64,000 nucleotides of DNA from Pseudomonas mandelii (GTDB lineage: Bacteria > Pseudomonadota > Gammaproteobacteria > Pseudomonadales > Pseudomonadaceae): assembly GCF_900106065.1 (NCBI RefSeq), contig NZ_LT629796.1:3131501-3195500 (forward strand). The letters are read 5' to 3'. Within the stretch, counting starts at the first letter, position 1. Every line of letters begins with the position of its first letter. A program made the translations under genes and the position numbers. The notes under the pieces are model-generated. The model saw only the letters and a program-made list of their open reading frames with translations. It searched no databases and was not told where the DNA came from. Of this stretch, positions 1 through 64,000 are shown piece by piece.

Positions 1-757
1 CGGCGCATTTCATGATGTGCGAGCCGACCGGGGTCGAGCCGGTGAAGGCGATCTTGGCGATGCGTTTGCTGGTGGCCAGGGCTTCGCCGGCTTCTTTGCC
101 GAAGCCTTGAACGACGTTCAGCACGCCGGGCGGCAGCAGGTCGCCGATCAGCTCCATCAGCACGGTGATGCCCAGCGGGGTTTGCTCGGCAGGCTTGAGC
201 ACCACGCAGTTACCGGCGGCCAGGGCCGGGGCGAGTTTCCAGGCGGCCATCAGGATCGGGAAGTTCCACGGGATGATCTGCCCGACCACGCCCAGCGGTT
301 CGTGGATGTGATAGGCCACGGTGTTGCCATCGATCTCGGCGGCGCTGCCTTCCTGGGCGCGGATGCAACCGGCGAAGTAGCGGAAATGGTCGGCGGCCAG
401 CGGGATGTCGGCGTTGAGGGTTTCACGCACGGCTTTGCCATTGTCCCAGGATTCGGTGATTGCCAGGACTTCCAGGTTCTGTTCAATGCGGTCGGCGATT
501 TTCAGCAGCACCAGCGAACGCGCCTGGGCGGACGTGGCGCCCCAGGCATCGGCAGCGGCGTGGGCGGCGTCCAGGGCTTTGTCGATGTCTTCGGCCGTGG
601 AGCGCGGGAATTCGGCAATTGATTGGCCATTCACGGGCGAGGTATTGGTGAAGTACTGACCTTTGACAGGCGCGACGAACTCGCCGCCGATGTAGTTACC
701 GTATTTGCTCTTGAACGAAACGATAGCGCCTTCAGTACCGGGGTGAGCGTAACGCAT
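1..757 (-). CDS. exaC: NAD-dependent aldehyde dehydrogenase, ExaC/AldB type (5' part only)
   Basis: Oxidises acetaldehyde or similar short aldehydes to the acid with NAD. Only the first 252 codons are present; the gene runs off the left edge. The start is ATG at 757 with AGGAGA seven bases upstream. Visible family motifs are [12 protein letters not shown] (cofactor-binding N-terminal half), [10 protein letters not shown] and the glycine motif FTGSTPVG; the catalytic Cys and Glu lie beyond the edge. It diverges from an AcoR-like sigma-54 activator, the usual arrangement for ethanol or acetoin catabolic aldehyde dehydrogenases in Pseudomonas, and has its own sigma-54-type promoter. The exact substrate is inferred; exaC is the best-fitting name rather than a certain one. 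Confidence 0.9.
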
Positions 758-823
758 GGTGATTTCTCCTTGGCTTTTTGTGCTTATAAGGGAGAGCGCA
801 TGTGCGCTTGCTATAAGCGTAGA

Positions 824-838
824 GCAAAGGTCGGGCCA
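824..838 (-). promoter_or_regulatory. sigma-54 (-24/-12) promoter for the aldehyde dehydrogenase
   Basis: Read on the minus strand, the site is TGGCCCGACCTTTGC, which has the required GG-N10-GC spacing of RpoN promoters (consensus TGGCAC-N5-TTGC). It lies about 67 bases upstream of the ATG at 757, leaving a leader of about 55 bases. The divergent gene encodes a sigma-54 activator, which makes a chance match less likely. Confidence 0.55.
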
Positions 839-900
839 CTGCCCTGCAGGTCAGGCAAATCAAGGTCTTGCGCTTTTTTTTGTCGGACGGGCGGGCGGCG

Positions 901-965
901 CCTGTGACGATTCCGGTACAGCCCTCGTGACACTTTGTACCGCTTGTGGCACAGCTTGTGACCGG
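901..965. promoter_or_regulatory. candidate upstream activator sites in the exaC/acoR divergent region
   Basis: The 757-1074 gap holds a cluster of related words: GTGAC occurs at about 904, 927 and 958, TGTGGCACA at about 945, and the inverted pair GGTACA (915-920) and TGTACC (936-941). They sit 60-130 bases upstream of the sigma-54 promoter, the normal distance for an enhancer-binding protein. Binding by the AcoR-like protein is inferred. I see no other gene in this gap. Confidence 0.35.
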
Positions 966-1074
966 GCGGTCTTGCCAGCATTGCAATGCGCCGATGGCTG
1001 GAGGATGCTGGGCCACAAGATGTGTGTCAGCCCTTGATGGGGTTCAGCACAGCTCTCGGAGAGAACAATAAGAA

Positions 1075-2988
1075 ATGCACGACAATCATTTGAGTCGCCA
1101 TGCCCAACAAGTCTTGACCGTCACCCAGGGCAAATCCCACCTGCACGGTCCTGGCAGCGACCCGTCCATCGCACGTTCATGGCTGCGCTGCCTTGAGGAT
1201 TATCACCTCGACCCGGCCCTGACGATGGCGCCCACTGTGCTGGAACACGGCCGGGTGCTGGAAAGCCGCGAACGCTTGCAGCAAGTGCTGCACATCGCCG
1301 GCAGCGAAATGACCAGTCTGCATCAGCAACTTTCCGGCGCCGGCCACGCCGTGCTGCTCACCGACGCCCGTGGGGTGATCCTCAACTGCGTCACCGCACC
1401 CGCCGAACGGAAAATCTTCGAGCGCGCCGGCCTGTGGCTTGGCGCCGACTGGAGCGAAGCCTGCGAAGGCACCAACGGCATCGGCACCTGCCTGGTGGAG
1501 CGCCAGTCGCTGACCATTCACCAGGATGAACACTTTCGCGGCCGCCACACCGGCCTGACGTGCTCGGCGAGCCCGGTGTTCGACCCTCACGGCGAGCTGC
1601 TGGCGGTTCTCGATGTGTCCTCGGCGCGTCACGAAGTCTCACGTCAAAGCCAGTTCCACACCATGGCCCTGGTCAATCTCTCGGCGAAGATGATCGAGAG
1701 CTGCTATTTCCTGCGCTACTTCGACAATCAATGGTTGCTGCGCTTTCACCTGCAAGCCGAATCCGTCGGGCTGTTCAGCGAAGGCTTGCTGGCGTTCGAC
1801 GGGGAAGGGCGGATCAGCGCGGTCAACCAGAGTGCGCTGAACTTGCTGGGGCATATTCGCGGTGGATTGCTGGGCAAGCCGGTGGAGGCGTTTTTCGATT
1901 GCTCGCTGGATGACTTGCTCGGCCGCGCCAGTGTCAACGCCAGCGCCAGTTGGCCGTTGCGCACCCGTGATGGGCGGAGTCTGTTTGCCGTGTTGCGCGG
2001 GCAGCCGCGCAGCATTCCGGTGCCGGTGGTGCCAGGTCCGACAATTGCCGAGCGTCCGCGCCTGTCGGGCATCTGCCTGGGCGATGCCGCGTTGCAGGAA
2101 GATTTCCGCAAATCCTTGAGAGTTTTCGAGCGAGACGTGCCGCTGTTGATCAATGGCGAAACCGGTTCCGGCAAAGAAGCCTTTGCCAAAGCCGTGCATC
2201 AGGCCAGCCAGCGGGCCGACAAGGCCTTCGTCGCCCTGAACTGCGCGGCGATCCCTGAAAGCCTGATCGAGAGCGAACTGTTTGGTTATCGCGGCGGCAG
2301 CTTTACCGGCGCGCGCAAGGAAGGCATGCGCGGCAAGTTGCAGCAGGCGGACGGCGGCACACTGTTCCTCGATGAAATCGGCGACATGCCGTTGGCGTTG
2401 CAAACCCGGCTATTAAGGGTGCTGGAAGATCGTCAGGTGGTGCCGATTGGCGGCGAGCCAGAGTCGGTCAATGTGCGGATCATCAGCGCCACTCACCGCC
2501 ATTTACTGGAGCGGGTGCAGGACGGCAGCTTCCGCGAGGATTTGTATTACCGGCTCAATGGGCTGGAGATCGCATTGCCGGCGTTGCGTGAGCGAAGTGA
2601 TAAATCGCAGTTGCTTGATTTTCTGCTGGCCGAGGAAGCGGGCGCAGAGACGGTGCTGATCGATGAGCCGGCCCGGCAAGCCTTGCTGGGTTTCGCCTGG
2701 CCGGGGAACGTGCGGCAGTTGCGCAATGTGCTGCGCACCTTGGCGGCGTTGTGTGACGACGGGCGGATCGGGCTGGAGGATTTGCCGGTGATGATTCGTC
2801 AGGTTCGACCGGTGCCGGTTGTGGCCGTTGAAGAGACTTCCGAACATCCGCTGGACGATGCCGAGCGGCTGGCGTTGCTCAATGCGCTGGAGCAGACCCG
2901 TTGGCACATGACCCATACCGCCGAGCAGCTCGGCGTCAGCCGTAACACCCTCTATCGAAAACTGCGCAAACACGGCATCGCCCGCTAG
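1075..2988 (+). CDS. acoR: AcoR-like sigma-54-dependent transcriptional activator
   Basis: A 637-residue enhancer-binding protein that activates RNA polymerase-sigma-54. The order is an N-terminal GAF-type sensor (about 80-220), a short PAS-like segment (about 240-300), an AAA+ domain (about 330-555) and a C-terminal Fis helix-turn-helix (about 595-637). The Walker A motif GETGSGKE is near residue 360 and the Walker B region DEIGDMP near 432. The sigma-54 contact loop reads GSFTGA rather than GAFTGA. The N-terminal region has the AcoR pattern [20 protein letters not shown]. It probably controls the divergent aldehyde dehydrogenase and perhaps other alcohol or acetoin genes. The acoR name is by family; the inducer is unknown. 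Confidence 0.88.
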
Positions 2989-3001
2989 GCACGCCGTCAC
3001 A

Positions 3002-3093
3002 CTGCAGGAGCGAGGCTTGCCCGCGAAGAACGATTACGCGGTGTACTGGCGGAATCGTGTTATGGCCTTCGCGGGCAAGCCTCGCTCCTGCAG
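3002..3093. repeat. REPIN, type GGAGCGAGGCTTGCCCGCGA
   Basis: Two REP palindromes in inverted orientation: GCAGGAGCGAGGCTTGCCCG at the left and its exact reverse complement at the right, separated by about 45 bases of unique sequence. It lies 14 bases after the acoR stop and before mpl. This is a Pseudomonas REP doublet; it can fold into a cruciform or a long hairpin RNA. Confidence 0.9.
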
Positions 3094-3171
3094 GTTTTGC
3101 GTTGACCCGAAACAAAGGTGCGAATTTTCCCACCCTACGCTAACCTGCGGCCATGTTTTACGAGGTCGACT

Positions 3172-4521
3172 ATGCATATTCATATTCTTGGTATCTGCGG
3201 CACTTTCATGGGTTCGATGGCGGTTCTGGCCAAAGAGCTGGGCCATCACGTGACGGGCTCCGATGCCAACGTCTATCCGCCGATGAGCACTCAGCTTGAA
3301 GCGCAGGGCATTGAGTTGACCCAAGGCTACGACCCTGCCCAACTCGATCCGGCGCCGGATCTGGTGGTGATCGGCAACGCCATGTCGCGCGGCAACCCGG
3401 CCGTCGAATACGTGTTGAACAAAGGCCTGCCCTACGTCTCCGGCCCGCAATGGCTGGCCGACCACGTGCTGCAAGGTCGCTGGGTCCTGGCCGTCGCCGG
3501 CACCCATGGTAAAACCACCACCAGCAGCATGCTTGCCTGGGTCCTGGAGCATGCGGGCATGAGCCCGGGCTTCCTGATCGGCGGCGTGCCGCAGAACTTC
3601 TCGGTGTCGGCGCGTCTGGGTGACACACCGTTCTTCGTCATCGAGGCCGACGAGTACGACAGCGCGTTCTTCGACAAGCGCTCCAAGTTTGTTCACTACC
3701 GCCCGCGCACGGCCATTCTGAACAACCTGGAATACGATCACGCCGACATCTTCCCGGATTTGCCCGCCATTGAGCGGCAGTTCCACCACTTGGTGCGAAC
3801 CATCCCGAGCGAAGGCCTGGTGATTCACCCGACCACCGAGCCAGCGTTGCAGCGCGTCATCGAGATGGGCTGCTGGACCCCAGTGCAAACCACCGGTGCA
3901 GGCGGTCAGTGGCAGGTCAAGCTGCTGAGCGAAGACGGCTCCAGGTTCGAAGTGATGTTCGAAGGCGTCGCCCAAGGCGTCGTCGATTGGGACATGACCG
4001 GCCAGCACAACGTCGCCAACGCCCTGGCCACCCTGGCGGCTGCTCGCCACGTCGGCGTTGTACCGTCGATGGGCATCGCTGCATTGAGCGCCTTCAAAAG
4101 CGTGAAACGCCGGATGGAGAAAGTCGCCGAGGTTCGCGGCATTACCATCTACGACGACTTCGCTCACCACCCGACGGCCATTGCGACGACCCTCGACGGC
4201 CTGCGCAAACGCATCGGTGATGCGCCGTTGATTGCGATCATCGAGCCGCGCTCCAACTCCATGAAGCTCGGCGCTCACCGCGACGGCTTGCCGGAAAGCG
4301 TGGTCGATGCCGATCAAGTGATCTGGTATGCCCCCGCCAACCTCGGTTGGGACCTGGGCGCGACCGCCGCGTTGTGCACGGTGCCGTCGATCGTCAGCGA
4401 CTCTCTGGAAGGCATCATCGAGCGCGTGAAGAGCCAGGCCCAGCCCGGCACCCACGTGGTGATCATGAGCAACGGCGGCTTCGGCGGCCTGCACGGCAAA
4501 CTCGCCGAGGCGCTGCAATGA
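3172..4521 (+). CDS. mpl: UDP-N-acetylmuramate:tripeptide ligase Mpl
   Basis: Joins the recycled peptide L-Ala-gamma-D-Glu-meso-DAP to UDP-MurNAc in cytoplasmic peptidoglycan recycling. The product is 449 residues, as expected for Mpl. It shows the Mur-ligase N-terminal glycine motif [11 protein letters not shown], the ATP-binding loop [12 protein letters not shown] (about residues 110-121) and the acidic pair in [16 protein letters not shown]. The start is the ATG at 3172 with CGAGG upstream; an in-frame ATG at 3118 gives an 18-residue extension unlike the family. The stop overlaps the ubiX start by four bases, so the two are translationally coupled. Confidence 0.96.
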
Positions 4522-5150
4522 ACAACGGCCCGGAACGCATCACCCTCGCGATGACGGGTGCTTCGGGCGCCCAGTACGGTTTACGTCTGCTCGACTGCCT
4601 GATCCGCGAAGACCGCGAGGTGCATTTCCTGATCTCCAAGGCGGCGCAACTGGTGATGGCCACCGAGACTGACGTCACGCTGCCGGCCAAACCGCAGACG
4701 ATGCAGGCCTTCCTCACTGAGTACACCGGTGCGGCCGCCGGGCAGATCAAGGTGTACGGCAAGGAAGACTGGATGTCGCCAGTGGCCTCGGGTTCCGGTG
4801 CGCCCGCGGCGATGGTGGTGGTGCCGTGTTCCACGGGAACCTTGTCGGCGATCGCGACCGGTGCCTGCAACAACCTGATCGAGCGGGCTGCCGACGTGAC
4901 GTTGAAAGAGCGTCGCCAGCTGATTCTGGTGCCGCGTGAAGCGCCGTATTCGAGCATTCATCTGGAGCACATGCTCAAGCTGTCGAACATGGGCGTGACG
5001 ATATTGCCGGCGTCGCCGGGCTTTTATCATCAGCCGCAGACGATCGATGACTTGATCGACTTTGTCGTGGCGCGGATTCTCAATCTGCTGAACATCCCGC
5101 AAGACATGCTGCCGCGTTGGGGCGAACACCATTTGAGCAGCGATGAATAA
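4518..5150 (+). CDS. ubiX: flavin prenyltransferase UbiX
   Basis: Prenylates FMN with dimethylallyl phosphate to make the prenyl-FMN cofactor of the UbiD decarboxylase in ubiquinone synthesis. The product is 210 residues. The flavoprotein N-terminus [12 protein letters not shown] and the conserved segments [13 protein letters not shown] and [13 protein letters not shown] are present. The start ATG overlaps the mpl stop (ATGA) and the stop overlaps the next lipoprotein gene by eight bases, so the three genes form one operon. Confidence 0.96.
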
Positions 5151-5427
5151 GCTGCTGATTGTTCTGCTGGCCCTGCAATTGGGGGGCTGCGCCACGGCGC
5201 GCACGCTGGACGCGGCCAAGCCTGGGGCGCCAGTGGTGTACGCGGGGACGCGCCTGGATTTGTATGCCATGAATGGCGGTTGTTGCGCGATGGACCGGTT
5301 TGGCGCCGAAGCGCCGAGCTACCCCGGCGTCGACCTGCCGGCCAGCGCGTTGCTCGACACGCTGTTATTGCCGTTGTCATTGCTGACAGTGATCGGGGTG
5401 AGTTTCCAGGCGACGGGCGGGTTGTAG
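5143..5427 (+). CDS. small YceK/YidQ-type lipoprotein
   Basis: A 94-residue predicted lipoprotein. A signal peptide of about 16 residues ends in the lipobox LQLGGC, with lipidation at Cys17. The body carries [19 protein letters not shown] and a C-terminal hydrophobic stretch ([17 protein letters not shown]), the pattern of the YceK/YidQ (DUF1375) family. The function of that family is unknown. The start lies inside the last codons of ubiX, so it is probably translated from the same mRNA. Confidence 0.85.
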
Positions 5428-5448
5428 CGTTCGGCTTTGAATCGGTGT

Positions 5449-5526
5449 GCGCCCTTCGCGGGCAAGCCTCGCTCCTACGGGTTCTCCGTTGCCTGTGTAG
5501 GAGCGAGGTTTGCCCGCGAAGGCGCC
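5449..5526. repeat. REPIN, type GGAGCGAGGCTTGCCCGCGA
   Basis: Inverted pair: CTTCGCGGGCAAGCCTCGCT at the left and GGAGCGAGGTTTGCCCGCGA at the right (one G-to-A/T difference), with a short spacer of about 14 bases. It sits between the convergent lipoprotein gene and the oxidoreductase and probably forms the shared 3' end. Confidence 0.88.
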
Positions 5527-5544
5527 CTCTCAGACACCAAAGGA

Positions 5545-6186
5545 TTATTTGCCTAGCTTGCGCAGTTCATCCGATTCGACAATCCGTACCCCATCCTGCT
5601 CTTCCAGCGCCAGTCTCCACATGGCGCGAGCCAGTTGGCAGGCTTCGATGCCGCGGTACTTGCCAGGGATCAAGCGCGACAACGGCCCGACGAGTTGCTC
5701 GGCCGTGCGCGGTTCCAGTCGATCGCCCAGCAACAACGAAGGTCGGCAAATGGTCAGCTGCGGCCAGTCCTGCGCGCGCAATGCGTACTCCATCTCGCCT
5801 TTGACCCGGTTGTAGAAAATCGAGGATCTGCGATCGGCCCCCAGGGCACTGATCACGATCAGGTGCCGGGCACCCATTTCCCGTGCACGTTTGGCGAACG
5901 CCACCACCATGTCCAGGTCGACCGCACGAAAGGCTTGTTCGGAGCCAGCCTGCTTGATTGTGGTGCCGAGGCAGCAATAGGCGATGTCGACGCGACCGTT
6001 CAGTTGCGGCAGAAACGCCGCCGCGTCGCCGACCGGGTTTTCCAGATGGGGATGCTCGGCCAGTGGCCGGCGTGAGGGGGCCAGTACCCTTGAAATCGTT
6101 GGCTCGTTGAGCAGGCGATCAAGCAGATGTTCGCCGGTCAACCCGGTAGCTCCGGCAAGCAGTACATGCTGAGGCGTCAAGTACAT
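5545..6186 (-). CDS. NAD(P)H-binding oxidoreductase of the atypical SDR family
   Basis: A 213-residue Rossmann-fold protein. The N-terminus [20 protein letters not shown] is the glycine-rich dinucleotide-binding motif GATGxxG, followed by [16 protein letters not shown] and [20 protein letters not shown], as in the HTATIP2/YbjT-like group. There is no signal peptide or membrane segment, so it is cytoplasmic. The start ATG at 6186 has GGGGGAAA upstream. The substrate is unknown. It follows the C13-protease lipoprotein gene on the same strand with a 27-base gap. Confidence 0.8.
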
Positions 6187-6213
6187 AGTGTTTCCCCCTT
6201 GATACTGTTCAGC

Positions 6214-7932
6214 TTAGTTGCTCTTTGCATCCTTGCTGCTGATAGAGACACTTTGTAGCGCTTTTCGTGCCTGCTGTTTGCGCAAGAGTTGCCAGTGCGA
6301 GAGGACCGTTTTCGGCGCCCAGAGCTGCGGTTCAGAGGCCTCGAAGCCGTCAGCGAGTTCACGCTCTGCCACCGTGGCCTTGGCCAGCTTGAAGGCATGC
6401 TCCAGGTCGTCGGTCTGGTTCAGCGCCTGGGCGAACAGCGCGTCGCCGAAGTAGGTGAAATTGGCTTCTTCCGAGCAACCGAAGGACACCCGATCAGCGC
6501 GCGAGGCGGTCATGATCAGCGTGCGTTCATCCTTGAGTGCGGGGATGAAGCCGCCGGAATAGCAGGACGAAATCACCACGATCTTGTCGCGGTTCTTCAA
6601 GGGCGCGAGTACGGCGGCGAGTTCGTCGGCCGGCAGGTCGGCCAGCTCCATGCGCGGCTGGTCGAGCACCAGTTCATGTTCGCTGCTGCCATGGCTGGTC
6701 AGGTAGATGAAGATCAAGTCTTCCGGGCCACTGCGTTCGGCCAGGGTCATTGCGGCGCGGCGCAGGTTTTCCCGGGTGGCCATCGGCCGGTCGACGAGGT
6801 GATCGCGATGGTTCACCAGGCGGATCTGGCCGAAGGCGCCGAAGCGGCTGCTGAGCATGTTGCTGACGTAATCGGACTCGCGCAGGAACACGCTCTGCTT
6901 GCCGTCGCCGCCCAGGGTCAAGGTGTACAGCTCGACCATCGGGGTCGAGGCTGGCACGTTGGACAGAGCGTCATCGAGTAACCGGCCCTGGGCCAGCAAG
7001 CCGAGCTCCAGGGTGTCGGGCAGCAACTTGCCGTCGGCATCGCGAACACGCTGGCCATTGACCCACGTTCCGCTTTGCACTGTGCCGTCGGTGAGCACCA
7101 GGGTGCCGCGCCCCGAGTAGCTGTCATTGTCGAACTGGCCGATGTAGAAGCTGCCGTCGGGCAGGTTCAATCGACCCTGGCCGGTAAAGCGCCAGTCGCT
7201 GAACTGGCCGATGTAATGACTGCCGTCAGCGCCGATCAACTCGCCCTTGCCGTTCAGCGAGCCTTCCTTGAACTGGCCCAGCCAGACATCGCCGTCGGCG
7301 TTTTCGTAGCGGCCCTTGCCGTGCAGTTGATTGTTCTTGAAGCCGCCGACATAGATGTCGCCGTCGGCGCTGTTGAAGGTTCCGTTGCCTTCCAGCTGAC
7401 CGTCCTTGAAGTGCCCGGTGAACTGATTGCCACTGGCGTCGCCGCGCTGCCCTTCACCGTTGGGTTTGCCATTGGCGAACTGGCCCTGGTAGGAACTGCC
7501 GTCGTCGAGTTCGAGACGCCCGAGCCCTGAATATTGATCGGCCTTGAATTCACCGCGATAGGTCATCGCGTTTTCTTTTAGCGTGCCTTCACCGTCACGG
7601 CGGCCGAGTTTGAATCCGCCGGTGTAGCTGCTGCCGCTGGTGGTCAGTGTGCCCTTGCCGTCAAACAGGCCTTGATTGAATTGGCCCCGATAGACTTCGC
7701 CGTTGCTGCCATGCCACTCGCCCTGGCCATGCCATTGCCCCTTGTCGAACTCGCCGGCGTACCAGCTGCCGTTGGGGTAGTCGATGCGGCCCTGGCCTTG
7801 CAACAAGCCGTTGACCAGATCACCGCGATAGCGCCCGCCGTCCGGCAAGCGGGCATCCGGGGGCAGCAGCGATTCGCCGTCGCCGCAAGCGGTGAGCAAC
7901 AGGGTCAGGGCGAGGAGTGCAAGTGAGCGCAT
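6214..7932 (-). CDS. MORN-repeat lipoprotein with C13 (legumain-like) peptidase domain
   Basis: A 572-residue predicted lipoprotein. The signal peptide ends in LLTAC, with lipidation at about Cys16. Residues about 34-309 form twelve tandem MORN units of 22-23 residues (pattern YxGxFxxGxxxGxGxxxxxDG). The C-terminal half (about 325-545) is a C13/caspase-clan domain with the catalytic His in IYLTSHGSS (about residue 417) and the catalytic Cys in VISSCYSGG (about 460), each after a hydrophobic beta-strand as the clan requires. It is probably an outer-membrane or periplasmic cysteine protease with MORN repeats as a lipid- or protein-binding stalk. The family is present in Pseudomonas but no substrate is known to me. 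The ribosome site is weak (GGATC). Confidence 0.85.
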   Translation of the reverse strand: MRSLALLALTLLLTACGDGESLLPPDARLPDGGRYRGDLVNGLLQGQGRIDYPNGSWYAGEFDKGQWHGQGEWHGSNGEVYRGQFNQGLFDGKGTLTTSGSSYTGGFKLGRRDGEGTLKENAMTYRGEFKADQYSGLGRLELDDGSSYQGQFANGKPNGEGQRGDASGNQFTGHFKDGQLEGNGTFNSADGDIYVGGFKNNQLHGKGRYENADGDVWLGQFKEGSLNGKGELIGADGSHYIGQFSDWRFTGQGRLNLPDGSFYIGQFDNDSYSGRGTLVLTDGTVQSGTWVNGQRVRDADGKLLPDTLELGLLAQGRLLDDALSNVPASTPMVELYTLTLGGDGKQSVFLRESDYVSNMLSSRFGAFGQIRLVNHRDHLVDRPMATRENLRRAAMTLAERSGPEDLIFIYLTSHGSSEHELVLDQPRMELADLPADELAAVLAPLKNRDKIVVISSCYSGGFIPALKDERTLIMTASRADRVSFGCSEEANFTYFGDALFAQALNQTDDLEHAFKLAKATVAERELADGFEASEPQLWAPKTVLSHWQLLRKQQARKALQSVSISSKDAKSN

Positions 7933-7999
7933 AGCGGGATCCGGGCAATTATGCGACGGAGTATGCCGCAGCTATGTGTCGTATATATAGAGATACGGC

Positions 8000-8023
8000 G
8001 CGAAACAGCGTGAGCTGTTTCGC
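8000..8023 (-). terminator. hairpin after the MaoC gene
   Basis: A perfect 10-base stem, GCGAAACAGC / GCTGTTTCGC with a GTGA loop, lies 14 bases beyond the stop of the MaoC gene. No clear T-run follows on the minus strand, so it may be a weak or Rho-assisted terminator. Confidence 0.45.
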
Positions 8024-8036
8024 AATCAGACCTGTG

Positions 8037-8492
8037 TCAGACGAAACAGAGGGACAGCGGCTCGGCGATATACGCCGGTTTGTCCGAGCCTTCGATTTCA
8101 AGCGTGGCGGTGGCTTTGAGCAGCCATTGGCCGGGTTTTTTCTCGATGACTTCGTTCATGTCGACCTTGAGCCGAACCCTGGAGTTGACCTTTACTGGCT
8201 GGATGAAGCGCACGCTGTCCAGGCCATAGTTGACCACCATCTTCGCCCCTTGAGGGAGGATCAGGATGTCTTCCATCAGTTTCGGGATCAGCGACAGTGA
8301 CAGGAATCCGTGTGCAATGGTGCTGCCAAATGGCGTTTGCGCGGCTTTGACCGGGTCGACGTGAATAAACTGATAATCGCCTGTGGCTTCTGCGAACAGG
8401 TTGATGCGCTCCTGATCGATGGTGAGCCATTCGGAACGTCCGAGTTCCTTGCCGACATAATCTTTGAGCTCTGCAACGGGAACATAGGGCAT
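8037..8492 (-). CDS. MaoC-family (R)-specific enoyl-CoA hydratase
   Basis: A 151-residue single hot-dog domain. The family signature is FAEATGDYQFIHVDPVKAAQ followed by FGSTIAHGFLSLSLIP, which carries the catalytic Asp and His of the hydratase-2 type (D-x4-H). The likely reaction is hydration of trans-2-enoyl-CoA, but related proteins act on other thioesters. The start at 8492 is preceded by AAGGAGAG. It stands alone and diverges from the cidA/lrgA-like pair. Confidence 0.88.
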   Translation of the reverse strand: MPYVPVAELKDYVGKELGRSEWLTIDQERINLFAEATGDYQFIHVDPVKAAQTPFGSTIAHGFLSLSLIPKLMEDILILPQGAKMVVNYGLDSVRFIQPVKVNSRVRLKVDMNEVIEKKPGQWLLKATATLEIEGSDKPAYIAEPLSLCFV

Positions 8493-8640
8493 TGAGACTC
8501 TCCTTGGGTTTCATCGGATTTATAGTTTTTCGAGTGGGGGGATTTGGCCTCCCTGTGAACCACTTTAGATCAACATGGCAAATTGCTCCGGTCAACTGAC
8601 CATGCTTTTGGCGAATGCCGATCCATAGCGTTGACGTGCT

Positions 8641-8646
8641 TATAAT
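8641..8646 (+). promoter_or_regulatory. -10 element (TATAAT) upstream of the lrgA-like gene
   Basis: A perfect TATAAT 44 bases before the ATG at 8690. The -35 region is poor (CCGATC at the 17-base spacing). This element supports the start at 8690, since the longer in-frame ATG at 8615 would lie upstream of it. Confidence 0.45.
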
Positions 8647-8689
8647 GCCCGGCCCCTTTTTGGTGGGGCGCGCGTGCGGGAGATGCTGG

Positions 8690-9052
8690 ATGTTGTTACG
8701 TGGCCTGACCTGGCTGGTGCTGTTCCAATTGCTGGGCACAGCCATCAACCATTTGTTTTTACCGGTACTGCCCGGGCCGATTGTCGGCCTGCTGCTGTTG
8801 CTGGTGTACCTGATTTCGCGCGGGCAAGTCGGCGAGCCGTTGAACCTGGCCGCCAGCAGCCTGCTGCGCTATTTGCCTTTGCTGTTGGTGCCGCCGGCCG
8901 TGGGCGTGATGGTTTACGCCAAGGACATCGCCGCAGACTTCTGGGCCATTGCCGGCGCGCTGGTGTTGTCGCTGGTGCTGTCCATGGCGTTTGTCGGGGT
9001 GCTGATGCAGCGCATGGTCAAGCGTCATGCCCATCGCGGAGATCGCTCATGA
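8690..9052 (+). CDS. CidA/LrgA-family holin-like membrane protein
   Basis: A 120-residue integral membrane protein with four predicted segments, including the family core LPVLPGPIVGLLLLLVYL and LLVPPAVGVMVYAKDI. CidA/LrgA proteins act with a CidB/LrgB partner in murein hydrolase control or small-metabolite export. I chose the ATG at 8690 (GGGAG about eight bases upstream, just after a TATAAT box); ATGs at 8615 and 8645 would add residues that do not resemble the family. The stop overlaps the next start by four bases. Confidence 0.88.
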   Translation: MLLRGLTWLVLFQLLGTAINHLFLPVLPGPIVGLLLLLVYLISRGQVGEPLNLAASSLLRYLPLLLVPPAVGVMVYAKDIAADFWAIAGALVLSLVLSMAFVGVLMQRMVKRHAHRGDRS

Positions 9053-9765
9053 TCCTCGATTGGCAGGGTGCGCTGGACTCGGTGATTCATCACCCGTTGT
9101 TCGGCCTCGGCATTACGTTGGGCGCTTATCAACTGGTGCTGGCAGCCTTTGAAAAAACCCGCTGGATCTTTCTGCAACCGGTGCTGGTCTCCATGCTGTT
9201 GGTGATCGGTGTGCTGACGGTCTGTGGGATCACGTTTGTCGAGTACCGCAAGAGCACCGAGATCCTCAGCATCTTGCTCGGACCTGCGACCGTTGCGCTG
9301 GCAGTGCCGCTGTATCTCAATCTGCGACGCATTCGGCAGTTGTTCTGGCCGATTTTTACTACGCTGGTGATAGGCGGCGTGGTTGCCACGGGCATGGGCG
9401 TGTTGCTGGGTTGGTGGTTTGGTGCCGAACACATGATCCTGATGACCATGGCGCCGAAGTCAGTGACGTCGCCGATTGCCATGTTGGTGGCTGAGCAGAT
9501 CGGTGGTGTCGCGGCGTTGGCCGCGGTGTTCGTGTTGATCACCGGCGTGATCGGTGCGATCTTCGGTCCGGGTATGCTGACCCGGCTGGGCGTGCACAGC
9601 CCTGAAGCCCGGGGCATGGCGCTGGGCATGACCGCCCATGCGGTCGGCACCTCGGTGGCCTTGCAGGAAAGTGAAGAATGCGGCGCTTTCGCGGCGCTGG
9701 CGATGAGTCTGATGGGCGTGGCCACGGCGGTGTTCCTGCCGTTGGCGGTGTCGATGGTGGTTTAA
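9049..9765 (+). CDS. CidB/LrgB-family membrane protein
   Basis: A 238-residue polytopic protein with six or seven hydrophobic segments. Family motifs are LGPATVALAVPLYLNLR, MAPKSVTSPIAMLVAEQIGG and the C-terminal GMTAHAVGTSVALQESEECG. It partners the CidA/LrgA-like protein encoded just upstream, whose stop overlaps its ATG (ATGA). Plant and bacterial members move glycolate, pyruvate or similar metabolites or affect autolysis; which role applies here is not visible. Confidence 0.92.
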   Translation: MILDWQGALDSVIHHPLFGLGITLGAYQLVLAAFEKTRWIFLQPVLVSMLLVIGVLTVCGITFVEYRKSTEILSILLGPATVALAVPLYLNLRRIRQLFWPIFTTLVIGGVVATGMGVLLGWWFGAEHMILMTMAPKSVTSPIAMLVAEQIGGVAALAAVFVLITGVIGAIFGPGMLTRLGVHSPEARGMALGMTAHAVGTSVALQESEECGAFAALAMSLMGVATAVFLPLAVSMVV

Positions 9766-9769
9766 GGAT

Positions 9770-10366
9770 ATGTCTATGAGCTTGCCGCTTTTTCCGCTGA
9801 ACACTGTGCTGTTTCCTGGCTGCATCCTCGACTTGCAGATCTTCGAGGCGCGCTACCTGGACATGATCGGCAGTTGCATGAAAAAGGGCGTCGGCTTCGG
9901 CGTTGTGTGCATTCTCGACGGCGAAGAAGTGGGCATCGCACCTGCGGGCTATGCGCTGGTCGGCTGCGAAGCGTTGATCACTGATTTCAAACAACAGGAC
10001 AATGGCCTGCTGGGCATTCGCGTGCAGGGCGGGCGGCGTTTTCATGTGTTGCGCACCGAGGTACAGCGCGATCAATTGACCGTCGCTGAGGTCGAGTGGC
10101 TGGAAGACGAACCTGAACAGCCGCTGCAGGATGAGGATGCGGACCTGGTCGCCCTGCTCAAGGCATTGGCCGAACACCCGATGGTCGAAGCCTTGAACAT
10201 GGGCACCGAAGCGACCGGGCAACAGTCACTGGCCAATCAGCTGGCCTATCTGCTGCCGTTTGCCGAAGTGGACAAGATCGACCTGCTGCAACTCGATGAT
10301 CCCCAGCAGCGGCTGGATGCGATCCAGGCGCTGCTGGACGAGTTGCAGGGTGAGTTGTTTGCCTAG
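9770..10366 (+). CDS. Lon N-terminal (substrate-binding) domain protein
   Basis: A 198-residue cytoplasmic protein made of a single Lon N-terminal (LAN) domain with no ATPase or protease part. It begins LPLFPLNTVLFPGCILDLQI, the typical strand pattern of the domain, and has FEARYLDMIGSCMKKG. It follows the lrgB-like gene by four bases and is probably cotranscribed. Such stand-alone proteins are common in Pseudomonas; their function is unknown. Confidence 0.88.
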   Translation: MSMSLPLFPLNTVLFPGCILDLQIFEARYLDMIGSCMKKGVGFGVVCILDGEEVGIAPAGYALVGCEALITDFKQQDNGLLGIRVQGGRRFHVLRTEVQRDQLTVAEVEWLEDEPEQPLQDEDADLVALLKALAEHPMVEALNMGTEATGQQSLANQLAYLLPFAEVDKIDLLQLDDPQQRLDAIQALLDELQGELFA

Positions 10367-10442
10367 TTGTACTTTGTATTAAGTTCTTCGGTTCGCCACT
10401 ATTGTCTTCGTAAAGCTCAGTCAGTAGTTTGCAGTTATTCGC

Positions 10443-10694
10443 ATGGAGCGGATAACGGTTAACTATATGGATGTGGTTATGACGCTATATGAAGATGAAT
10501 GGATGTTCTGGGATGATATTGCCGGGCGCTATATTTTAAAGCACGCGAGCAACGATCCGAATACGGCTAATATTATTGATGCCGCTGCTTACTATGCCGA
10601 TTCAATGGTTGTCGCTCGACGTAAGCGCAAGCGCGTAAAACTTCCAGTCTCCGGTACTGCCGTCGATACTTCAAACGCTCCGACGGCTCTTTAG
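10443..10694 (+). CDS. hypothetical protein, unusual composition
   Basis: An 83-codon gene I do not recognise. The N-terminal half is acidic and aromatic (LYEDEWMFWDDIAGRYIL); the C-terminal half has the basic patch ARRKRKRVK. AT content and codon use (ATA, TTA, TAT) differ from the neighbours. Three in-frame ATGs occur at 10443, 10467 and 10479; the last has GGATGTGG upstream and would give 71 residues, so the start is uncertain. It precedes another unrecognised gene by 87 bases. Confidence 0.5.
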   Translation: MERITVNYMDVVMTLYEDEWMFWDDIAGRYILKHASNDPNTANIIDAAAYYADSMVVARRKRKRVKLPVSGTAVDTSNAPTAL

Positions 10695-10781
10695 TACACG
10701 ACTTATAAACTATTCGGCAACGGACTGGGTTTTGCGCGTCTTGCTGAAAAAAATTGAGTGAACAGCATCTTGAGGTGATTG

Positions 10782-11360
10782 ATGTCCCTGGAAAATCAAA
10801 GCAGTGCATTTACCGCTAATCTTTACGTCAACGGCACGCCGGTGGTGCTCAACCAGCAGCGCCTGAAGCTTAGGCTGCGTGACCCGCGAATCACCCGGCG
10901 CGAACGCCTGGACGTGGAGGTGGCATTGGCGAGTGACGACAGCACAAGTATTCTGACGCTCGCCGATCATGAGGATGACAAGCCTCTATTGTTGAAGTTT
11001 GTGCCCAAGGCTGGCAAGTATGAAGTGCTGGCCGTTATTCGAGGCGCCTATGAAGGTGGTCATTTGACGGTTAATGTCGGAACCCGTCATCTATATATGA
11101 ATAGCGGTTCGGAAGGTGCCAGGTTTTCGATACGTAAGCATGGGGTGGACCAAGCGAGTTTTGATGATTTTGCTGCCGGTCCAGGGTATGTGCAGCTCGT
11201 GAGTGAGCTTAATGGTCGGCCGCTCTATCTGGCAAACGACAAGGGGAAAGTGCATTTTAAAGATGTTGATCCTAATACCTCCAAGCATGATGCGTTCAAC
11301 AATGATCCCGTCAACTTCGTGATCAAGATTGTTGATAAGCCGGGTGAGGAGCGCAAATAA
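10782..11360 (+). CDS. hypothetical protein, possible beta-trefoil fold
   Basis: A 192-residue protein with no signal peptide. Three related segments are visible, LYVNGTPVVLNQQRLKLR, LYMNSGSEGARFSIRK and LYLANDKGKVHFKDVD, spaced about 60 to 90 residues apart. This suggests a threefold beta repeat such as a trefoil (inference). ATG at 10782 has TGAGGTGAT upstream; a TTG lies directly before it. Codon use is less biased than in core genes. No function can be given. Confidence 0.6.
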   Translation: MSLENQSSAFTANLYVNGTPVVLNQQRLKLRLRDPRITRRERLDVEVALASDDSTSILTLADHEDDKPLLLKFVPKAGKYEVLAVIRGAYEGGHLTVNVGTRHLYMNSGSEGARFSIRKHGVDQASFDDFAAGPGYVQLVSELNGRPLYLANDKGKVHFKDVDPNTSKHDAFNNDPVNFVIKIVDKPGEERK

Positions 11361-11395
11361 AAAAACACCATCAGTTTTGCAAGCTGATGGCGTGT
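11358..11395 (-). terminator. Rho-independent terminator of the DedA-PAP2 gene
   Basis: On the minus strand the sequence reads ACACGCCATCAG-loop-CTGATGGTGT followed by seven T residues. It lies about 20 bases past the stop of the minus-strand DedA-PAP2 gene. Its T-run overlaps the end of the convergent hypothetical gene, which may share the hairpin. Confidence 0.8.
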
Positions 11396-11413
11396 ACCTC
11401 ATCAGGCAACAGC

Positions 11414-12730
11414 CTAATACGCATATCTCAACATTGCATTCGGCAAATGTCGCAATGCAAAGAACCCGAACAACGCCACCATCGCCGGCAATACCAGCCA
11501 CCAGATCTTGGGTGGCATGGCATTGAGCGGTGTCTGGCGCTGGCTCAGCCACAAGCTGGCGGCACACACGCACGCCGCCAGCATCGCACCGGCCAATATA
11601 TCCGTTGGCCAATGTGCGCCCAGGTACACCCGGGACAGGGCGATTGTCAGGGCCGGCAAACAACCCAGCAGCAACCAGGTCAGGCGCATCCGCGGCGGCT
11701 GACCGCGACCGGCCAGCACGGCGAGGGTCAGGAACAACGCGAAGGCGCCCGATGCATGGCCGCTGGGCATGCTGTAGCTGGTCAGTGGATCGCTCAGTAC
11801 TTCCGGGCGCACGCGGGCGAAAAATTGTTTGGTGAACGTGTTGCCGAGCGCGGTGAAGAGCAGGGTGCCACCGGCGAAAATCGCCTGGCGCCACTGCCGG
11901 GTGAGCAACAGCAAGCCGGTCAGCAGGGCGCTGAACACCAGCATGTTGCGGAATTCGCCGATCAGCGTGAAGGTGACGGCCAGTTCATCGAGCATCGGGC
12001 TGCGATGTTCCTGCACCAGGGTCATCACGCCTTGGTCGAGCGCGGTGAGGTGCGGGTAGCCGATAAACAGCCCTGCCAGAATTAACAGGCCGAGGCCGGC
12101 TATATAGGCGGTGGCGTGGCGATGGCGGCGCAGGCTGCTGGTCACGCTCAAGCCGATCATTACCGCAATGCTGCCGGCGACGATCCCTGCCTCAGGCCAG
12201 AACCCGTCGGGCAATGGCAAGCGAATCGCTGCGCCCGTGGCCCAGCCAGGCAGCAAGTAAGCGACGCTCCAGCCCGCGGCGGCCAGCAAACTGACAACGG
12301 CGAAACGCGGGAACGGCATGTCGAACATCCCGGCAACCATCGGCAGCATCGGGCGTAGCGGGCCGATAAAACGTCCGACCAACAGGCTGGCAATACCGTA
12401 TCGCTGGAAATACGCCTCGGCGCCGGCGATCCATTCCGGATGGTGGCGCAACCCCGGCAGGCGCCGGATATTCTGGTGGAAATGTCGACCGATGAAGTAC
12501 GAAACGATGTCGCCCAGCACGCCAGCGGTAAACCCCAGCAATAGCGTTTCGCTCAATGACAGCGCCCCGCTCCCGGCCAGTACCGCCACGGCGAACAGCA
12601 ACACCGTGCCGGGCACAATCAGCCCGGCAATCGCCAGGCATTCCACGAATGCCACGATGAACACCGCCGCGGCCAGCCATTGCGGGTTAGCCGCCAGCCA
12701 ACCGGTCACGCTATCGAGCCATGGGCCCAT
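11414..12730 (-). CDS. DedA-PAP2 fusion membrane protein
   Basis: A 438-residue protein joining two membrane domains. Residues about 1-200 are a DedA/SNARE-associated domain (motifs FIGRHFHQNIRRLPG and GRFIGPLRPMLPMVAG, the latter the conserved GRFxGPxR loop). Residues about 225-435 are a PAP2 lipid phosphatase with all three active-site motifs: KQFFARVRP, SMPSGHASGAF and LSRVYLGAHWPTD. It probably dephosphorylates undecaprenyl pyrophosphate or phosphatidic acid at the periplasmic face, with the DedA half acting in lipid-carrier flipping (inference from the two families). The start at 12730 has GAGGGAG upstream. Confidence 0.92.
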   Translation of the reverse strand: MGPWLDSVTGWLAANPQWLAAAVFIVAFVECLAIAGLIVPGTVLLFAVAVLAGSGALSLSETLLLGFTAGVLGDIVSYFIGRHFHQNIRRLPGLRHHPEWIAGAEAYFQRYGIASLLVGRFIGPLRPMLPMVAGMFDMPFPRFAVVSLLAAAGWSVAYLLPGWATGAAIRLPLPDGFWPEAGIVAGSIAVMIGLSVTSSLRRHRHATAYIAGLGLLILAGLFIGYPHLTALDQGVMTLVQEHRSPMLDELAVTFTLIGEFRNMLVFSALLTGLLLLTRQWRQAIFAGGTLLFTALGNTFTKQFFARVRPEVLSDPLTSYSMPSGHASGAFALFLTLAVLAGRGQPPRMRLTWLLLGCLPALTIALSRVYLGAHWPTDILAGAMLAACVCAASLWLSQRQTPLNAMPPKIWWLVLPAMVALFGFFALRHLPNAMLRYAY

Positions 12731-12800
12731 AAAAACAACTCCCTCTGATGTTCAATTGGGCTCGAAAGGCGCGCACGCGACCTTCCAGGCACCACAAGTC

Positions 12801-12895
12801 CCCTGTAGGAGCGAGCCTGCTCGCGATAGCGGACGGACATTCGAAACCGATGTCGCCTGATACTTGCTATCGCGATCAGGCTCGCTCCCACAGGG
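12801..12895. repeat. REPIN, type GTAGGAGCGAGCCTGCTCGC
   Basis: Inverted pair with arms CTGTAGGAGCGAGCCTGCTC and its near-complement ending GGCTCGCTCCCACAGGG, about 45 bases apart. The right arm has two changes (GATCAGG for GAGCAGG and CCCAC for CCTAC). It fills the gap between the 5' end of the DedA-PAP2 gene and the 3' end of the glycosylase gene, so here it lies upstream of a coding start. Confidence 0.88.
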
Positions 12896-12906
12896 ATTTT
12901 CCATCT

Positions 12907-13605
12907 TCAAGTCAGCAAAAAATAATCGCGACCTTCGACCTGCCCCCGTCGTAGCGGGTTCCGCGTGCAATATGGCGCGTAAGCCGCATCGACGAAGCGA
13001 TACATCAAATGTTCGTCGCGTCCGTGGGGAATGCCCAGACGCGTGGTCTGGATGATGTGAGCAGGCGCCGGGCCGACGTCTTCGACCAGCAACACATCAT
13101 GGTCAAAACGCTTGGCATCCCAGACGGGCACCTTCAACCCCAGCGACTTGCACAACAACGTCTGCCCGGCGCAGAGCTTTTGCGTCGGGCGAGGACGACC
13201 CTGGGCGTCGGGATTGTTCAACAGCATCTGCGCCAGGCTCGCCGGCCCGCTTAGCTCGTCGACCCACGGATAGGCAGATTTGATCAGCACCGCGTTGCCC
13301 GGCCCCTGGGCGCTGAAGTTCAGGGAATCACCGCCGCGGGCGTAATACATATAGATGTGCCCGCCATCCAGAAACAAAGCCTTACGCTTTTCTGTGTAGC
13401 CGAGGGACGCGTGGCTGCCTTTTTCGTCGCAGTAATAGGCTTCGGTTTCGATAATCCGGGCGCTCAGCCACAGGTCGCCGACCCGGTGACGGATGACCTT
13501 GCCCAGTAAATCCCGGGCCAGGGTTTGTGCATCGCGGTCAAAAAATGCGTCCGGGAGCCCCATGGGCAGGCGTGCAGCGGACGCTCGAACAGTCAGGTTG
13601 GACAT
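12907..13605 (-). CDS. DNA-3-methyladenine glycosylase (AAG/MPG family)
   Basis: Removes alkylated purines such as 3-methyladenine in base-excision repair. The product is 232 residues. AAG motifs are DLLGKVIRHR, the catalytic region ARIIETEAYYCDEKGSHAS with the conserved Glu, and YMYYARGGDSLNFSAQG. The start ATG at 13605 has no strong ribosome site. It lies alone, divergent from proA with a 189-base gap. Confidence 0.92.
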   Translation of the reverse strand: MSNLTVRASAARLPMGLPDAFFDRDAQTLARDLLGKVIRHRVGDLWLSARIIETEAYYCDEKGSHASLGYTEKRKALFLDGGHIYMYYARGGDSLNFSAQGPGNAVLIKSAYPWVDELSGPASLAQMLLNNPDAQGRPRPTQKLCAGQTLLCKSLGLKVPVWDAKRFDHDVLLVEDVGPAPAHIIQTTRLGIPHGRDEHLMYRFVDAAYAPYCTRNPLRRGQVEGRDYFLLT

Positions 13606-13740
13606 GATGAACGGTGTTTATCAAGGCTGATTGAGTCGTGATGATAACAATGTGCAGCTTAATCCCGGCTGAACGTCGGCAAATTGCCCTCCATTTCGAC
13701 CATCCGCCCGTCACCGCTGTTAGTCCCGGGACGCGACAGC

Positions 13741-13746
13741 TATAAT
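13741..13746 (+). promoter_or_regulatory. -10 element (TATAAT) upstream of proA
   Basis: A perfect TATAAT 49 bases before the proA ATG. At 17 bases upstream the sequence is TGTTAG, a weak -35. It would start the long proA-nadD-rsfS-rlmH-mrdA transcript. Confidence 0.45.
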
Positions 13747-13794
13747 CTGCCGCTTTACTCTTTACCAAGACCTTAGCAAAGACCCCCACAGACC

Positions 13795-15066
13795 ATGACT
13801 GAGTCCGTTCTTGACTATATGACCCGCCTGGGTCGCGCCGCCCGCGAGGCTTCTCGCGTCATTGGCCGTGCCAGCACTGCGCAGAAGAACCGCGCGTTGC
13901 AGGCGGCTGCCAATGCGCTGGACGCTGCACGCGCCGAGCTGACGGCTGCCAATGAACTGGATTTGGCCGCAGGCCGCGCCAATGGTCTTGAGCTGGCATT
14001 GCTTGAGCGTCTGGCGCTGACCCCGGAGCGCATCGACGGCATGATCGTCGGTTTGCGTCAGGTGGCGGCACTGCCGGACCCGGTCGGCGCGATTCGCGAC
14101 ATGAGCTATCGGCCGTCGGGCATCCAGGTCGGCAAGATGCGCGTGCCGTTGGGCGTGATCGGGATCATCTACGAATCCCGGCCGAACGTAACCATCGATG
14201 CCGCGAGCCTTTGCCTGAAGTCGGGCAACGCGACGATCCTGCGTGGCGGTTCCGAGGCAATCAATTCCAATCGCGCCATTGCCGCCTGCATCCAGCGCGG
14301 CCTGGCCGAAGCCGAGCTGCCGGCTGCCGTGGTGCAAGTGGTCGAAACCACCGATCGTGCGGCCGTTGGCGCGTTGATCACCATGCCGGAATACGTCGAC
14401 GTCATCGTGCCCCGTGGTGGCCGTGGTCTGATCGAACGCGTCAGCCGCGATGCCCGCGTGCCGGTGATCAAACACCTGGACGGCATCTGCCACGTCTACG
14501 TCAGCGCCCACGCCGATCTGCCGAAAGCCCAGCGCATCGCCTTCAATGCCAAGACTTACCGTTACGGCATCTGCGGTGCGATGGAAACGCTGCTGGTGGA
14601 TCAAGCCGTTGCCAAGGATTTCCTGCCGTCGATGGCTGCACAGTTCCGCGAAAAAGGCGTCGAACTGCGCGGTTGCGAACGTACCCGGGTGATCATCGAT
14701 GCCGTGGCGGCCAGCGAAGAAGACTGGAGCACCGAATACCTGGCGCCGATTCTTTCGATCCGCGTCGTTGACGGGCTGGACCAGGCGATCGAACACATCA
14801 ATCAGTACGGTTCGCATCACACCGACTCGATCGTCAGCGAAAACCTCGCCGACACCCGGCGTTTTGTGGCGGAGGTCGATTCGTCATCGGTGATGATCAA
14901 CACGCCGACCTGCTTCGCCGATGGCTTTGAATACGGATTGGGTGCCGAGATTGGCATTTCTACTGATAAGCTGCACGCCCGCGGCCCGGTGGGTCTCGAA
15001 GGTCTGACCTGCGAGAAGTACATCGTGGTCGGTGATGGCCAGTTGCGCGGCCAGGCGTCGGTCTGA
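13795..15066 (+). CDS. proA: glutamate-5-semialdehyde dehydrogenase (gamma-glutamyl phosphate reductase)
   Basis: Reduces gamma-glutamyl phosphate to glutamate-5-semialdehyde with NADPH, the second step of proline synthesis. The product is 423 residues, the usual length. It shows the ProA segments [31 protein letters not shown] and the catalytic-Cys region [13 protein letters not shown] (about residues 256-268). The start ATG at 13795 is followed by [13 protein letters not shown]. It heads a forward block with nadD. Confidence 0.97.
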
Positions 15067-15067
15067 C

Positions 15068-15757
15068 TTGGGCGACCTCAAACCGTCAGCACCGCAAACC
15101 GCCAGCGAGCCTGCGCCAAGACGCATTGGCGTGCTGGGCGGGACGTTCGACCCGGTGCACATCGGCCATTTGCGCGGTGCGCTGGAAGTCGCTGAGTCGC
15201 TGGCGCTCGATGAGTTACGCCTGACACCCAGTGCCAGGCCGCCGCATCGCGGTACGCCGCAGGTGTCGGCAAAGGACCGTCTGGCGATGGTCGAGTGCGC
15301 GGTGGCCGGTGTGGCGCCGTTGGTGGTGGACGCCCGCGAATTGCAGCGGGACAAACCGTCCTACACCATCGACACCCTGGAACTGATGCGCGCCGAACTG
15401 GCCGTCTCTGACCAGGTTTTTCTACTTTTGGGCTGGGACGCATTTTGCGGCCTGCCCACTTGGCACCGCTGGGAAGAGTTGCTCCAGCATTGCCACATCC
15501 TGGTGCTGCAACGCCCGGATGCCGACAGCGAACCGCCGGATGCCTTGCGCAATCTGTTGGCGGCACGCTCGGTGAGCGACCCGCTGGCCCTCAAAGGGCC
15601 GAGCGGACAGATTGCATTCGTCTGGCAGACGCCGCTCGCGGTATCCGCCACCCAGATCCGTCAACTGCTGGCCAGCGGTAAGTCGGTACGTTTCCTGGTG
15701 CCCGACGCGGTCCTGGCCTACATCGATGCGCACGGTCTCTACCGTGCGTCGAACTGA
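15068..15757 (+). CDS. nadD: nicotinate-nucleotide adenylyltransferase
   Basis: Adenylates nicotinate mononucleotide to deamido-NAD in NAD synthesis. The nucleotidyltransferase motif [12 protein letters not shown] is near the N-terminus, with the family segment [16 protein letters not shown] and the ISSTxxR-like SATQIRQLL near the end. No ATG lies close before the conserved start. TTG at 15068, one base after the proA stop, gives 229 residues; GTG/ATG at 15032/15035 would overlap proA and add about 11 residues. The start is therefore uncertain; the function is not. Confidence 0.93.
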
Positions 15758-15830
15758 AAAGAGGGCACGCTTCCAGGCACGTAATGACGTGTATTGAAGC
15801 GCCCGAACATACGAGCAAAACGAGTTTTAT

Positions 15831-16325
15831 ATGACGAACAAAGACGTAACTAAAGTAAAGCGCAAAGGCACGTTCAAAAGCGCCCCGCTGCCTGAGCCGG
15901 TTCTCACCACTGAACCTCTTAAAGGTGACGAGCTGGTCAAGGTGGCCGTAGCCGCCCTGGAAGACGTGAAGGGCCAGGACATCCAGGTCATCGACGTTCG
16001 TGAAAAGCAGAGCATCACTGACTACATGATCATCGCGACCGGTACCTCCAACCGCCAGATCGGCGCGATGCTGGACAAGGTTCGCGAAGCCGTCAAAGCC
16101 CTGGGCGTCAAGCCACTGGGTGAAGAAGGCAAGGGCGACAGCGACTGGGTGCTGCTGGATATGGATGATGTCATCGTGCACATGATGACCGCCTCGGCTC
16201 GTCAGTTTTACGACCTCGAGCGTCTGTGGTCCGGTGCAGAGCAGAGCCGTGCTCTGAACGCGGCTCACCACAGCCCGGAAAACACCCATGAGCACTTCGT
16301 CAAGCTCAACAAAGACCAGCAATAA
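15831..16325 (+). CDS. rsfS: ribosome silencing factor RsfS
   Basis: Binds L14 of the 50S subunit and blocks joining with 30S in starvation. The product is 164 residues: a lysine-rich N-terminal extension of about 35, then the RsfS domain with VIDVREKQSITDYMIIATG, EGKGDSDWVLLDMDDVIVHM and RQFYDLERLW. This neighbourhood (nadD-rsfS-rlmH) is conserved in proteobacteria. Confidence 0.96.
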   Translation: MTNKDVTKVKRKGTFKSAPLPEPVLTTEPLKGDELVKVAVAALEDVKGQDIQVIDVREKQSITDYMIIATGTSNRQIGAMLDKVREAVKALGVKPLGEEGKGDSDWVLLDMDDVIVHMMTASARQFYDLERLWSGAEQSRALNAAHHSPENTHEHFVKLNKDQQ

Positions 16326-16334
16326 GGGACCGCT

Positions 16335-16802
16335 GTGCGACTGCGACTGATCGCCGTCGGCTCCCGCATGCCCAAGTGGGTGGAAGAAGGCTGGCATGAA
16401 TATGCCAAGCGTCTTCCGTCCGAGCTGGCGCTGGAACTGGTGGAAATACCGCTCAACACCCGTGGCAAGAACGCCGACGTGGCGCGCTTCATCCGTCAGG
16501 AAGGCGAAGCCATGCTGGCCAAGGTCGGGCCGAATGAGCGTGTTGTGACCCTGGAAGTCCACGGCAAGCCCTGGAGCACCGAGCAGTTGGCGGTCGAGCT
16601 CGATCGCTGGCGGCTGGACTCGCGCACGGTGAACTTCATGGTCGGCGGCCCCGAAGGGCTGGCGCCGGAAGTCTGTGCGCGGGCCGATCAGCGCTGGTCG
16701 TTGTCGCCGTTGACGTTGCCGCACCCGCTGGTGCGGATTCTGATCGGTGAACAGCTGTATCGTGCCTGGACAGTTCTGTCCGGCCACCCTTACCACAAGT
16801 AG
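16335..16802 (+). CDS. rlmH: 23S rRNA pseudouridine(1915) N3-methyltransferase RlmH
   Basis: A SPOUT methyltransferase that modifies pseudouridine 1915 in helix 69 of 23S rRNA. The product is 155 residues. The C-terminal knot motifs [11 protein letters not shown] and [20 protein letters not shown] are present. The start is GTG at 16335, with TAAGGGA upstream, nine bases after the rsfS stop. Confidence 0.97.
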
Positions 16803-16812
16803 TTCTGCCCTC

Positions 16813-18708
16813 ATGCCCCAGCCGATCCGCATCAAGGACCACGAAAAAGACGCCCGTCTGGTGCGTGGCCGCGTCGTGTTCGGGGCTATTGCGGTGGTCT
16901 TGCTGATCTGCGTGCTGATCGCGCGGCTGTATTTCCTCCAGGTGATTCAGTACGAGTACCACTCGACCCTGTCGGAAAACAACCGCGTCCACGTACAGCC
17001 GATTCCGCCGACTCGCGGGTTGATCTTCGACCGCAATGGCGTGGTGGTGGCCGATAACCGGCCCAGCTTCAGCCTGAGCATGACCCGCGAACGGTCCGGT
17101 GACTGGCAGCAAGTGCTCGACGTGATCGTCGAAGTGCTGGAGCTGACGCCCGAGGACCGGGTGATTTTCGAGAAGCGCATGCGTCAGGGGCGTCGTCCTT
17201 TCGAGCCGGTGCCGATCCTGTTCGAGCTGTCTGAGGAGCAGATCGCCCGTATCGCGGTGAATCAGTTCCGTCTGCCGGGCGTGGAAGTCGTCGCGCAGTT
17301 GGTGCGTCACTACCCGCAGGGCCCGCACTTTGCGCACTCGGTGGGTTACATGGGGCGGATCAACGAGAAAGAGCTGAAGTCTCTCGATCCGGTCAATTAC
17401 AGCGGCACGCACCACATCGGCAAAACCGGCATCGAGCGTTTCTACGAGCCGGAGCTGCACGGTCAGGTGGGCTACGAAGAAGTCGAAACCAACGCTCGCG
17501 GCCGCGTATTGCGCGTACTCAAGCGTACCGATCCGATTCCCGGCAAGGACATCGTCCTGAGCCTGGACATCAAATTGCAAGAAGCCGCCGAAGCCGCACT
17601 TGGCGGTCGTCGTGGCGCCGTGGTGGCGCTCGATCCGAAAACCGGCGAGGTGCTGGCGATGGTCAGTGCGCCGAGTTTCGATCCGAACCTGTTCGTCACC
17701 GGCATCAGCTTCAAGGCCTATGCCGAGCTGCGCGACTCCATCGACCGGCCGCTGTTCAACCGCGTGCTGCGCGGTTTGTACCCGCCGGGTTCGACCATCA
17801 AGCCGGCGGTGGCGATTGCCGGCCTGGATGCCGGTGTCGTGACTGCATCAAGTCGGGTGTACGACCCCGGCTACTACCAGCTGCCCAACTATGACCACAA
17901 ATACCGTAACTGGAACCGTACCGGTGACGGCTACGTGGACCTCGACACGGCGATCATGCGGTCCAACGACACCTATTTCTACGATCTGGCTCACAAACTG
18001 GGGATCGATCGGCTGTCGGCGTATATGAGCAAGTTCGGCATCGGCCAGAAGGTTTCGCTGGACATGTTCGAGGAGTCGCCGGGGCTGATGCCGACACGTG
18101 AGTGGAAGCGTGCAACCCGGCGTCAGGCCTGGTTCCCGGGCGAAACGCTGATTCTCGGGATTGGTCAGGGCTACATGCAATCAACGCCATTGCAATTGGC
18201 CCAAGCCACAGCGCTGGTCGCGAGCAAGGGTGTCTGGAACCGTCCGCACCTGGCCAAGACCGTCGAAGGCGAGCGGCCGAAGGATGACAACCCGATGCCG
18301 GACATCATCCTGCGCGACCCGTCCGACTGGACCAAGGTCAACCATGGCATGCAGCAGGTGATGCACGGCGCCCGGGGTACGGCGCGCAAAGCGGCGATCG
18401 GTGCGCAATACCGCATCGCGGGCAAAAGTGGTACGGCCCAGGTGGTCGCGATCAAGCAGGGTGAGAAGTACGACCGCTCCAAGGTTCAGGAGCGCCATCG
18501 TGACCACGCCTTGTTCGTCGGCTTCGCACCGGCTGACAACCCGCAAATCGTGGTGTCGGTGATGGTCGAGAACGGCGAGTCCGGTTCCGGCGTCGCAGCG
18601 CCTGTGGTACGACAGATCATGGACGCCTGGCTTCTGGACCAGGACGGTCGGTTGAAGGCCGAATACGCCAGCCCTATCAGTGCGGAGGCTACGGCCCGTG
18701 AAGAGTAA
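16813..18708 (+). CDS. mrdA: penicillin-binding protein 2 (elongation transpeptidase)
   Basis: The class B PBP of the rod-elongation complex; crosslinks lateral-wall peptidoglycan with RodA. The product is 631 residues: one N-terminal membrane anchor (about 24-44), a pedestal domain, and a C-terminal transpeptidase. The active-site motifs are PPGSTIKPAVA (Ser of SxxK), the SND triad in IMRSNDTYFYDLA, and KSGTAQV (KSGT). The start is ATG at 16813, ten bases after rlmH. The end overlaps rodA by 11 bases. Confidence 0.97.
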   Translation: MPQPIRIKDHEKDARLVRGRVVFGAIAVVLLICVLIARLYFLQVIQYEYHSTLSENNRVHVQPIPPTRGLIFDRNGVVVADNRPSFSLSMTRERSGDWQQVLDVIVEVLELTPEDRVIFEKRMRQGRRPFEPVPILFELSEEQIARIAVNQFRLPGVEVVAQLVRHYPQGPHFAHSVGYMGRINEKELKSLDPVNYSGTHHIGKTGIERFYEPELHGQVGYEEVETNARGRVLRVLKRTDPIPGKDIVLSLDIKLQEAAEAALGGRRGAVVALDPKTGEVLAMVSAPSFDPNLFVTGISFKAYAELRDSIDRPLFNRVLRGLYPPGSTIKPAVAIAGLDAGVVTASSRVYDPGYYQLPNYDHKYRNWNRTGDGYVDLDTAIMRSNDTYFYDLAHKLGIDRLSAYMSKFGIGQKVSLDMFEESPGLMPTREWKRATRRQAWFPGETLILGIGQGYMQSTPLQLAQATALVASKGVWNRPHLAKTVEGERPKDDNPMPDIILRDPSDWTKVNHGMQQVMHGARGTARKAAIGAQYRIAGKSGTAQVVAIKQGEKYDRSKVQERHRDHALFVGFAPADNPQIVVSVMVENGESGSGVAAPVVRQIMDAWLLDQDGRLKAEYASPISAEATAREE

Positions 18709-19843
18709 TTTCGATCGCATTCTCTCCAGTGAGGATGTGATGCGTCGCCGTGCGACGCTGTTGCAACGCATGCACATCGACGGCCCGTTGCTGATCCTGT
18801 TGCTGACCCTCGCCGCCGGCAGTCTGTTCGTGCTGTATTCGGCCAGTGGCAAGAGCTGGGACCTGCTGGCCAAGCAAGCCACTTCGTTCGGCATCGGCCT
18901 GGTGTCGATGATCGTCATCGCCCAGTTCGAGCCGCGATTCATGGCGCGTTGGGTGCCGGTCGGTTACGTGATCGGTGTGTTGTTGCTGGTGGTGGTGGAC
19001 GTCATGGGCCACAACGCCATGGGCGCCACGCGCTGGATCAACATCCCGGGGGTGATCCGTTTCCAGCCTTCGGAGTTCATGAAGATCCTGATGCCGGCGA
19101 CCATCGCCTGGTACTTGTCCAAGCGTACGTTGCCGCCGCAGCTCAAGCATGTGGGGGTCAGTCTGTTCCTGATCGGCTTGCCCTTCATCCTGATCGTGCG
19201 TCAGCCGGACCTCGGCACTTCGCTGCTGATTCTCGCCGGTGGCGCCTTCGTCTTGTTCATGGGCGGGTTGCGCTGGCGCTGGATTCTCAGCGTGATTGCT
19301 GCCGCCGTGCCGGTGTCTGTGGCCATGTGGTACTTCGTGATGCACGACTACCAGAAGCAGCGCGTCCTGACATTCCTTGATCCCGAGAGCGATCCGCTCG
19401 GCACCGGCTGGAACATCATTCAGTCGAAAGCCGCCATCGGTTCCGGCGGCGTGTTCGGCAAAGGCTGGCTGCTCGGCACTCAGTCGCACTTGGACTTCCT
19501 GCCGGAAAGCCACACCGACTTCATTATTGCAGTGATGGGCGAAGAATTCGGCCTGGTGGGCATCTGCGCACTGCTGTTGATTTACCTGTTGTTGATCGGT
19601 CGTGGGCTGGTGATAACCGCCCAGGCCCAGACATTGTTCGGCAAATTGCTCGCGGGCAGCCTGACCATGACGTTTTTTGTTTACGTTTTCGTCAACATCG
19701 GTATGGTCAGTGGCCTGTTGCCGGTCGTGGGGGTGCCGTTGCCGTTCATTAGCTACGGAGGAACTTCGCTGGTGACGCTGCTGTCAGCGTTTGGGGTTTT
19801 GATGTCGATCCATACCCATCGTAAGTGGATCGCACAGGTTTGA
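18698..19843 (+). CDS. rodA: SEDS glycosyltransferase RodA
   Basis: Polymerises lipid II into glycan strands in the elongasome, paired with PBP2. The product is 381 residues with about ten membrane segments. SEDS motifs include RWINIPGVIRFQPSEFMK, RQPDLGTSLLIL and the C-terminal PLPFISYGGTSLVTLLSAFG. I chose GTG at 18698 with GGAGG nine bases upstream; this overlaps the end of mrdA. Confidence 0.96.
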   Translation: MKSNFDRILSSEDVMRRRATLLQRMHIDGPLLILLLTLAAGSLFVLYSASGKSWDLLAKQATSFGIGLVSMIVIAQFEPRFMARWVPVGYVIGVLLLVVVDVMGHNAMGATRWINIPGVIRFQPSEFMKILMPATIAWYLSKRTLPPQLKHVGVSLFLIGLPFILIVRQPDLGTSLLILAGGAFVLFMGGLRWRWILSVIAAAVPVSVAMWYFVMHDYQKQRVLTFLDPESDPLGTGWNIIQSKAAIGSGGVFGKGWLLGTQSHLDFLPESHTDFIIAVMGEEFGLVGICALLLIYLLLIGRGLVITAQAQTLFGKLLAGSLTMTFFVYVFVNIGMVSGLLPVVGVPLPFISYGGTSLVTLLSAFGVLMSIHTHRKWIAQV

Positions 19844-19854
19844 ATAAGGTGAAG

Positions 19855-20871
19855 ATGTCAATGCAAGTAATGCGCGGCTGGGCGACTCGATACGCGCCAT
19901 GGGTCGGCCTGGTAAGCATCCTTGGCACAACGCAGGACGCGTTGGCCGGCGATTACGAAGGTTCACCCCAGGTGGCCGAATTCGTCGGTGAAATGACCCG
20001 CGACTACGGTTTTGCCGGTGAACAGCTGATGGGCGTGTTTCGCGAAGCCGAGCGCAAGCAGTCGATTCTGGACGCGATCTCGAAACCCGCCGAGCGGGTC
20101 AAGCAGTGGAACGAATATCGCCCGATGTTCATCACCGACGCGCGCATCGCCCGTGGTGTGGACTTCTGGCGTCAGCACGAAGCGGTACTGGCCCGTGCCG
20201 AGCAGGAATATGGCGTGCCGGCTCAGGTTATCGTCTCGATCATCGGGGTTGAGACCTTTTTCGGCCGCAATACCGGCAATTTCCGGGTAATCGACGCTTT
20301 GTCGACCCTGGGTTTCGACTATCCTCCCCGTGCCGAATTCTTCCGCAAGGAGTTGCGTGAGTTCCTGTTGCTGGCCCGTGAGGAGCAGGTCGATCCGCTG
20401 ACTCTCAAAGGCTCTTACGCAGGCGCCATGGGTTTGCCGCAGTTCATGCCGAGCAGCTTTCGCGCCTATGCGGTGGACTTCGACGGTGACGGCCACATTA
20501 ATATCTGGACCAACCCGGACGATGCCATCGGCAGCGTCGCCAGTTATTTCAAGCGTCACGGCTGGGTCGCCGGCGAGCCGGTGGTCAGTCGCGCCGATGT
20601 GCGTGGCGAGCAAGTGGATGAAGGTTTGACGACAGGCATCGAGCCGACTAAAACGGTCGGGGAGTTGCGAGCCTTGGGCTGGTCGAGTCATGATGCGCTG
20701 CGCGATGATATGCCGGTCACGGCTTTCCGCCTGGAAGGTGACAATGGCCCGGAGTACTGGATGGGCCTGAAGAATTTTTACGCAATCACGCGATATAACC
20801 GCAGCGTGATGTACGCCATGGCGGTACATCAACTGTCTGAACAGCTGGTCCAAGCACGGGGCGTCAAGTAA
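19855..20871 (+). CDS. mltB: lytic murein transglycosylase B
   Basis: Cleaves the MurNAc-GlcNAc bond of peptidoglycan to give 1,6-anhydro ends. The product is about 338 residues with a signal peptide ending near TTQDALA. The catalytic Glu is in SIIGVETFFGRNTG, and the family segments GAMGLPQFMPSSFRAYAVDFDGDG and IGSVASYFKRHGW are present. The signal has no lipobox Cys, so it is the soluble periplasmic form. Starts at 19855 and 19861 are both possible; AAGG is five bases before the first. Confidence 0.95.
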   Translation: MSMQVMRGWATRYAPWVGLVSILGTTQDALAGDYEGSPQVAEFVGEMTRDYGFAGEQLMGVFREAERKQSILDAISKPAERVKQWNEYRPMFITDARIARGVDFWRQHEAVLARAEQEYGVPAQVIVSIIGVETFFGRNTGNFRVIDALSTLGFDYPPRAEFFRKELREFLLLAREEQVDPLTLKGSYAGAMGLPQFMPSSFRAYAVDFDGDGHINIWTNPDDAIGSVASYFKRHGWVAGEPVVSRADVRGEQVDEGLTTGIEPTKTVGELRALGWSSHDALRDDMPVTAFRLEGDNGPEYWMGLKNFYAITRYNRSVMYAMAVHQLSEQLVQARGVK

Positions 20872-21881
20872 TGCGGGCATTGCCTATGAATAAACCCCTG
20901 AAGCTGATGGCATTCGCCGCGTTGGCGGTGCTGGTCGCCAGTTGTTCGACCAGCCGCGCGCCGACGCAAAAGACTTCAACGGCCGTGCGCGCAACGCCTG
21001 GCCTGGACATCAACCGTGCGCACAAAGACGGCGCGCCATGGTGGGACGTCGACGTATCGCGCATCCCGGATGCCACGCCGACCCTGCACTCCGGTCCTTA
21101 CAAAGCCAATCCTTACACCGTGCTGGGCAAGACTTACTTTCCGCTGCAAGAATCCAAGACCTACGTCGCCTCGGGCACGGCATCCTGGTACGGCACCAAA
21201 TTCCACGGTCAGAACACCGCCAATGGCGAGGTGTACGACCTGTACGGCATGAGTGCCGCCCACAAGACATTGCCACTGCCGAGTTACGTCCGGGTGACCA
21301 ACCTGGACAACCACAAGAGCGTGATCCTGCGGGTCAACGACCGCGGGCCGTTCTACTCGGACCGCATCATCGACTTGTCCTACGCCGCCGCGAAAAAACT
21401 CGGTTACGCCGAAACCGGCACCGCACGGGTGAAGGTCGAGGGTATCGATCCGCAACAGTGGTGGGCACAAAAGGGCCGTCCGGCGCCTTTGATGCTCAAC
21501 GAACCGCAGGTAGCGCAAAATGCCGCGCCGACGATTACCGCTTCGGCGGGCACCGTCGAGCAATGGACGCCACCGCCGCAGCAACACGCGGCAGCCGTGG
21601 TGCCCGTGCAGATTGATGCAAAAAAAAACGCTTCTGTACCAGCCTCTGGCCAGTATCTGCAGGTGGGCGCGTTCGCCAACCCGGACGCTGCAGAACTCCT
21701 GAGATCGAAGCTCAGCGGGATGGTGAGCGCTCCGGTGTTCATCAGCTCGATCGTGCGTAATCAACAGACGCTGCATCGGGTGCGCCTGGGGCCGATCGGT
21801 TCGCCGGGTGAAATCCAGCAAGTGCAGAACAGTGTGCGCCTGGCCAATCTCGGTTCGCCGAGCGTGGTCACCGCCGAATAA
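20871..21881 (+). CDS. rlpA: septal-ring lytic transglycosylase RlpA
   Basis: An outer-membrane lipoprotein that cleaves denuded glycan strands at the septum. The product is 336 residues. The lipobox VLVASC gives lipidation near Cys25. A double-psi beta-barrel follows (GTASWYGTKFHGQNTANGE; catalytic Asp in VNDRGPFYSDRIIDLS), and a SPOR domain covers about the last 75 residues (YLQVGAFANPDAAELL). The first start (TAATG overlap with mltB) was used; a second ATG at 20886 is also possible. Confidence 0.95.
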   Translation: MRALPMNKPLKLMAFAALAVLVASCSTSRAPTQKTSTAVRATPGLDINRAHKDGAPWWDVDVSRIPDATPTLHSGPYKANPYTVLGKTYFPLQESKTYVASGTASWYGTKFHGQNTANGEVYDLYGMSAAHKTLPLPSYVRVTNLDNHKSVILRVNDRGPFYSDRIIDLSYAAAKKLGYAETGTARVKVEGIDPQQWWAQKGRPAPLMLNEPQVAQNAAPTITASAGTVEQWTPPPQQHAAAVVPVQIDAKKNASVPASGQYLQVGAFANPDAAELLRSKLSGMVSAPVFISSIVRNQQTLHRVRLGPIGSPGEIQQVQNSVRLANLGSPSVVTAE

Positions 21882-21991
21882 TACGTAGTACTTGATTGAC
21901 GGTTCGCTTGCGGTTTGGGGGGTGGACCTGGTTGTTGGCTCGTTGAAGAACAAAAGCCCGGCAAGGGTTCTGAGTGAGCAACTGAACACGC

Positions 21992-22024
21992 GATGGCCCG
22001 TTAGAAGGCCATCTGATTAGTTTT
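21992..22024 (+). terminator. Rho-independent terminator after rlpA
   Basis: A seven-base stem GATGGCC / GGCCATC with an eight-base loop, then TGATTAGTTTT. It lies about 110 bases after the rlpA stop and 38 before the dacC start, and so may end or attenuate the mrdA-rlpA transcript. Confidence 0.6.
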
Positions 22025-22062
22025 GCCTTCGGGCAGTTTCCATTAGCGATTTCGAGAGACGG

Positions 22063-23220
22063 ATGAACATCACCACCTTTGCCAAACGCCTGTGTCTGCT
22101 AGTCCCGCTGCTCCTCTCGCCTGCCGCGTTCGCGGTCGAGATGATGCCGTCGCCACCACAACTGGCCGCTAAATCCTACGTACTCATGGATGCCAGCAGC
22201 GGCAACGTGCTGGTCGAGAACAACGGTGACCAGCGTCTGCCACCGGCCAGCCTGACCAAGCTGATGACCGCGTACATCGCGACCCTGGAAATCCGTCGTG
22301 GCCAGATCGGTGAAAACGATCCGGTGACCGTCAGCGAAAACGCCTGGCGTACCGGCGGTTCGCGGATGTTCATCAAGGTGGGTTCGCAAGTCACTGTCAG
22401 CGACCTGCTGCACGGCATCATCATCCAGTCGGGTAACGACGCCAGTGTTGCGCTCGCCGAGCACATCGCCGGCAGCGAAGACGCATTCGCCGACATGATG
22501 AACAAAACCGTGGCCGATCTGGGCATGACCAACAGCCACTTCATGAACCCGACCGGTCTGCCGAACCCTGAGCACTACTCGTCGGCTCACGACATGGCGG
22601 TGCTGGCTCGCGCGATCATCCACGAAGACCCGGCTCACTATGCGATCTACTCGCAGAAAGAGTTCTTCTGGAACGGCATCAAGCAGCCTAACCGCAACCT
22701 GCTGCTGTGGCGTGACAAGACTGTCGACGGTCTGAAAACCGGTCACACCGACGAAGCCGGCTACTGCATGGTGTCTTCGGCTGTACGTGATGGCATGCGC
22801 CTGATCGCCGTGGTGTTCGGCACCAACAGCGAAGTGGCCCGTGCTTCTGAAACCCAGAAGCTGCTGACCTACGGTTTCCGCTTCTTCGAAACCCAGACCT
22901 TCTATCAGAAAGGCGCCGAGCTGGCTCAGGCCCCTGTCTGGAAAGGCAGCACCAATCAAGTCAAGGCCGGCCTGGCTGAAGACCTGACCATGACCCTGCC
23001 AAAAGGCCAGCTGAAAAAGCTCGCCGCCAGCATGACCATGAACCCGCAACTGGTTGCGCCTATCGCCAAGGGCGACGTAATCGGTAAAGTCGAAGTGAAA
23101 CTGGACGACAAAGTGGTGCATAGCGCCGACCTGATCGCCCTGGACGCTGTCGAGGAGGGTGGTATCTTCCGCCGCATGTGGGATAGCATCCGTCTATTCT
23201 TCTACGGCTTGTTCAACTGA
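22063..23220 (+). CDS. dacC: D-alanyl-D-alanine carboxypeptidase (PBP5/6 type)
   Basis: Trims the terminal D-Ala from pentapeptides in the periplasm. The product is 385 residues with a cleavable signal peptide (end near PAAFAVE). All three active-site motifs are present: PASLTKLMT (SxxK), SGNDASVALAE (SxN) and DGLKTGHTDEAGYC (KTG). The C-terminus FRRMWDSIRLFFYGLF is an amphipathic membrane anchor, as in PBP5. The name dacC follows Pseudomonas use; E. coli calls the equivalent gene dacA. Confidence 0.96.
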   Translation: MNITTFAKRLCLLVPLLLSPAAFAVEMMPSPPQLAAKSYVLMDASSGNVLVENNGDQRLPPASLTKLMTAYIATLEIRRGQIGENDPVTVSENAWRTGGSRMFIKVGSQVTVSDLLHGIIIQSGNDASVALAEHIAGSEDAFADMMNKTVADLGMTNSHFMNPTGLPNPEHYSSAHDMAVLARAIIHEDPAHYAIYSQKEFFWNGIKQPNRNLLLWRDKTVDGLKTGHTDEAGYCMVSSAVRDGMRLIAVVFGTNSEVARASETQKLLTYGFRFFETQTFYQKGAELAQAPVWKGSTNQVKAGLAEDLTMTLPKGQLKKLAASMTMNPQLVAPIAKGDVIGKVEVKLDDKVVHSADLIALDAVEEGGIFRRMWDSIRLFFYGLFN

Positions 23221-23235
23221 ATTAGTGTGGACTTG

Positions 23236-23268
23236 CATGGCCCCGTTCCAATCCGGAGCGGGGCCATG
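23236..23268 (+). other. long perfect hairpin between dacC and ybeD
   Basis: CATGGCCCCG pairs exactly with CGGGGCCATG, and inner bases extend the stem to about 14 pairs (one G-T). No T-run follows. It may be a terminator without a T-run, a processing site, or a stability element protecting the dacC mRNA end. Confidence 0.5.
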
Positions 23269-23300
23269 TCCGTTGCCACGGCTTACGAGGCCGTTACGCC

Positions 23301-23576
23301 ATGACAGATACCGAAGTAAAGGCGCCAAAGATCGAATTTCCTTCCAATGATTACCCGATTAAAGTGATCGGCGACACCATTGTGGACATCAAGCAAAAGA
23401 TCATCGATATCGTTAAGAAGCACGCAACGATCAACGATGAAAAGGTGGACGAACGCCAGAGCAGCAACGGCAAGTACACCACCATCCAGTTGCACATCAT
23501 CGCCACCGGTCAAGACCAGCTGTACGACATCAACAGCGAACTGCGGGCTACCGGTTTCGTGCACATGGTGCTGTGA
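23301..23576 (+). CDS. ybeD: YbeD-family protein (DUF493)
   Basis: A 91-residue cytoplasmic protein with an ACT-like fold. It shows the family start [15 protein letters not shown] and the end [16 protein letters not shown]. In enterobacteria and Pseudomonas ybeD lies between dacA/dacC and lipB, as here. The function is not firmly known; it may regulate lipoate genes. Its TGA overlaps the lipB start. Confidence 0.95.
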
Positions 23577-24223
23577 TGTCTGGCACGCTGGGCTTTCGCG
23601 AGCTCGGCCAGATGGCTTACGAGCCGGTCTGGCATGCCATGCAACGCTTCACCAACGAACGCGGCAGCAATGCCGCGGACGAGATCTGGCTGGTCGAACA
23701 CCCGCCGGTGTTCACCCAGGGTCAGGCCGGCAAGGCCGAGCACTTGCTGCTGCCGGGGGATATCCCGGTGGTGCAGGTCGATCGCGGTGGTCAGGTGACT
23801 TACCACGGTCCCGGCCAGTTGGTGGCCTACCTGTTGCTCGACGTGCGCAAACTGGGTTTCGGCGTGCGTGACCTGGTCACCCGCATGGAGCACTGCCTGA
23901 TCGAGCTGCTGGCCAGCTATGGCGTGACCGCAGCGGCCAAGCCTGATGCGCCGGGTGTCTATGTCAATGGGGCGAAAATCGCCTCCCTGGGTCTGCGGAT
24001 CCGCCACGGTTGTTCCTTTCATGGCCTGGCCCTGAACGTGGACATGAACCTGGAACCGTTTCGACGGATTAATCCCTGCGGCTACGCCGGGCTGGCGATG
24101 ACCCAGCTGAGCGATCACGCAGGATCGATTGAATTTGCCGAGGTAAGTGCCCGGCTGCGCGCGCAGCTCGTCAAACACCTCGACTATGCTGAGCAGACGA
24201 CCCTAACGGGCGGAATCGACTGA
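23576..24223 (+). CDS. lipB: lipoyl(octanoyl) transferase
   Basis: Moves octanoyl groups from acyl carrier protein to lipoyl domains. The product is 215 residues. The substrate-pocket motif is [17 protein letters not shown]; the catalytic Lys is in [15 protein letters not shown], and the catalytic Cys in [14 protein letters not shown]. The ATG at 23576 shares a base with the ybeD stop; a GTG directly before it is the alternative. Confidence 0.96.
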
Positions 24224-24224
24224 T

Positions 24225-25250
24225 ATGACTACTGATGCAGTGCAAACCATGATCCCGACGCTGGATGTTACCGAGCGTCCGGCCCCGCGTGCCAAGGTTG
24301 AAGCCGGCGTCAAGCTGCGCGGCGCCGAGAAGGTTGCACGTATCCCGGTAAAGATCATTCCGACCACCGAACTGCCGAAAAAACCTGACTGGATCCGCGT
24401 GCGCATCCCGGTTTCGCCGGAAGTCGACCGCATCAAGGCCCTGCTGCGCAAACACAAGCTGCACAGCGTGTGCGAAGAGGCGTCCTGCCCGAACCTCGGC
24501 GAGTGCTTCTCCGGCGGCACCGCGACCTTCATGATCATGGGCGACATCTGCACCCGTCGCTGCCCGTTCTGCGACGTTGGCCACGGTCGTCCGAAGCCTC
24601 TGGACGTCAATGAGCCGGAAAGCCTGGCCATCGCCATCGCCGACCTGAAACTCAAGTACGTGGTGATCACCTCGGTCGACCGCGACGACCTGCGTGACGG
24701 CGGTGCCCAGCACTTTGCCGACTGCATCCGCGAGATCCGCAAACTGTCGCCGAACGTGCAGCTCGAAACTCTGGTCCCGGACTACCGTGGCCGCATGGAC
24801 GTTGCGCTGGAAATCACCGCCGCCGAGCCACCGGATGTGTTCAACCACAACCTGGAAACCGTGCCGCGCCTGTACAAGGCTGCGCGTCCGGGTTCGGATT
24901 ACCAGTGGTCGCTGACCCTGCTGCAACGCTTCAAGCAGATGATGCCGCACATTCCGACCAAGTCCGGCCTGATGCTGGGTCTGGGCGAAACCGACGAAGA
25001 AGTCATCGAAGTCATGAAGCGCATGCGCGAACACGACATCGACATGCTGACCCTCGGACAGTACCTGCAACCGTCGCGCAGTCACTTGCCGGTGGAGCGT
25101 TTTGTGCATCCGGATACCTTCGCCTGGTTCGCCGAGGAAGGCTACAAAATGGGCTTCAAAAACGTCGCTTCCGGCCCGTTGGTGCGTTCCTCGTACCACG
25201 CCGACGAGCAGGCGAAGCTGGTCAAAGCTGAATTGATGTCGTCTCTGTAA
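24225..25250 (+). CDS. lipA: lipoyl synthase
   Basis: A radical-SAM enzyme that inserts two sulfurs into octanoyl-domains. The product is 341 residues. It has the auxiliary-cluster motif [13 protein letters not shown] and the SAM-cluster motif [13 protein letters not shown], then [13 protein letters not shown] and [20 protein letters not shown]. The start lies one base after the lipB stop, so lipB-lipA are coupled. A strong terminator follows. Confidence 0.98.
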
Positions 25251-25254
25251 TAAA

Positions 25255-25291
25255 GCGCCCGTAAGGCTTTTCAGCCTTGCGGGCGTTTTTG
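25255..25291 (+). terminator. Rho-independent terminator after lipA
   Basis: GCGCCCGTAAGGC pairs with GCCTTGCGGGCG across a short TTTTCA loop (one G-T), followed by five T residues. It starts four bases after the lipA stop and ends the forward block. Confidence 0.93.
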
Positions 25292-25412
25292 TTGGCCGTG
25301 CCTACGGCCGCAACCGTCTTTTCCTGCAACCTGCGGGGCGATTGATCCTCTTCTGTTTGTCCCCGTTCCTGACTACTGTGTGCTGAAGCTTTTCACGCAG
25401 GGAGATTCATGG

Positions 25413-26363
25413 ATGACTGTTCGACCGACCCACACGCTGTTTCCTCACTCAGCCGTTCCGGCCTTGCCCTCGGAAGGGCTGATCGGCGTGATTGCGCCCG
25501 CCGGGCCTGCCGGGCTGGACACCGATAAAGCCGTTGCCTGGATGCGCGCTCGCGGTTATGCGCTGCGGATATTTCCCGGGGTGTACGAACAGGATGGCTA
25601 CCTGGCCGGCAGCGACGACGTGCGGCTCAATGACTTGCACGCCGCGTTCGCCGACACGGAAGTCGACGCGATCATTTGCCTGCGGGGCGGTTACGGTACG
25701 CCGCGTCTGCTCGATCGTATCGATTTCGAATTGCTGCAGAACAACGCCAAGCCGTTTATCGGCTACAGCGACATCACTGCGCTGCACGTGGCGATCAGCC
25801 GTTACGCCGGTTTTGTGACCTTTCATGGTCCGCTGCTTAATGCCGATTTGCTGGGCGAGAAGCAAAAACCGACCGAGTCTTCGTTTTTCAACATGCTCAG
25901 AGGGCAGGTGAAGGCGGGCAGTGTGCTTTCGCACCCGGTGGCCTGGCCGCTGACCACGATCGAGCCCGGCATCGCTCACGGGCGGTTGCTGGGGGGCAAT
26001 CTGTCGATGATTGCCGCAACCATGGGCACGCCATTTGAGATGGAGGCTGAAGGCGTCATTCTTTTCATTGAGGACATCAACGAACCGCTGTATCGCATCG
26101 ACCGCTTGCTGACTCATCTGCGCCTGGCCGGCACGCTGGGCAAGTTGCGCGGCGTGCTGGTGGGCGATGTGGCGGGGGTTGATACGTTTGCGCTGGAGCG
26201 GTTGCTCAAGCAGACGCTCGAGCCGTTGCGGATACCGGTGTTGGCCGGGTGGCGCAGCGGGCACTGCGATCCGAACCTGACGTTGCCGATGGGCGCGCTG
26301 GTTCGGCTGGATGCGGGGAAGAAGGAATTGGTGTTGGAACAGGATGTGGTCGTCAAGCGGTAG
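25413..26363 (+). CDS. LD-carboxypeptidase (LdcA family)
   Basis: Cleaves the L-DAP-D-Ala bond of recycled muropeptides in the cytoplasm. The product is 316 residues of the S66 family. The nucleophile Ser is in FIGYSDITALH, with the catalytic Glu in ILFIEDINEPLYRIDR and the His in RSGHCDPNLTLPMGA. The ATG at 25413 has GGGAG eight bases upstream; the longer frame from 25380 has no family match. It is close in role to mpl earlier in the window. Confidence 0.9.
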   Translation: MTVRPTHTLFPHSAVPALPSEGLIGVIAPAGPAGLDTDKAVAWMRARGYALRIFPGVYEQDGYLAGSDDVRLNDLHAAFADTEVDAIICLRGGYGTPRLLDRIDFELLQNNAKPFIGYSDITALHVAISRYAGFVTFHGPLLNADLLGEKQKPTESSFFNMLRGQVKAGSVLSHPVAWPLTTIEPGIAHGRLLGGNLSMIAATMGTPFEMEAEGVILFIEDINEPLYRIDRLLTHLRLAGTLGKLRGVLVGDVAGVDTFALERLLKQTLEPLRIPVLAGWRSGHCDPNLTLPMGALVRLDAGKKELVLEQDVVVKR

Positions 26364-26386
26364 TGCGATAGCGCCTGTCAGTAAGT

Positions 26387-26452
26387 CTTCGCGGGCAAAC
26401 CTCTCTCCTGCAGGATGGTGTGATCCCGTAGGAGCGAGGCTTGCCCGCGAAG
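26387..26452. repeat. REPIN, type GGAGCGAGGCTTGCCCGCGA, short spacer
   Basis: Inverted arms CTTCGCGGGCAAACCTCTCT and GGAGCGAGGCTTGCCCGCGA with a spacer of about 16 bases. The left arm is slightly decayed (AAACCTCTC for AAGCCTCGC). It lies between two convergent genes and ends four bases before the stop of the minus-strand transglycosylase. Confidence 0.88.
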
Positions 26453-26456
26453 CTTT

Positions 26457-27779
26457 TTAGCGGTTACGCAGGCCTTCAAGCAGCTTGTGCGTCGGATACC
26501 CATCCGCCGGCCAGCCAAACGACTGTTGTGCACTGCGGATCGCCTTGCGAGTGTTCGCGCCGATGATCCCGTCAGCCGTGCCCGCATCGTAATTCTGCGC
26601 ACTCAGCAGGCTTTGCAGTTCGATTCGCTCGGTGCGGCTTAACGGCAAGTCATCTTTTGGCCACGTGCCATTGATCAGGCCGCCGCCACTGAAGCGCTCG
26701 GACAACAGGCTCACCGCCAATGCATAAGACGACGAGTTGTTGTACTTGAGGATTGCGCGGAAGTTGTCGAGCACCAGGAACGCCGGGCCACGATAACCGG
26801 CCGGCAGCAGCAGGGCGGCGGACAGGTGTTCGGAACCTGCCGGAACCTGGGCGCCATTAGGCAGCGAGACCCCCAACTGTTGCCATTCGGCGACGCTCTT
26901 GCGAATCGTGCCGTCGGCCAGGACGTAGTTGAAACTGCCTGGTAGCTGCACTTCAAAGCCCCACGGTTGACCTTTCTGCCAGCCGGAGCTTTGCAGATAG
27001 TGCGCCGTCGAGGCCAGCGCATCGGCCGGGCTGCCCCAGATGTCGCGGCGGCCGTCACCGTCGAAATCCACGGCGTGGGTGTTGAAGGTGGTCGGGATGA
27101 ACTGGGTCTGACCCATGGCGCCGGCCCAGGAACCGAGCATTTTCTCCGGTTCGATATCGCCTTGTTGCAGGATTTGCAGGGCGGCGATCAGTTGCGCATG
27201 AGCAAAGCCCGGACGCCGGCCTTCGTAGGCCAGGGTCGCCAGGGAGTTGATCACTGACTTGTTGCCCTGGAACTGCCCGAAATTACTCTCCATGCCCCAC
27301 ACCGACACCAAGGCCTGGCGATCAACGCCGTAGCGCTGCTCGATGCTTTGCAGAATGTCAGCGTATTGGCCGACCAGCGCCTGACCTTTGCGTACCCGCA
27401 GCGGCGACAGGGCGCCATCGAGGTATTCCCACACCGGGCGGGAGAACTCGGGTTGGCTGCGATCGGCACGGATCACGCTGGTGTCGAGGCTGACATTGGC
27501 GAAGGCGCGGTCGAACAGATCGGCGCGGATGCCGGCGGTTAGCGCGTCTTTGCGGAAACCCGCCTGCCATTCGGCGAAGGTCTGGGTGGGCTGGAGGTCG
27601 AGGTTTTCACCGGTCGGCACCACGGGCGGAATGACCGCAGGGGCTGTCGATACGGGAAGGGTCTGAAGCGGCTGGGCGTCGGCGGCGGTCGGTTTTTCCG
27701 CGCAGGCGACAAGCAAAATGAGGCTGGAGGCAGCGATCAGTTGGCGCAGGGGCCAACGACGGGAAATACAAAGGGGCAT
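26457..27779 (-). CDS. MltB-family lytic murein transglycosylase with C-terminal peptidoglycan-binding domain
   Basis: A second MltB-type enzyme, 440 residues. The signal peptide ends in LILLVAC, a lipobox. The catalytic Glu is in VWGMESNFGQFQG, with GAMGQTQFIPTTFNTHAVDFDGDG downstream. About the last 60 residues are a PG_binding_1 domain (LSAQNYDAGTADGIIGANTR). This distinguishes it from the mltB gene at 19.9 kb, which lacks the binding domain. The start ATG at 27779 has a weak ribosome site; an ATG at 27821 would add 14 residues before the signal peptide. Confidence 0.9.
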   Translation of the reverse strand: MPLCISRRWPLRQLIAASSLILLVACAEKPTAADAQPLQTLPVSTAPAVIPPVVPTGENLDLQPTQTFAEWQAGFRKDALTAGIRADLFDRAFANVSLDTSVIRADRSQPEFSRPVWEYLDGALSPLRVRKGQALVGQYADILQSIEQRYGVDRQALVSVWGMESNFGQFQGNKSVINSLATLAYEGRRPGFAHAQLIAALQILQQGDIEPEKMLGSWAGAMGQTQFIPTTFNTHAVDFDGDGRRDIWGSPADALASTAHYLQSSGWQKGQPWGFEVQLPGSFNYVLADGTIRKSVAEWQQLGVSLPNGAQVPAGSEHLSAALLLPAGYRGPAFLVLDNFRAILKYNNSSSYALAVSLLSERFSGGGLINGTWPKDDLPLSRTERIELQSLLSAQNYDAGTADGIIGANTRKAIRSAQQSFGWPADGYPTHKLLEGLRNR

Positions 27780-27841
27780 GCACAGGTCCAGGGAATACGA
27801 ATCAGGTGCAGACCTTAACATGTTGAGCGATGGCTTGCCTT

Positions 27842-28006
27842 TCAGGCCGCCAGAAAGTAAGAAGCCTCCCAGCTATTAGACTGGAAGGCTTCGCGGCGGT
27901 AGCTGCCTTTGCCCTTGCCGGCTCGTTCCTGACGGCTGCGGAACAGTGGCTGGGCGATGATGGATTTGGCCTTGTTGGGGCCATGCTTGGATGGCTTTTT
28001 GCTCAT
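27842..28006 (-). CDS. arfA: alternative ribosome-rescue factor ArfA
   Basis: A 54-residue protein that binds ribosomes stalled on non-stop mRNA and recruits RF2 to release them, a backup for tmRNA. Translation of 28006-27842 starts MSKKPSKHGPNKAKS and continues with IIAQPLFRSRQERAGKGKGS, the ArfA core, then ends SWEASYFLAA. It is too short for many gene callers; a longer reading frame on the same strand (27876-28115) is only a shadow. As in enterobacteria, a terminator hairpin lies inside the last third of the gene, so most mRNA should lack a stop codon and be subject to tmRNA control. Confidence 0.93.
   Translation of the reverse strand: MSKKPSKHGPNKAKSIIAQPLFRSRQERAGKGKGSYRREAFQSNSWEASYFLAA
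27848..27892 (-). terminator. terminator inside the arfA coding region
   Basis: On the minus strand GAAGCCTTCCAG pairs with CTGGGAGGCTTC (12 pairs, one G-T) across an eight-base loop, followed by the U-rich TTACTTTCT. It sits about 16 codons before the stop. Transcripts ending here would be non-stop, which in other species makes ArfA a target of tmRNA and active only when tmRNA fails. Confidence 0.75.
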
Positions 28007-28102
28007 GATCAGATCTCTCGATTGAGTGGGTTTTGCGGGGGAAATAATCTGCTGAAGTTGGGGTTCTGTCTAGTCCCCACATTGCGTAGGACCTTTCGGA
28101 TG

Positions 28103-28193
28103 CGTTCGCGGGCAAGCCTCGCTCCTACAGGTTGGAGTCGTACACATAATGATGGGCCGACTGAGGCCTGTAGGAGCGGGGCTTGCCCGCGAA
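28103..28193. repeat. REPIN, type GGAGCGAGGCTTGCCCGCGA
   Basis: Inverted arms TTCGCGGGCAAGCCTCGCTC and TGTAGGAGCGGGGCTTGCCC, about 45 bases apart; the right arm has GGGGC for GAGGC. It lies between the arfA 5' region and the holA stop. Confidence 0.88.
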
Positions 28194-28216
28194 TGGCCGT
28201 TATGCGTTCGGAAAGC

Positions 28217-29254
28217 TCACTCGGCGGGTAGCGACAATCTCTGGCCTGCCATCAACAACGACAACCGACTCAAACTCATCCACGGTGACCCGGCAGCCTG
28301 ACCCTTGATCTGCGCATCAATCCGCTGCGCTTCCAGCAACAACTGCGCCCAGCGTTGCGCCGGATAGCGTTGCAGGGCTTTGCTCATCAGCGGTTTGCGC
28401 TTGTCCCAGACCGGCGGTCGAGCCTGGCTGAAGGCTTTGTCCAGCGGCACACCCTGGCTGTATTGCAGCGAAAGGTTGGCCAGCAGACGCAGCTCCCGGG
28501 CCAGCGCCCAGAGAATCACCGGTGGCTCGACGCCTTCACCCCGCAACCCTTCAAGGATGCGCAGGGCATGGGCGGCTTCGCCGTTGAGAATCGCGTCGGT
28601 CAGGCCAAACACATCGAAGCGCGCACTGTCGGCCACTGCTGCTTGCACGGTTTCGACGGTGATCTGTCCACCTTCGGCCATCAGCTTGAGTTTTTCGATT
28701 TCCTGGGCGGCGGCCAGCAGGTTGCCCTCGACCCGCGCGGCAATCAGTTCCACGGCGTCCTGGCTGGCGGAAAGCCCGGCCTGGGACAACCGTTGACGAA
28801 TCCAGCTGGGCAACTGGTTGGCATCCACCGGCCAGATCTGCACGAACTGCGTCTGCTGCCCTTCGACCAGCGCCTTGCCCCACTTGGTCTTCTGTGCACT
28901 GCCATCCAGCTTGGGCAGGCTGATCAGCAGCACCGTGTCTTCGGCCGGGCGCGAGCAGTACTCGATGAAGGCAGCGGCGCCTTTGTCACCGGGTTTGCCG
29001 GATGGCAACCGCAGCTCCAGCAGGCGCTTTTCAGCGAACAGCGACATGCTTGCACCGGCTTGCAGCAACGTCCCCCAGTCGAAACTGGCGTCGGCGGCGA
29101 AGACCTGGCGTTCGTCGAAACCCTGTTGGCGAGCGGCGGCACGAATGGCGTCGGCGGCTTCCTGGCACAGCAACGGGTCATCGCCGCTGATGACGTAGAC
29201 CGGCGCGAGGGCACCTTGCAGGTGTTTGGCGAGTTGGGCGGGGGCGAGTTTCAT
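28217..29254 (-). CDS. holA: DNA polymerase III subunit delta
   Basis: The clamp-opening subunit of the DNA polymerase III clamp loader. The product is 345 residues. It has the delta pattern APVYVISGDDPLLCQEAADA at the N-terminus, the AAA-like second domain without a functional Walker A, and the C-terminal collar region ALRILEGLRGEGVEPPVILWALARE. It follows lptE in a leuS-lptE-holA order that is widely conserved. Confidence 0.95.
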   Translation of the reverse strand: MKLAPAQLAKHLQGALAPVYVISGDDPLLCQEAADAIRAAARQQGFDERQVFAADASFDWGTLLQAGASMSLFAEKRLLELRLPSGKPGDKGAAAFIEYCSRPAEDTVLLISLPKLDGSAQKTKWGKALVEGQQTQFVQIWPVDANQLPSWIRQRLSQAGLSASQDAVELIAARVEGNLLAAAQEIEKLKLMAEGGQITVETVQAAVADSARFDVFGLTDAILNGEAAHALRILEGLRGEGVEPPVILWALARELRLLANLSLQYSQGVPLDKAFSQARPPVWDKRKPLMSKALQRYPAQRWAQLLLEAQRIDAQIKGQAAGSPWMSLSRLSLLMAGQRLSLPAE

Positions 29255-29293
29255 AAGAAAGGGCGAACGGGGCGCCTGGGCGCCCCGTAAGTC

Positions 29294-29899
29294 TTATTGC
29301 TGCGGGATTTCGATAGGCGACTGACGCGGGGTTTCCGCTTCAGCTTTCTGCGCCGCTTCCAGTGCCTGGGCTTCGGCTTTTGCCTTGGCGTCGGCGGTCT
29401 GTTGCAACTGATCCAACTGAGTCGGCGTGAGTTGTGACAGGCGCAGCATCATGCGTTGAACCAACTCGCGACGGGTTTCTGTGCGAGCCGTATTGGCTTC
29501 CTGGTCGGAACCCACCAGGTTGTTGCCGTCGTGGATGAACATCTTCTGCACTTCGAGCTTGTCGCTCAGCAGCGGCAGGCCTTGCGCACCCCGGATGTCG
29601 TAGCTCAGCACGGTGCTCACCTGATACTCGCCAGTACGGCCGGCACCGGCGTAGCTGAGGATGCGCTGGTTTTCCTGCTCATCCGTCAACACAAGCTTGT
29701 ACGGCGCTCCGGCGTAAACCTTGACGCCGCTGCTTTGCAGTACCTGACGCAATTGCGTCACGGTTTCGCCGTAGGCGTTGCGGGCGCTCAGATCGAGCTC
29801 CCTGATCGCCATTTCATTGGTGCCGGTGCCGCGCAGCTGGAACCCGCAGGCGCTCAACAGGACCGCGAGGCCCATCACCAGCAAATTGCGTTTGATCAT
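29294..29899 (-). CDS. lptE: LPS assembly lipoprotein LptE
   Basis: Plugs the LptD barrel and helps place lipopolysaccharide in the outer leaflet. The product is 201 residues. The signal peptide ends in the lipobox LLSAC followed by GFQLRGTGT, the standard LptE start. The C-terminal extension of about 35 residues is Ala/Glu/Gln-rich and probably disordered or coiled. It lies 89 bases after leuS. Confidence 0.95.
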   Translation of the reverse strand: MIKRNLLVMGLAVLLSACGFQLRGTGTNEMAIRELDLSARNAYGETVTQLRQVLQSSGVKVYAGAPYKLVLTDEQENQRILSYAGAGRTGEYQVSTVLSYDIRGAQGLPLLSDKLEVQKMFIHDGNNLVGSDQEANTARTETRRELVQRMMLRLSQLTPTQLDQLQQTADAKAKAEAQALEAAQKAEAETPRQSPIEIPQQ

Positions 29900-29956
29900 C
29901 TTGTTGCTCCCCTTGAAACCATGTGGGCCGATCGTGCGGCCCGAAAGGTTTTACTC

Positions 29957-29978
29957 GGCGCCAGGCTCACCTGGCGCC
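29957..29978 (-). other. hairpin between leuS and lptE
   Basis: A perfect eight-base stem GGCGCCAG / CTGGCGCC with a six-base loop, ten bases after the leuS stop. A second stem (GGGCCG/CGGCCC) lies about 20 bases further on. No T-run follows, so it probably shapes the mRNA rather than ending it. Confidence 0.45.
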
Positions 29979-29988
29979 TGATCCAATT

Positions 29989-32673
<2,685 letters not shown>

Positions 32674-32874
32674 TCAGTGCCCGAACGAGCTGGAAGTGGA
32701 GTTACAGGAAGCGCCGTAGCATACATGACCGCACTCTACCGAGGGAAACCCTGATTACTGCCGCGCGTCTTGCGAAAACTGCCGCGAGGGCCGTTGGTCG
32801 CGGCATCCAGCCGGTTTGTTCATGGAAGCTAAGCTCTAAATGGGGAGCGAGTCTTATCTTCAATGAGGTGAGGG

Positions 32875-33195
32875 ATGGTTGAGTCACAGCAAAAAGTCAC
32901 GAAACCGCAGCTGTACGAAAGACTGATCGATCGTCTGGGGATGGCCCTGGACGCTGCAAAAACCGCTGACCGGCTACGCGATGAGCGTCCCCTGGAGCTG
33001 GAACTGCGTGGTTTGAGCCCCGCAGAGTTTGCACTGGTCAAAGCCTATCTGGATCGCAGTGAACGTGAGACGCACGGATGCTTGTCTGCAGCAGTGAAGC
33101 AACTCGACGCACCACGTTCGGCCAAGATCATCTGGCTCAAGGACAAGGCACCTGGCAGGGACGCGGAAAAGGTCCGGTCTCTGCAATTCAAATAA
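32875..33195 (+). CDS. conserved hypothetical protein
   Basis: A 106-residue soluble, charged protein that I do not recognise beyond Pseudomonas. It has a predicted helical N-terminal region (QLYERLIDRLGMALDAAKTA) and a helical centre (LSPAEFALVKAYLDRSERET). There is no signal or membrane segment. The ATG at 32875 has GAGGTGAGG upstream. It diverges from leuS and precedes a YdcF-type gene by 104 bases. Confidence 0.7.
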   Translation: MVESQQKVTKPQLYERLIDRLGMALDAAKTADRLRDERPLELELRGLSPAEFALVKAYLDRSERETHGCLSAAVKQLDAPRSAKIIWLKDKAPGRDAEKVRSLQFK

Positions 33196-33299
33196 CGGCT
33201 GCAAGCCATTACCCATGTTTTTTAAAGCATAGTCCTTCCGCATTTGTTGTCGCATTGCGTCAACCCACTTAGGCTTCGGGCATCTTATGGAGATGCTCG

Positions 33300-34058
33300 A
33301 TGCCTTTTCGTTATTTCGTGAAACAACTTCTGTTGCCTCCCGGCATTCTTTTGCTGCTGTTGATGCTCGCGTGGTGGTTGCGCCGCTCAAGGCCGCGGCT
33401 TGCGGGTGTGTGCTTTGCCTTGGGGTTCGGCGGCTTCCTGTTAATGAGTTTGCCGGTGGTGGTGCAGTGGGGCGCCAAGGCCCTGGAAAGTGAGCCGCCA
33501 CTGGCGCGCGAGGAATGGGCCACCCTGAGTCAGCGTGCGGATGCGATTGTGGTGTTGGGTTCGGGGCGTGAGCGGGGCGATATTGCCTGGGGGGCTGATC
33601 AGCCGACGGGCGTAGGTCTTGAGCGCGAACGGTATGCGGCACGCTTGGCCAAGGCCTCCGGGTTGCCCATTCTTACCAGCGGCGGCCTGCATTACGGTAC
33701 GCCGCCGACCGAAGCGAAGTTGATGGCGGATTCATTGCTTGATGATTTTGGCGTCACCGTGCGCTGGCAGGAAGGGCGCAGCCGCACGACGTGGGAGAAC
33801 GCGCAGTTCAGCGCCGAGGTGTTGCTGCCGCAGGGAATCAAACGGGTGGTGGTGGTGACGCAGGCCTGGCACATGCCGCGATCAGTCTGGAGCTTTCAGC
33901 AGGCGGGATTTGAAGTGGTGCCAGCACCGGTGGGCTTTTTAGGCGTGGACAACGCCCGGCCACTGGGCGGCTGGATGCCGGAATTCAAGTCGATCTGGCA
34001 GAGCGGGCAGTTGCTGAATGAGGCGGTGGGGCAGATCGGGTATTCAATGTTTTACTGA
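33300..34058 (+). CDS. YdcF/ElyC-family membrane protein (DUF218)
   Basis: A 252-residue protein with two N-terminal membrane segments and a DUF218 domain from about residue 80. The domain shows AIVVLGSGRERGD, GLPILTSGGLHYG and RVVVVTQAWHMPRS, the pattern of ElyC/SanA/YdcF. ElyC affects undecaprenyl-phosphate use and envelope integrity at low temperature; this protein may act similarly. The ATG at 33300 has GGAG seven bases upstream. Confidence 0.85.
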   Translation: MPFRYFVKQLLLPPGILLLLLMLAWWLRRSRPRLAGVCFALGFGGFLLMSLPVVVQWGAKALESEPPLAREEWATLSQRADAIVVLGSGRERGDIAWGADQPTGVGLERERYAARLAKASGLPILTSGGLHYGTPPTEAKLMADSLLDDFGVTVRWQEGRSRTTWENAQFSAEVLLPQGIKRVVVVTQAWHMPRSVWSFQQAGFEVVPAPVGFLGVDNARPLGGWMPEFKSIWQSGQLLNEAVGQIGYSMFY

Positions 34059-34062
34059 TGAC

Positions 34063-34196
34063 CTGTGGCGAGGGAGCTTGCTCCCGCCGGGCTGCGAAGC
34101 AGCCCTGAGTCCGGCTAATCCATTTCTGGCTGACAAAGCGCATTAACCGGTATTGCGGCTGCTGTGCAGCCGAGCGGGAGCAAGCTCCCTCGCCAG
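34063..34196. repeat. REPIN, type TGGCGAGGGAGCTTGCTCCC
   Basis: Inverted arms TGTGGCGAGGGAGCTTGCTC and GGAGCAAGCTCCCTCGCCA, about 85 bases apart. Inner parts also pair (GGGCTGCGAAGCAGCCC at the left; GGCTGCTGTGCAGCC at the right). It separates the convergent ydcF-like and lnt genes. Confidence 0.9.
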
Positions 34197-34198
34197 AG

Positions 34199-35722
34199 TC
34201 AGACGGTCTTGGCCATCCGGTTCGCCACCAGTGCCCAGCCAAACAACAACACACAAACGATGATCAGCGGCCACGAGCGCCATTGCAGGTAAGGCGTCAG
34301 GTTGTGCATCGGCACGACTTCGCCGTACAGGATGCCGCGTTCGAACTGCGGGATCTGCACCGTGATCTGCCCGAACGGGTTGATCAGGCCGGTGACGCCG
34401 TTGTTGGTGGCGCGGATCATCCAGCGGCCTGCCTCCAGTGCGCGCATCTGCGCCATCTGCAAATGTTGCAGTGGGCCGATGGAGGTGCCGAACCAGGTGT
34501 CGTTGCTGATGGTCAGCAGCAATTCACTGCGGGCCGCCAGGCTGGCGGCGAATTCCGGGTAGACCACTTCGTAGCAGATGAACGGCGCGATCTGATAACC
34601 CTTGGCTTGCAGCATCGGCTGGTCAGCCGGGCCACGGGCAAAGTCGGACATCGGCAGGTCGAAGAATGCGATCAGCCCACGCAGTACTTCCTGCAACGGA
34701 ACATATTCGCCAAACGGCACCAGCTTCTGCTTGAGATAAGTGCCGTCGCCTTCACCGAGGACGGTGATGCCGTTGAAGAAGCGCTTCTCGTGTCGGACTT
34801 CCTGACGGATCGGTACGCCGGTAATCAGCGCAGATTTACGCTCGGCGGCGAAATTCCCCATCATGTTCAGGTAGCCCTCGGCGGACTCCTTGAGCACCGG
34901 AACGGCTGTTTCCGGCCAGATCAGCAGGTCGACCCGTTTGGAGCTGAAACTCATGTCGCGGTACAGCGCCAGCTGCGCGTTGAGCTGCGCCGGGTCCCAC
35001 TTCATGCTTTGTTCGATATTGCCCTGAAGGGCGGCAACGCTCAGCGCCGGGCCCGCCGGGCTGGTCCAGGCGTGTTCCTTCAGCGCCATGCCGGCCACCC
35101 AGGGGCCGACCAGCAGCAATACGCCAGCGGCGATGAAACCTTTACGGCCCGTGCGCACCAGGCGCATGGCGTTATAGATCAGCGCCGCCGTCAGGGCCAG
35201 GGTGAAGGAAATCAGCCACATTCCGCCGACGGGTGCGAGCCCGGCCAATGGGCCGTCGAGCTGGCTGTAACCGGAATAGAGCCATGGGAAACCGGTGAGA
35301 AACCAGCCACGAAAAGCTTCCTGGCCAACCCACAGCGCGGCAAACGCCAAGGCATCGGCCAGCGGCGCTTCGTTGCGACGCAGCCAGCGCGCCCAGATCC
35401 AGGCGGGCAGGGCGAAGAACCAGGCAATCGCGGCCGTGAAGATCAGCATCAGGAAACCGGCCAGCAGCACTGACGCGCCGCCGAAGTGGTGAATGCTGTA
35501 ATAGATCCAGCTGGTACCCGCGCCAAACAAGCCAAAACCGAAACACCAGCCACGGCCCAGGGCCTGGCGGGGACTCAGTTCGCGCAAACCGGCATAGAAG
35601 AACCCGACCGCCAGCAATGCCAACGGCCAGATATCGAACGGCGCCAGGGCCAGGGTGGTGAGTGCACCGGCCGCCACGGCCAGCAGGTTACCGGGCCAGC
35701 CGGGGCGGGTCATACGATGCAT
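34199..35722 (-). CDS. lnt: apolipoprotein N-acyltransferase
   Basis: Adds the third acyl chain to the N-terminal Cys of lipoproteins at the inner membrane. The product is 507 residues: six or more N-terminal membrane segments, then a nitrilase domain. The Glu-Lys-Cys triad is seen in LIWPETAVPVL, LKQKLVPFGEYVPLQ and PFICYEVVYPE. It is downstream of corC on the minus strand with a 14-base gap. Confidence 0.96.
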   Translation of the reverse strand: MHRMTRPGWPGNLLAVAAGALTTLALAPFDIWPLALLAVGFFYAGLRELSPRQALGRGWCFGFGLFGAGTSWIYYSIHHFGGASVLLAGFLMLIFTAAIAWFFALPAWIWARWLRRNEAPLADALAFAALWVGQEAFRGWFLTGFPWLYSGYSQLDGPLAGLAPVGGMWLISFTLALTAALIYNAMRLVRTGRKGFIAAGVLLLVGPWVAGMALKEHAWTSPAGPALSVAALQGNIEQSMKWDPAQLNAQLALYRDMSFSSKRVDLLIWPETAVPVLKESAEGYLNMMGNFAAERKSALITGVPIRQEVRHEKRFFNGITVLGEGDGTYLKQKLVPFGEYVPLQEVLRGLIAFFDLPMSDFARGPADQPMLQAKGYQIAPFICYEVVYPEFAASLAARSELLLTISNDTWFGTSIGPLQHLQMAQMRALEAGRWMIRATNNGVTGLINPFGQITVQIPQFERGILYGEVVPMHNLTPYLQWRSWPLIIVCVLLFGWALVANRMAKTV

Positions 35723-35736
35723 TTCAATCCTTGGAT

Positions 35737-36576
35737 TTATCGGGCGATAGGGGTCAGGCGCAGCAAGTGAATCCGACGGCTGTCGGCGTTCAGGATGCGG
35801 AAGCGATAAGGGCCGATTTCAGTGATTTCGTTGCGTTTTGGCAAGTGCCCGAACGCGCTCATCACCAGGCCGCCAACGGTGTCGAATTCGTCGTCGGAGA
35901 ATTCGCTGTCGAAGAACTCGTTGAAGTTCTCGATCGGCGTCAGGGCCTTGATCAGGAAGTCACCGCTGGGCAGCGGCTTGATGTAGCTGTCTTCTTCGAC
36001 GTCGTGCTCGTCTTCGATGTCGCCGACGATCTGTTCCAGCACATCTTCAATGGTCACCAGGCCTGCCACACCGCCGTATTCGTCAATGACGATGGCCATG
36101 TGATTGTGGTTGGCGCGGAACTCGCGCAGCAGCACATTCAGGCGCTTGGACTCGGGCACGAAGGTCGCCGGACGCAGCAGGTCCCTGATGTTGAAGCTGT
36201 CACCGTTCTCCTTGAGGATCAGCGGCAGCAAGTCCTTGGCCAGCAACACGCCCATCACATCATCGTGGCTTTCGCCGATGACCGGGTAGCGGGAGTGGGC
36301 CGAGTCGACCACGGCAGGCAGGAACTCGCGAGGTGTCTGGGTCGCCTTGATGCTGATCATCTGCGAGCGCGGGACCATGATGTCCCGTACTTGCAGGTCA
36401 GCGACCTGAATGGCGCCTTCGACGATGGCCAGCGCTTCGCTGTCCAACAGTTTGTTCTGGTGTGCGTCGCGCAGCAGCTCCAGCAGCTCCTGGCGGTTCT
36501 TCGGCTCGTGGGCAAAAGCCTGGGTGAGCTTACCCAGCCAAGACTTTTGCCCGTTGCTCGATCGATCTTCGCTCAT
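35737..36576 (-). CDS. corC: CorC/HlyC-family CBS-domain protein
   Basis: A 279-residue cytoplasmic protein with two CBS domains (about 70-190; segments DLQVRDIMVPRSQMISI and RNHNHMAIVIDEYGG-type) and a C-terminal CorC_HlyC domain (about 205-275). Linked to magnesium/cobalt efflux. This is the YbeX type, always found next to ybeY, ybeZ and lnt, as here; a role in ribosome metabolism is also reported for YbeX. Confidence 0.92.
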   Translation of the reverse strand: MSEDRSSNGQKSWLGKLTQAFAHEPKNRQELLELLRDAHQNKLLDSEALAIVEGAIQVADLQVRDIMVPRSQMISIKATQTPREFLPAVVDSAHSRYPVIGESHDDVMGVLLAKDLLPLILKENGDSFNIRDLLRPATFVPESKRLNVLLREFRANHNHMAIVIDEYGGVAGLVTIEDVLEQIVGDIEDEHDVEEDSYIKPLPSGDFLIKALTPIENFNEFFDSEFSDDEFDTVGGLVMSAFGHLPKRNEITEIGPYRFRILNADSRRIHLLRLTPIAR

Positions 36577-36581
36577 AGCGA

Positions 36582-37076
36582 TTACTCTGAATCCTTTGTT
36601 GTAACGATAGGGGTTGTGTCTGTTTCGTCGTCCGCATAAGGGTCGGGAAAGCCCAACTCGGCAAGCAACGTTCGTTCCAGTGCTTCCATTTCTTCGGCTT
36701 CGTCATCATCTATATGGTCGTAACCCAGCAGATGCAAGCAGCCATGAATCACCAGATGCGCCCAATGGGCCTTTAGTTCCTTGCCCTGTTCGGCGGCTTC
36801 GCGCTCGACCACGGCCACGCAGATCACCAGATCGCCCAGCAGCGGGATGTCGAGAAACTCGTCAGGCACATCGGCCGGAAACGACAGGACGTTGGTGGCG
36901 TAATTCTTTTGCCGCCAGGTGTGGTTCAGCTCGCGGGCCTCTTCGTCATCGACCAGGCGAATGGTCATTTCAGAGTCGGCAGTGCGCTGGCGCAGGGCCA
37001 GTTCGCACCATTGGCGGAACTCGGCTTCGCTGGGTGCAGGCGCCTCGGTAGCCAGTTGCAGATCAAGCTCAAGCAT
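36582..37076 (-). CDS. ybeY: endoribonuclease YbeY
   Basis: A Zn-dependent single-strand RNase that helps 16S rRNA 3'-end maturation and ribosome quality control. The product is 164 residues. The metal site is in [20 protein letters not shown] (three His). The start is the ATG at 37076, which lies inside the end of ybeZ (eight-base overlap); the upstream in-frame extension to 37226 is ybeZ shadow. Confidence 0.96.
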
Positions 37077-38073
37077 CGCGGCGACTGTCCTTTGGTGTTT
37101 CATCTGCCGCGCGATTCTCGAAGCGCTCGTAGGCTTCGACGATACGTTGCACCAATGGATGGCGCACAACGTCCTTGGGCATGAAATGGGTGAAGCTGAT
37201 ACCCGGCACGTCTTTGAGTACTTCAATCACATGGTGCAGCCCGGACTTGGTGCCTTTCGGCAGGTCGACCTGGGTGATGTCACCGGTGATGACGGCCGTG
37301 GAGCCGAAGCCGATCCGGGTCAGGAACATTTTCATCTGCTCGACGGTGGTGTTCTGGCTTTCGTCGAGGATGATGAAACTGTTGTTCAGCGTGCGACCGC
37401 GCATGTAGGCCAGTGGCGCAACTTCGATCACCTGGCGCTCGATGAGCTTGGCGACGTGTTCGAAGCCGAGCATCTCGTAGAGTGCGTCGTAGAGCGGGCG
37501 CAGGTATGGGTCGATCTTTTGCGACAGGTCGCCGGGCAGGAAGCCAAGCTTCTCGCCCGCTTCAACCGCCGGACGCACCAGCAGGATGCGGCGAATCTGC
37601 TCGCGTTCCAGCGCGTCTACCGCGCAGGCAACGGCCAGATAGGTCTTGCCGGTACCGGCCGGGCCGATGCCGAAATTGATGTCGTTACCGAGGATTTCCT
37701 TCACGTAGCGCAGCTGATTCAAGCCGCGAGGGCGAATCATGCCTTTTTTGGTGCGCAGAGCGACGGAGGGTTCGGACGGGGAGACGTTGTCCAGCTCTTC
37801 GACGGCCGATTCCTGCAGGAACAGGTGAACCGTGTCCGGCGACAGCTCTGTACCTTTGGTTTCCCGATACAGACGACGAATCAGATTTTCCGCGGAGGTG
37901 GTGTGTTTGGGCTCGCCGATCAGCTCGAACTGGTTTCCGCGGTTGCGGATCTCGATGGTCAGGCGCTGTTCGATCAAGCGCAGATGCTCGTCGAATTGCC
38001 CGCACAGATTGGCGAAGCGACGGGCCTCAAAGGGCTCGAGGATAAAACGATGTGGTTCTATGGGTGCGTTCAA
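37069..38073 (-). CDS. ybeZ: PhoH-family ATPase YbeZ
   Basis: A P-loop ATPase of the PhoH group that works with YbeY in rRNA processing. The product is 334 residues. The Walker A motif is [15 protein letters not shown] (about 140), and Walker B is in [13 protein letters not shown]. The start is TTG at 38073, giving (M)[18 protein letters not shown], the family N-terminus; no ATG lies at this place. Confidence 0.94.
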
Positions 38074-38174
38074 GGTCGTATTTAGCCGCCCTGGGGCAAT
38101 TAAGATGAAATCAAGGATAACGCCAGTGGGCTGGGTGCGAAAGCTCTTAAATAATCCAGCGCCAAACACCGGCC

Positions 38175-38269
38175 CTGTAGGAGCGAAGCTTGCCCGCGAA
38201 GGCGGTATTTCAGACGACTCATGTGGTGAGTGTCAGTCCGCCTTCGCGGGCAAGCCTCGTTCCTACAGG
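38175..38269. repeat. REPIN, type GGAGCGAGGCTTGCCCGCGA
   Basis: Inverted arms TGTAGGAGCGAAGCTTGCCC and GGGCAAGCCTCGTTCCTACA, about 50 bases apart. It lies between miaB and ybeZ on the minus strand, 10 bases past the miaB stop, and so interrupts what is otherwise one block of same-strand genes. Confidence 0.9.
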
Positions 38270-38279
38270 TTTTACGGTG

Positions 38280-39608
38280 TTACGAAATCAGCGAGCCCCG
38301 CAGCGAGTGCGGCTGTGCGGCGTCGATGTGCACGTCGGCGAACTGGCCGATCAAGGTCGGATTGTCGCAGCGGAAGTTGACGATCCGGTTATTCTCGGTC
38401 CGGCCTTGCAGTTCGCCGGGGTCTTTTTTCGAATAATCCGTGACCAGAATCCGCTGGATCGAGCCGACCATTTGTCGGCTGATCTCGAAACCTTGCTGGT
38501 TCAAGCGATGTTGCAGCGCATTCAACCGTTCTTTCTTCAGTTCTTCCGGCGTCTCGTCGGCCAGATCCGCAGCCGGGGTGCCAGGGCGCTGGCTGTAGAC
38601 GAACGAGTAGGAGAAGTCGAAACCGACGTCTTCGATCAGCTTCATGGTCTGTTCGAAGTCTTTCTCGGTCTCGCCCGGGAAGCCGACGATGAAGTCCGAA
38701 CTGATGCAGATCCCTGGGACAGCTGCCCGCAGCTTGCGCAGTTTGGATTTGTATTCCAGCGCGGTGTGGTTGCGTTTCATCGCCGAGAGAATGCGGTCCG
38801 AGCCCGATTGCACCGGCAAGTGCAGGTGTTTTACCAGTTCCGGCACGTCGGCGTGGGCCTGGATCAGGCTGTCGGAGAACTCCAGCGGGTGCGAGGTGGT
38901 GTAGCGAATCCGGTCGATGCCATCGACGGCGGCCACCACACGAATCAGCTCGGCCAGATCGGCCAAACGTCCGTCGTGCGTGGTCCCGCGATAGCCGTTG
39001 ACGTTCTGGCCCAGCAGCGTCACTTCGCGCACGCCGTTTTCGGCCAGGTGCATGATCTCGGCAATCACGTCATCAAACGGCCGGCTGACTTCCTCACCGC
39101 GGGTATAAGGCACCACGCAGAAGGTGCAGTATTTGCTGCAGCCTTCCATGACCGACACATAAGCGCTCGGGCCATCGATACGCGGCTCGGGCAGATGGTC
39201 GAATTTTTCAATTTCCGGGAACGAGACGTCGACTTGCGGCAGCTTGGTGGCGCGCGCGGCGTCGATCATTTCCGGCAGACGGTGCAGGGTTTGCGGGCCA
39301 AATACCACATCCACGTAAGGGGCGCGATCGCGGATCGCGGCGCCTTCCTGGCTGGCCACGCAGCCGCCGACGGCGATCACCATGTCCGGGTTGGCCAGTT
39401 TCAGTTCGCGCCAGCGGCCGAGCTGGGAGTACACCCGGTCCTGGGCGCGTTCACGAATGGAGCAGGTGTTGAGCAGGATCACGTCGGCGTCTTCAGCGCG
39501 AGCGGTCACTTCCAGGGCCTGATGTTCACCCAGCAGATCGACCATGCGCGAGCTGTCGTACTCGTTCATCTGGCAACCGTGGGTTTCGATGTAAAGCTTC
39601 TTGGCCAT
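38280..39608 (-). CDS. miaB: tRNA-2-methylthio-N6-isopentenyladenosine synthase
   Basis: A radical-SAM methylthiotransferase acting on A37 of tRNAs. The product is 442 residues. The N-terminal cluster Cys residues are in [18 protein letters not shown] and [10 protein letters not shown]. The radical-SAM motif is [22 protein letters not shown] domain ends the protein. The ATG at 39608 gives [13 protein letters not shown], the normal family start. Confidence 0.97.
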
Positions 39609-39690
39609 GGACAGAGTCATCACGTGATTCAAAGAACCGCGCATTATAGGGAACATGTCCCAAGGTTCCTACCGCTGTGCGTCCGGCGGC

Positions 39691-39701
39691 TATGCTATAG
39701 T
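39691..39701 (+). promoter_or_regulatory. -10 element upstream of the DUF1820 gene
   Basis: TATGCTATAGT lies 42 bases before the ATG at 39743 and is preceded by GGC, giving GGCTATGCT, a match to the extended RpoS-type -10 (CTAYRCT). No good -35 is seen at 17 bases. It lies in the divergent gap with miaB. Confidence 0.4.
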
Positions 39702-39742
39702 TCGCGCCCTCATTTTTATCCCCTATGTGTTGCCCGCCCACC

Positions 39743-40072
39743 ATGACCAAACGTGAAGCCCCAATCTACAAGGTGATTTTCCTCAACCAGGGCCAGGTGT
39801 ACGAAATGTATGCCAAGCAGATCTATCAAAGTGATCTGTGGGGCTTCCTGGAAGTGGAAGAGTTCGTCTTTGGCGAGCGCACGCAAGTGGTCGTCGACCC
39901 GAGCGAAGAGAAGTTGAAAGCTCAGTTCGAAGGCGTGGTGCGCAGTTTTGTGCCGATGCATTCGATTGTGCGCATCGACGAAGTGGAACGCCTCGGCACA
40001 CCGAAAATCAGCGAAGCCCGCGGCGCGGTCGGCAATGTCATGCCGTTTCCGATGCCGATGCCTGAGAAGTAA
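39743..40072 (+). CDS. DUF1820 family protein
   Basis: A 109-residue cytoplasmic protein of a conserved family of unknown function. It shows APIYKVIFLNQGQVYEMYAK, LWGFLEVEEFVFGERTQ and the C-terminal MPFPMP tail. The start is the ATG at 39743; the in-frame ATG at 39725 is less likely. It diverges from miaB. Confidence 0.88.
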   Translation: MTKREAPIYKVIFLNQGQVYEMYAKQIYQSDLWGFLEVEEFVFGERTQVVVDPSEEKLKAQFEGVVRSFVPMHSIVRIDEVERLGTPKISEARGAVGNVMPFPMPMPEK

Positions 40073-40104
40073 GCAGGAAAGCTTTTGAAATGAACTGGGT
40101 TGTT

Positions 40105-40238
40105 TGTGGCGAGGGAGCTTGCTCCCGCTGGGGCGCGAAGCGGCCCTAAACTCTGCAAACACCGTTTTTCTGATTCACCGCATTGTTTGACGTTACGACT
40201 GCTGCGCAGCCGAGCGGGAGCAAGCTCCCTCGCCACAG
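40105..40238. repeat. REPIN, type TGGCGAGGGAGCTTGCTCCC
   Basis: Inverted arms TGTGGCGAGGGAGCTTGCTC and GAGCAAGCTCCCTCGCCACA, about 90 bases apart; inner segments GCGCGAAGCGGCC and GCTGCGCAGCC also form stems. It sits between the convergent DUF1820 and Sel1 genes. The middle of the spacer is similar in length and layout to the REPINs at 34.1 and 57.1 kb. Confidence 0.9.
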
Positions 40239-40251
40239 GGGCCTGCGTCAA

Positions 40252-40806
40252 TCAGGGCAGCGGCGAAAACGGCGTACGCCCATCGGCGCTCTGCAATTCC
40301 ATCAGGTATTTACGGAAGATTTGCCCGAGCACCTGAGTCGCCATCTCAAGGTCTTCGCGGGGCATCTTCTCGGCCACTTCGTCGGCCGTATCCAGTGCCT
40401 CTTCAGCACCGTTGACCGCGGCCATTTTCAGCACGATATACGCCTGAACGTTATTGGCCGGTACGCCTTCGCCGTGAAAGAACATGGTGCCGAGTTTGAA
40501 TTGCGCCTGGGCGTGGCCTTGCAACGAAGCTTTTTCAAAATAGCCCAGGGCCTTATTGAGGTCGCGCGGGGTGTTTTTGCCGTCGTAGTAGAACTCACCT
40601 AACTCGTATTGCGCTTGTGCATCCCCTTCATCCGACGCTTTCTGGCAGGCAGCGAGCGCTTGCGTCAGGTCTTGCGGCTGAGTATTGAGGGTGCAGCGAC
40701 CCATCGCTGGGATTAACAACGAGTTGCCGCCTGCTTGTGCGAGCGCGAGCAGGGGCTGAAGGAGCAACAGGCAGCCCAGTGCAAGGGCGCGGCCGGTGCG
40801 GTTCAT
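40252..40806 (-). CDS. secreted Sel1-repeat protein
   Basis: A 184-residue protein with an N-terminal signal peptide (LALGCLLLLQPLLALAQA) and two or three Sel1 (TPR-like) repeats, e.g. AQAQYELGEFYYDGKNTPRD and AQAQFKLGTMFFHGEGVPAN. Such proteins act as periplasmic adaptors; the partner is unknown. It follows the same strand as hemL but with a 226-base gap. Confidence 0.8.
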   Translation of the reverse strand: MNRTGRALALGCLLLLQPLLALAQAGGNSLLIPAMGRCTLNTQPQDLTQALAACQKASDEGDAQAQYELGEFYYDGKNTPRDLNKALGYFEKASLQGHAQAQFKLGTMFFHGEGVPANNVQAYIVLKMAAVNGAEEALDTADEVAEKMPREDLEMATQVLGQIFRKYLMELQSADGRTPFSPLP

Positions 40807-40984
40807 GGGAATCGACTTACCTCTGAAGGGCGCGCGGACCCATCGAGGGGATCCAATAAGCGCGCATTATGAAATAAGCAGGGCCAACCTTACAAAGTCT
40901 TTACTCGTTTTTCTGCTGCACGGGGAATATATCGCCCGATTGACGGGGGATTATTAGCAGAAGCGTAGGAATAAAGGTGTAAAT

Positions 40985-41022
40985 CCAGGTGAAAGCTGAC
41001 GCTGGCAATCGCCAACGTCAGC
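40985..41022 (-). terminator. terminator after hemL
   Basis: On the minus strand GCTGACGTTGGC pairs with GCCAGCGTCAGC (12 pairs, one G-T) across a GATT loop, then TTTCACC. It lies about 11 bases past the hemL stop. The short T-run makes it moderately strong only. Confidence 0.6.
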
Positions 41023-41032
41023 GGGCACAGCG

Positions 41033-42316
41033 TTATTTCAATGCGGCGAAGGCACGCTCGGCGGCATCCAGCGTCAGTTTCAACTCGGCTTCGCCATGAG
41101 CGATCGAGGTGAAGCCGGCTTCGAAAGCGCTTGGGGCCAGGTACACGCCGCCTTCGAGCATCAAGTGGAAGAAACGACCGAACAGCTTGGCGTCGCTGGC
41201 CATCACGTCATCGAAAGTCACGATGTCGTCGGCACCGCTGAAGTACAGGCCAAACATGCCGCCAGCCTGCGTGGTCACGAACGGAATGCCAGCAGCATCG
41301 GCGCGCTGTTGCAGGCCATCGAGCAAGCGGCTGGTGTAGTCGGTCAGCTCGTCGTGGAAACCGGGACGGCTGATCAGGCGCAACGTCGTCAGGCCCGCCG
41401 CCATTGCCAATGGGTTACCCGACAAGGTGCCTGCCTGATAGACCGGACCCAGTGGCGCGATGTGCGACATGATTTCGCGCTTGCCGCCGAAGCAGCCGAC
41501 CGGCATGCCGCCACCGATGATCTTGCCAAAGGTGCTCAGGTCCGGCGTCACGCCGAAGTGCGCTTGTGCACCGCCGAGGGCAACTCGGAAACCGGTCATT
41601 ACTTCGTCGAAAATCAGCACTACGCCGTGTTTGTCGCACAGGGTCCGCAGGCCTTCGAGGAAACCTGGCGCCGGCGGAACGCAGTTCATGTTGCCGGCCA
41701 CCGGCTCGACGATGATGCAGGCCACGTCCTGGCCGACGTCAGCGAGCATGGCTTCGACCGCGTCGATGTCATTGAACGGCAGAGTCAGGGTGTGCTTGGC
41801 GAAATCCGCCGGCACACCGGCCGAGCTCGGCACGCCTTGGGTCAGCGCGCCGGAGCCGGCCTTGACCAGCAGGCTGTCGGAGTGACCGTGATAGCAGCCT
41901 TCGAACTTGATGATGTTGTCGCGACCGGTGAAACCACGGGCCAGACGGATGGCACTCATGGTCGCTTCGGTGCCGGAGCTGACCATGCGCACCATTTCCA
42001 TCGACGGCACGATCGAGCAGACCAGGTCGGCCATCTCGGTTTCCATCGCGGTCGGGGCGCCGTAGGACAAGCCGTGCTCCAGTTGTTTACGCACAGCATC
42101 CAGCACGTCCGGGTGGCTGTGACCGAGAATCATCGGGCCCCAGGAACCGACGTAGTCAACGTAACGCTTGTCGTCTTCGTCGGTGACGTAGGCGCCTTCG
42201 GCGTGTTTGAAGAACAGCGGCGTGCCGCCCACACTTTTGAACGCGCGAACAGGCGAGTTCACGCCACCGGGGATGTGTTTCTGGGCGTTGGCAAACAGGG
42301 TTTCGGAACGAGACAT
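41033..42316 (-). CDS. hemL: glutamate-1-semialdehyde 2,1-aminomutase
   Basis: Converts glutamate-1-semialdehyde to 5-aminolevulinate, the precursor of haem. The product is 427 residues. The PLP Lys is in [14 protein letters not shown]. The family segments [15 protein letters not shown] and [18 protein letters not shown] are present. The order thiD-thiE-hemL with short gaps is normal in Pseudomonas. Confidence 0.97.
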
Positions 42317-42331
42317 GATCGGGCTCTCAAA

Positions 42332-42955
42332 TCAGATTTTCAGTAATTCGTTAAAGGCGCGGGCGCGGCGGGTTACTTCAGCCGTGCTCTCGGCGCCAAA
42401 CAGGCCATGCACCACCGCCAGCAAGTCGACCCCGTGGGCCACCAGCGGGGCGGCGTTGTCGAGGGTGATGCCGCCGATCGCGCAGATCGGCAGGTGCAGT
42501 TTGCTGCGGGCCTGGTCCAGCAGTTCGAGGCTGCAGGTTGGTGCGCCGGGTTTGGTATTGGAATTGAAGAAGCGGCCGAAGGCGACGTAACTGGCGCCTT
42601 CCTTGGCTGCTTGCTCGGCGAGTTCGAGTTGCGCGTGACAGGTCGAACCGATGATTGCCTGGCGACCGAGCAGCGCACGGGTCGGCGACAGCGGGCCATC
42701 GGTCTGGCCCAGGTGTACGCCGACGTTCAAGCGAGCGGCCAGTTCGGCGTCGTCATTGATAATCAGCTGAGTCTTGTAGCGGTCGCACAGATTGCGCAGG
42801 GCTTCGGCCTCACGCAAACGTCGGGCCTCGTCGCTGCTTTTGTCGCGGTATTGCAGCAGGGTGACGCCGCCTTCCAGCGCCGCCTCCACGTACGAAAGAA
42901 ATTTACCGGCCAGCAACTGGCTGTCGGTAATGGCGTACAGGCCACGTAGTTTCAT
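42332..42955 (-). CDS. thiE: thiamine-phosphate synthase
   Basis: Joins HMP-PP with THZ-P to form thiamine phosphate. The product is 207 residues of TIM-barrel type. It shows [26 protein letters not shown] and the pyrophosphate site [22 protein letters not shown] at 42955 has GAGG eight bases upstream; the longer frame to 43069 overlaps thiD. Confidence 0.96.
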
Positions 42956-42987
42956 CGGACAAGCCTCACCGCAGTGCGAATAGAAAG

Positions 42988-43785
42988 TTACGAACAGAAA
43001 TCCAGCGGCAGGCGACGCGGCACGAACTGGCCTTTGCCCAACTGCTCGGCATCCCGCAGGGTACGCCACGTGTAGTTAAGCGCGGTCTGCACGGCACTGA
43101 CGAGATTTTCACCCTGGGCCAGACGACCGGCCAGGGCGCTGGCCAAGGTGCAACCGGAGCCGTGATAACTGCCGGGCAAGCGCTGGCAAGTAAAGGTTTC
43201 GCGGTGACCATCGCGGCTGTACAGGCGATTGTGGATTTCGTGTTCGTCGCCATGGCCGCCCGTGATCAGCAGGTGCTTGACGAACGGCAGGAGTTTTTCA
43301 GCGCACTCGTCCGCGGTGCCTTCGGGCAGTTCGGCGAGGATGCGGGCTTCGGGCAGGTTAGGGGTGGCGATGATGGACAGGGGCAGCAGGCGTTCGCGCA
43401 TGGCGTAGCCGACTTCATCCTTGCCCAGGCGTCCGCCGCCACCGGCGCGCAGCACCGGGTCGCAGACCACCGGCAAGTGCGGGTGTGCCGAGAGCAGTTC
43501 GACGACAGTGTCGACCATCTCCAGGGAACCGAGCATGCCCAGTTTCACGGCAGCGACTTCGGAGTCGTTGAGCACGGCGTTGGCCTGGGCCAGCACCCAC
43601 TCGCGGTCGAGCACGCGAAAGTCAGTGACGTTGACCGTGTCTTGCACGGTCAGGGCGGTGACGGCCGGGGCCGCATGACAACCCTGGGCGAGCAGGGCTT
43701 CGATATCTGCCTGCAAGCCGGCGCCACCACTGGGGTCGTGGCCGGAGAGACAGAGGACAACGGGGCGAGAGCTGTAGATATTCAT
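42988..43785 (-). CDS. thiD: hydroxymethylpyrimidine (phosphate) kinase
   Basis: Phosphorylates HMP-P to HMP-PP for thiamine synthesis. The product is 265 residues of the ribokinase fold. It shows [37 protein letters not shown] and the anion-hole motif [17 protein letters not shown]. The start is ATG at 43785. It heads the thiD-thiE-hemL unit. No TPP riboswitch was seen before it. Confidence 0.95.
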
Positions 43786-43850
43786 GGTGCGCGAGCTTAC
43801 CACCAAACATCGATTTTCGGGTGCAGTGGTCGCCAGGTCTGCCGATACAT

Positions 43851-43974
43851 TGTGGTGAGAGGGCTGGCCCCGTTCCGCTGCGAAGCCGTGGTGAATCTGG
43901 CGACGCAATGTTACCGACCGAATGCAAAGGGTGGGGCGCTGCGCACCTCCATGAGAGCAAGCTCCCTCGCCTCA
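43851..43974. repeat. degraded REPIN, type TGGCGAGGGAGCTTGCTCCC
   Basis: The right arm (GAGAGCAAGCTCCCTCGCC) is nearly intact; the left arm (TGTGGTGAGAGGGCTGGCCC) has decayed. The inner TGCGAAGC and GCGCTGCGCA are still visible. The 43786-44202 gap holds only this element and the presumed sensor-kinase promoter. Confidence 0.65.
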
Positions 43975-44094
43975 GGTGTTGCATATAGCCATAAGCTGAC
44001 CGTATAAACAGATTTTCCTGAAGTGTGCCGCTGGAACGCCCGTACTAGAGCCCTTGCAGGAAAAATTTCAATGGTGCTCAATGGCCATCAGCGG

Positions 44095-44106
44095 CTATGC
44101 TAGAGT
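44095..44106 (+). promoter_or_regulatory. RpoS-like -10 upstream of the sensor kinase
   Basis: GGCTATGCTAGAG (44093-44105) fits the RpoS extended -10 (KCTAYRCT). No clear -35 is present, as is common for RpoS promoters. It lies about 100 bases before the ATG. Assigned by pattern only. Confidence 0.35.
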
Positions 44107-44202
44107 GGATCCAAACCAATAACAGGTAATACCGGTTTTACGTCTACTCAAAGGGAATGAGGGGCTTCCTGAGATAACCGGACAGGCCACGCTGGGGCTT
44201 AA

Positions 44203-46587
44203 ATGCGCTATTTGCTGATGTTGCTGTTGTGCTTGCCCCTCATGGCGAGCGCCGTCGAATTCGATGAATTCACCCAGAGCCTTCCCCTGGGCCGAACCCT
44301 GCAGGTCTACGAAGACGCGGGCGGTCAGGCGACCATCGCCGATGTCCGTGCGCAAGCCGCGGCCGGTAACTTCAAGCCCCACGATAAAGCCACCCTCAAC
44401 GCCGGTTACTCGCGTTCGGTGTTCTGGCTGAAAATCGATCTGCATTACCGTCCGTCGAACCCGGCGGCGCAACGGACCTGGCTGCTGGAACTGGCCTATC
44501 CACCCCTCGATCACCTCGATCTCTACTTGCCCGATGCTGGCGGTGACTTTCGATTGGCCCGGCAAACAGGCGATGCGTTGCCGTTTGCCAGTCGCGAGTT
44601 CCGCCAGAACAACTACCTGTTCGATCTCGATTTCCTGCCTGACCAGGCGCAAACGGTGTACTTGCGCCTGCAAAGCGAAGGGTCGATCCAGGCGCCCGTC
44701 ACCTTGTGGTCGAGCACCGCTTACCTCGAAGAACAGCCGGTCCGCCTTTATGTGCTGGGGCTGATTTATGGCGTGTTGTTGGGGATGCTGGTCTACAACC
44801 TGTTCATCTACCTCAGCGTGCGCGACACCAGCTATCTCTATTACATCTTCTACATCGCTTCCTTCGGCCTGTATCAACTGTCAGTGAACGGCGCAGCCGT
44901 GGAGTATTTCTGGCCGGACAATCCGTGGTGGGCCAACGCCGCGACGCCATTCTTCATCGGTTGTGCTGGACTGTTCGGCAGCCAGTTCGCCCGCAGCTTC
45001 TTGCAGACGGCCAACCACAGTCGCTGGCTCGACCGTTTACTGTTGGCGCTGGTGGCGTTCAGTGCGCTCGTGGTCGGGTTGTCGTTGATGACCAGCTACG
45101 CCTTGGCCTTGCGCCTGGCAACAGCCTTGGCGTTGGTTTTCACCGTGGCGATTTTCATCGCCGGGCTATGCGCCTGGCTCGGTGGCTTGCGGGTGGCGCG
45201 ATATTTCATCATTGCCTGGTCGGCCTTCCTGCTCGGCGGCATCGTCAACACCCTCATGGTGTTGGGATACCTGCCGAACGTGTTCCTGACCATGTATTCC
45301 AGCCAGATCGGTTCAGCCATCGAAGTGGCGCTGCTGTCCCTGGCCCTGGCCGACCGCATCAACGCCATGCGCGAGCAGCAAGCGCAGACGCTGTTCGATG
45401 CCGGTCAGAAACTCGAGGTGCTGAACCAGCAACTGGCCCACAGTAACAAGCTCAAGGATGAATTCCTCGCCACCCTGACCCACGAATTGCGCACGCCCAT
45501 GAACGGTGTGATCGGTTCGCTGGAGTTGATGCAAACCGTCGATATGGACCCGGAACTGGAGCAATACCAGCAAACCGCCGCCGGCTCCGCACGGGACATG
45601 ATGCGCATGGTCAACGGCATCCTGACCCTCACCGAGTTGCAGGCCGGCAAGCTTAAAGTCATCCCGGCAACGTTCAGTCTGCGTGGCGTGGTCGACACCT
45701 TGCGCACCCAATTCGAGGGCAATGCTTCAGGCAAGTCCCTGGACTTCAAAGTCGAAGTGATGCCGGGCCTGCCGGATCGCTTGAACGGTGACAGCGCCAA
45801 GTTGGCGCAATGCCTGGAATGCCTGCTGGATAACGCCATCAAGTTCACCCGGGTCGGCGGGCTGGCACTGCGCGTGACGGGCAAACCGGTGGAAACCGGT
45901 CGGATATCGCTGTCGTTTGCGGTGATCGACACCGGTATCGGTTTTACCGATCTGGGAGAGGCGACGCTGTATCAGCGCTTCTTCCAGCTCGACGGCTCGA
46001 TGACCCGTGAATACGGCGGCCTGGGCGTAGGCCTGGCGATCTGTCGGCAACTGGTCGAATTGCTCGGCGGACGCCTGACCCATCGATCCGAGCCCGGCAG
46101 CGGCAGCCGTTTCCAGTTGGACGTCGAGTTCGAACTGCCTGTGGTCGAGCGGCCGGCAGTGCCCTTGATGACCCGCGAGTTTCCGCGTCTTCGATTGCCA
46201 CAGGACTGCACGGTGCTGCTGGTGGATGACAACAGCATCAATCAATTGGTGATGCGTGGCATGTTGCTCAAGCTCGGGTTCCGGGTGCGCGCCACCGACA
46301 GCGGCGCTGCCGCGCTCGACCTCTTGCAGCGTGAAAGCTTCGATGCGGTCCTGCTCGATGGTCAGTTGCCGACGCTGGATGGCACCGCCTTTTGCTGCCA
46401 GATCCGCGGCTTGCCAGGCTGTGCCGACTTGCCAGTGTTCGTGATTGCCGTGAGCGCCGACCGGGAGCGCTGCCCGACGGGAGCCTTGATCGATCACCTG
46501 AGCAAACCGGTGAAATTCGAGGATCTGCAAGCGGCGCTCTATCGCCGGGTACTCTGTTCGGGGCAAGGCGAAAGCGCCGACATTTAG
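44203..46587 (+). CDS. 7TM hybrid sensor histidine kinase/response regulator
   Basis: A 794-residue inner-membrane hybrid kinase. After a signal peptide (LLMLLLCLPLMASAVEF) comes a periplasmic 7TMR-DISM extracellular domain (about 20-170), seven membrane segments (about 180-385), a short coiled coil, the HisKA domain (ATLTHELRTPMNGVIGSLE; His near residue 430), HATPase_c (N box LDNAIKF, G1 DTGIGF, G2 GGLGVGLAI) and a C-terminal receiver (VLLVDDNSINQLVMRGML; phospho-Asp in AVLLDGQLP; Lys in HLSKPVKFEDL). The 7TMR-DISM domain usually senses carbohydrates or an envelope cue. No cognate response regulator is adjacent. Confidence 0.93.
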   Translation: MRYLLMLLLCLPLMASAVEFDEFTQSLPLGRTLQVYEDAGGQATIADVRAQAAAGNFKPHDKATLNAGYSRSVFWLKIDLHYRPSNPAAQRTWLLELAYPPLDHLDLYLPDAGGDFRLARQTGDALPFASREFRQNNYLFDLDFLPDQAQTVYLRLQSEGSIQAPVTLWSSTAYLEEQPVRLYVLGLIYGVLLGMLVYNLFIYLSVRDTSYLYYIFYIASFGLYQLSVNGAAVEYFWPDNPWWANAATPFFIGCAGLFGSQFARSFLQTANHSRWLDRLLLALVAFSALVVGLSLMTSYALALRLATALALVFTVAIFIAGLCAWLGGLRVARYFIIAWSAFLLGGIVNTLMVLGYLPNVFLTMYSSQIGSAIEVALLSLALADRINAMREQQAQTLFDAGQKLEVLNQQLAHSNKLKDEFLATLTHELRTPMNGVIGSLELMQTVDMDPELEQYQQTAAGSARDMMRMVNGILTLTELQAGKLKVIPATFSLRGVVDTLRTQFEGNASGKSLDFKVEVMPGLPDRLNGDSAKLAQCLECLLDNAIKFTRVGGLALRVTGKPVETGRISLSFAVIDTGIGFTDLGEATLYQRFFQLDGSMTREYGGLGVGLAICRQLVELLGGRLTHRSEPGSGSRFQLDVEFELPVVERPAVPLMTREFPRLRLPQDCTVLLVDDNSINQLVMRGMLLKLGFRVRATDSGAAALDLLQRESFDAVLLDGQLPTLDGTAFCCQIRGLPGCADLPVFVIAVSADRERCPTGALIDHLSKPVKFEDLQAALYRRVLCSGQGESADI

Positions 46588-46660
46588 GCGGTTATGACAC
46601 TTTGTTCGGCCAAGAGGCGGTGCTTAACTGAATCCCTTGGCTGACCAAAGGAGCCCCGTC

Positions 46661-48310
46661 ATGAACCTGCATCAGTTCGCCGAAACCCACGAAGTCACCA
46701 ATCAGCCCCCGTCGCTGGACGGCGCCAACCTCTATCGCATCGACCTGCCTTTGCAAGAATGGTCTCGGCGTTTCGGGGCGGGTTGGGCCGAGTCGCGGAT
46801 CGACGCTTATGGTGCATTGGCCGGCGGGCCGCTGATGGAAGCAGGATTCCTGGCCAATCAGAACAAACCGGTGTTCGTCAGCCATGACCGATACGGGCAT
46901 CGCATCGACCTGGTGGAATTTCACCCGGCGTATCACCAGTTGATGCGCACGGCGGTCGAGCACGGCTTGACCTCATCACCCTGGGCACATCCGCAACCTG
47001 GCGCCCATGTGGCTCGCGCGTCGATGACGTACCTGCACAGCCAGGCCGAAGCCGGCAGCGGTTGCCCGTTGACCATGACCTTCGCCAGCGTCCCGGCGAT
47101 GCGCCTGCAACCGGACCTGGCCGAGCAGTGGCTGCCGAAAATCCTCTCGACCGAATACGACCCGCGCAATGTCGGCATGGCCCACAAGGCCGGTGTCACC
47201 ATCGGCATGGCGATGACCGAGAAACAGGGCGGCACCGACGTGCGGGCCAACACCACCAAGGCGTACCCGGTCGGCGCCAGTGGCCCGGGCCAGGCTTATG
47301 AATTGGTCGGGCACAAGTGGTTCTGTTCCGCGCCGATGTGCGACGCCTTCCTGACGTTGGCGCAGACGGACAAGGGCTTGACCTGTTTCCTGCTGCCACG
47401 CCATCGCCCGGACGACACGCGCAATCAGTTCTACATCCAGCGCCTGAAGAACAAACTCGGCAATTGCTCCAATGCTTCCAGCGAAGTGGAGTTTCGTGGC
47501 GCGCTGGCGTGGATGGTCGGTGAAGAAGGGCGCGGTGTTCCGACCATCATTGAGATGGTGGCGATGACTCGCTTCGATTGCATGGTCGGTTCCAGCTCGC
47601 TGATGCGTCAGGCGCTGACCCAGGCCAGCCATCACTGCGCACATCGCATGGTCGGCGGCAAGTTGCTCAGCGAACAGCCGTTGATGCAAAACGTACTCGC
47701 TGATCTGGCGCTGGAAAGCGAAGCGGCCCTGGCCTTGAGCCTGCGCATGGGCAAGGCGCTGGATCATCTGGATGACAGCCACGAAGCCAAATTCGCCCGG
47801 TTGGTGACGGCGGTGGGCAAGTACTGGATCTGCAAGCGCGCCCCGGCAATGATCAACGAAGCCGCCGAATGCATGGGCGGTGCGGGCTATGTCGAGGAAA
47901 GCATCCTGCCGCGCCTCTACCGTGAGGCACCGGTCAATTCGACGTGGGAAGGTTCCGGCAACGTGCAGTGCCTGGACGTGCTGCGGGCGCTATCGAAGGA
48001 GCCAGGTGTGCTTGATGTGTTGTTCAGCGAGTTGGGTGATGGTCAGGGCGATAAGCGCCTGGCTGCGCACATCAGCCAGTTGCAGACGGCGTTCAAGGAC
48101 ACCAGCGACATTCAATACCGTGCGCGGCAGCTGACTGAAGACATTGCGCTGGGGCTTCAGGCCAAACTGTTGCTGGAAGCCGGCAACTCGGCAGTCAGCG
48201 ATGCGTTCATCGCCAGTCGCCTCGGCTCGGCCGGTCGGGTGTATGGCGCGTTGCCGCGTGGGCTGGAAGTGGAAGCGATCGTCGCCCGCTCGACTCCGCA
48301 GGGTTTTTGA
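46661..48310 (+). CDS. AidB-like acyl-CoA dehydrogenase
   Basis: A 549-residue flavoprotein of the AidB branch. The acyl-CoA dehydrogenase middle domain shows GMAMTEKQGGTDVRANTTKA and HKWFCSAPMCDAFLTLA; the C-terminal domain has NEAAECMGGAGYVEES and LYREAPVNSTWEGSGNVQCLD-type sequence, the AidB mark. AidB limits DNA alkylation damage in E. coli; other members oxidise acyl-CoA. The ATG at 46661 has AAAGGAG upstream. Confidence 0.88.
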   Translation: MNLHQFAETHEVTNQPPSLDGANLYRIDLPLQEWSRRFGAGWAESRIDAYGALAGGPLMEAGFLANQNKPVFVSHDRYGHRIDLVEFHPAYHQLMRTAVEHGLTSSPWAHPQPGAHVARASMTYLHSQAEAGSGCPLTMTFASVPAMRLQPDLAEQWLPKILSTEYDPRNVGMAHKAGVTIGMAMTEKQGGTDVRANTTKAYPVGASGPGQAYELVGHKWFCSAPMCDAFLTLAQTDKGLTCFLLPRHRPDDTRNQFYIQRLKNKLGNCSNASSEVEFRGALAWMVGEEGRGVPTIIEMVAMTRFDCMVGSSSLMRQALTQASHHCAHRMVGGKLLSEQPLMQNVLADLALESEAALALSLRMGKALDHLDDSHEAKFARLVTAVGKYWICKRAPAMINEAAECMGGAGYVEESILPRLYREAPVNSTWEGSGNVQCLDVLRALSKEPGVLDVLFSELGDGQGDKRLAAHISQLQTAFKDTSDIQYRARQLTEDIALGLQAKLLLEAGNSAVSDAFIASRLGSAGRVYGALPRGLEVEAIVARSTPQGF

Positions 48311-48336
48311 CCACGATGGCATGAACCACACAGAAC

Positions 48337-48432
48337 CCCTGTAGGAGTGAGCCTGCTCGCGATAGCGTTGGCACATCCAACATCGATGTGACTGACAAGC
48401 CGTTATCGCGAGCAGGCTCACTCCTACAGGGG
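48337..48432. repeat. REPIN, type GTAGGAGTGAGCCTGCTCGC
   Basis: Near-perfect inverted arms CCCTGTAGGAGTGAGCCTGC and GCAGGCTCACTCCTACAGGG, about 45 bases apart, with GCGATAGCG/CGTTATCGC forming an inner extension. It lies between the acyl-CoA dehydrogenase and amn genes. Confidence 0.93.
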
Positions 48433-48490
48433 CTATCAGTGACATATAGCCAACACGCCACTGTTCCCGTGAAGCGACGATGCAGGCAAG

Positions 48491-49990
48491 ATGAAGCTCT
48501 GCAAGTCAGAACACAGGATGCTGATCGTGACCGAAGCTTTTATTGTCGTTCAAACCGCCGAGCAAGCCGTGGACCGGCTTGCGCTCTTGCACAACCGTGC
48601 AACCACCGCGCTCAACCAGGCGCTCAAGCGTTATCTCAAGGACCGAGTCGAGCCGGACGCTGAACAGCGTGCGATGTTTCGTTATCCCGAACTGCGTCTG
48701 ACCTACCACTGCCAGGGCGAAGTCCCACAGACCACCCGCGCTTACGCCAAGGTTCAGCTGCCTGGGACCTACAGTGTCACCGTCACCCATCCGGCGGCGT
48801 TCCGTAAATACCTGCTGGAACAACTCGTGCCGTTGATGCACGACTTCACCGTGACCGTCGAAGTCGGCATCAGCCAGCAAAACATTCCTTATCCTTACGT
48901 GGTCGAGCAGGGCGATGAACTGGCCGGCTCCGGCGTCACCGCTGCCGTACTGGCGCGGGTGTTCCCGAGCACCGACTTGTCCGCCGCGACCGACGGCATT
49001 GCCGATGGCTTGTACGACTGGGAGAACACCGATCCGCTGCCACTGGCCCTGTTCGATGCCGCGCGGGTGGATTTCTCCCTGCGTCGACTGGTGCATTACA
49101 CCGGCAGCGACTGGCGTCATGTGCAGCCGTGGATTCTGCTGACCAACTACCACCGGTACGTTGACCAATTCATCGTCCATGGTTTGGAGCAGTTGCGCAG
49201 TGACCCGCGTTTCGTGCGCATGGTATTGCCCGGCAACGTGATCATCGAAAAGAGCATGGACCACGGCGAAGCCTCGGCGATTGCTGCGGGCGTGGTGTGG
49301 CACCGCTATCAGATGCCGGCCTATCACCTGATTGCCAGCGATGGCCATGGCGTGACCCTGGTGAACATCGGCGTCGGCCCGTCCAACGCCAAGAACATCA
49401 CCGACCATTTGGCGGTGCTGCGTCCACATTGCTGGTTGATGATCGGTCACTGCGGCGGCTTGCGTCAGTCGCAGACCATTGGCGACTACGTGCTGGCGCA
49501 CGCTTATATGCGTCGCGACGGGATTCTCGACCGGGTGGTGCCGCCGAACATTCCGATCCCGGCCCTGGCCGAAGTGCAGATGGCCTTGCAGCAAGCGGCC
49601 GCCAACATTACCGGCGAAAAGGGCGACGAGCTGAAAAAACGCCTGCGCACCGGCACCGTGTTGACCTACGACGACCGTAACTGGGAATTGCGCTGGGCGC
49701 AGGAGCGTCCTCTGATCAACTTGTCCCGCGCCGTGGCGGTGGACATGGAAAGCGGCACCATCGCCGCCCAAGGCTATCGCCTGCGGGTGCCCTATGGCAC
49801 GTTGCTCTGTGTGTCGGACAAACCGCTGCACAGCGAAATCAAGCTGCCGGGTTCGGCCAACGCCTTCTATGAGCGCGCGGTCAGCCAGCACTTGAAGATC
49901 GGCATCGAGGCGGTGGATCTGTTGCGCACCGAACTCAACTCGTTGCACTCGCGCAAACTGCGCAGCTTCGACGAGCCGCCGTTCCGCTGA
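48491..49990 (+). CDS. amn: AMP nucleosidase
   Basis: Hydrolyses AMP to adenine and ribose-5-phosphate. The product is up to 499 residues: an N-terminal regulatory domain (to about 190) and a C-terminal nucleoside phosphorylase-like domain (from about 250). The latter has LVNIGVGPSNAKNITDHLA, WLMIGHCGGLRQSQ and VDMESGTIAAQGYRLRVPYG. The start is uncertain: ATG 48491 has AGG five bases upstream, and ATG 48518 lies ten codons further in. Confidence 0.94.
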   Translation: MKLCKSEHRMLIVTEAFIVVQTAEQAVDRLALLHNRATTALNQALKRYLKDRVEPDAEQRAMFRYPELRLTYHCQGEVPQTTRAYAKVQLPGTYSVTVTHPAAFRKYLLEQLVPLMHDFTVTVEVGISQQNIPYPYVVEQGDELAGSGVTAAVLARVFPSTDLSAATDGIADGLYDWENTDPLPLALFDAARVDFSLRRLVHYTGSDWRHVQPWILLTNYHRYVDQFIVHGLEQLRSDPRFVRMVLPGNVIIEKSMDHGEASAIAAGVVWHRYQMPAYHLIASDGHGVTLVNIGVGPSNAKNITDHLAVLRPHCWLMIGHCGGLRQSQTIGDYVLAHAYMRRDGILDRVVPPNIPIPALAEVQMALQQAAANITGEKGDELKKRLRTGTVLTYDDRNWELRWAQERPLINLSRAVAVDMESGTIAAQGYRLRVPYGTLLCVSDKPLHSEIKLPGSANAFYERAVSQHLKIGIEAVDLLRTELNSLHSRKLRSFDEPPFR

Positions 49991-50007
49991 TTCGTGATGG
50001 TCATTTG

Positions 50008-50042
50008 ACGGTCAGGGCACTAGCATTGGCAGCCCTGACCGT
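50008..50042 (+). terminator. hairpin after amn
   Basis: A perfect 11-base stem ACGGTCAGGGC / GCCCTGACCGT with a 13-base loop, 18 bases past the amn stop and 18 before the next ATG. No T-run follows, so ending is uncertain. Confidence 0.5.
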
Positions 50043-50060
50043 TAGATGCTCCTCTTTCCC

Positions 50061-50702
50061 ATGTCCCGTCCACAACGTCCCGTTTCTCGCCGCCCTGGCG
50101 CGAAGCCTGCGCCATCCTCCCCAGCCCCGCGCCGTGTCGCCAAAGCGCCGCCGGCCGAGCCGAAGCTGATCCTGTTCAACAAACCCTTCGATGTGCTGAC
50201 CCAGTTCAGTGACGAAGGAGGGCGGGCGACGCTCAAGGATTACATCGAGATTCCGGGGATCTATCCGGCAGGACGGCTGGACCGCGACAGCGAAGGATTA
50301 CTGCTGCTGACCAACGATGGCCAGCTGCAAGCGCGAATCGCTGACCCGAAACACAAATTGGCCAAGACCTATTGGGTGCAGGTGGAGGGTGAGCCGAGCG
50401 CTGAGCAGTTGCAGCGTTTGCGTGACGGCGTCGAACTGAATGACGGCATGACCTTGCCGGCCGAGGCGCGGCAATTGGAGGAGCCCGAGCTGTGGCCACG
50501 CAACCCACCGGTGCGCTTTCGCAAAAGCGTGCCGACCAGTTGGCTGGAGTTGGTGATTCGCGAGGGGCGCAACCGTCAGGTGCGGCGCATGACAGCGGCC
50601 GTCGGCTTGCCGACGTTGCGCCTGGTACGGGTCAGAATCGGCGACTGGACAATCGAAGGACTCGATCAGGGCCAGTGGAAGGAAGTGCCGGCGCGCTTAT
50701 AA
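50061..50702 (+). CDS. rluE: RluE-type 23S rRNA pseudouridine synthase
   Basis: A 213-residue enzyme of the RsuA family without an S4 domain, as in RluE (pseudouridine 2457). It has a basic, Pro-rich leader of about 30, then [19 protein letters not shown], the catalytic [17 protein letters not shown] (Asp) and [16 protein letters not shown]. The start at 50061 was chosen over 50046. The target site is inferred from family. Confidence 0.88.
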
Positions 50703-50906
50703 CGTGCCGGTTTCGATCAGGCCGATGACCACGCTTTTGATCACGAACGCAGCCACGCCCAGACCCAGTACGAAGAACAGAATGAAAGAGCCAAAACGTC
50801 CGGCCTTGGATTTTTTCGCCAGATCCCAAACGATGAAACCCATGAAAATGATCAGGACGCTGACCAGTCCGGTCATCATCCACTCTTCGAGTACGGCAGG
50901 ATCCAT
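50697..50906 (-). CDS. small membrane protein (DUF2788)
   Basis: A 69-residue protein with two predicted membrane segments ([19 protein letters not shown] and [17 protein letters not shown]) joined by a basic loop (KKSKAGRFG). This is the DUF2788 pattern; function unknown. Its 3' end overlaps the rluE-like gene by six bases, tail to tail. Confidence 0.82.
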
Positions 50907-51020
50907 TGAATATCTCCAGCGCGGGCGGGGCTAAAAGGCGCTGGAGTATACGGCATGGGGACGGGCTGGAGGATTGACCTGCGGCAGTGTGTCGCAGTCA
51001 TTCGTCGCCTGTGCCGGCCT

Positions 51021-51093
51021 TATCGCGAGCAGGCTCCTACAAGGGGTCTTCGGTGTTCGGGAGATCCACTGTAGGAGTGAGCCTGCTCGCGAT
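51021..51093. repeat. REPIN, type GTAGGAGTGAGCCTGCTCGC, one short arm
   Basis: Left arm TATCGCGAGCAGGCTCCTAC lacks four bases relative to the right arm TGTAGGAGTGAGCCTGCTCG, so the outer stem is broken. The spacer is about 28 bases. It lies eight bases past the end of the Lrp-family gene. Confidence 0.8.
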
Positions 51094-51100
51094 GGGGACA

Positions 51101-51583
51101 TCAGCTGCGCAGATGAGTCAACGGCAGCTCGGTACTATTGAGCACCTGATTCAACACAAAACTCGAACGAACGCTGGTCACCCCTTCAATCCGGGTCAAA
51201 TGCCCCAGCAGCAGTTTCTGGTAGTGATCCATGTCCGGCACCACAACCTTGAGTTGATAATCTGCATCCATCCCCGTCACCAAGCTGCATTCCAGCACCT
51301 GCGGCAACGTTCGAATCGCGGCTTCAAAGTTCTCGAAACGCTCCGGCGTATGGCGGTCCATGCCGATCAGCACGTAAGCCGTGAGGCTCAAGCCGAGCAT
51401 CTTGCGGTCCAGCAGCGCCACCTGGCGGGTGATGTAGCCGTCGTCTTCCAGTTGCTTGACCCGGCGCGAGCAAGGCGAAGGCGACAGGCCGATGCGTTCG
51501 GCCAGCTCCTGGTTGGAGATGCGCGCGTCACGCTGCAATTCCGCCAAAATGCTCAAGTCGTATCGGTCGAGTTTGCTCATCAA
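51101..51583 (-). CDS. Lrp/AsnC-family transcriptional regulator
   Basis: A 160-residue amino-acid-responsive regulator. The N-terminal helix-turn-helix has LDRYDLSILAELQRDARISN and ERIGLSPSPCSRRVKQLED; the C-terminal RAM domain has LECSLVTGMDADYQLKVVVP. Its gene diverges from a presumed RNA gene with TTGCGCAA-like sites between them, so it probably regulates itself and that transcript. The ligand is unknown. Confidence 0.92.
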   Translation of the reverse strand: MMSKLDRYDLSILAELQRDARISNQELAERIGLSPSPCSRRVKQLEDDGYITRQVALLDRKMLGLSLTAYVLIGMDRHTPERFENFEAAIRTLPQVLECSLVTGMDADYQLKVVVPDMDHYQKLLLGHLTRIEGVTSVRSSFVLNQVLNSTELPLTHLRS

Positions 51584-51601
51584 TCAGGCCTTTGTCATAA
51601 C

Positions 51602-51670
51602 TATTGCGGCAGATTATCTATCCAGGGTTAAAAATTGCGCAAGTGATGTTTAATTGAGCAATCTTCGCAA
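51602..51670. promoter_or_regulatory. candidate Lrp-type operator array
   Basis: TTGCGCAA (51635-51642, a perfect palindrome), TTGAGCAA (51654-51661) and CTTCGCAA (51663-51670), with ATTGCGGC at 51603, lie in the AT-rich gap between the Lrp-family start and the structured-RNA region. The first two centres are 19 bases apart, near two helical turns. Repeated, phased sites are typical for Lrp proteins; binding is inferred. Confidence 0.4.
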
Positions 51671-51704
51671 TCCTCTGCCGGCACTCGCGGCCTATTCTTA
51701 TCAC

Positions 51705-51898
51705 CAGAATCACTGCTCGGACAAACAGTCCATAGCCGCTCGCCGAATCAGGCCGGCGGCGGCCGCCACCCCCACAGGGGATGTGCCGGCCTCCGAGCTA
51801 CACACTGTCCAGAAGACGGCGTGAGGTGAGCCGACGTCATAAGCGTCGAGCACGGACGAAGTTCTCTAAGGGAGGCCGACGGGTCTCCCTTTTCTTTT
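51705..51898 (+). ncRNA. candidate structured RNA of unknown family
   Basis: The region folds into nested stems: GGACA (51719-51723)/TGTCC (51806-51810), GCTCG (51738-51742)/CGAGC (51794-51798) and AGGCCGGC (51750-51757)/GCCGGCCT (51785-51792), with CCCC-ACA-GGGG inside. Two smaller hairpins follow (CGGC/GCCG near 51816-51833; GACG/CGTC near 51833-51848), then a terminator at 51868-51898. TATTCT at 51693 could be the -10. I do not recognise it as a known riboswitch or sRNA. It may act as a free sRNA or as a leader of the 52016 gene. An Arg-rich 48-codon frame (51781-51927) overlaps it and the terminator; I doubt it is translated. Confidence 0.4.
51868..51898 (+). terminator. Rho-independent terminator of the structured-RNA region
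   Basis: AAGGGAG pairs with CTCCCTT, with an inner CC/GG, and is followed by TTCTTTT. It stands 118 bases before the next gene, so it ends or attenuates transcripts from the Lrp-divergent promoter. Confidence 0.8.
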
Positions 51899-52015
51899 GC
51901 CTGGAATTTGAGAGCGGCCCTCAATAAATAAGTTGCGCGACTGATAACCTGTTGCAGAACCGCCCTGTACTTTCCCAGTCTTACGTACAGGCTCTAACCC
52001 GCAGTGAGGAAAAGC

Positions 52016-53032
52016 ATGAAGTCGCGCATCTGGCGTTTGGCCGGTGTTGGTTTGCTGTGTGTGAGTGTCACTGCGCAATCGCTGGCCGATGATCAGCAAA
52101 ACCGTGGTCCCGATGGCGGGCAACGTGGATCGGACGGCCATCAGGGCAACAATCAGGGGCATGGCGGCAATAATCAGCCGCGCCTGCAGGACAACGACAT
52201 CATTCGTGGCGACAACAGCCGCCAGTTCGAGCACAACGGCCAGACTCAGAACAATGGCCAATGGCAGAACCGTCCGCAGCCCGACTACAACAATCCTGTT
52301 CGCTCACCGCCGCCACCCCCGCAGCTCCCGGCCAATGACCTGCCGATCCAGGGTCGCCCCGACGCGGTGCGCCAGACCCAGCAGCCACAGCGTGGTTACT
52401 ATCAGGACAATCCACAGCGCAACAATTACAACCAGCAATGGCAGAACAACGGTCCGCGTCCCGATGATCGTCGTTGGGCGGGTCGTCCGGATGGGCACGG
52501 TAATGGCTGGGGCCCCGGCCCGCAATATCGCCCGGGTCATGTGATCGACCGCTTCCCGGACCGTGACTACCGCGTGCCTTACGGTGGTCGGGATTATTTC
52601 TATTCCGGCGGCTATTGGTATCGCCCACAAGGCCCGCGTTATGTGGTGGTTCAACCGCCTCGCGGGATTCGAGTCAGCTACTTGCCCGATTACGCGCGTG
52701 AGGTGTGGATCGGTGGGGCGCTGCTGTTCCTGGCGGCCGGTTCGTATTACGCCTATCAGGAAAACACTCAGGACTACGTGGTGGTCGAGCCGCCGGTGCA
52801 AATGCAGCCGCAGCCGGTCAGCAACAACTACGACGTGGAGGCCTATCCGGCCAACGGCCAGTCGCCGGAGCAGGTCAACCAGGACGGTTACGAGTGTTAT
52901 CAATACGCGGTGCAGCAAAGTGGCTTCAATCCGCGGACGGCCACCTACCAGCCAGACCCGTCGGTGGTGCAAGCCTACCGCCAGGCTCAAGGTAACTGCC
53001 TGAGCAGTCGCGGCTATCAGGTTTCTTTCTGA
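52016..53032 (+). CDS. secreted Gln/Asn/Pro-rich protein (DUF6515-like)
   Basis: A 338-residue exported protein. The signal peptide ends near VTAQSLADD. Residues about 25-170 are low-complexity, rich in Gln, Asn, Gly and Pro and probably disordered. A Tyr/Pro-rich segment follows (RVPYGGRDYFYSGGYWYRP), then a hydrophobic stretch (EVWIGGALLFLAAGSYYAY) that may insert in a membrane, and a C-terminal region with QDGYECYQYAVQQSGFNP. This resembles the DUF6515 family. ATG at 52016 has AGGAAAAG upstream. Function unknown. Confidence 0.8.
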   Translation: MKSRIWRLAGVGLLCVSVTAQSLADDQQNRGPDGGQRGSDGHQGNNQGHGGNNQPRLQDNDIIRGDNSRQFEHNGQTQNNGQWQNRPQPDYNNPVRSPPPPPQLPANDLPIQGRPDAVRQTQQPQRGYYQDNPQRNNYNQQWQNNGPRPDDRRWAGRPDGHGNGWGPGPQYRPGHVIDRFPDRDYRVPYGGRDYFYSGGYWYRPQGPRYVVVQPPRGIRVSYLPDYAREVWIGGALLFLAAGSYYAYQENTQDYVVVEPPVQMQPQPVSNNYDVEAYPANGQSPEQVNQDGYECYQYAVQQSGFNPRTATYQPDPSVVQAYRQAQGNCLSSRGYQVSF

Positions 53033-53922
53033 GTCTTTGCCGCCAGTACCACTTCCTGCGGGTCGGCGTGCACCAGCACTTCGGCTCGCGGGTAAGCGGC
53101 GTGAATCGCATCGGCGGCCTGATCGCTGATGCCGTGGGCGACTGACAGGGTCAGGTCCCCCGGCAATTCCAGGTGCAACTGCACGAACCACTGGTTGCCG
53201 GAAATCCGCGTGCGCAGGTCATGCGCGCCCAGCACCCCCGGAACGCCGCAGGCCAGCTCAAGCATGTGCTGGCTCACTTCCGGCGGCAGTTCTTCATCCA
53301 TCAGCACCGTAAAACTTTCCTTGGCGATCTGAATCGCGCTCCAGAAGATGTACGCAGCGATTGCCAGGCCGAACCAGGGGTCGACCTGATGCCAGCCAAA
53401 CCCGGCCAACACCAGCGCCAGCAGAATGCTGCCATTGAGCAGCAAGTCCGAGCGGTAGTGCAGGGAGTCGGCGCGCACCGCGTTGGAGCCGGTGGCCTTG
53501 ACCACCCGATGTTGCAACATCAGCAACGCCACGGTCAGCGCCAGGGAGAACACAATCACGCCGATGCTGATCCACGGCGCGCCCACTGGTTCCGGATGTT
53601 TCAGCCGCTCGATCGCCTGCAAAGAAATCAGCACCGCACTGCCGCCAATGAACAACGCTTGAGCCATGCCCGCCAGCGACTCGGCCTTGCCGTGCCCGTA
53701 ACGGTGATCGTCATCGGCCGGGCGCAACGCGTAATGCACCGCCAGCAGATTGAGCAGGGAGGTGACGCCGTCGAGCGCCGAGTCGGTCAATCCGGCGAGC
53801 ATGCTCACCGAACCGCTCAACCACCAGGCGATGGCTTTGGCGACGATCAGCGTACACGCCACCGCCACCGAGGCACGAGTCGCCAGCCGCAGCAGGCGGG
53901 CGTGTTCGGAGCTGGAAATCAT
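53017..53922 (-). CDS. cation diffusion facilitator (FieF type)
   Basis: A 301-residue proton/divalent-metal antiporter for zinc or iron. Six membrane segments are predicted. The metal site motifs are in GLTDSALDGVTSLL and DDHRYGHGKAESLAG; the C-terminal cytoplasmic domain is present. Its last codons overlap the 3' end of the secreted protein gene by 16 bases, tail to tail. Metal specificity is inferred from family. Confidence 0.9.
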   Translation of the reverse strand: MISSSEHARLLRLATRASVAVACTLIVAKAIAWWLSGSVSMLAGLTDSALDGVTSLLNLLAVHYALRPADDDHRYGHGKAESLAGMAQALFIGGSAVLISLQAIERLKHPEPVGAPWISIGVIVFSLALTVALLMLQHRVVKATGSNAVRADSLHYRSDLLLNGSILLALVLAGFGWHQVDPWFGLAIAAYIFWSAIQIAKESFTVLMDEELPPEVSQHMLELACGVPGVLGAHDLRTRISGNQWFVQLHLELPGDLTLSVAHGISDQAADAIHAAYPRAEVLVHADPQEVVLAAKTQKET

Positions 53923-53951
53923 AGGGGCGGCTATTCCTTTACGTGCACGGA

Positions 53952-54371
53952 TTACGCGGCGGGTTGCAGGCCGAACAGGGCCAGTTGCTGGGTGCTGCCT
54001 TTGTGTTGAATCAGGCGTGGGTCATCCAGCGGGAAGCTGCGGCCCAACTCGGTTTCGAGAATAGTCTGCAACTTATGGTTATCAACTTTGCCGTCGGCGC
54101 CGATCGCTTCCTTGAGTTTTTCCGGGGCCACCTGTGCGGTCTCACCGGGCGCGTAGTAAATCGCGCCAGTGGCGAAGTCCACGGCGAACGCGATCAGGCC
54201 GGGGATGATGTAGAACAGCAGGCCCACGGCATCGAGCGCGGCGATGGCCGGGTCGATCTTGCCGTCAATCTGACCACGACGGTCAGGATAAAAAATCGAT
54301 CCGCAAGCGGTCACCTGGGTCAGCAACGTCGCGACCAATACACCGCCAATCAAGCGAAAGGGAACACGCAT
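53952..54371 (-). CDS. small lipoprotein of unknown function
   Basis: A 139-residue predicted lipoprotein. The signal peptide ends in LLTQVTAC, with GSIFYPDRRGQ after it. A hydrophobic segment follows (VGLLFYIIPGLIAFAVDF), then a soluble C-terminal part. Some genomes label this family polyribonucleotide nucleotidyltransferase, for which I see no basis. The ATG at 54371 has AGGAG eight bases upstream. Confidence 0.78.
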   Translation of the reverse strand: MRVPFRLIGGVLVATLLTQVTACGSIFYPDRRGQIDGKIDPAIAALDAVGLLFYIIPGLIAFAVDFATGAIYYAPGETAQVAPEKLKEAIGADGKVDNHKLQTILETELGRSFPLDDPRLIQHKGSTQQLALFGLQPAA

Positions 54372-54480
54372 ATGAAATCTCCTGGGTAATTTCAAAACGA
54401 AAGGACGCCTATATGAATTAGGACCGTCATTAACGCCGAGCAGTTCGCCGTTATACTCGCCGCTCTGTTTTGGAGCCAGC

Positions 54481-56997
54481 ATGATTTCTTTGCCGATTGA
54501 TGAAGTTTTACCCGCCCTGCGTGAAGCCTTGGCTACACGTCACGAAGCCGTGCTCGAAGCACCGCCCGGCGCCGGTAAAACCACCCGTGTTCCGCTGGCC
54601 TTGCTCAACGAGCCGTGGCTGGCCGGGCAGACCATTCTGATGCTTGAGCCCCGCCGTTTGGCGGCGCGGGCGGCGGCGGAGCGCTTGGCCAGTGAGCTGG
54701 GCGAGAAGGTCGGTGAAACCGTTGGCTACCGGATCCGGCTGGACAGCAAAGTCGGCCCCAAGACCCGTATTGAAGTGGTCACTGAAGGCATTCTCACCCG
54801 ACGTTTGCAGGATGACCCGGCACTCGACGGCGTTGGCCTGCTGATTTTCGACGAATTCCACGAGCGCAGCCTCGACGCGGACCTGGCATTGGCCCTGAGC
54901 CTGAATGGCCGGGAGCTGTTTCGCGACGACCAGCCGCTGAAAATCCTTTTGATGTCTGCAACGCTTGAAGGCGAACGCCTGGCCGGGTTGCTCGATGACG
55001 CGCCGATCCTGCGCAGTGAAGGCCGTATGTACCCGGTGGCGATGCGCTGGGGTCGGCCGTTCCAGCCCGGCGAATTCATCGAGCCGCGCCTGGTGCAGAC
55101 GATTCTCGAAGCCTTGAATGATGAGACCGGCAGCGTGCTGGTGTTCCTGCCGGGGCAGGCGGAAATCCGTCGCGTGCATCAACAATTGGCGGATGCGTTG
55201 GGCGAGAGCACACAGGTGTTGCTCTGCCCGTTGCACGGTGAGCTGGACCTCGCCGCCCAACGCGCGGCAATCGATCCGGCACCGGCGGGCAAGCGCAAAG
55301 TGGTGCTGGCGACCAACATCGCCGAGACCAGCCTGACCATCGACGGCGTGCGTGTGGTGATTGATGCCGGGCTGGCGCGGGTGCCGCGTTTCGATCCCGG
55401 CAGCGGCATGACCAGGCTCGATACCCAACGAATTTCAAAAGCCAGTGCCACTCAACGTGCCGGCCGGGCAGGGCGCCTGGAGCCGGGCGTGTGTTATCGG
55501 TTGTGGTCGCAGGATCAGCACGAGCAATTGGCGGCCTATGCCAGCGCGGAGATTCTCTCGGCCGACCTTGCCGGTCTGGCCTTGCAGCTCGGGCGCTGGG
55601 GCGTGACACCGACGCAATTGGTGTGGCTCGACGTGCCGCCCGCCGCCGCTTATGCACAGGCTCAGGATCTGCTTGATCGTCTGGGTGCATTGGACGGTGA
55701 AGCGCTGACCCGTCACGGTCAGGCCATGGCCGAATTGCCGGCGCATCCGCGCATCGCCCATTTGTTGTTGCGCGGTCAGGCGCTCGGTTTGGCCGACATG
55801 GCCTGCGATGTTGCGGCATTGCTCGGTGAGCGGGACATCTTGCGTGGCGCCGGAGCGGATCTGCACAGCCGATTGGTGCTGTTGTCCGGCGAAGAGCGTG
55901 CGGCTCGCGGTGCTCAGGGTGGCGTGCAACGTGCCCGGCAACTGGCGCGGCAGTATCGCGGTTACCTGCGTGGCAAAGCGTCGGAGCCGGTCAGCGATCC
56001 GGATCATCCACGCTGGCTCGGCGCCCTGTTGGCGTTGGCCTATCCAGACCGTGTCGCCCAGCAACGCCGCGCCGGTGGCGCTGAATATCGCCTGGCCAAC
56101 GGCCGTGCGGCGTTGTTCGCTGAAGCAGACAGTCTGATGAAGCAAGCGTGGTTGGTGATTGCGGATCTGGGCAGTCGTCAGGGGCAGCGCGAGGAACGGA
56201 TTTATCTGGCGGCGGATTTTGATCCGGCGCTGTTCGATTCCGTACTGGCCGAGCAAGTGCGCGTGGTCGATCAACTGGATTGGGACGAACGTGAGGGCGT
56301 ATTGCGCGCCGAGCGTCAACGCAAGGTTGGTGAATTGATCCTCAGCCGCGAACCGCTGACCGGTCTCGACGAAACAGCGCGCAGCCAGGCGCTGGTCAAT
56401 CTGGTACGCCGCAAGGGGCTGGAGTTGTTGCCGTGGATCCCGGAGCTGCGTCAGTGGCAGGCGCGCGTGGCATTGCTGCGACAGCTGGACTTCGGCAGTA
56501 AGGGTGAAAGTGAATGGCCGGATGTCAGCGATGCCGCACTGCTCAAAAACCTTGAGCACTGGCTGATGCCGTACCTGGGCAAAGTCTCACGCCTCAGTCA
56601 TTTCGCCAATCTGGACCTGTCGAGCATCGTCCATAACTTGCTGCCCTGGCCGCTGCCGCAACGGCTGGATGAACAGGCGCCGCATCACCTGAGTGTGCCG
56701 TCGGGCTCTTCGATTCGTCTGGACTACAGCGAACAGCCGCCGATTCTGGCGGTGCGTTTACAGGAGCTGTTCGGCCTGTCCGATACCCCGCGCATTGCCG
56801 GGGGCCGGCAAGTGGTGAAGCTGCATCTGCTGTCCCCGGCGCGGCGGCCGGTGCAGGTGACTCAGGACTTGGCGAACTTCTGGCGCAGTACCTACGCCGA
56901 GGTGAAGAAGGATTTGAAGGGGCGGTATCCGAAGCATTATTGGCCGGATGATCCGTTGGTGGCCGAAGCCACCGCTCGGATCAAACCGCGCAAGTAA
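54481..56997 (+). CDS. hrpB: ATP-dependent helicase HrpB
   Basis: A DEAH/RHA-type RNA helicase-like protein of 838 residues. Motif I is PPGAGKTTRVPLALL; the Walker B box reads DEFH in LLIFDEFHERSLDADLA; motif VI is QRAGRAGRLEPG. The C-terminal HrpB region is complete (DLSSIVHNLLPWPLPQRLDE; YPKHYWPDDP). It is proposed to act in mRNA processing. ATG at 54481 has GGAG six bases upstream. Confidence 0.95.
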   Translation: MISLPIDEVLPALREALATRHEAVLEAPPGAGKTTRVPLALLNEPWLAGQTILMLEPRRLAARAAAERLASELGEKVGETVGYRIRLDSKVGPKTRIEVVTEGILTRRLQDDPALDGVGLLIFDEFHERSLDADLALALSLNGRELFRDDQPLKILLMSATLEGERLAGLLDDAPILRSEGRMYPVAMRWGRPFQPGEFIEPRLVQTILEALNDETGSVLVFLPGQAEIRRVHQQLADALGESTQVLLCPLHGELDLAAQRAAIDPAPAGKRKVVLATNIAETSLTIDGVRVVIDAGLARVPRFDPGSGMTRLDTQRISKASATQRAGRAGRLEPGVCYRLWSQDQHEQLAAYASAEILSADLAGLALQLGRWGVTPTQLVWLDVPPAAAYAQAQDLLDRLGALDGEALTRHGQAMAELPAHPRIAHLLLRGQALGLADMACDVAALLGERDILRGAGADLHSRLVLLSGEERAARGAQGGVQRARQLARQYRGYLRGKASEPVSDPDHPRWLGALLALAYPDRVAQQRRAGGAEYRLANGRAALFAEADSLMKQAWLVIADLGSRQGQREERIYLAADFDPALFDSVLAEQVRVVDQLDWDEREGVLRAERQRKVGELILSREPLTGLDETARSQALVNLVRRKGLELLPWIPELRQWQARVALLRQLDFGSKGESEWPDVSDAALLKNLEHWLMPYLGKVSRLSHFANLDLSSIVHNLLPWPLPQRLDEQAPHHLSVPSGSSIRLDYSEQPPILAVRLQELFGLSDTPRIAGGRQVVKLHLLSPARRPVQVTQDLANFWRSTYAEVKKDLKGRYPKHYWPDDPLVAEATARIKPRK

Positions 56998-57020
56998 CTC
57001 TTGGGGTAGAACACAAAAAC

Positions 57021-57154
57021 TGTGGCGAGGGAGCTTGCTCCCGTTGGGTCACGAAGCGGCCCCATAATCAGGCCGCCTGAATGTGTCAGATACACCGCAT
57101 GCAATGGAGATGCGACTGCTGCGCAGTCGAACGGGAGCAAGCTCCCTCGCCACA
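57021..57154. repeat. REPIN, type TGGCGAGGGAGCTTGCTCCC
   Basis: Inverted arms TGTGGCGAGGGAGCTTGCTC and GAGCAAGCTCCCTCGCCACA, about 90 bases apart; ACGAAGCGGCC and GCTGCGCAGT form inner stems. It lies between the convergent hrpB and LysR-type genes. Confidence 0.92.
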
Positions 57155-57168
57155 GGATTTCACTTGGC

Positions 57169-58119
57169 TCATGTGCTTGCCCCGGCCTTGGCAGTGAGTT
57201 GCTCCCGGCAATAATCGGCAAACAACTGCGCCGGTTTGGTCAGTTGCCCGCGCTTCAACCATGCCGCCACCAATCCCGAACCAGTGACCTCTTCGACGAT
57301 ATCCACGCACACCACTTTCTTCCCGTCGTAAGTGCATTCCGAATGCGGCCGCGTCACCAGGATCGAGAAGCCGAACCCTTGCCCGACCATCCCCCGCACC
57401 ATCTCGATCGACGGTGAGCTGAAGGCGATGTTCGGTGACAGGTTCAGTTCTTCGAACAGGCTGACGAAGTAGGTCCGGCTCGGTTGCACGTCCAGCAGAA
57501 TCATCGGTTCCAGGCACAGATCACGTAGCGACACTTGTTTGAGCTGGGCGAAGCGATGGTCCGCTGGCAGCAACGCATAAGGCCGTTGCGCCGGCATCAG
57601 CGGTTCGGTCTGAATGGTGGCGTCGAGCTCGTGCTCATACAGGATCGCGAGGTCGAAGGTGCCCGACGTCAGGCCTTGCACCAGCTCTTGCTGCTCGCCA
57701 TCGCGGATGCGGATTTTCACCCCCGGATACAGCGCCGAAAACCCGGCAATCAGTTGCGGCAGGTACAGCGGTGCGACCGTTTCGAAGCAGCCGATATCGA
57801 TTTGCCCGGCCACCACGTCGTTGTCGGCGAGGGCGTTCTGTTCGAACTCCTTGGCCATGCGCAGCAGTTCCTGGGCTTTGCGATAGAAGCGTGCGCCGCT
57901 TGGTGTCAGGGACACGCCCTGAGCGTGATGGCGGATCAGCAGTTGCACGCCGAAGCTGTCTTCCAGGCCTTTGATCGCCGTGGAGATCGCCGGTTGGGCG
58001 ATGTACAGCTTGCGCGAGGCCTCGGCGACGCTGCCGCATTCGACGGTGGTGATGAAGTATTTCAATTGACGCAGGTTGTAGGCAGCCACGGCAAACCTCG
58101 GGGTGGATGGACTCGACAT
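57169..58119 (-). CDS. LysR-family transcriptional regulator
   Basis: A 316-residue regulator. The N-terminal helix-turn-helix shows LRQLKYFITTVECGSVAEAS and LYIAQPAISTAIKGLED; the ligand-binding domain follows from about residue 95. It diverges from the aldehyde dehydrogenase and aminotransferase genes with a 180-base gap and very likely controls them and the following ABC importer. The ATG at 58119 has a weak ribosome site. The frame is open far upstream without family match. Confidence 0.9.
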   Translation of the reverse strand: MSSPSTPRFAVAAYNLRQLKYFITTVECGSVAEASRKLYIAQPAISTAIKGLEDSFGVQLLIRHHAQGVSLTPSGARFYRKAQELLRMAKEFEQNALADNDVVAGQIDIGCFETVAPLYLPQLIAGFSALYPGVKIRIRDGEQQELVQGLTSGTFDLAILYEHELDATIQTEPLMPAQRPYALLPADHRFAQLKQVSLRDLCLEPMILLDVQPSRTYFVSLFEELNLSPNIAFSSPSIEMVRGMVGQGFGFSILVTRPHSECTYDGKKVVCVDIVEEVTGSGLVAAWLKRGQLTKPAQLFADYCREQLTAKAGAST

Positions 58120-58299
58120 CCAGGCAATTTTCGCGCCGACTGCATCCGTTCTGACGACGGTGTTGTTGTGCCTGAACAATAACCACATACCGCGCCACCG
58201 GGGAGATTGGCTGCCCAGTTTTTTCATGGTCTGCGAAGACATTTTTACTATTTTTACTGGACTCGGGCCTGGGCCACCATTCAGACACAAGAAAAGCCC

Positions 58300-59808
58300 A
58301 TGGAGCATCTGAACGTGTTCGAGCTTGCATATTGGCAAAACAAAGTCGCCGCGCTGCGGTTTCCCGACCAGGCCCTGATCGACGGCAAACCCCGTTCGGC
58401 GCAGTCGGGTCAGACCTTCACAGCAATCGACCCCGCCACTGGCCAGCGTCTGGCTAACGTGACCGCTTGCGGTGATGAAGAGGTGGACGCGGCGGTACTC
58501 AATGCGCGGCGGGTATTCGAAGCCGGCACCTGGTCGGCGCGTTCGCCGAGCGAGCGCAAGCACGTGTTGCTGCGTCTGGCGGAGCTGATCATGACCCACC
58601 GCGAAGAGCTGGCGCTGCTCGACTCGCTGAACATGGGCAAACCGGTGATGGACGCCTACAACATCGACGTGCCGGGCGCCGCCGGGGTGTTTCGCTGGTA
58701 CGCCGAAAGCCTCGACAAACTCTACGACCAGATCGCCCCCAGTGCGCAAAACGTGCTGGCGACCATCACCCGCGAAGCACTGGGTGTGGTCGCTGCGGTG
58801 GTGCCGTGGAATTTCCCGCTGGACATGGCCGCGTGGAAACTCGCGCCAGCCTTGGCCGCAGGCAATTCGGTGATCCTCAAGCCCGCCGAGCAATCACCGT
58901 TCTCCGCTCTGCGTCTGGCTGAGCTTGCATTGGAAGCCGGTCTACCACCGGGCGTGCTGAACGTGCTGCCGGGCCTCGGCGAGCAGACCGGCAAAGCCCT
59001 CGGTCTGCACCCGGATGTCGATTGCCTGGTGTTCACCGGCTCCACTGAAGTCGGCAAGTATTTCATGCAGTATTCGGCGCAATCGAACCTGAAACAGGTG
59101 TGGCTGGAGTGCGGCGGCAAGAGCGCCAATCTGGTGTTCGCCGATTGCCAGGACCTGGACCTGGCCGCCGAGAAAGCCGCGTTCGGCATCTTCTTCAATC
59201 AGGGTGAAGTCTGCTCGGCCAACTCACGCTTGCTGGTGCAGCGTTCGATTCATGATGAGTTCGTCGAGCGCCTGAAAGTGCAGGCCGAGCGTTGGCAGCC
59301 GGGGGATCCGCTGGACCCGTCGAGCAGCGCCGGGGCAATCGTCGACAGCCGTCAGACCGCGCGCATCATGAAGTTCATCCAACAGGCCGAACGCCTGGGC
59401 GCGACCAGGGTGTGCGGGGGCAGGCAGTCGATCTTCAACGGCTCCGACAACTTCATTCAGCCGACGATTTTTACCGGCGTGAGCCCGGACATGCCGCTGT
59501 TTCGCGAGGAAGTGTTCGGCCCGGTGCTGGCGGTCACGGCGTTCGACGACGAGGCCCACGCCTTGCAACTGGCCAACGACAGCGTCTACGGCCTGGCGGC
59601 TTCGCTGTGGACCGACGACCTCAACCGCGCCCACCGTGTGGCGCGGCAATTGCGAGCGGGCACGGTGTCGGTCAACAGCGTCGATGCACTGGACGTGACC
59701 GTGCCTTTTGGCGGCGGCAAACAGTCCGGATTCGGTCGCGACCTGTCGCTGCACTCATTCGATAAATACACCCAGTTGAAGACCACCTGGTTTCAGCTGC
59801 GCGCATAA
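58300..59808 (+). CDS. NAD(P)-dependent aldehyde dehydrogenase (PuuC/KauB-like)
   Basis: A 502-residue enzyme oxidising an amino- or omega-aldehyde to the acid. It shows [46 protein letters not shown], the catalytic Glu in VWLECGGKSANLVF and the catalytic Cys in NQGEVCSANSRL. The likeness to gamma-aminobutyraldehyde-type enzymes and the linked aminotransferase suggest an aminoaldehyde substrate (inference). ATG at 58300 was chosen; the frame from 58207 is longer without match. Confidence 0.92.
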   Translation: MEHLNVFELAYWQNKVAALRFPDQALIDGKPRSAQSGQTFTAIDPATGQRLANVTACGDEEVDAAVLNARRVFEAGTWSARSPSERKHVLLRLAELIMTHREELALLDSLNMGKPVMDAYNIDVPGAAGVFRWYAESLDKLYDQIAPSAQNVLATITREALGVVAAVVPWNFPLDMAAWKLAPALAAGNSVILKPAEQSPFSALRLAELALEAGLPPGVLNVLPGLGEQTGKALGLHPDVDCLVFTGSTEVGKYFMQYSAQSNLKQVWLECGGKSANLVFADCQDLDLAAEKAAFGIFFNQGEVCSANSRLLVQRSIHDEFVERLKVQAERWQPGDPLDPSSSAGAIVDSRQTARIMKFIQQAERLGATRVCGGRQSIFNGSDNFIQPTIFTGVSPDMPLFREEVFGPVLAVTAFDDEAHALQLANDSVYGLAASLWTDDLNRAHRVARQLRAGTVSVNSVDALDVTVPFGGGKQSGFGRDLSLHSFDKYTQLKTTWFQLRA

Positions 59809-59839
59809 CAGCCGCTCATAACAAAACGGAGAACTGGCG

Positions 59840-61210
59840 ATGACCACACCACGTGAAACCCGCGACTACCAGGCCGCCGACGCTGCGCACCACATCCACG
59901 CATTCGTCGATCAAAAAGCGCTCAATGACGAAGGGCCGCGGGTGATGGTCCGCGGTGAGCGCCTGCACCTGTGGGACAACGATGGTCGGCGTTACCTCGA
60001 CGGCATGTCCGGGTTGTGGTGCACCAACCTCGGTTACGGCCGCAAGGATCTGGCGGCTGCGGCGACCCGGCAGCTCGAGCAGTTGCCGTACTACAACATG
60101 TTTTTCCACACCACCCACCCGCAGGTGATCGAGCTCTCGGAGCTGCTGTTCAGCCTGTTGCCGGGGCACTACAGCCACGCGATCTACACCAACTCCGGTT
60201 CCGAAGCCAACGAGGTGCTGATCCGCACTGTGCGGCGTTACTGGACGATCCTCGGCAAGCCCGAGAAGAAAATCATGATCGGTCGCTGGAACGGTTACCA
60301 CGGCTCGACCCTGGCGGCGACGGCGCTCGGCGGCATGAAATTCATGCATGAAATGGGCGGCATGATCCCCGATATCGAACACATCGACGAGCCGTACTTT
60401 TTCGCTCACGAGGGCAATCTGACCCCGGCCGAATTCGGCGTGCGGGCGGCGCAGCAACTGGAAGCGAAGATTCTCGAGCTGGGCGCCGATAAGGTCGCGG
60501 GGTTTATCGCCGAACCGTTCCAGGGCGCCGGCGGGATGATCTTCCCGCCTGAGAGTTACTGGCCGGAAATTCAGCGGATCTGCCGCAAGTATGACGTGCT
60601 GTTGTGCGCCGACGAAGTGATCGGCGGCTTCGGTCGTACCGGCGAATGGTTCGCTCACGAGCACTTCGGTTTCGAGCCGGACACGCTGTCGATTGCCAAG
60701 GGGTTGACCTCCGGTTACATCCCCATGGGCGGGTTGATTCTGTCGAAGAAAATGGCCCGGGTGTTGGTGGAGCAGGGCGGGGTATTTGCCCACGGTTTGA
60801 CTTACTCCGGGCACCCGGTGGCGGCGGCGGTGGCGATTGCCAACCTCACGGCGTTGCGCGATGAGGGCGTGGTGACGCGGGTCAAGGATGACATCGGACC
60901 GTACCTGCAACAGTGCCTGCGCGAGGTGTTCGGCAATCACCCGTTGGTAGGCGATATTCAGGGTGTCGGCATGGTCGCGGCGTTGCAATTGGCCGAGGAC
61001 AAAAGCAGTCGCAAGCGTTTTGCCAATGAGAACGACATTGCCTGGCGTTGCCGCACGATTGGCTTTGAGGAAGGGGTGATTATTCGTTCGACGCTGGGGC
61101 GGATGATCATGGCGCCGGCCTTGATTGCCAGCCGGGAGGAGATTGATGAGCTGGTGGGCAAGACCTTGAAAGCAGTCGATCGTACTGCCCAGGAATACGG
61201 CCGGCTTTGA
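59840..61210 (+). CDS. class III omega-aminotransferase (SpuC-like)
   Basis: A 456-residue PLP enzyme that moves the amino group of an amine or omega-amino acid, probably to pyruvate. It shows GMSGLWCTNLGYGRKDLA, NSGSEANEVLIRTVRRY, LLCADEVIGGFGRTGEWFA and the PLP Lys in LSIAKGLTSGYIPMGG. It follows the aldehyde dehydrogenase by 31 bases; GGAG precedes the ATG. The product aldehyde would be the substrate of that neighbour. Confidence 0.93.
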   Translation: MTTPRETRDYQAADAAHHIHAFVDQKALNDEGPRVMVRGERLHLWDNDGRRYLDGMSGLWCTNLGYGRKDLAAAATRQLEQLPYYNMFFHTTHPQVIELSELLFSLLPGHYSHAIYTNSGSEANEVLIRTVRRYWTILGKPEKKIMIGRWNGYHGSTLAATALGGMKFMHEMGGMIPDIEHIDEPYFFAHEGNLTPAEFGVRAAQQLEAKILELGADKVAGFIAEPFQGAGGMIFPPESYWPEIQRICRKYDVLLCADEVIGGFGRTGEWFAHEHFGFEPDTLSIAKGLTSGYIPMGGLILSKKMARVLVEQGGVFAHGLTYSGHPVAAAVAIANLTALRDEGVVTRVKDDIGPYLQQCLREVFGNHPLVGDIQGVGMVAALQLAEDKSSRKRFANENDIAWRCRTIGFEEGVIIRSTLGRMIMAPALIASREEIDELVGKTLKAVDRTAQEYGRL

Positions 61211-61232
61211 TCTTGTAGCGCTCTTGTGATCC

Positions 61233-61325
61233 TCTTCGCGGGCAAGCCTCGCTCCTACAGGTTATGTGTCGTGCCCAATTCCGCGGCCGACATAAACCCT
61301 GTAGGAGCGAGGCTTGCCCGCGAAT
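61233..61325. repeat. REPIN, type GGAGCGAGGCTTGCCCGCGA
   Basis: Inverted arms TTCGCGGGCAAGCCTCGCTC and TGTAGGAGCGAGGCTTGCCC, about 45 bases apart. It lies after the aminotransferase and before the importer, so a transcript of the cluster would have to cross it. Confidence 0.92.
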
Positions 61326-61603
61326 GCTGTGGTCGATTCAACACTCATTTCATGTTTTGCACCTCCCCCGTGCATCCCCGCCAACCCCGCCCTTTTACGG
61401 CGCGCGCTACCCAGTTTTTTCATCACTCCCAACGACATATTTCCTGATTTTCCTTATCCCGCCCCTGGTCCAACATCGACTTCGCCAGTCAGCCGAATGC
61501 TGACCATCGAAAGGTCCATCAGAGACCACCGGTGGCAACTGATCCAAGGCCACTGGCCGTACTGCCCATGACAAAACTAAATCAACAGCTTTGGGAGTGC
61601 TCC
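61326..61603 (+). other. leader region of the ABC importer, no gene seen
   Basis: A 278-base gap between the REPIN and the binding-protein start. It is C-rich with a short AT-rich part near 61415-61455 (TTTTTTCATC, CATATTTCCTGATTTTCC), where a promoter could lie, but no clear -35/-10 pair is seen. Short frames here show no family features. Confidence 0.4.
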
Positions 61604-62590
61604 ATGATCAAGTCCTTGCTTAACCGCGTCGCTCATCCACTGGCGATCACCGCCATCGCCGCCACGGTCGCCACCAGCGCCCAGGCCGGCACCCTGTCCA
61701 TCGGCCACACCACGTGGGTCGGCTACGGCACGCTCTACCTGGCCCAGGATCTGGGCTACTTCAAGGAAGGCGGTTTGACCGTCGAATTGCCCGTCGTTGA
61801 AGAAGCTTCGATGTACATGGCCGCCCAGGCTTCGGGCGAGTTGTCGGGCTCGGCGTCGACCATCGACGAAGTGCTCAAGTACCGCCCGCAATTCTGCTTC
61901 AAGGCCGTCGCCGCACTCGATGATAGCCATGGTGGCGACGGTGTTCTGGTGGGCAAGGACGTCAAGAGTTTGCAGGAGCTCAAAGGCAAGGCAGTGGCCG
62001 TGAACGAAGGGTCGACCTCGCAGTTCTGGCTGTCGTACCTGCTGAAAAAACACGGCATGAGCATGAGCGACATCACCGTGCAGAACATGACGGCCGATGA
62101 CGCTGCCACCGCGTTCATCGCCGGCCGTGTGCCGGCCGCCGTGACCTGGGAGCCGCACCTGTCGATGGTCCGCAACAAGCAACAAGGCAAAGTGCTGATC
62201 GACAGCAGCAGCACGCCGGGAGTGATTGTCGACGTGGTCGCGCTCAACTGCACGGTCATCGAGAAGCAACCGGAAGACGTCAAGGCCTTGGTCGCCGGCC
62301 TCTACAAAGCGGTGCAGTACACCAAGGACCATCCGAAGGAAGCTTACAAAATCATGGCCAAAGGCGTCGGCGGTTACCTCGCTGATCCGAAGGAACTGGA
62401 AGCCGCCGCGCAAGGCGTGCGCTTCTACGATCAGGCCATGAGTGAAAAACTCTTGGGGTCTCCGGGCAAGCCGGGCGACAGCGAGCCACTGATCAAACTG
62501 GCCAACGAAACCGCCAGCGAATTGCAGGGCAAGCCCTACAACGTCAGCAATGACGACCTGATCGACAACCGCTTCGTCAGCCCGCTGTAG
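61604..62590 (+). CDS. NitT/TauT-type ABC transporter substrate-binding protein
   Basis: A 328-residue periplasmic binding protein of the SsuA/TauA/NMT1 type. The signal peptide ends at TVATSAQA. It shows IGHTTWVGYGTLYLAQDLGY, EEASMYMAAQASGELSGSAS and TADDAATAFIAGRVPAAVTW. The ATG at 61604 has GGGAG eight bases upstream. It serves the permease and ATPase just downstream. The ligand is unknown; the linked catabolic genes suggest an amine. Confidence 0.92.
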   Translation: MIKSLLNRVAHPLAITAIAATVATSAQAGTLSIGHTTWVGYGTLYLAQDLGYFKEGGLTVELPVVEEASMYMAAQASGELSGSASTIDEVLKYRPQFCFKAVAALDDSHGGDGVLVGKDVKSLQELKGKAVAVNEGSTSQFWLSYLLKKHGMSMSDITVQNMTADDAATAFIAGRVPAAVTWEPHLSMVRNKQQGKVLIDSSSTPGVIVDVVALNCTVIEKQPEDVKALVAGLYKAVQYTKDHPKEAYKIMAKGVGGYLADPKELEAAAQGVRFYDQAMSEKLLGSPGKPGDSEPLIKLANETASELQGKPYNVSNDDLIDNRFVSPL

Positions 62591-62599
62591 GAGGTCCGC

Positions 62600-63403
62600 A
62601 TGTTCAAGCGCAATTCATGGCTGAGCCGCTGCATCACGCCCAAGACCGGCCTGCCGGTGCAGGTGATCTGGAGCGCGAGCGGGCTGGCCTGGGTGTTGTT
62701 GATCGGCCTGTGGGCCGGGTTGTCCTACGGCGGCGTGGTGCCGGGCATGTTCCTGCCGACACCAGGGGCGGTGGCCGAAGCCGCCGTGCGCCTGAGCCGC
62801 GACGGCACCCTTGGCCTGCATGTGTGGGCCAGCCTCGAAGTGGTGATGGTCGGCTTCATTGTCTCGTCTCTGGTGGCGGTGCCGTTGGGGTTGCTGATGG
62901 GCAGCTTCCGCATCGTCCAGGCGTTCCTTGAACCGATGGTCAATTTCATCCGCTACCTGCCGGTGACCTCGTTCGTGCCGCTGTTCATTCTGTGGATCGG
63001 CATCGGTCTGGAACAGCGGGTGTCGGTGATCATCTTCGGCGTGTTTTTCCAGCAACTGGTGATGATCGCGGACGTGTCCAAGGGCATCTCCAAGGACCTG
63101 ATCAACGCGTCGTACACCTTGGGTTCGACCCGCCGCGATGCGGTGCTGCATGTGATTGCCCCGGCGTCGTTGCCGGGTGTGCTCGACACGTTGCGCGTGA
63201 CCATGGGCTGGGCCTGGACCTATCTGGTGGTCGCCGAGCTGGTCGCCGCGTCCAGTGGCCTGGGTTACTTGAGCCTGAAAGCCATGCGCGGTTTTCAAGT
63301 GGATGTGATTTTCCTCGCCATCGCAATCATCGGCCTGCTGGGTCTGGTCACCGATCAACTGTTCCGTTTTCTCCGTCTGAGGATTGCCGCATGGGCTCAG
63401 TAA
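62600..63403 (+). CDS. NitT/TauT-type ABC transporter permease
   Basis: A 267-residue inner-membrane protein with six or seven membrane segments. The EAA-loop is seen in INASYTLGSTRRDAVLHVIAP, which contacts the ATPase. AGGAGG stands six bases before the ATG at 62600, nine bases after the binding-protein stop. Its end overlaps the ATPase gene by 13 bases. Confidence 0.93.
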   Translation: MFKRNSWLSRCITPKTGLPVQVIWSASGLAWVLLIGLWAGLSYGGVVPGMFLPTPGAVAEAAVRLSRDGTLGLHVWASLEVVMVGFIVSSLVAVPLGLLMGSFRIVQAFLEPMVNFIRYLPVTSFVPLFILWIGIGLEQRVSVIIFGVFFQQLVMIADVSKGISKDLINASYTLGSTRRDAVLHVIAPASLPGVLDTLRVTMGWAWTYLVVAELVAASSGLGYLSLKAMRGFQVDVIFLAIAIIGLLGLVTDQLFRFLRLRIAAWAQ

Positions 63404-64000
63404 GCGCCGTCAACCCGCGTTTCATCACACCCACGGCCGCCCCGGTGCAAGCCGCACCACGGCTGCAGGTGGACAAGGTCAGTCTGCGTTATCAGAAACC
63501 TGACGGCGGCATGTTCACCGCGCTGGAGCAGGTGTCGTTCGAAGTGCCGGATCAACAATTCGCCGTGCTGGTCGGGCCGTCGGGCTGTGGCAAGTCGAGT
63601 CTGCTGTACCTCACGGCCGGCCTGAACGAGCCCACGGAAGGCGAGATTTATGTCGGCGGCCAGCAAGTGCAGGGGCCGGGTGCGGATCGGGGTATGGTGT
63701 TCCAGAGCTACACGCTGTTCCCGTGGCTGACCGTGCGGCAGAACGTCGAGTTCGGCCTCAAGCGGCGCGGCATGGCGGCCGCTCAGCGCAAGGAGATCGT
63801 CGATTACTACGTCAATGAAGTGGGGCTGACCGGGTTCGCCGACAACTACGCCAAGCAGTTGTCCGGCGGCATGATGCAGCGTGTGGCGATTGCCCGGGCG
63901 TTGGCCAATGACCCGCAAATCCTGCTGATGGACGAACCCTTCGGCGCGCTCGACAGCCAGACGCGCCTGCAAATGCAGCAGCTGTTGTTGCGGGTCTGGG
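63391..64000 (+). CDS. NitT/TauT-type ABC transporter ATPase (5' part)
   Basis: The first 203 codons; the gene runs off the right edge. Walker A is GPSGCGKSSLLYL, the signature is LSGGMMQRVAIARAL and Walker B is LLMDEPFGALD. The Q-loop is in VFQSYTLFPWLT. ATG at 63391 lies inside the permease end, so the two are coupled. It powers uptake with the two preceding genes. Confidence 0.94.
   Translation, partial: MGSVSAVNPRFITPTAAPVQAAPRLQVDKVSLRYQKPDGGMFTALEQVSFEVPDQQFAVLVGPSGCGKSSLLYLTAGLNEPTEGEIYVGGQQVQGPGADRGMVFQSYTLFPWLTVRQNVEFGLKRRGMAAAQRKEIVDYYVNEVGLTGFADNYAKQLSGGMMQRVAIARALANDPQILLMDEPFGALDSQTRLQMQQLLLRVW

Follow-up and report, generated by a model that had tools for sequence, protein, structure and literature searches.

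The element considered here lies in a 64,000-nucleotide window of Pseudomonas mandelii, in the gap between a gene for an Lrp/AsnC-type regulator (hereafter lrp) and a divergently oriented gene for a DUF6515 protein, the two neighbours that an earlier note, made from the sequence, had already placed there (Table 1). The same note could match the structured RNA of this gap to no known riboswitch; a covariance search of Rfam returned RF00629 (P24, a Pseudomonas sRNA) from end to end, at 51635..51890 on the plus strand (266.6 bits, E 4.9e-76, model positions 1-255, for a gathering cut-off of 100 bits). The structured RNA is therefore P24, a family already catalogued, and the element itself is not new; a match to a known family, which the earlier note had named as a refutation, takes away its novelty and leaves its reality untouched. 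The studied strain differs in nothing from the catalogued P24, which likewise sits between lrp and a gap of the PA3964 type and ends in a terminator. The first ~65 positions of the Rfam model correspond to promoter and operator, and a covariance model restricted to the RNA body (R1), built from 33 P24 sequences, matches 51702-51896 with 173 bits, the P24 of the studied genome (L001) being itself among the training sequences. On the far side of lrp, downstream of the gene, the stretch 51020-51099 holds an inverted pair, TTATCGCGAGCAGGCTCC / GAGTGAGCCTGCTCGCGAT, that looks like a REP-type palindromic element.

Table 1. Features of the P24 locus, in positions of the window.
Feature	Position	Strand	Basis or remark
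Gene of the Lrp/AsnC-type regulator, transcribed divergently to the RNA	51101..51580	-	Pfam AsnC_trans_reg 2.5e-22, HTH_24 7.4e-23
Putative Lrp operator	51603..51672	.	ATTGC at 51603 and 51634; GCAAT at 51658 and 51667; single exact TTGCGCAA at 51635-51642
-10 box TATTCT	51693..51698	+	26 bases after GCAATC (51667); without a good -35
Predicted P24 transcript	51702..51898	+	~190-195 nt; 5' end predicted from the -10 box
Closing stem 51715-51721/51792-51798, enclosing hairpins 51735-51760 and 51761-51791	51715..51798	+	homologous helices 1, 3 and 5 covary
Hairpin CUGUC-(CAGAA)-GACGG, CANRA pentaloop	51805..51819	+	predicted fold
Hairpin CGACGU-(CAUAA)-GCGUCG, CANRA pentaloop	51832..51848	+	helix 7: two-sided changes at 3/5 pairs
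Rho-independent terminator, 10-bp stem 51868-51891 and U-rich tail	51868..51898	+	terminator search
DUF6515 protein gene, neighbour outside the RNA unit	52016..53032	+	PF20125 9.7e-12

The stretch 51700-51895 has a predicted folding energy of -92.4 kcal/mol (z = -5.1, none of 200 shuffles being equally stable), and its minimum-energy fold comprises perfect helices of 5, 7, 6+3, 5+3+4, 3+5, 2+6, 4 and 10 pairs, among which the 5-pair helix corresponds to 51701-51705/51825-51829 and the 7-pair helix to the closing stem of Table 1. The nested stems of 5, 5 and 8 base pairs described earlier are thus broadly present, although these exact lengths were not reproduced, and the strong terminator described with them is indeed an intrinsic terminator with a U-rich tail. 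RNAalifold applied to 33 sequences predicts 37 pairs, 19 of which show pair-keeping changes on both sides. The predicted pairs are paired in 95.2% of cells, compared with 30-46% when partners are slid, a control that is biased toward a structure derived from the same alignment, and the cells with two-sided changes number 112, compared with a mean of 34 in shuffles that ignore relatedness. Because both controls are biased, reliance is placed on the count of pairs changed on both sides, 19 versus 12.4 in shuffles, a value that none of 500 shuffles reaches. The secondary structure of P24 is conserved and covarying. Three short segments (GGAC 51719-51722, GUCC 51728-51731 and GGAC 51854-51857) are all invariant in the 33-sequence alignment, so that GUCC could pair with either GGAC, and these two alternative partners represent a possible switch. 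A CsrA-like stretch near 51774 is not conserved in this alignment.

A terminator-like structure follows P24 at all 56 loci tested (0.6 expected). P24 was reportedly first described by sRNAPredict and northern blotting. As for its expression, two papers indicate that P. aeruginosa P24, between PA3964 and PA3965, is up in biofilms of 77 clinical isolates (log2FC 3.6; PMC6954232), and that an RNA-seq-predicted 202-nt sRNA, called sRNA10 and not named P24, occupies the PA3964-PA3965 gap of PAO1, where it is 2.35-fold down at low shear and marked as not experimentally validated (PMC4981712). P24 is almost certainly a separate small RNA of about 190 nt, transcribed from a promoter of its own in the gap next to lrp and closed by its own terminator.

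Searches with RF00629 found a match in 394/398 genomes of the genus (384 of the 385 of good quality), usually in single copy, two copies being present in 2 of the 398. A sample of the family gives 40/59 genomes with a match, distributed over 15/19 genera, and 20 of these 59 genomes exceed the Rfam cut-off; none of 21 genomes of other families has a match. R1 was applied to 18 Pseudomonadaceae lrp loci without an RF00629 match, covering 18 of the 19 such family genomes: it recognised six more P24 next to lrp, with E values no higher than 2.7e-4 (L123, L126, L127, L128, L129 and L131, all below the Rfam cut-off), and the other 12 gave nothing better than E 0.08. Run across the order under stricter filters, which missed the RF00629-positive genome G432, R1 matched 4/145 genomes, all Pseudomonadaceae. 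The conservation of P24 spans the genus and reaches 15 of the 19 sampled genera of the family; conservation beyond close strains, which the earlier note had set as a check, was thus found, and covariation with it. Although P24 is present in nearly all sampled genomes of the genus, no function for it was found in the literature searched. This search, which reached few subscription journals and did not query leuA leaders, returned no mention of a leuA-leader origin, of the identity of the promoter or of the CANRA motif described below. What the present analysis adds is the set of distant members below the Rfam cut-off, together with the link to leuA leaders.

The coupling of P24 to the regulator gene is near-constant. 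The Lrp-type protein scores under the NCBIfam Lrp cut-off (140 vs 233), has an ortholog in 59/59 genomes of the family (E 1e-60 or better) and a relative in 97/145 genomes of the order (E 1e-40 or better). An orthologous divergent gene is found at 75/75 distinct P24 loci, and the gap from lrp to the start of the RF00629 model measures 55 bases in 64 of these loci and 56 in 7 (71 in total). Three Lrp-like sites had been described on the 5' side: one exact TTGCGCAA and four half-sites are found there (Table 1), not three full TTGCGCAA copies, and the ATTGC/GCAAT half-sites, loosely written, are kept in 71-74 of the 75 loci. The initial two columns of the -10 box are invariant across the 75 aligned loci, and a generic sigma-70 promoter scan of the region gave no match. 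Because the half-sites are conserved over a promoter that has no good -35, we infer that the Lrp-type protein would bind these ATTGC/GCAAT sites, which overlie the weak -35 region, and would adjust the transcription of P24 to an amino-acid signal. On this reading of the sequence, control of P24 by the Lrp-type protein is quite probable. The earlier proposal of an Lrp-controlled sRNA holds well for an Lrp-linked, terminated sRNA, given the constant adjacency to lrp, the terminators, the covariation and the P. aeruginosa transcripts (PMC6954232 and PMC4981712), and the control itself is the part that stays at the level of probability.

The arrangement has counterparts. The enterobacterial GcvA-GcvB pair also places an amino-acid-metabolism regulator divergent from a structured, terminated sRNA of ~200 nt; the likeness is one of arrangement, GcvA being LysR-type whereas the regulator here is Lrp-type. 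In PAO1, PA3965 is one of nine Lrp-type regulators, and three others are said to have a clarified function (PMC8707732). The same paper indicates that BkdR, MdeR, PA2577 and further Lrp-type regulators of local range are likewise divergent from their target; at the locus considered here, Pseudomonadaceae have a non-coding RNA as the divergent unit, and most of the examined loci of other families have leuA.

Outside Pseudomonadaceae, an lrp ortholog was divergent from leuA at 18/25, 36/40 and 18/20 loci in three sets, and the divergent pair occurs in 21 of the 24 other families examined, with leuA neighbours recognised by an LRDGNQ-type motif and one of them (in G055) confirmed by the TIGR00970 profile. 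Within Pseudomonadaceae, leuA was found beside lrp at none of 75 loci (56 with P24 and 19 without an RF00629 match) in flanks of at least 1858 bases, and in the studied genome it lies elsewhere (G000:C1:3598522-3600153, L167). In an Lrp tree of 97 loci, the 32 Pseudomonadaceae proteins form one clade with support 1.0, whose sister, under midpoint rooting and with a single short protein as the basis of the tree, consists of 13 leuA-linked loci.

The two kinds of loci also resemble each other in their control regions. TA(T/A)NNT stands exactly 26 bases after GCAATC at 28 of the first 65 loci of other families, the next-best spacing being found at 4. As the spacing of 26 had been noticed in other loci beforehand, it was tested by 20 further loci alone, where it occurs at 8 and no other spacing exceeds 2. 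Over all 85 loci of other families, the GCAATC-26-TATANT layout is found in 18/24 families, and it is present at 43/75 Pseudomonadaceae loci. A promoter/operator layout is common to P24 and to the lrp-linked leuA of other families. The RNA body behaves differently, as R1, applied to 56 loci, scored no locus of another family better than E 1.9 and recognised no leuA leader. Since R1 misses the leuA leaders, their kinship with P24 is argued from location, from the promoter layout and from the loop motifs, and not from an alignment of the RNA body. At gathering level, Rfam found no leader family at 20 other-family or outlying lrp loci, its one match being an unrelated RNase P at L133. Some leuA leaders are too short to hold any RNA. 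A terminator-like structure is seen in 3/53 leuA leaders (0.3 expected), versus all 56 P24 loci, and it is by gaining a terminator that a leader would become an RNA in its own right.

Several other observations were made around leuA and lrp. Pairing of P24 with the leuA mRNA itself was considered and not used, the duplexes predicted in 23 genomes being weak and unremarkable (mean z -0.94). The Pseudomonas leuA, away from lrp, carries a conserved 25-codon frame 158-194 bases upstream at 8/10 loci (L167, L142, L144, L150, L151, L155, L158 and L162), which reads MKTSHTLIQLRQHRSLCLVSARLPG in the studied genome (L167) and looks like a leader-peptide attenuator; L156 has a shorter and different frame and L160 has none. 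In a single genus of another family, three loci (L099, L101 and L110) show a structured, terminated stretch divergent from the lrp ortholog, and leuA is absent from their examined flank, as in Pseudomonas: these are possibly a second, independent conversion of a leader into an sRNA.

Loop motifs form a further link. A pentaloop of the form CA-N-R-A (CANRA, mostly CACAA) was noticed by eye when leuA leaders were compared with P24, in a discovery set of 37 hand-picked loci where 32 CANRA hairpins were counted for 1.36 expected from dinucleotide shuffles; having been seen in that set, the motif was tested by two held-out sets alone. The first of these yielded 21 hairpins for 1.2 expected and 0 on the reverse strand, distributed over 15/40 loci that represent 10 families, 7 of them absent from the discovery set, and CACAA is there the commonest pentaloop on stems of at least 5 pairs (11/62). 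The second yielded 15 for 0.7 expected, again with 0 on the reverse strand, in 12/20 loci. The held-out loci come from other genomes but are not independent events, because their genera and families are partly shared with the discovery set, and the hairpin is absent from 25/40 and 8/20 of them, respectively. A rerun over the first 65 loci of other families, on a slightly longer stretch, gave 35 hairpins forward and 1 reverse. At P24 loci, 63 are found for 2.2 expected, in 42/56 loci; the P24 of the studied genome holds two, and the window 21 over both strands. CANRA hairpin loops are therefore common to P24 and leuA leaders, though not to every leader. UUACC hairpins are a second motif found both in leuA leaders (L192, L183 and L213) and in P24 (L033 and L065), and a GGUGA downstream in some leuA leaders could pair with the UUACC loop. 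This motif had been noticed in the first held-out set and was tested in L212-L231 alone, the second set, where 5 are counted for 0.22 expected (in 5/20 loci); P24 loci have 12 for 0.53 expected (in 10/56). It is a suggestive second shared loop motif.

Taken together, the favoured reading, to which we give a probability of roughly 0.6, is that P24 is a separate, terminated and Lrp-controlled small RNA derived from a former leuA leader. The site would once have read lrp-leader-leuA; leuA would have left it in the ancestor of Pseudomonadaceae, and the orphaned leader would have gained a terminator and become an Lrp-controlled, trans-acting small RNA. Taken by itself, and judged from sequence comparison, the origin of P24 as a leuA leader is likely. 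How would such an RNA act? As several CA..A hairpins occur per molecule and recur in leuA leaders, P24 may work through its hairpin loops, in the simplest case by binding, or titrating away, a factor that recognises these loops in leuA leaders too, and otherwise by pairing with mRNAs. A loop-binding factor is put forward tentatively, and the fuller proposal, in which P24 is a decapitated leuA leader turned into a core trans-acting RNA, a decoy for a factor reading CANRA (YCANRAG) pentaloops both in P24 and in the present-day leuA leaders of other families, is more doubtful still. CsrB and RsmZ are titrating RNAs in which several hairpins carry one loop motif, GGA, that is also found in mRNA leaders. 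P24 likewise repeats one loop motif, but this, in the conserved loops of the 33-sequence alignment, is mostly CA..A (CANRA) and not GGA; a sponge of the CsrB/RsmZ type with repeated GGA loops was not retained, the invariant GGAC copies being located within a stem and close to the 3' end.

P24 could instead be an ordinary Hfq-type antisense sRNA, Lrp-controlled and arisen anew, which pairs with amino-acid-metabolism mRNAs as GcvB does, the leuA neighbourhood then meaning merely the same regulator with different neighbours and a shared promoter. Such an RNA would account for the U-rich terminator tail and the conserved unpaired stretches of P24 and for the failure of R1 to detect leuA leaders, and the regulator alone would be enough to preserve the promoter layout. 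Against it stand the CANRA hairpins common to P24 and leuA leaders, enriched in both held-out sets on the forward strand only, and we hold this explanation to be unlikely.

The DUF6515 gene offers a target in cis, since it lies on the strand of P24 and ~90-200 bases after it in many close relatives. P24 had been proposed as a terminating leader of that gene, to which a riboswitch or an attenuator may be added. A DUF6515 relative is recognisable in 41/75 P24 flanks, within 650 bases in 34 and more than 1.3 kb off in 7, and none was found in the examined flank of the other 34, in a one-query tblastn that diverged relatives may escape; P24 is kept regardless. In PAO1, moreover, two CpxR boxes located 315 and 326 bases upstream of PA3965 (PMC12802237) fall just past P24, as estimated from the ~55-base gap and the ~257-base model length, which would fit a separate promoter for PA3964; the corresponding GTAAA-N5/6-GTAAA pattern was found at none of the 75 distinct P24 loci. 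With synteny so inconstant, the cis-acting leader was rejected as very improbable, and the variable downstream neighbour suggests that P24 acts in trans. As to a leader-peptide attenuator, the Arg-rich 48-codon frame noted earlier does exist (51781-51927) and extends through the terminator, but it has no Pfam match, and frames reaching 35 codons or more around its position are seen at 4/50 loci, so that this peptide was rejected on conservation and its probability is next to nil.

A separate, Lrp-controlled RNA derived from a leuA leader thus remains the preferred account of P24, and the Lrp-type regulator, the ancestral leuA control region and the loop motif are testable entry points to it, by way of the regulator, a loop-binding factor and leucine metabolism. 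Should the leuA-leader origin hold, P24 would clearly exemplify how an mRNA leader can become an independent small RNA; if P24 also acts as a decoy, it would couple the amino-acid signal of an Lrp-type regulator to the regulon of the factor that reads its loops.
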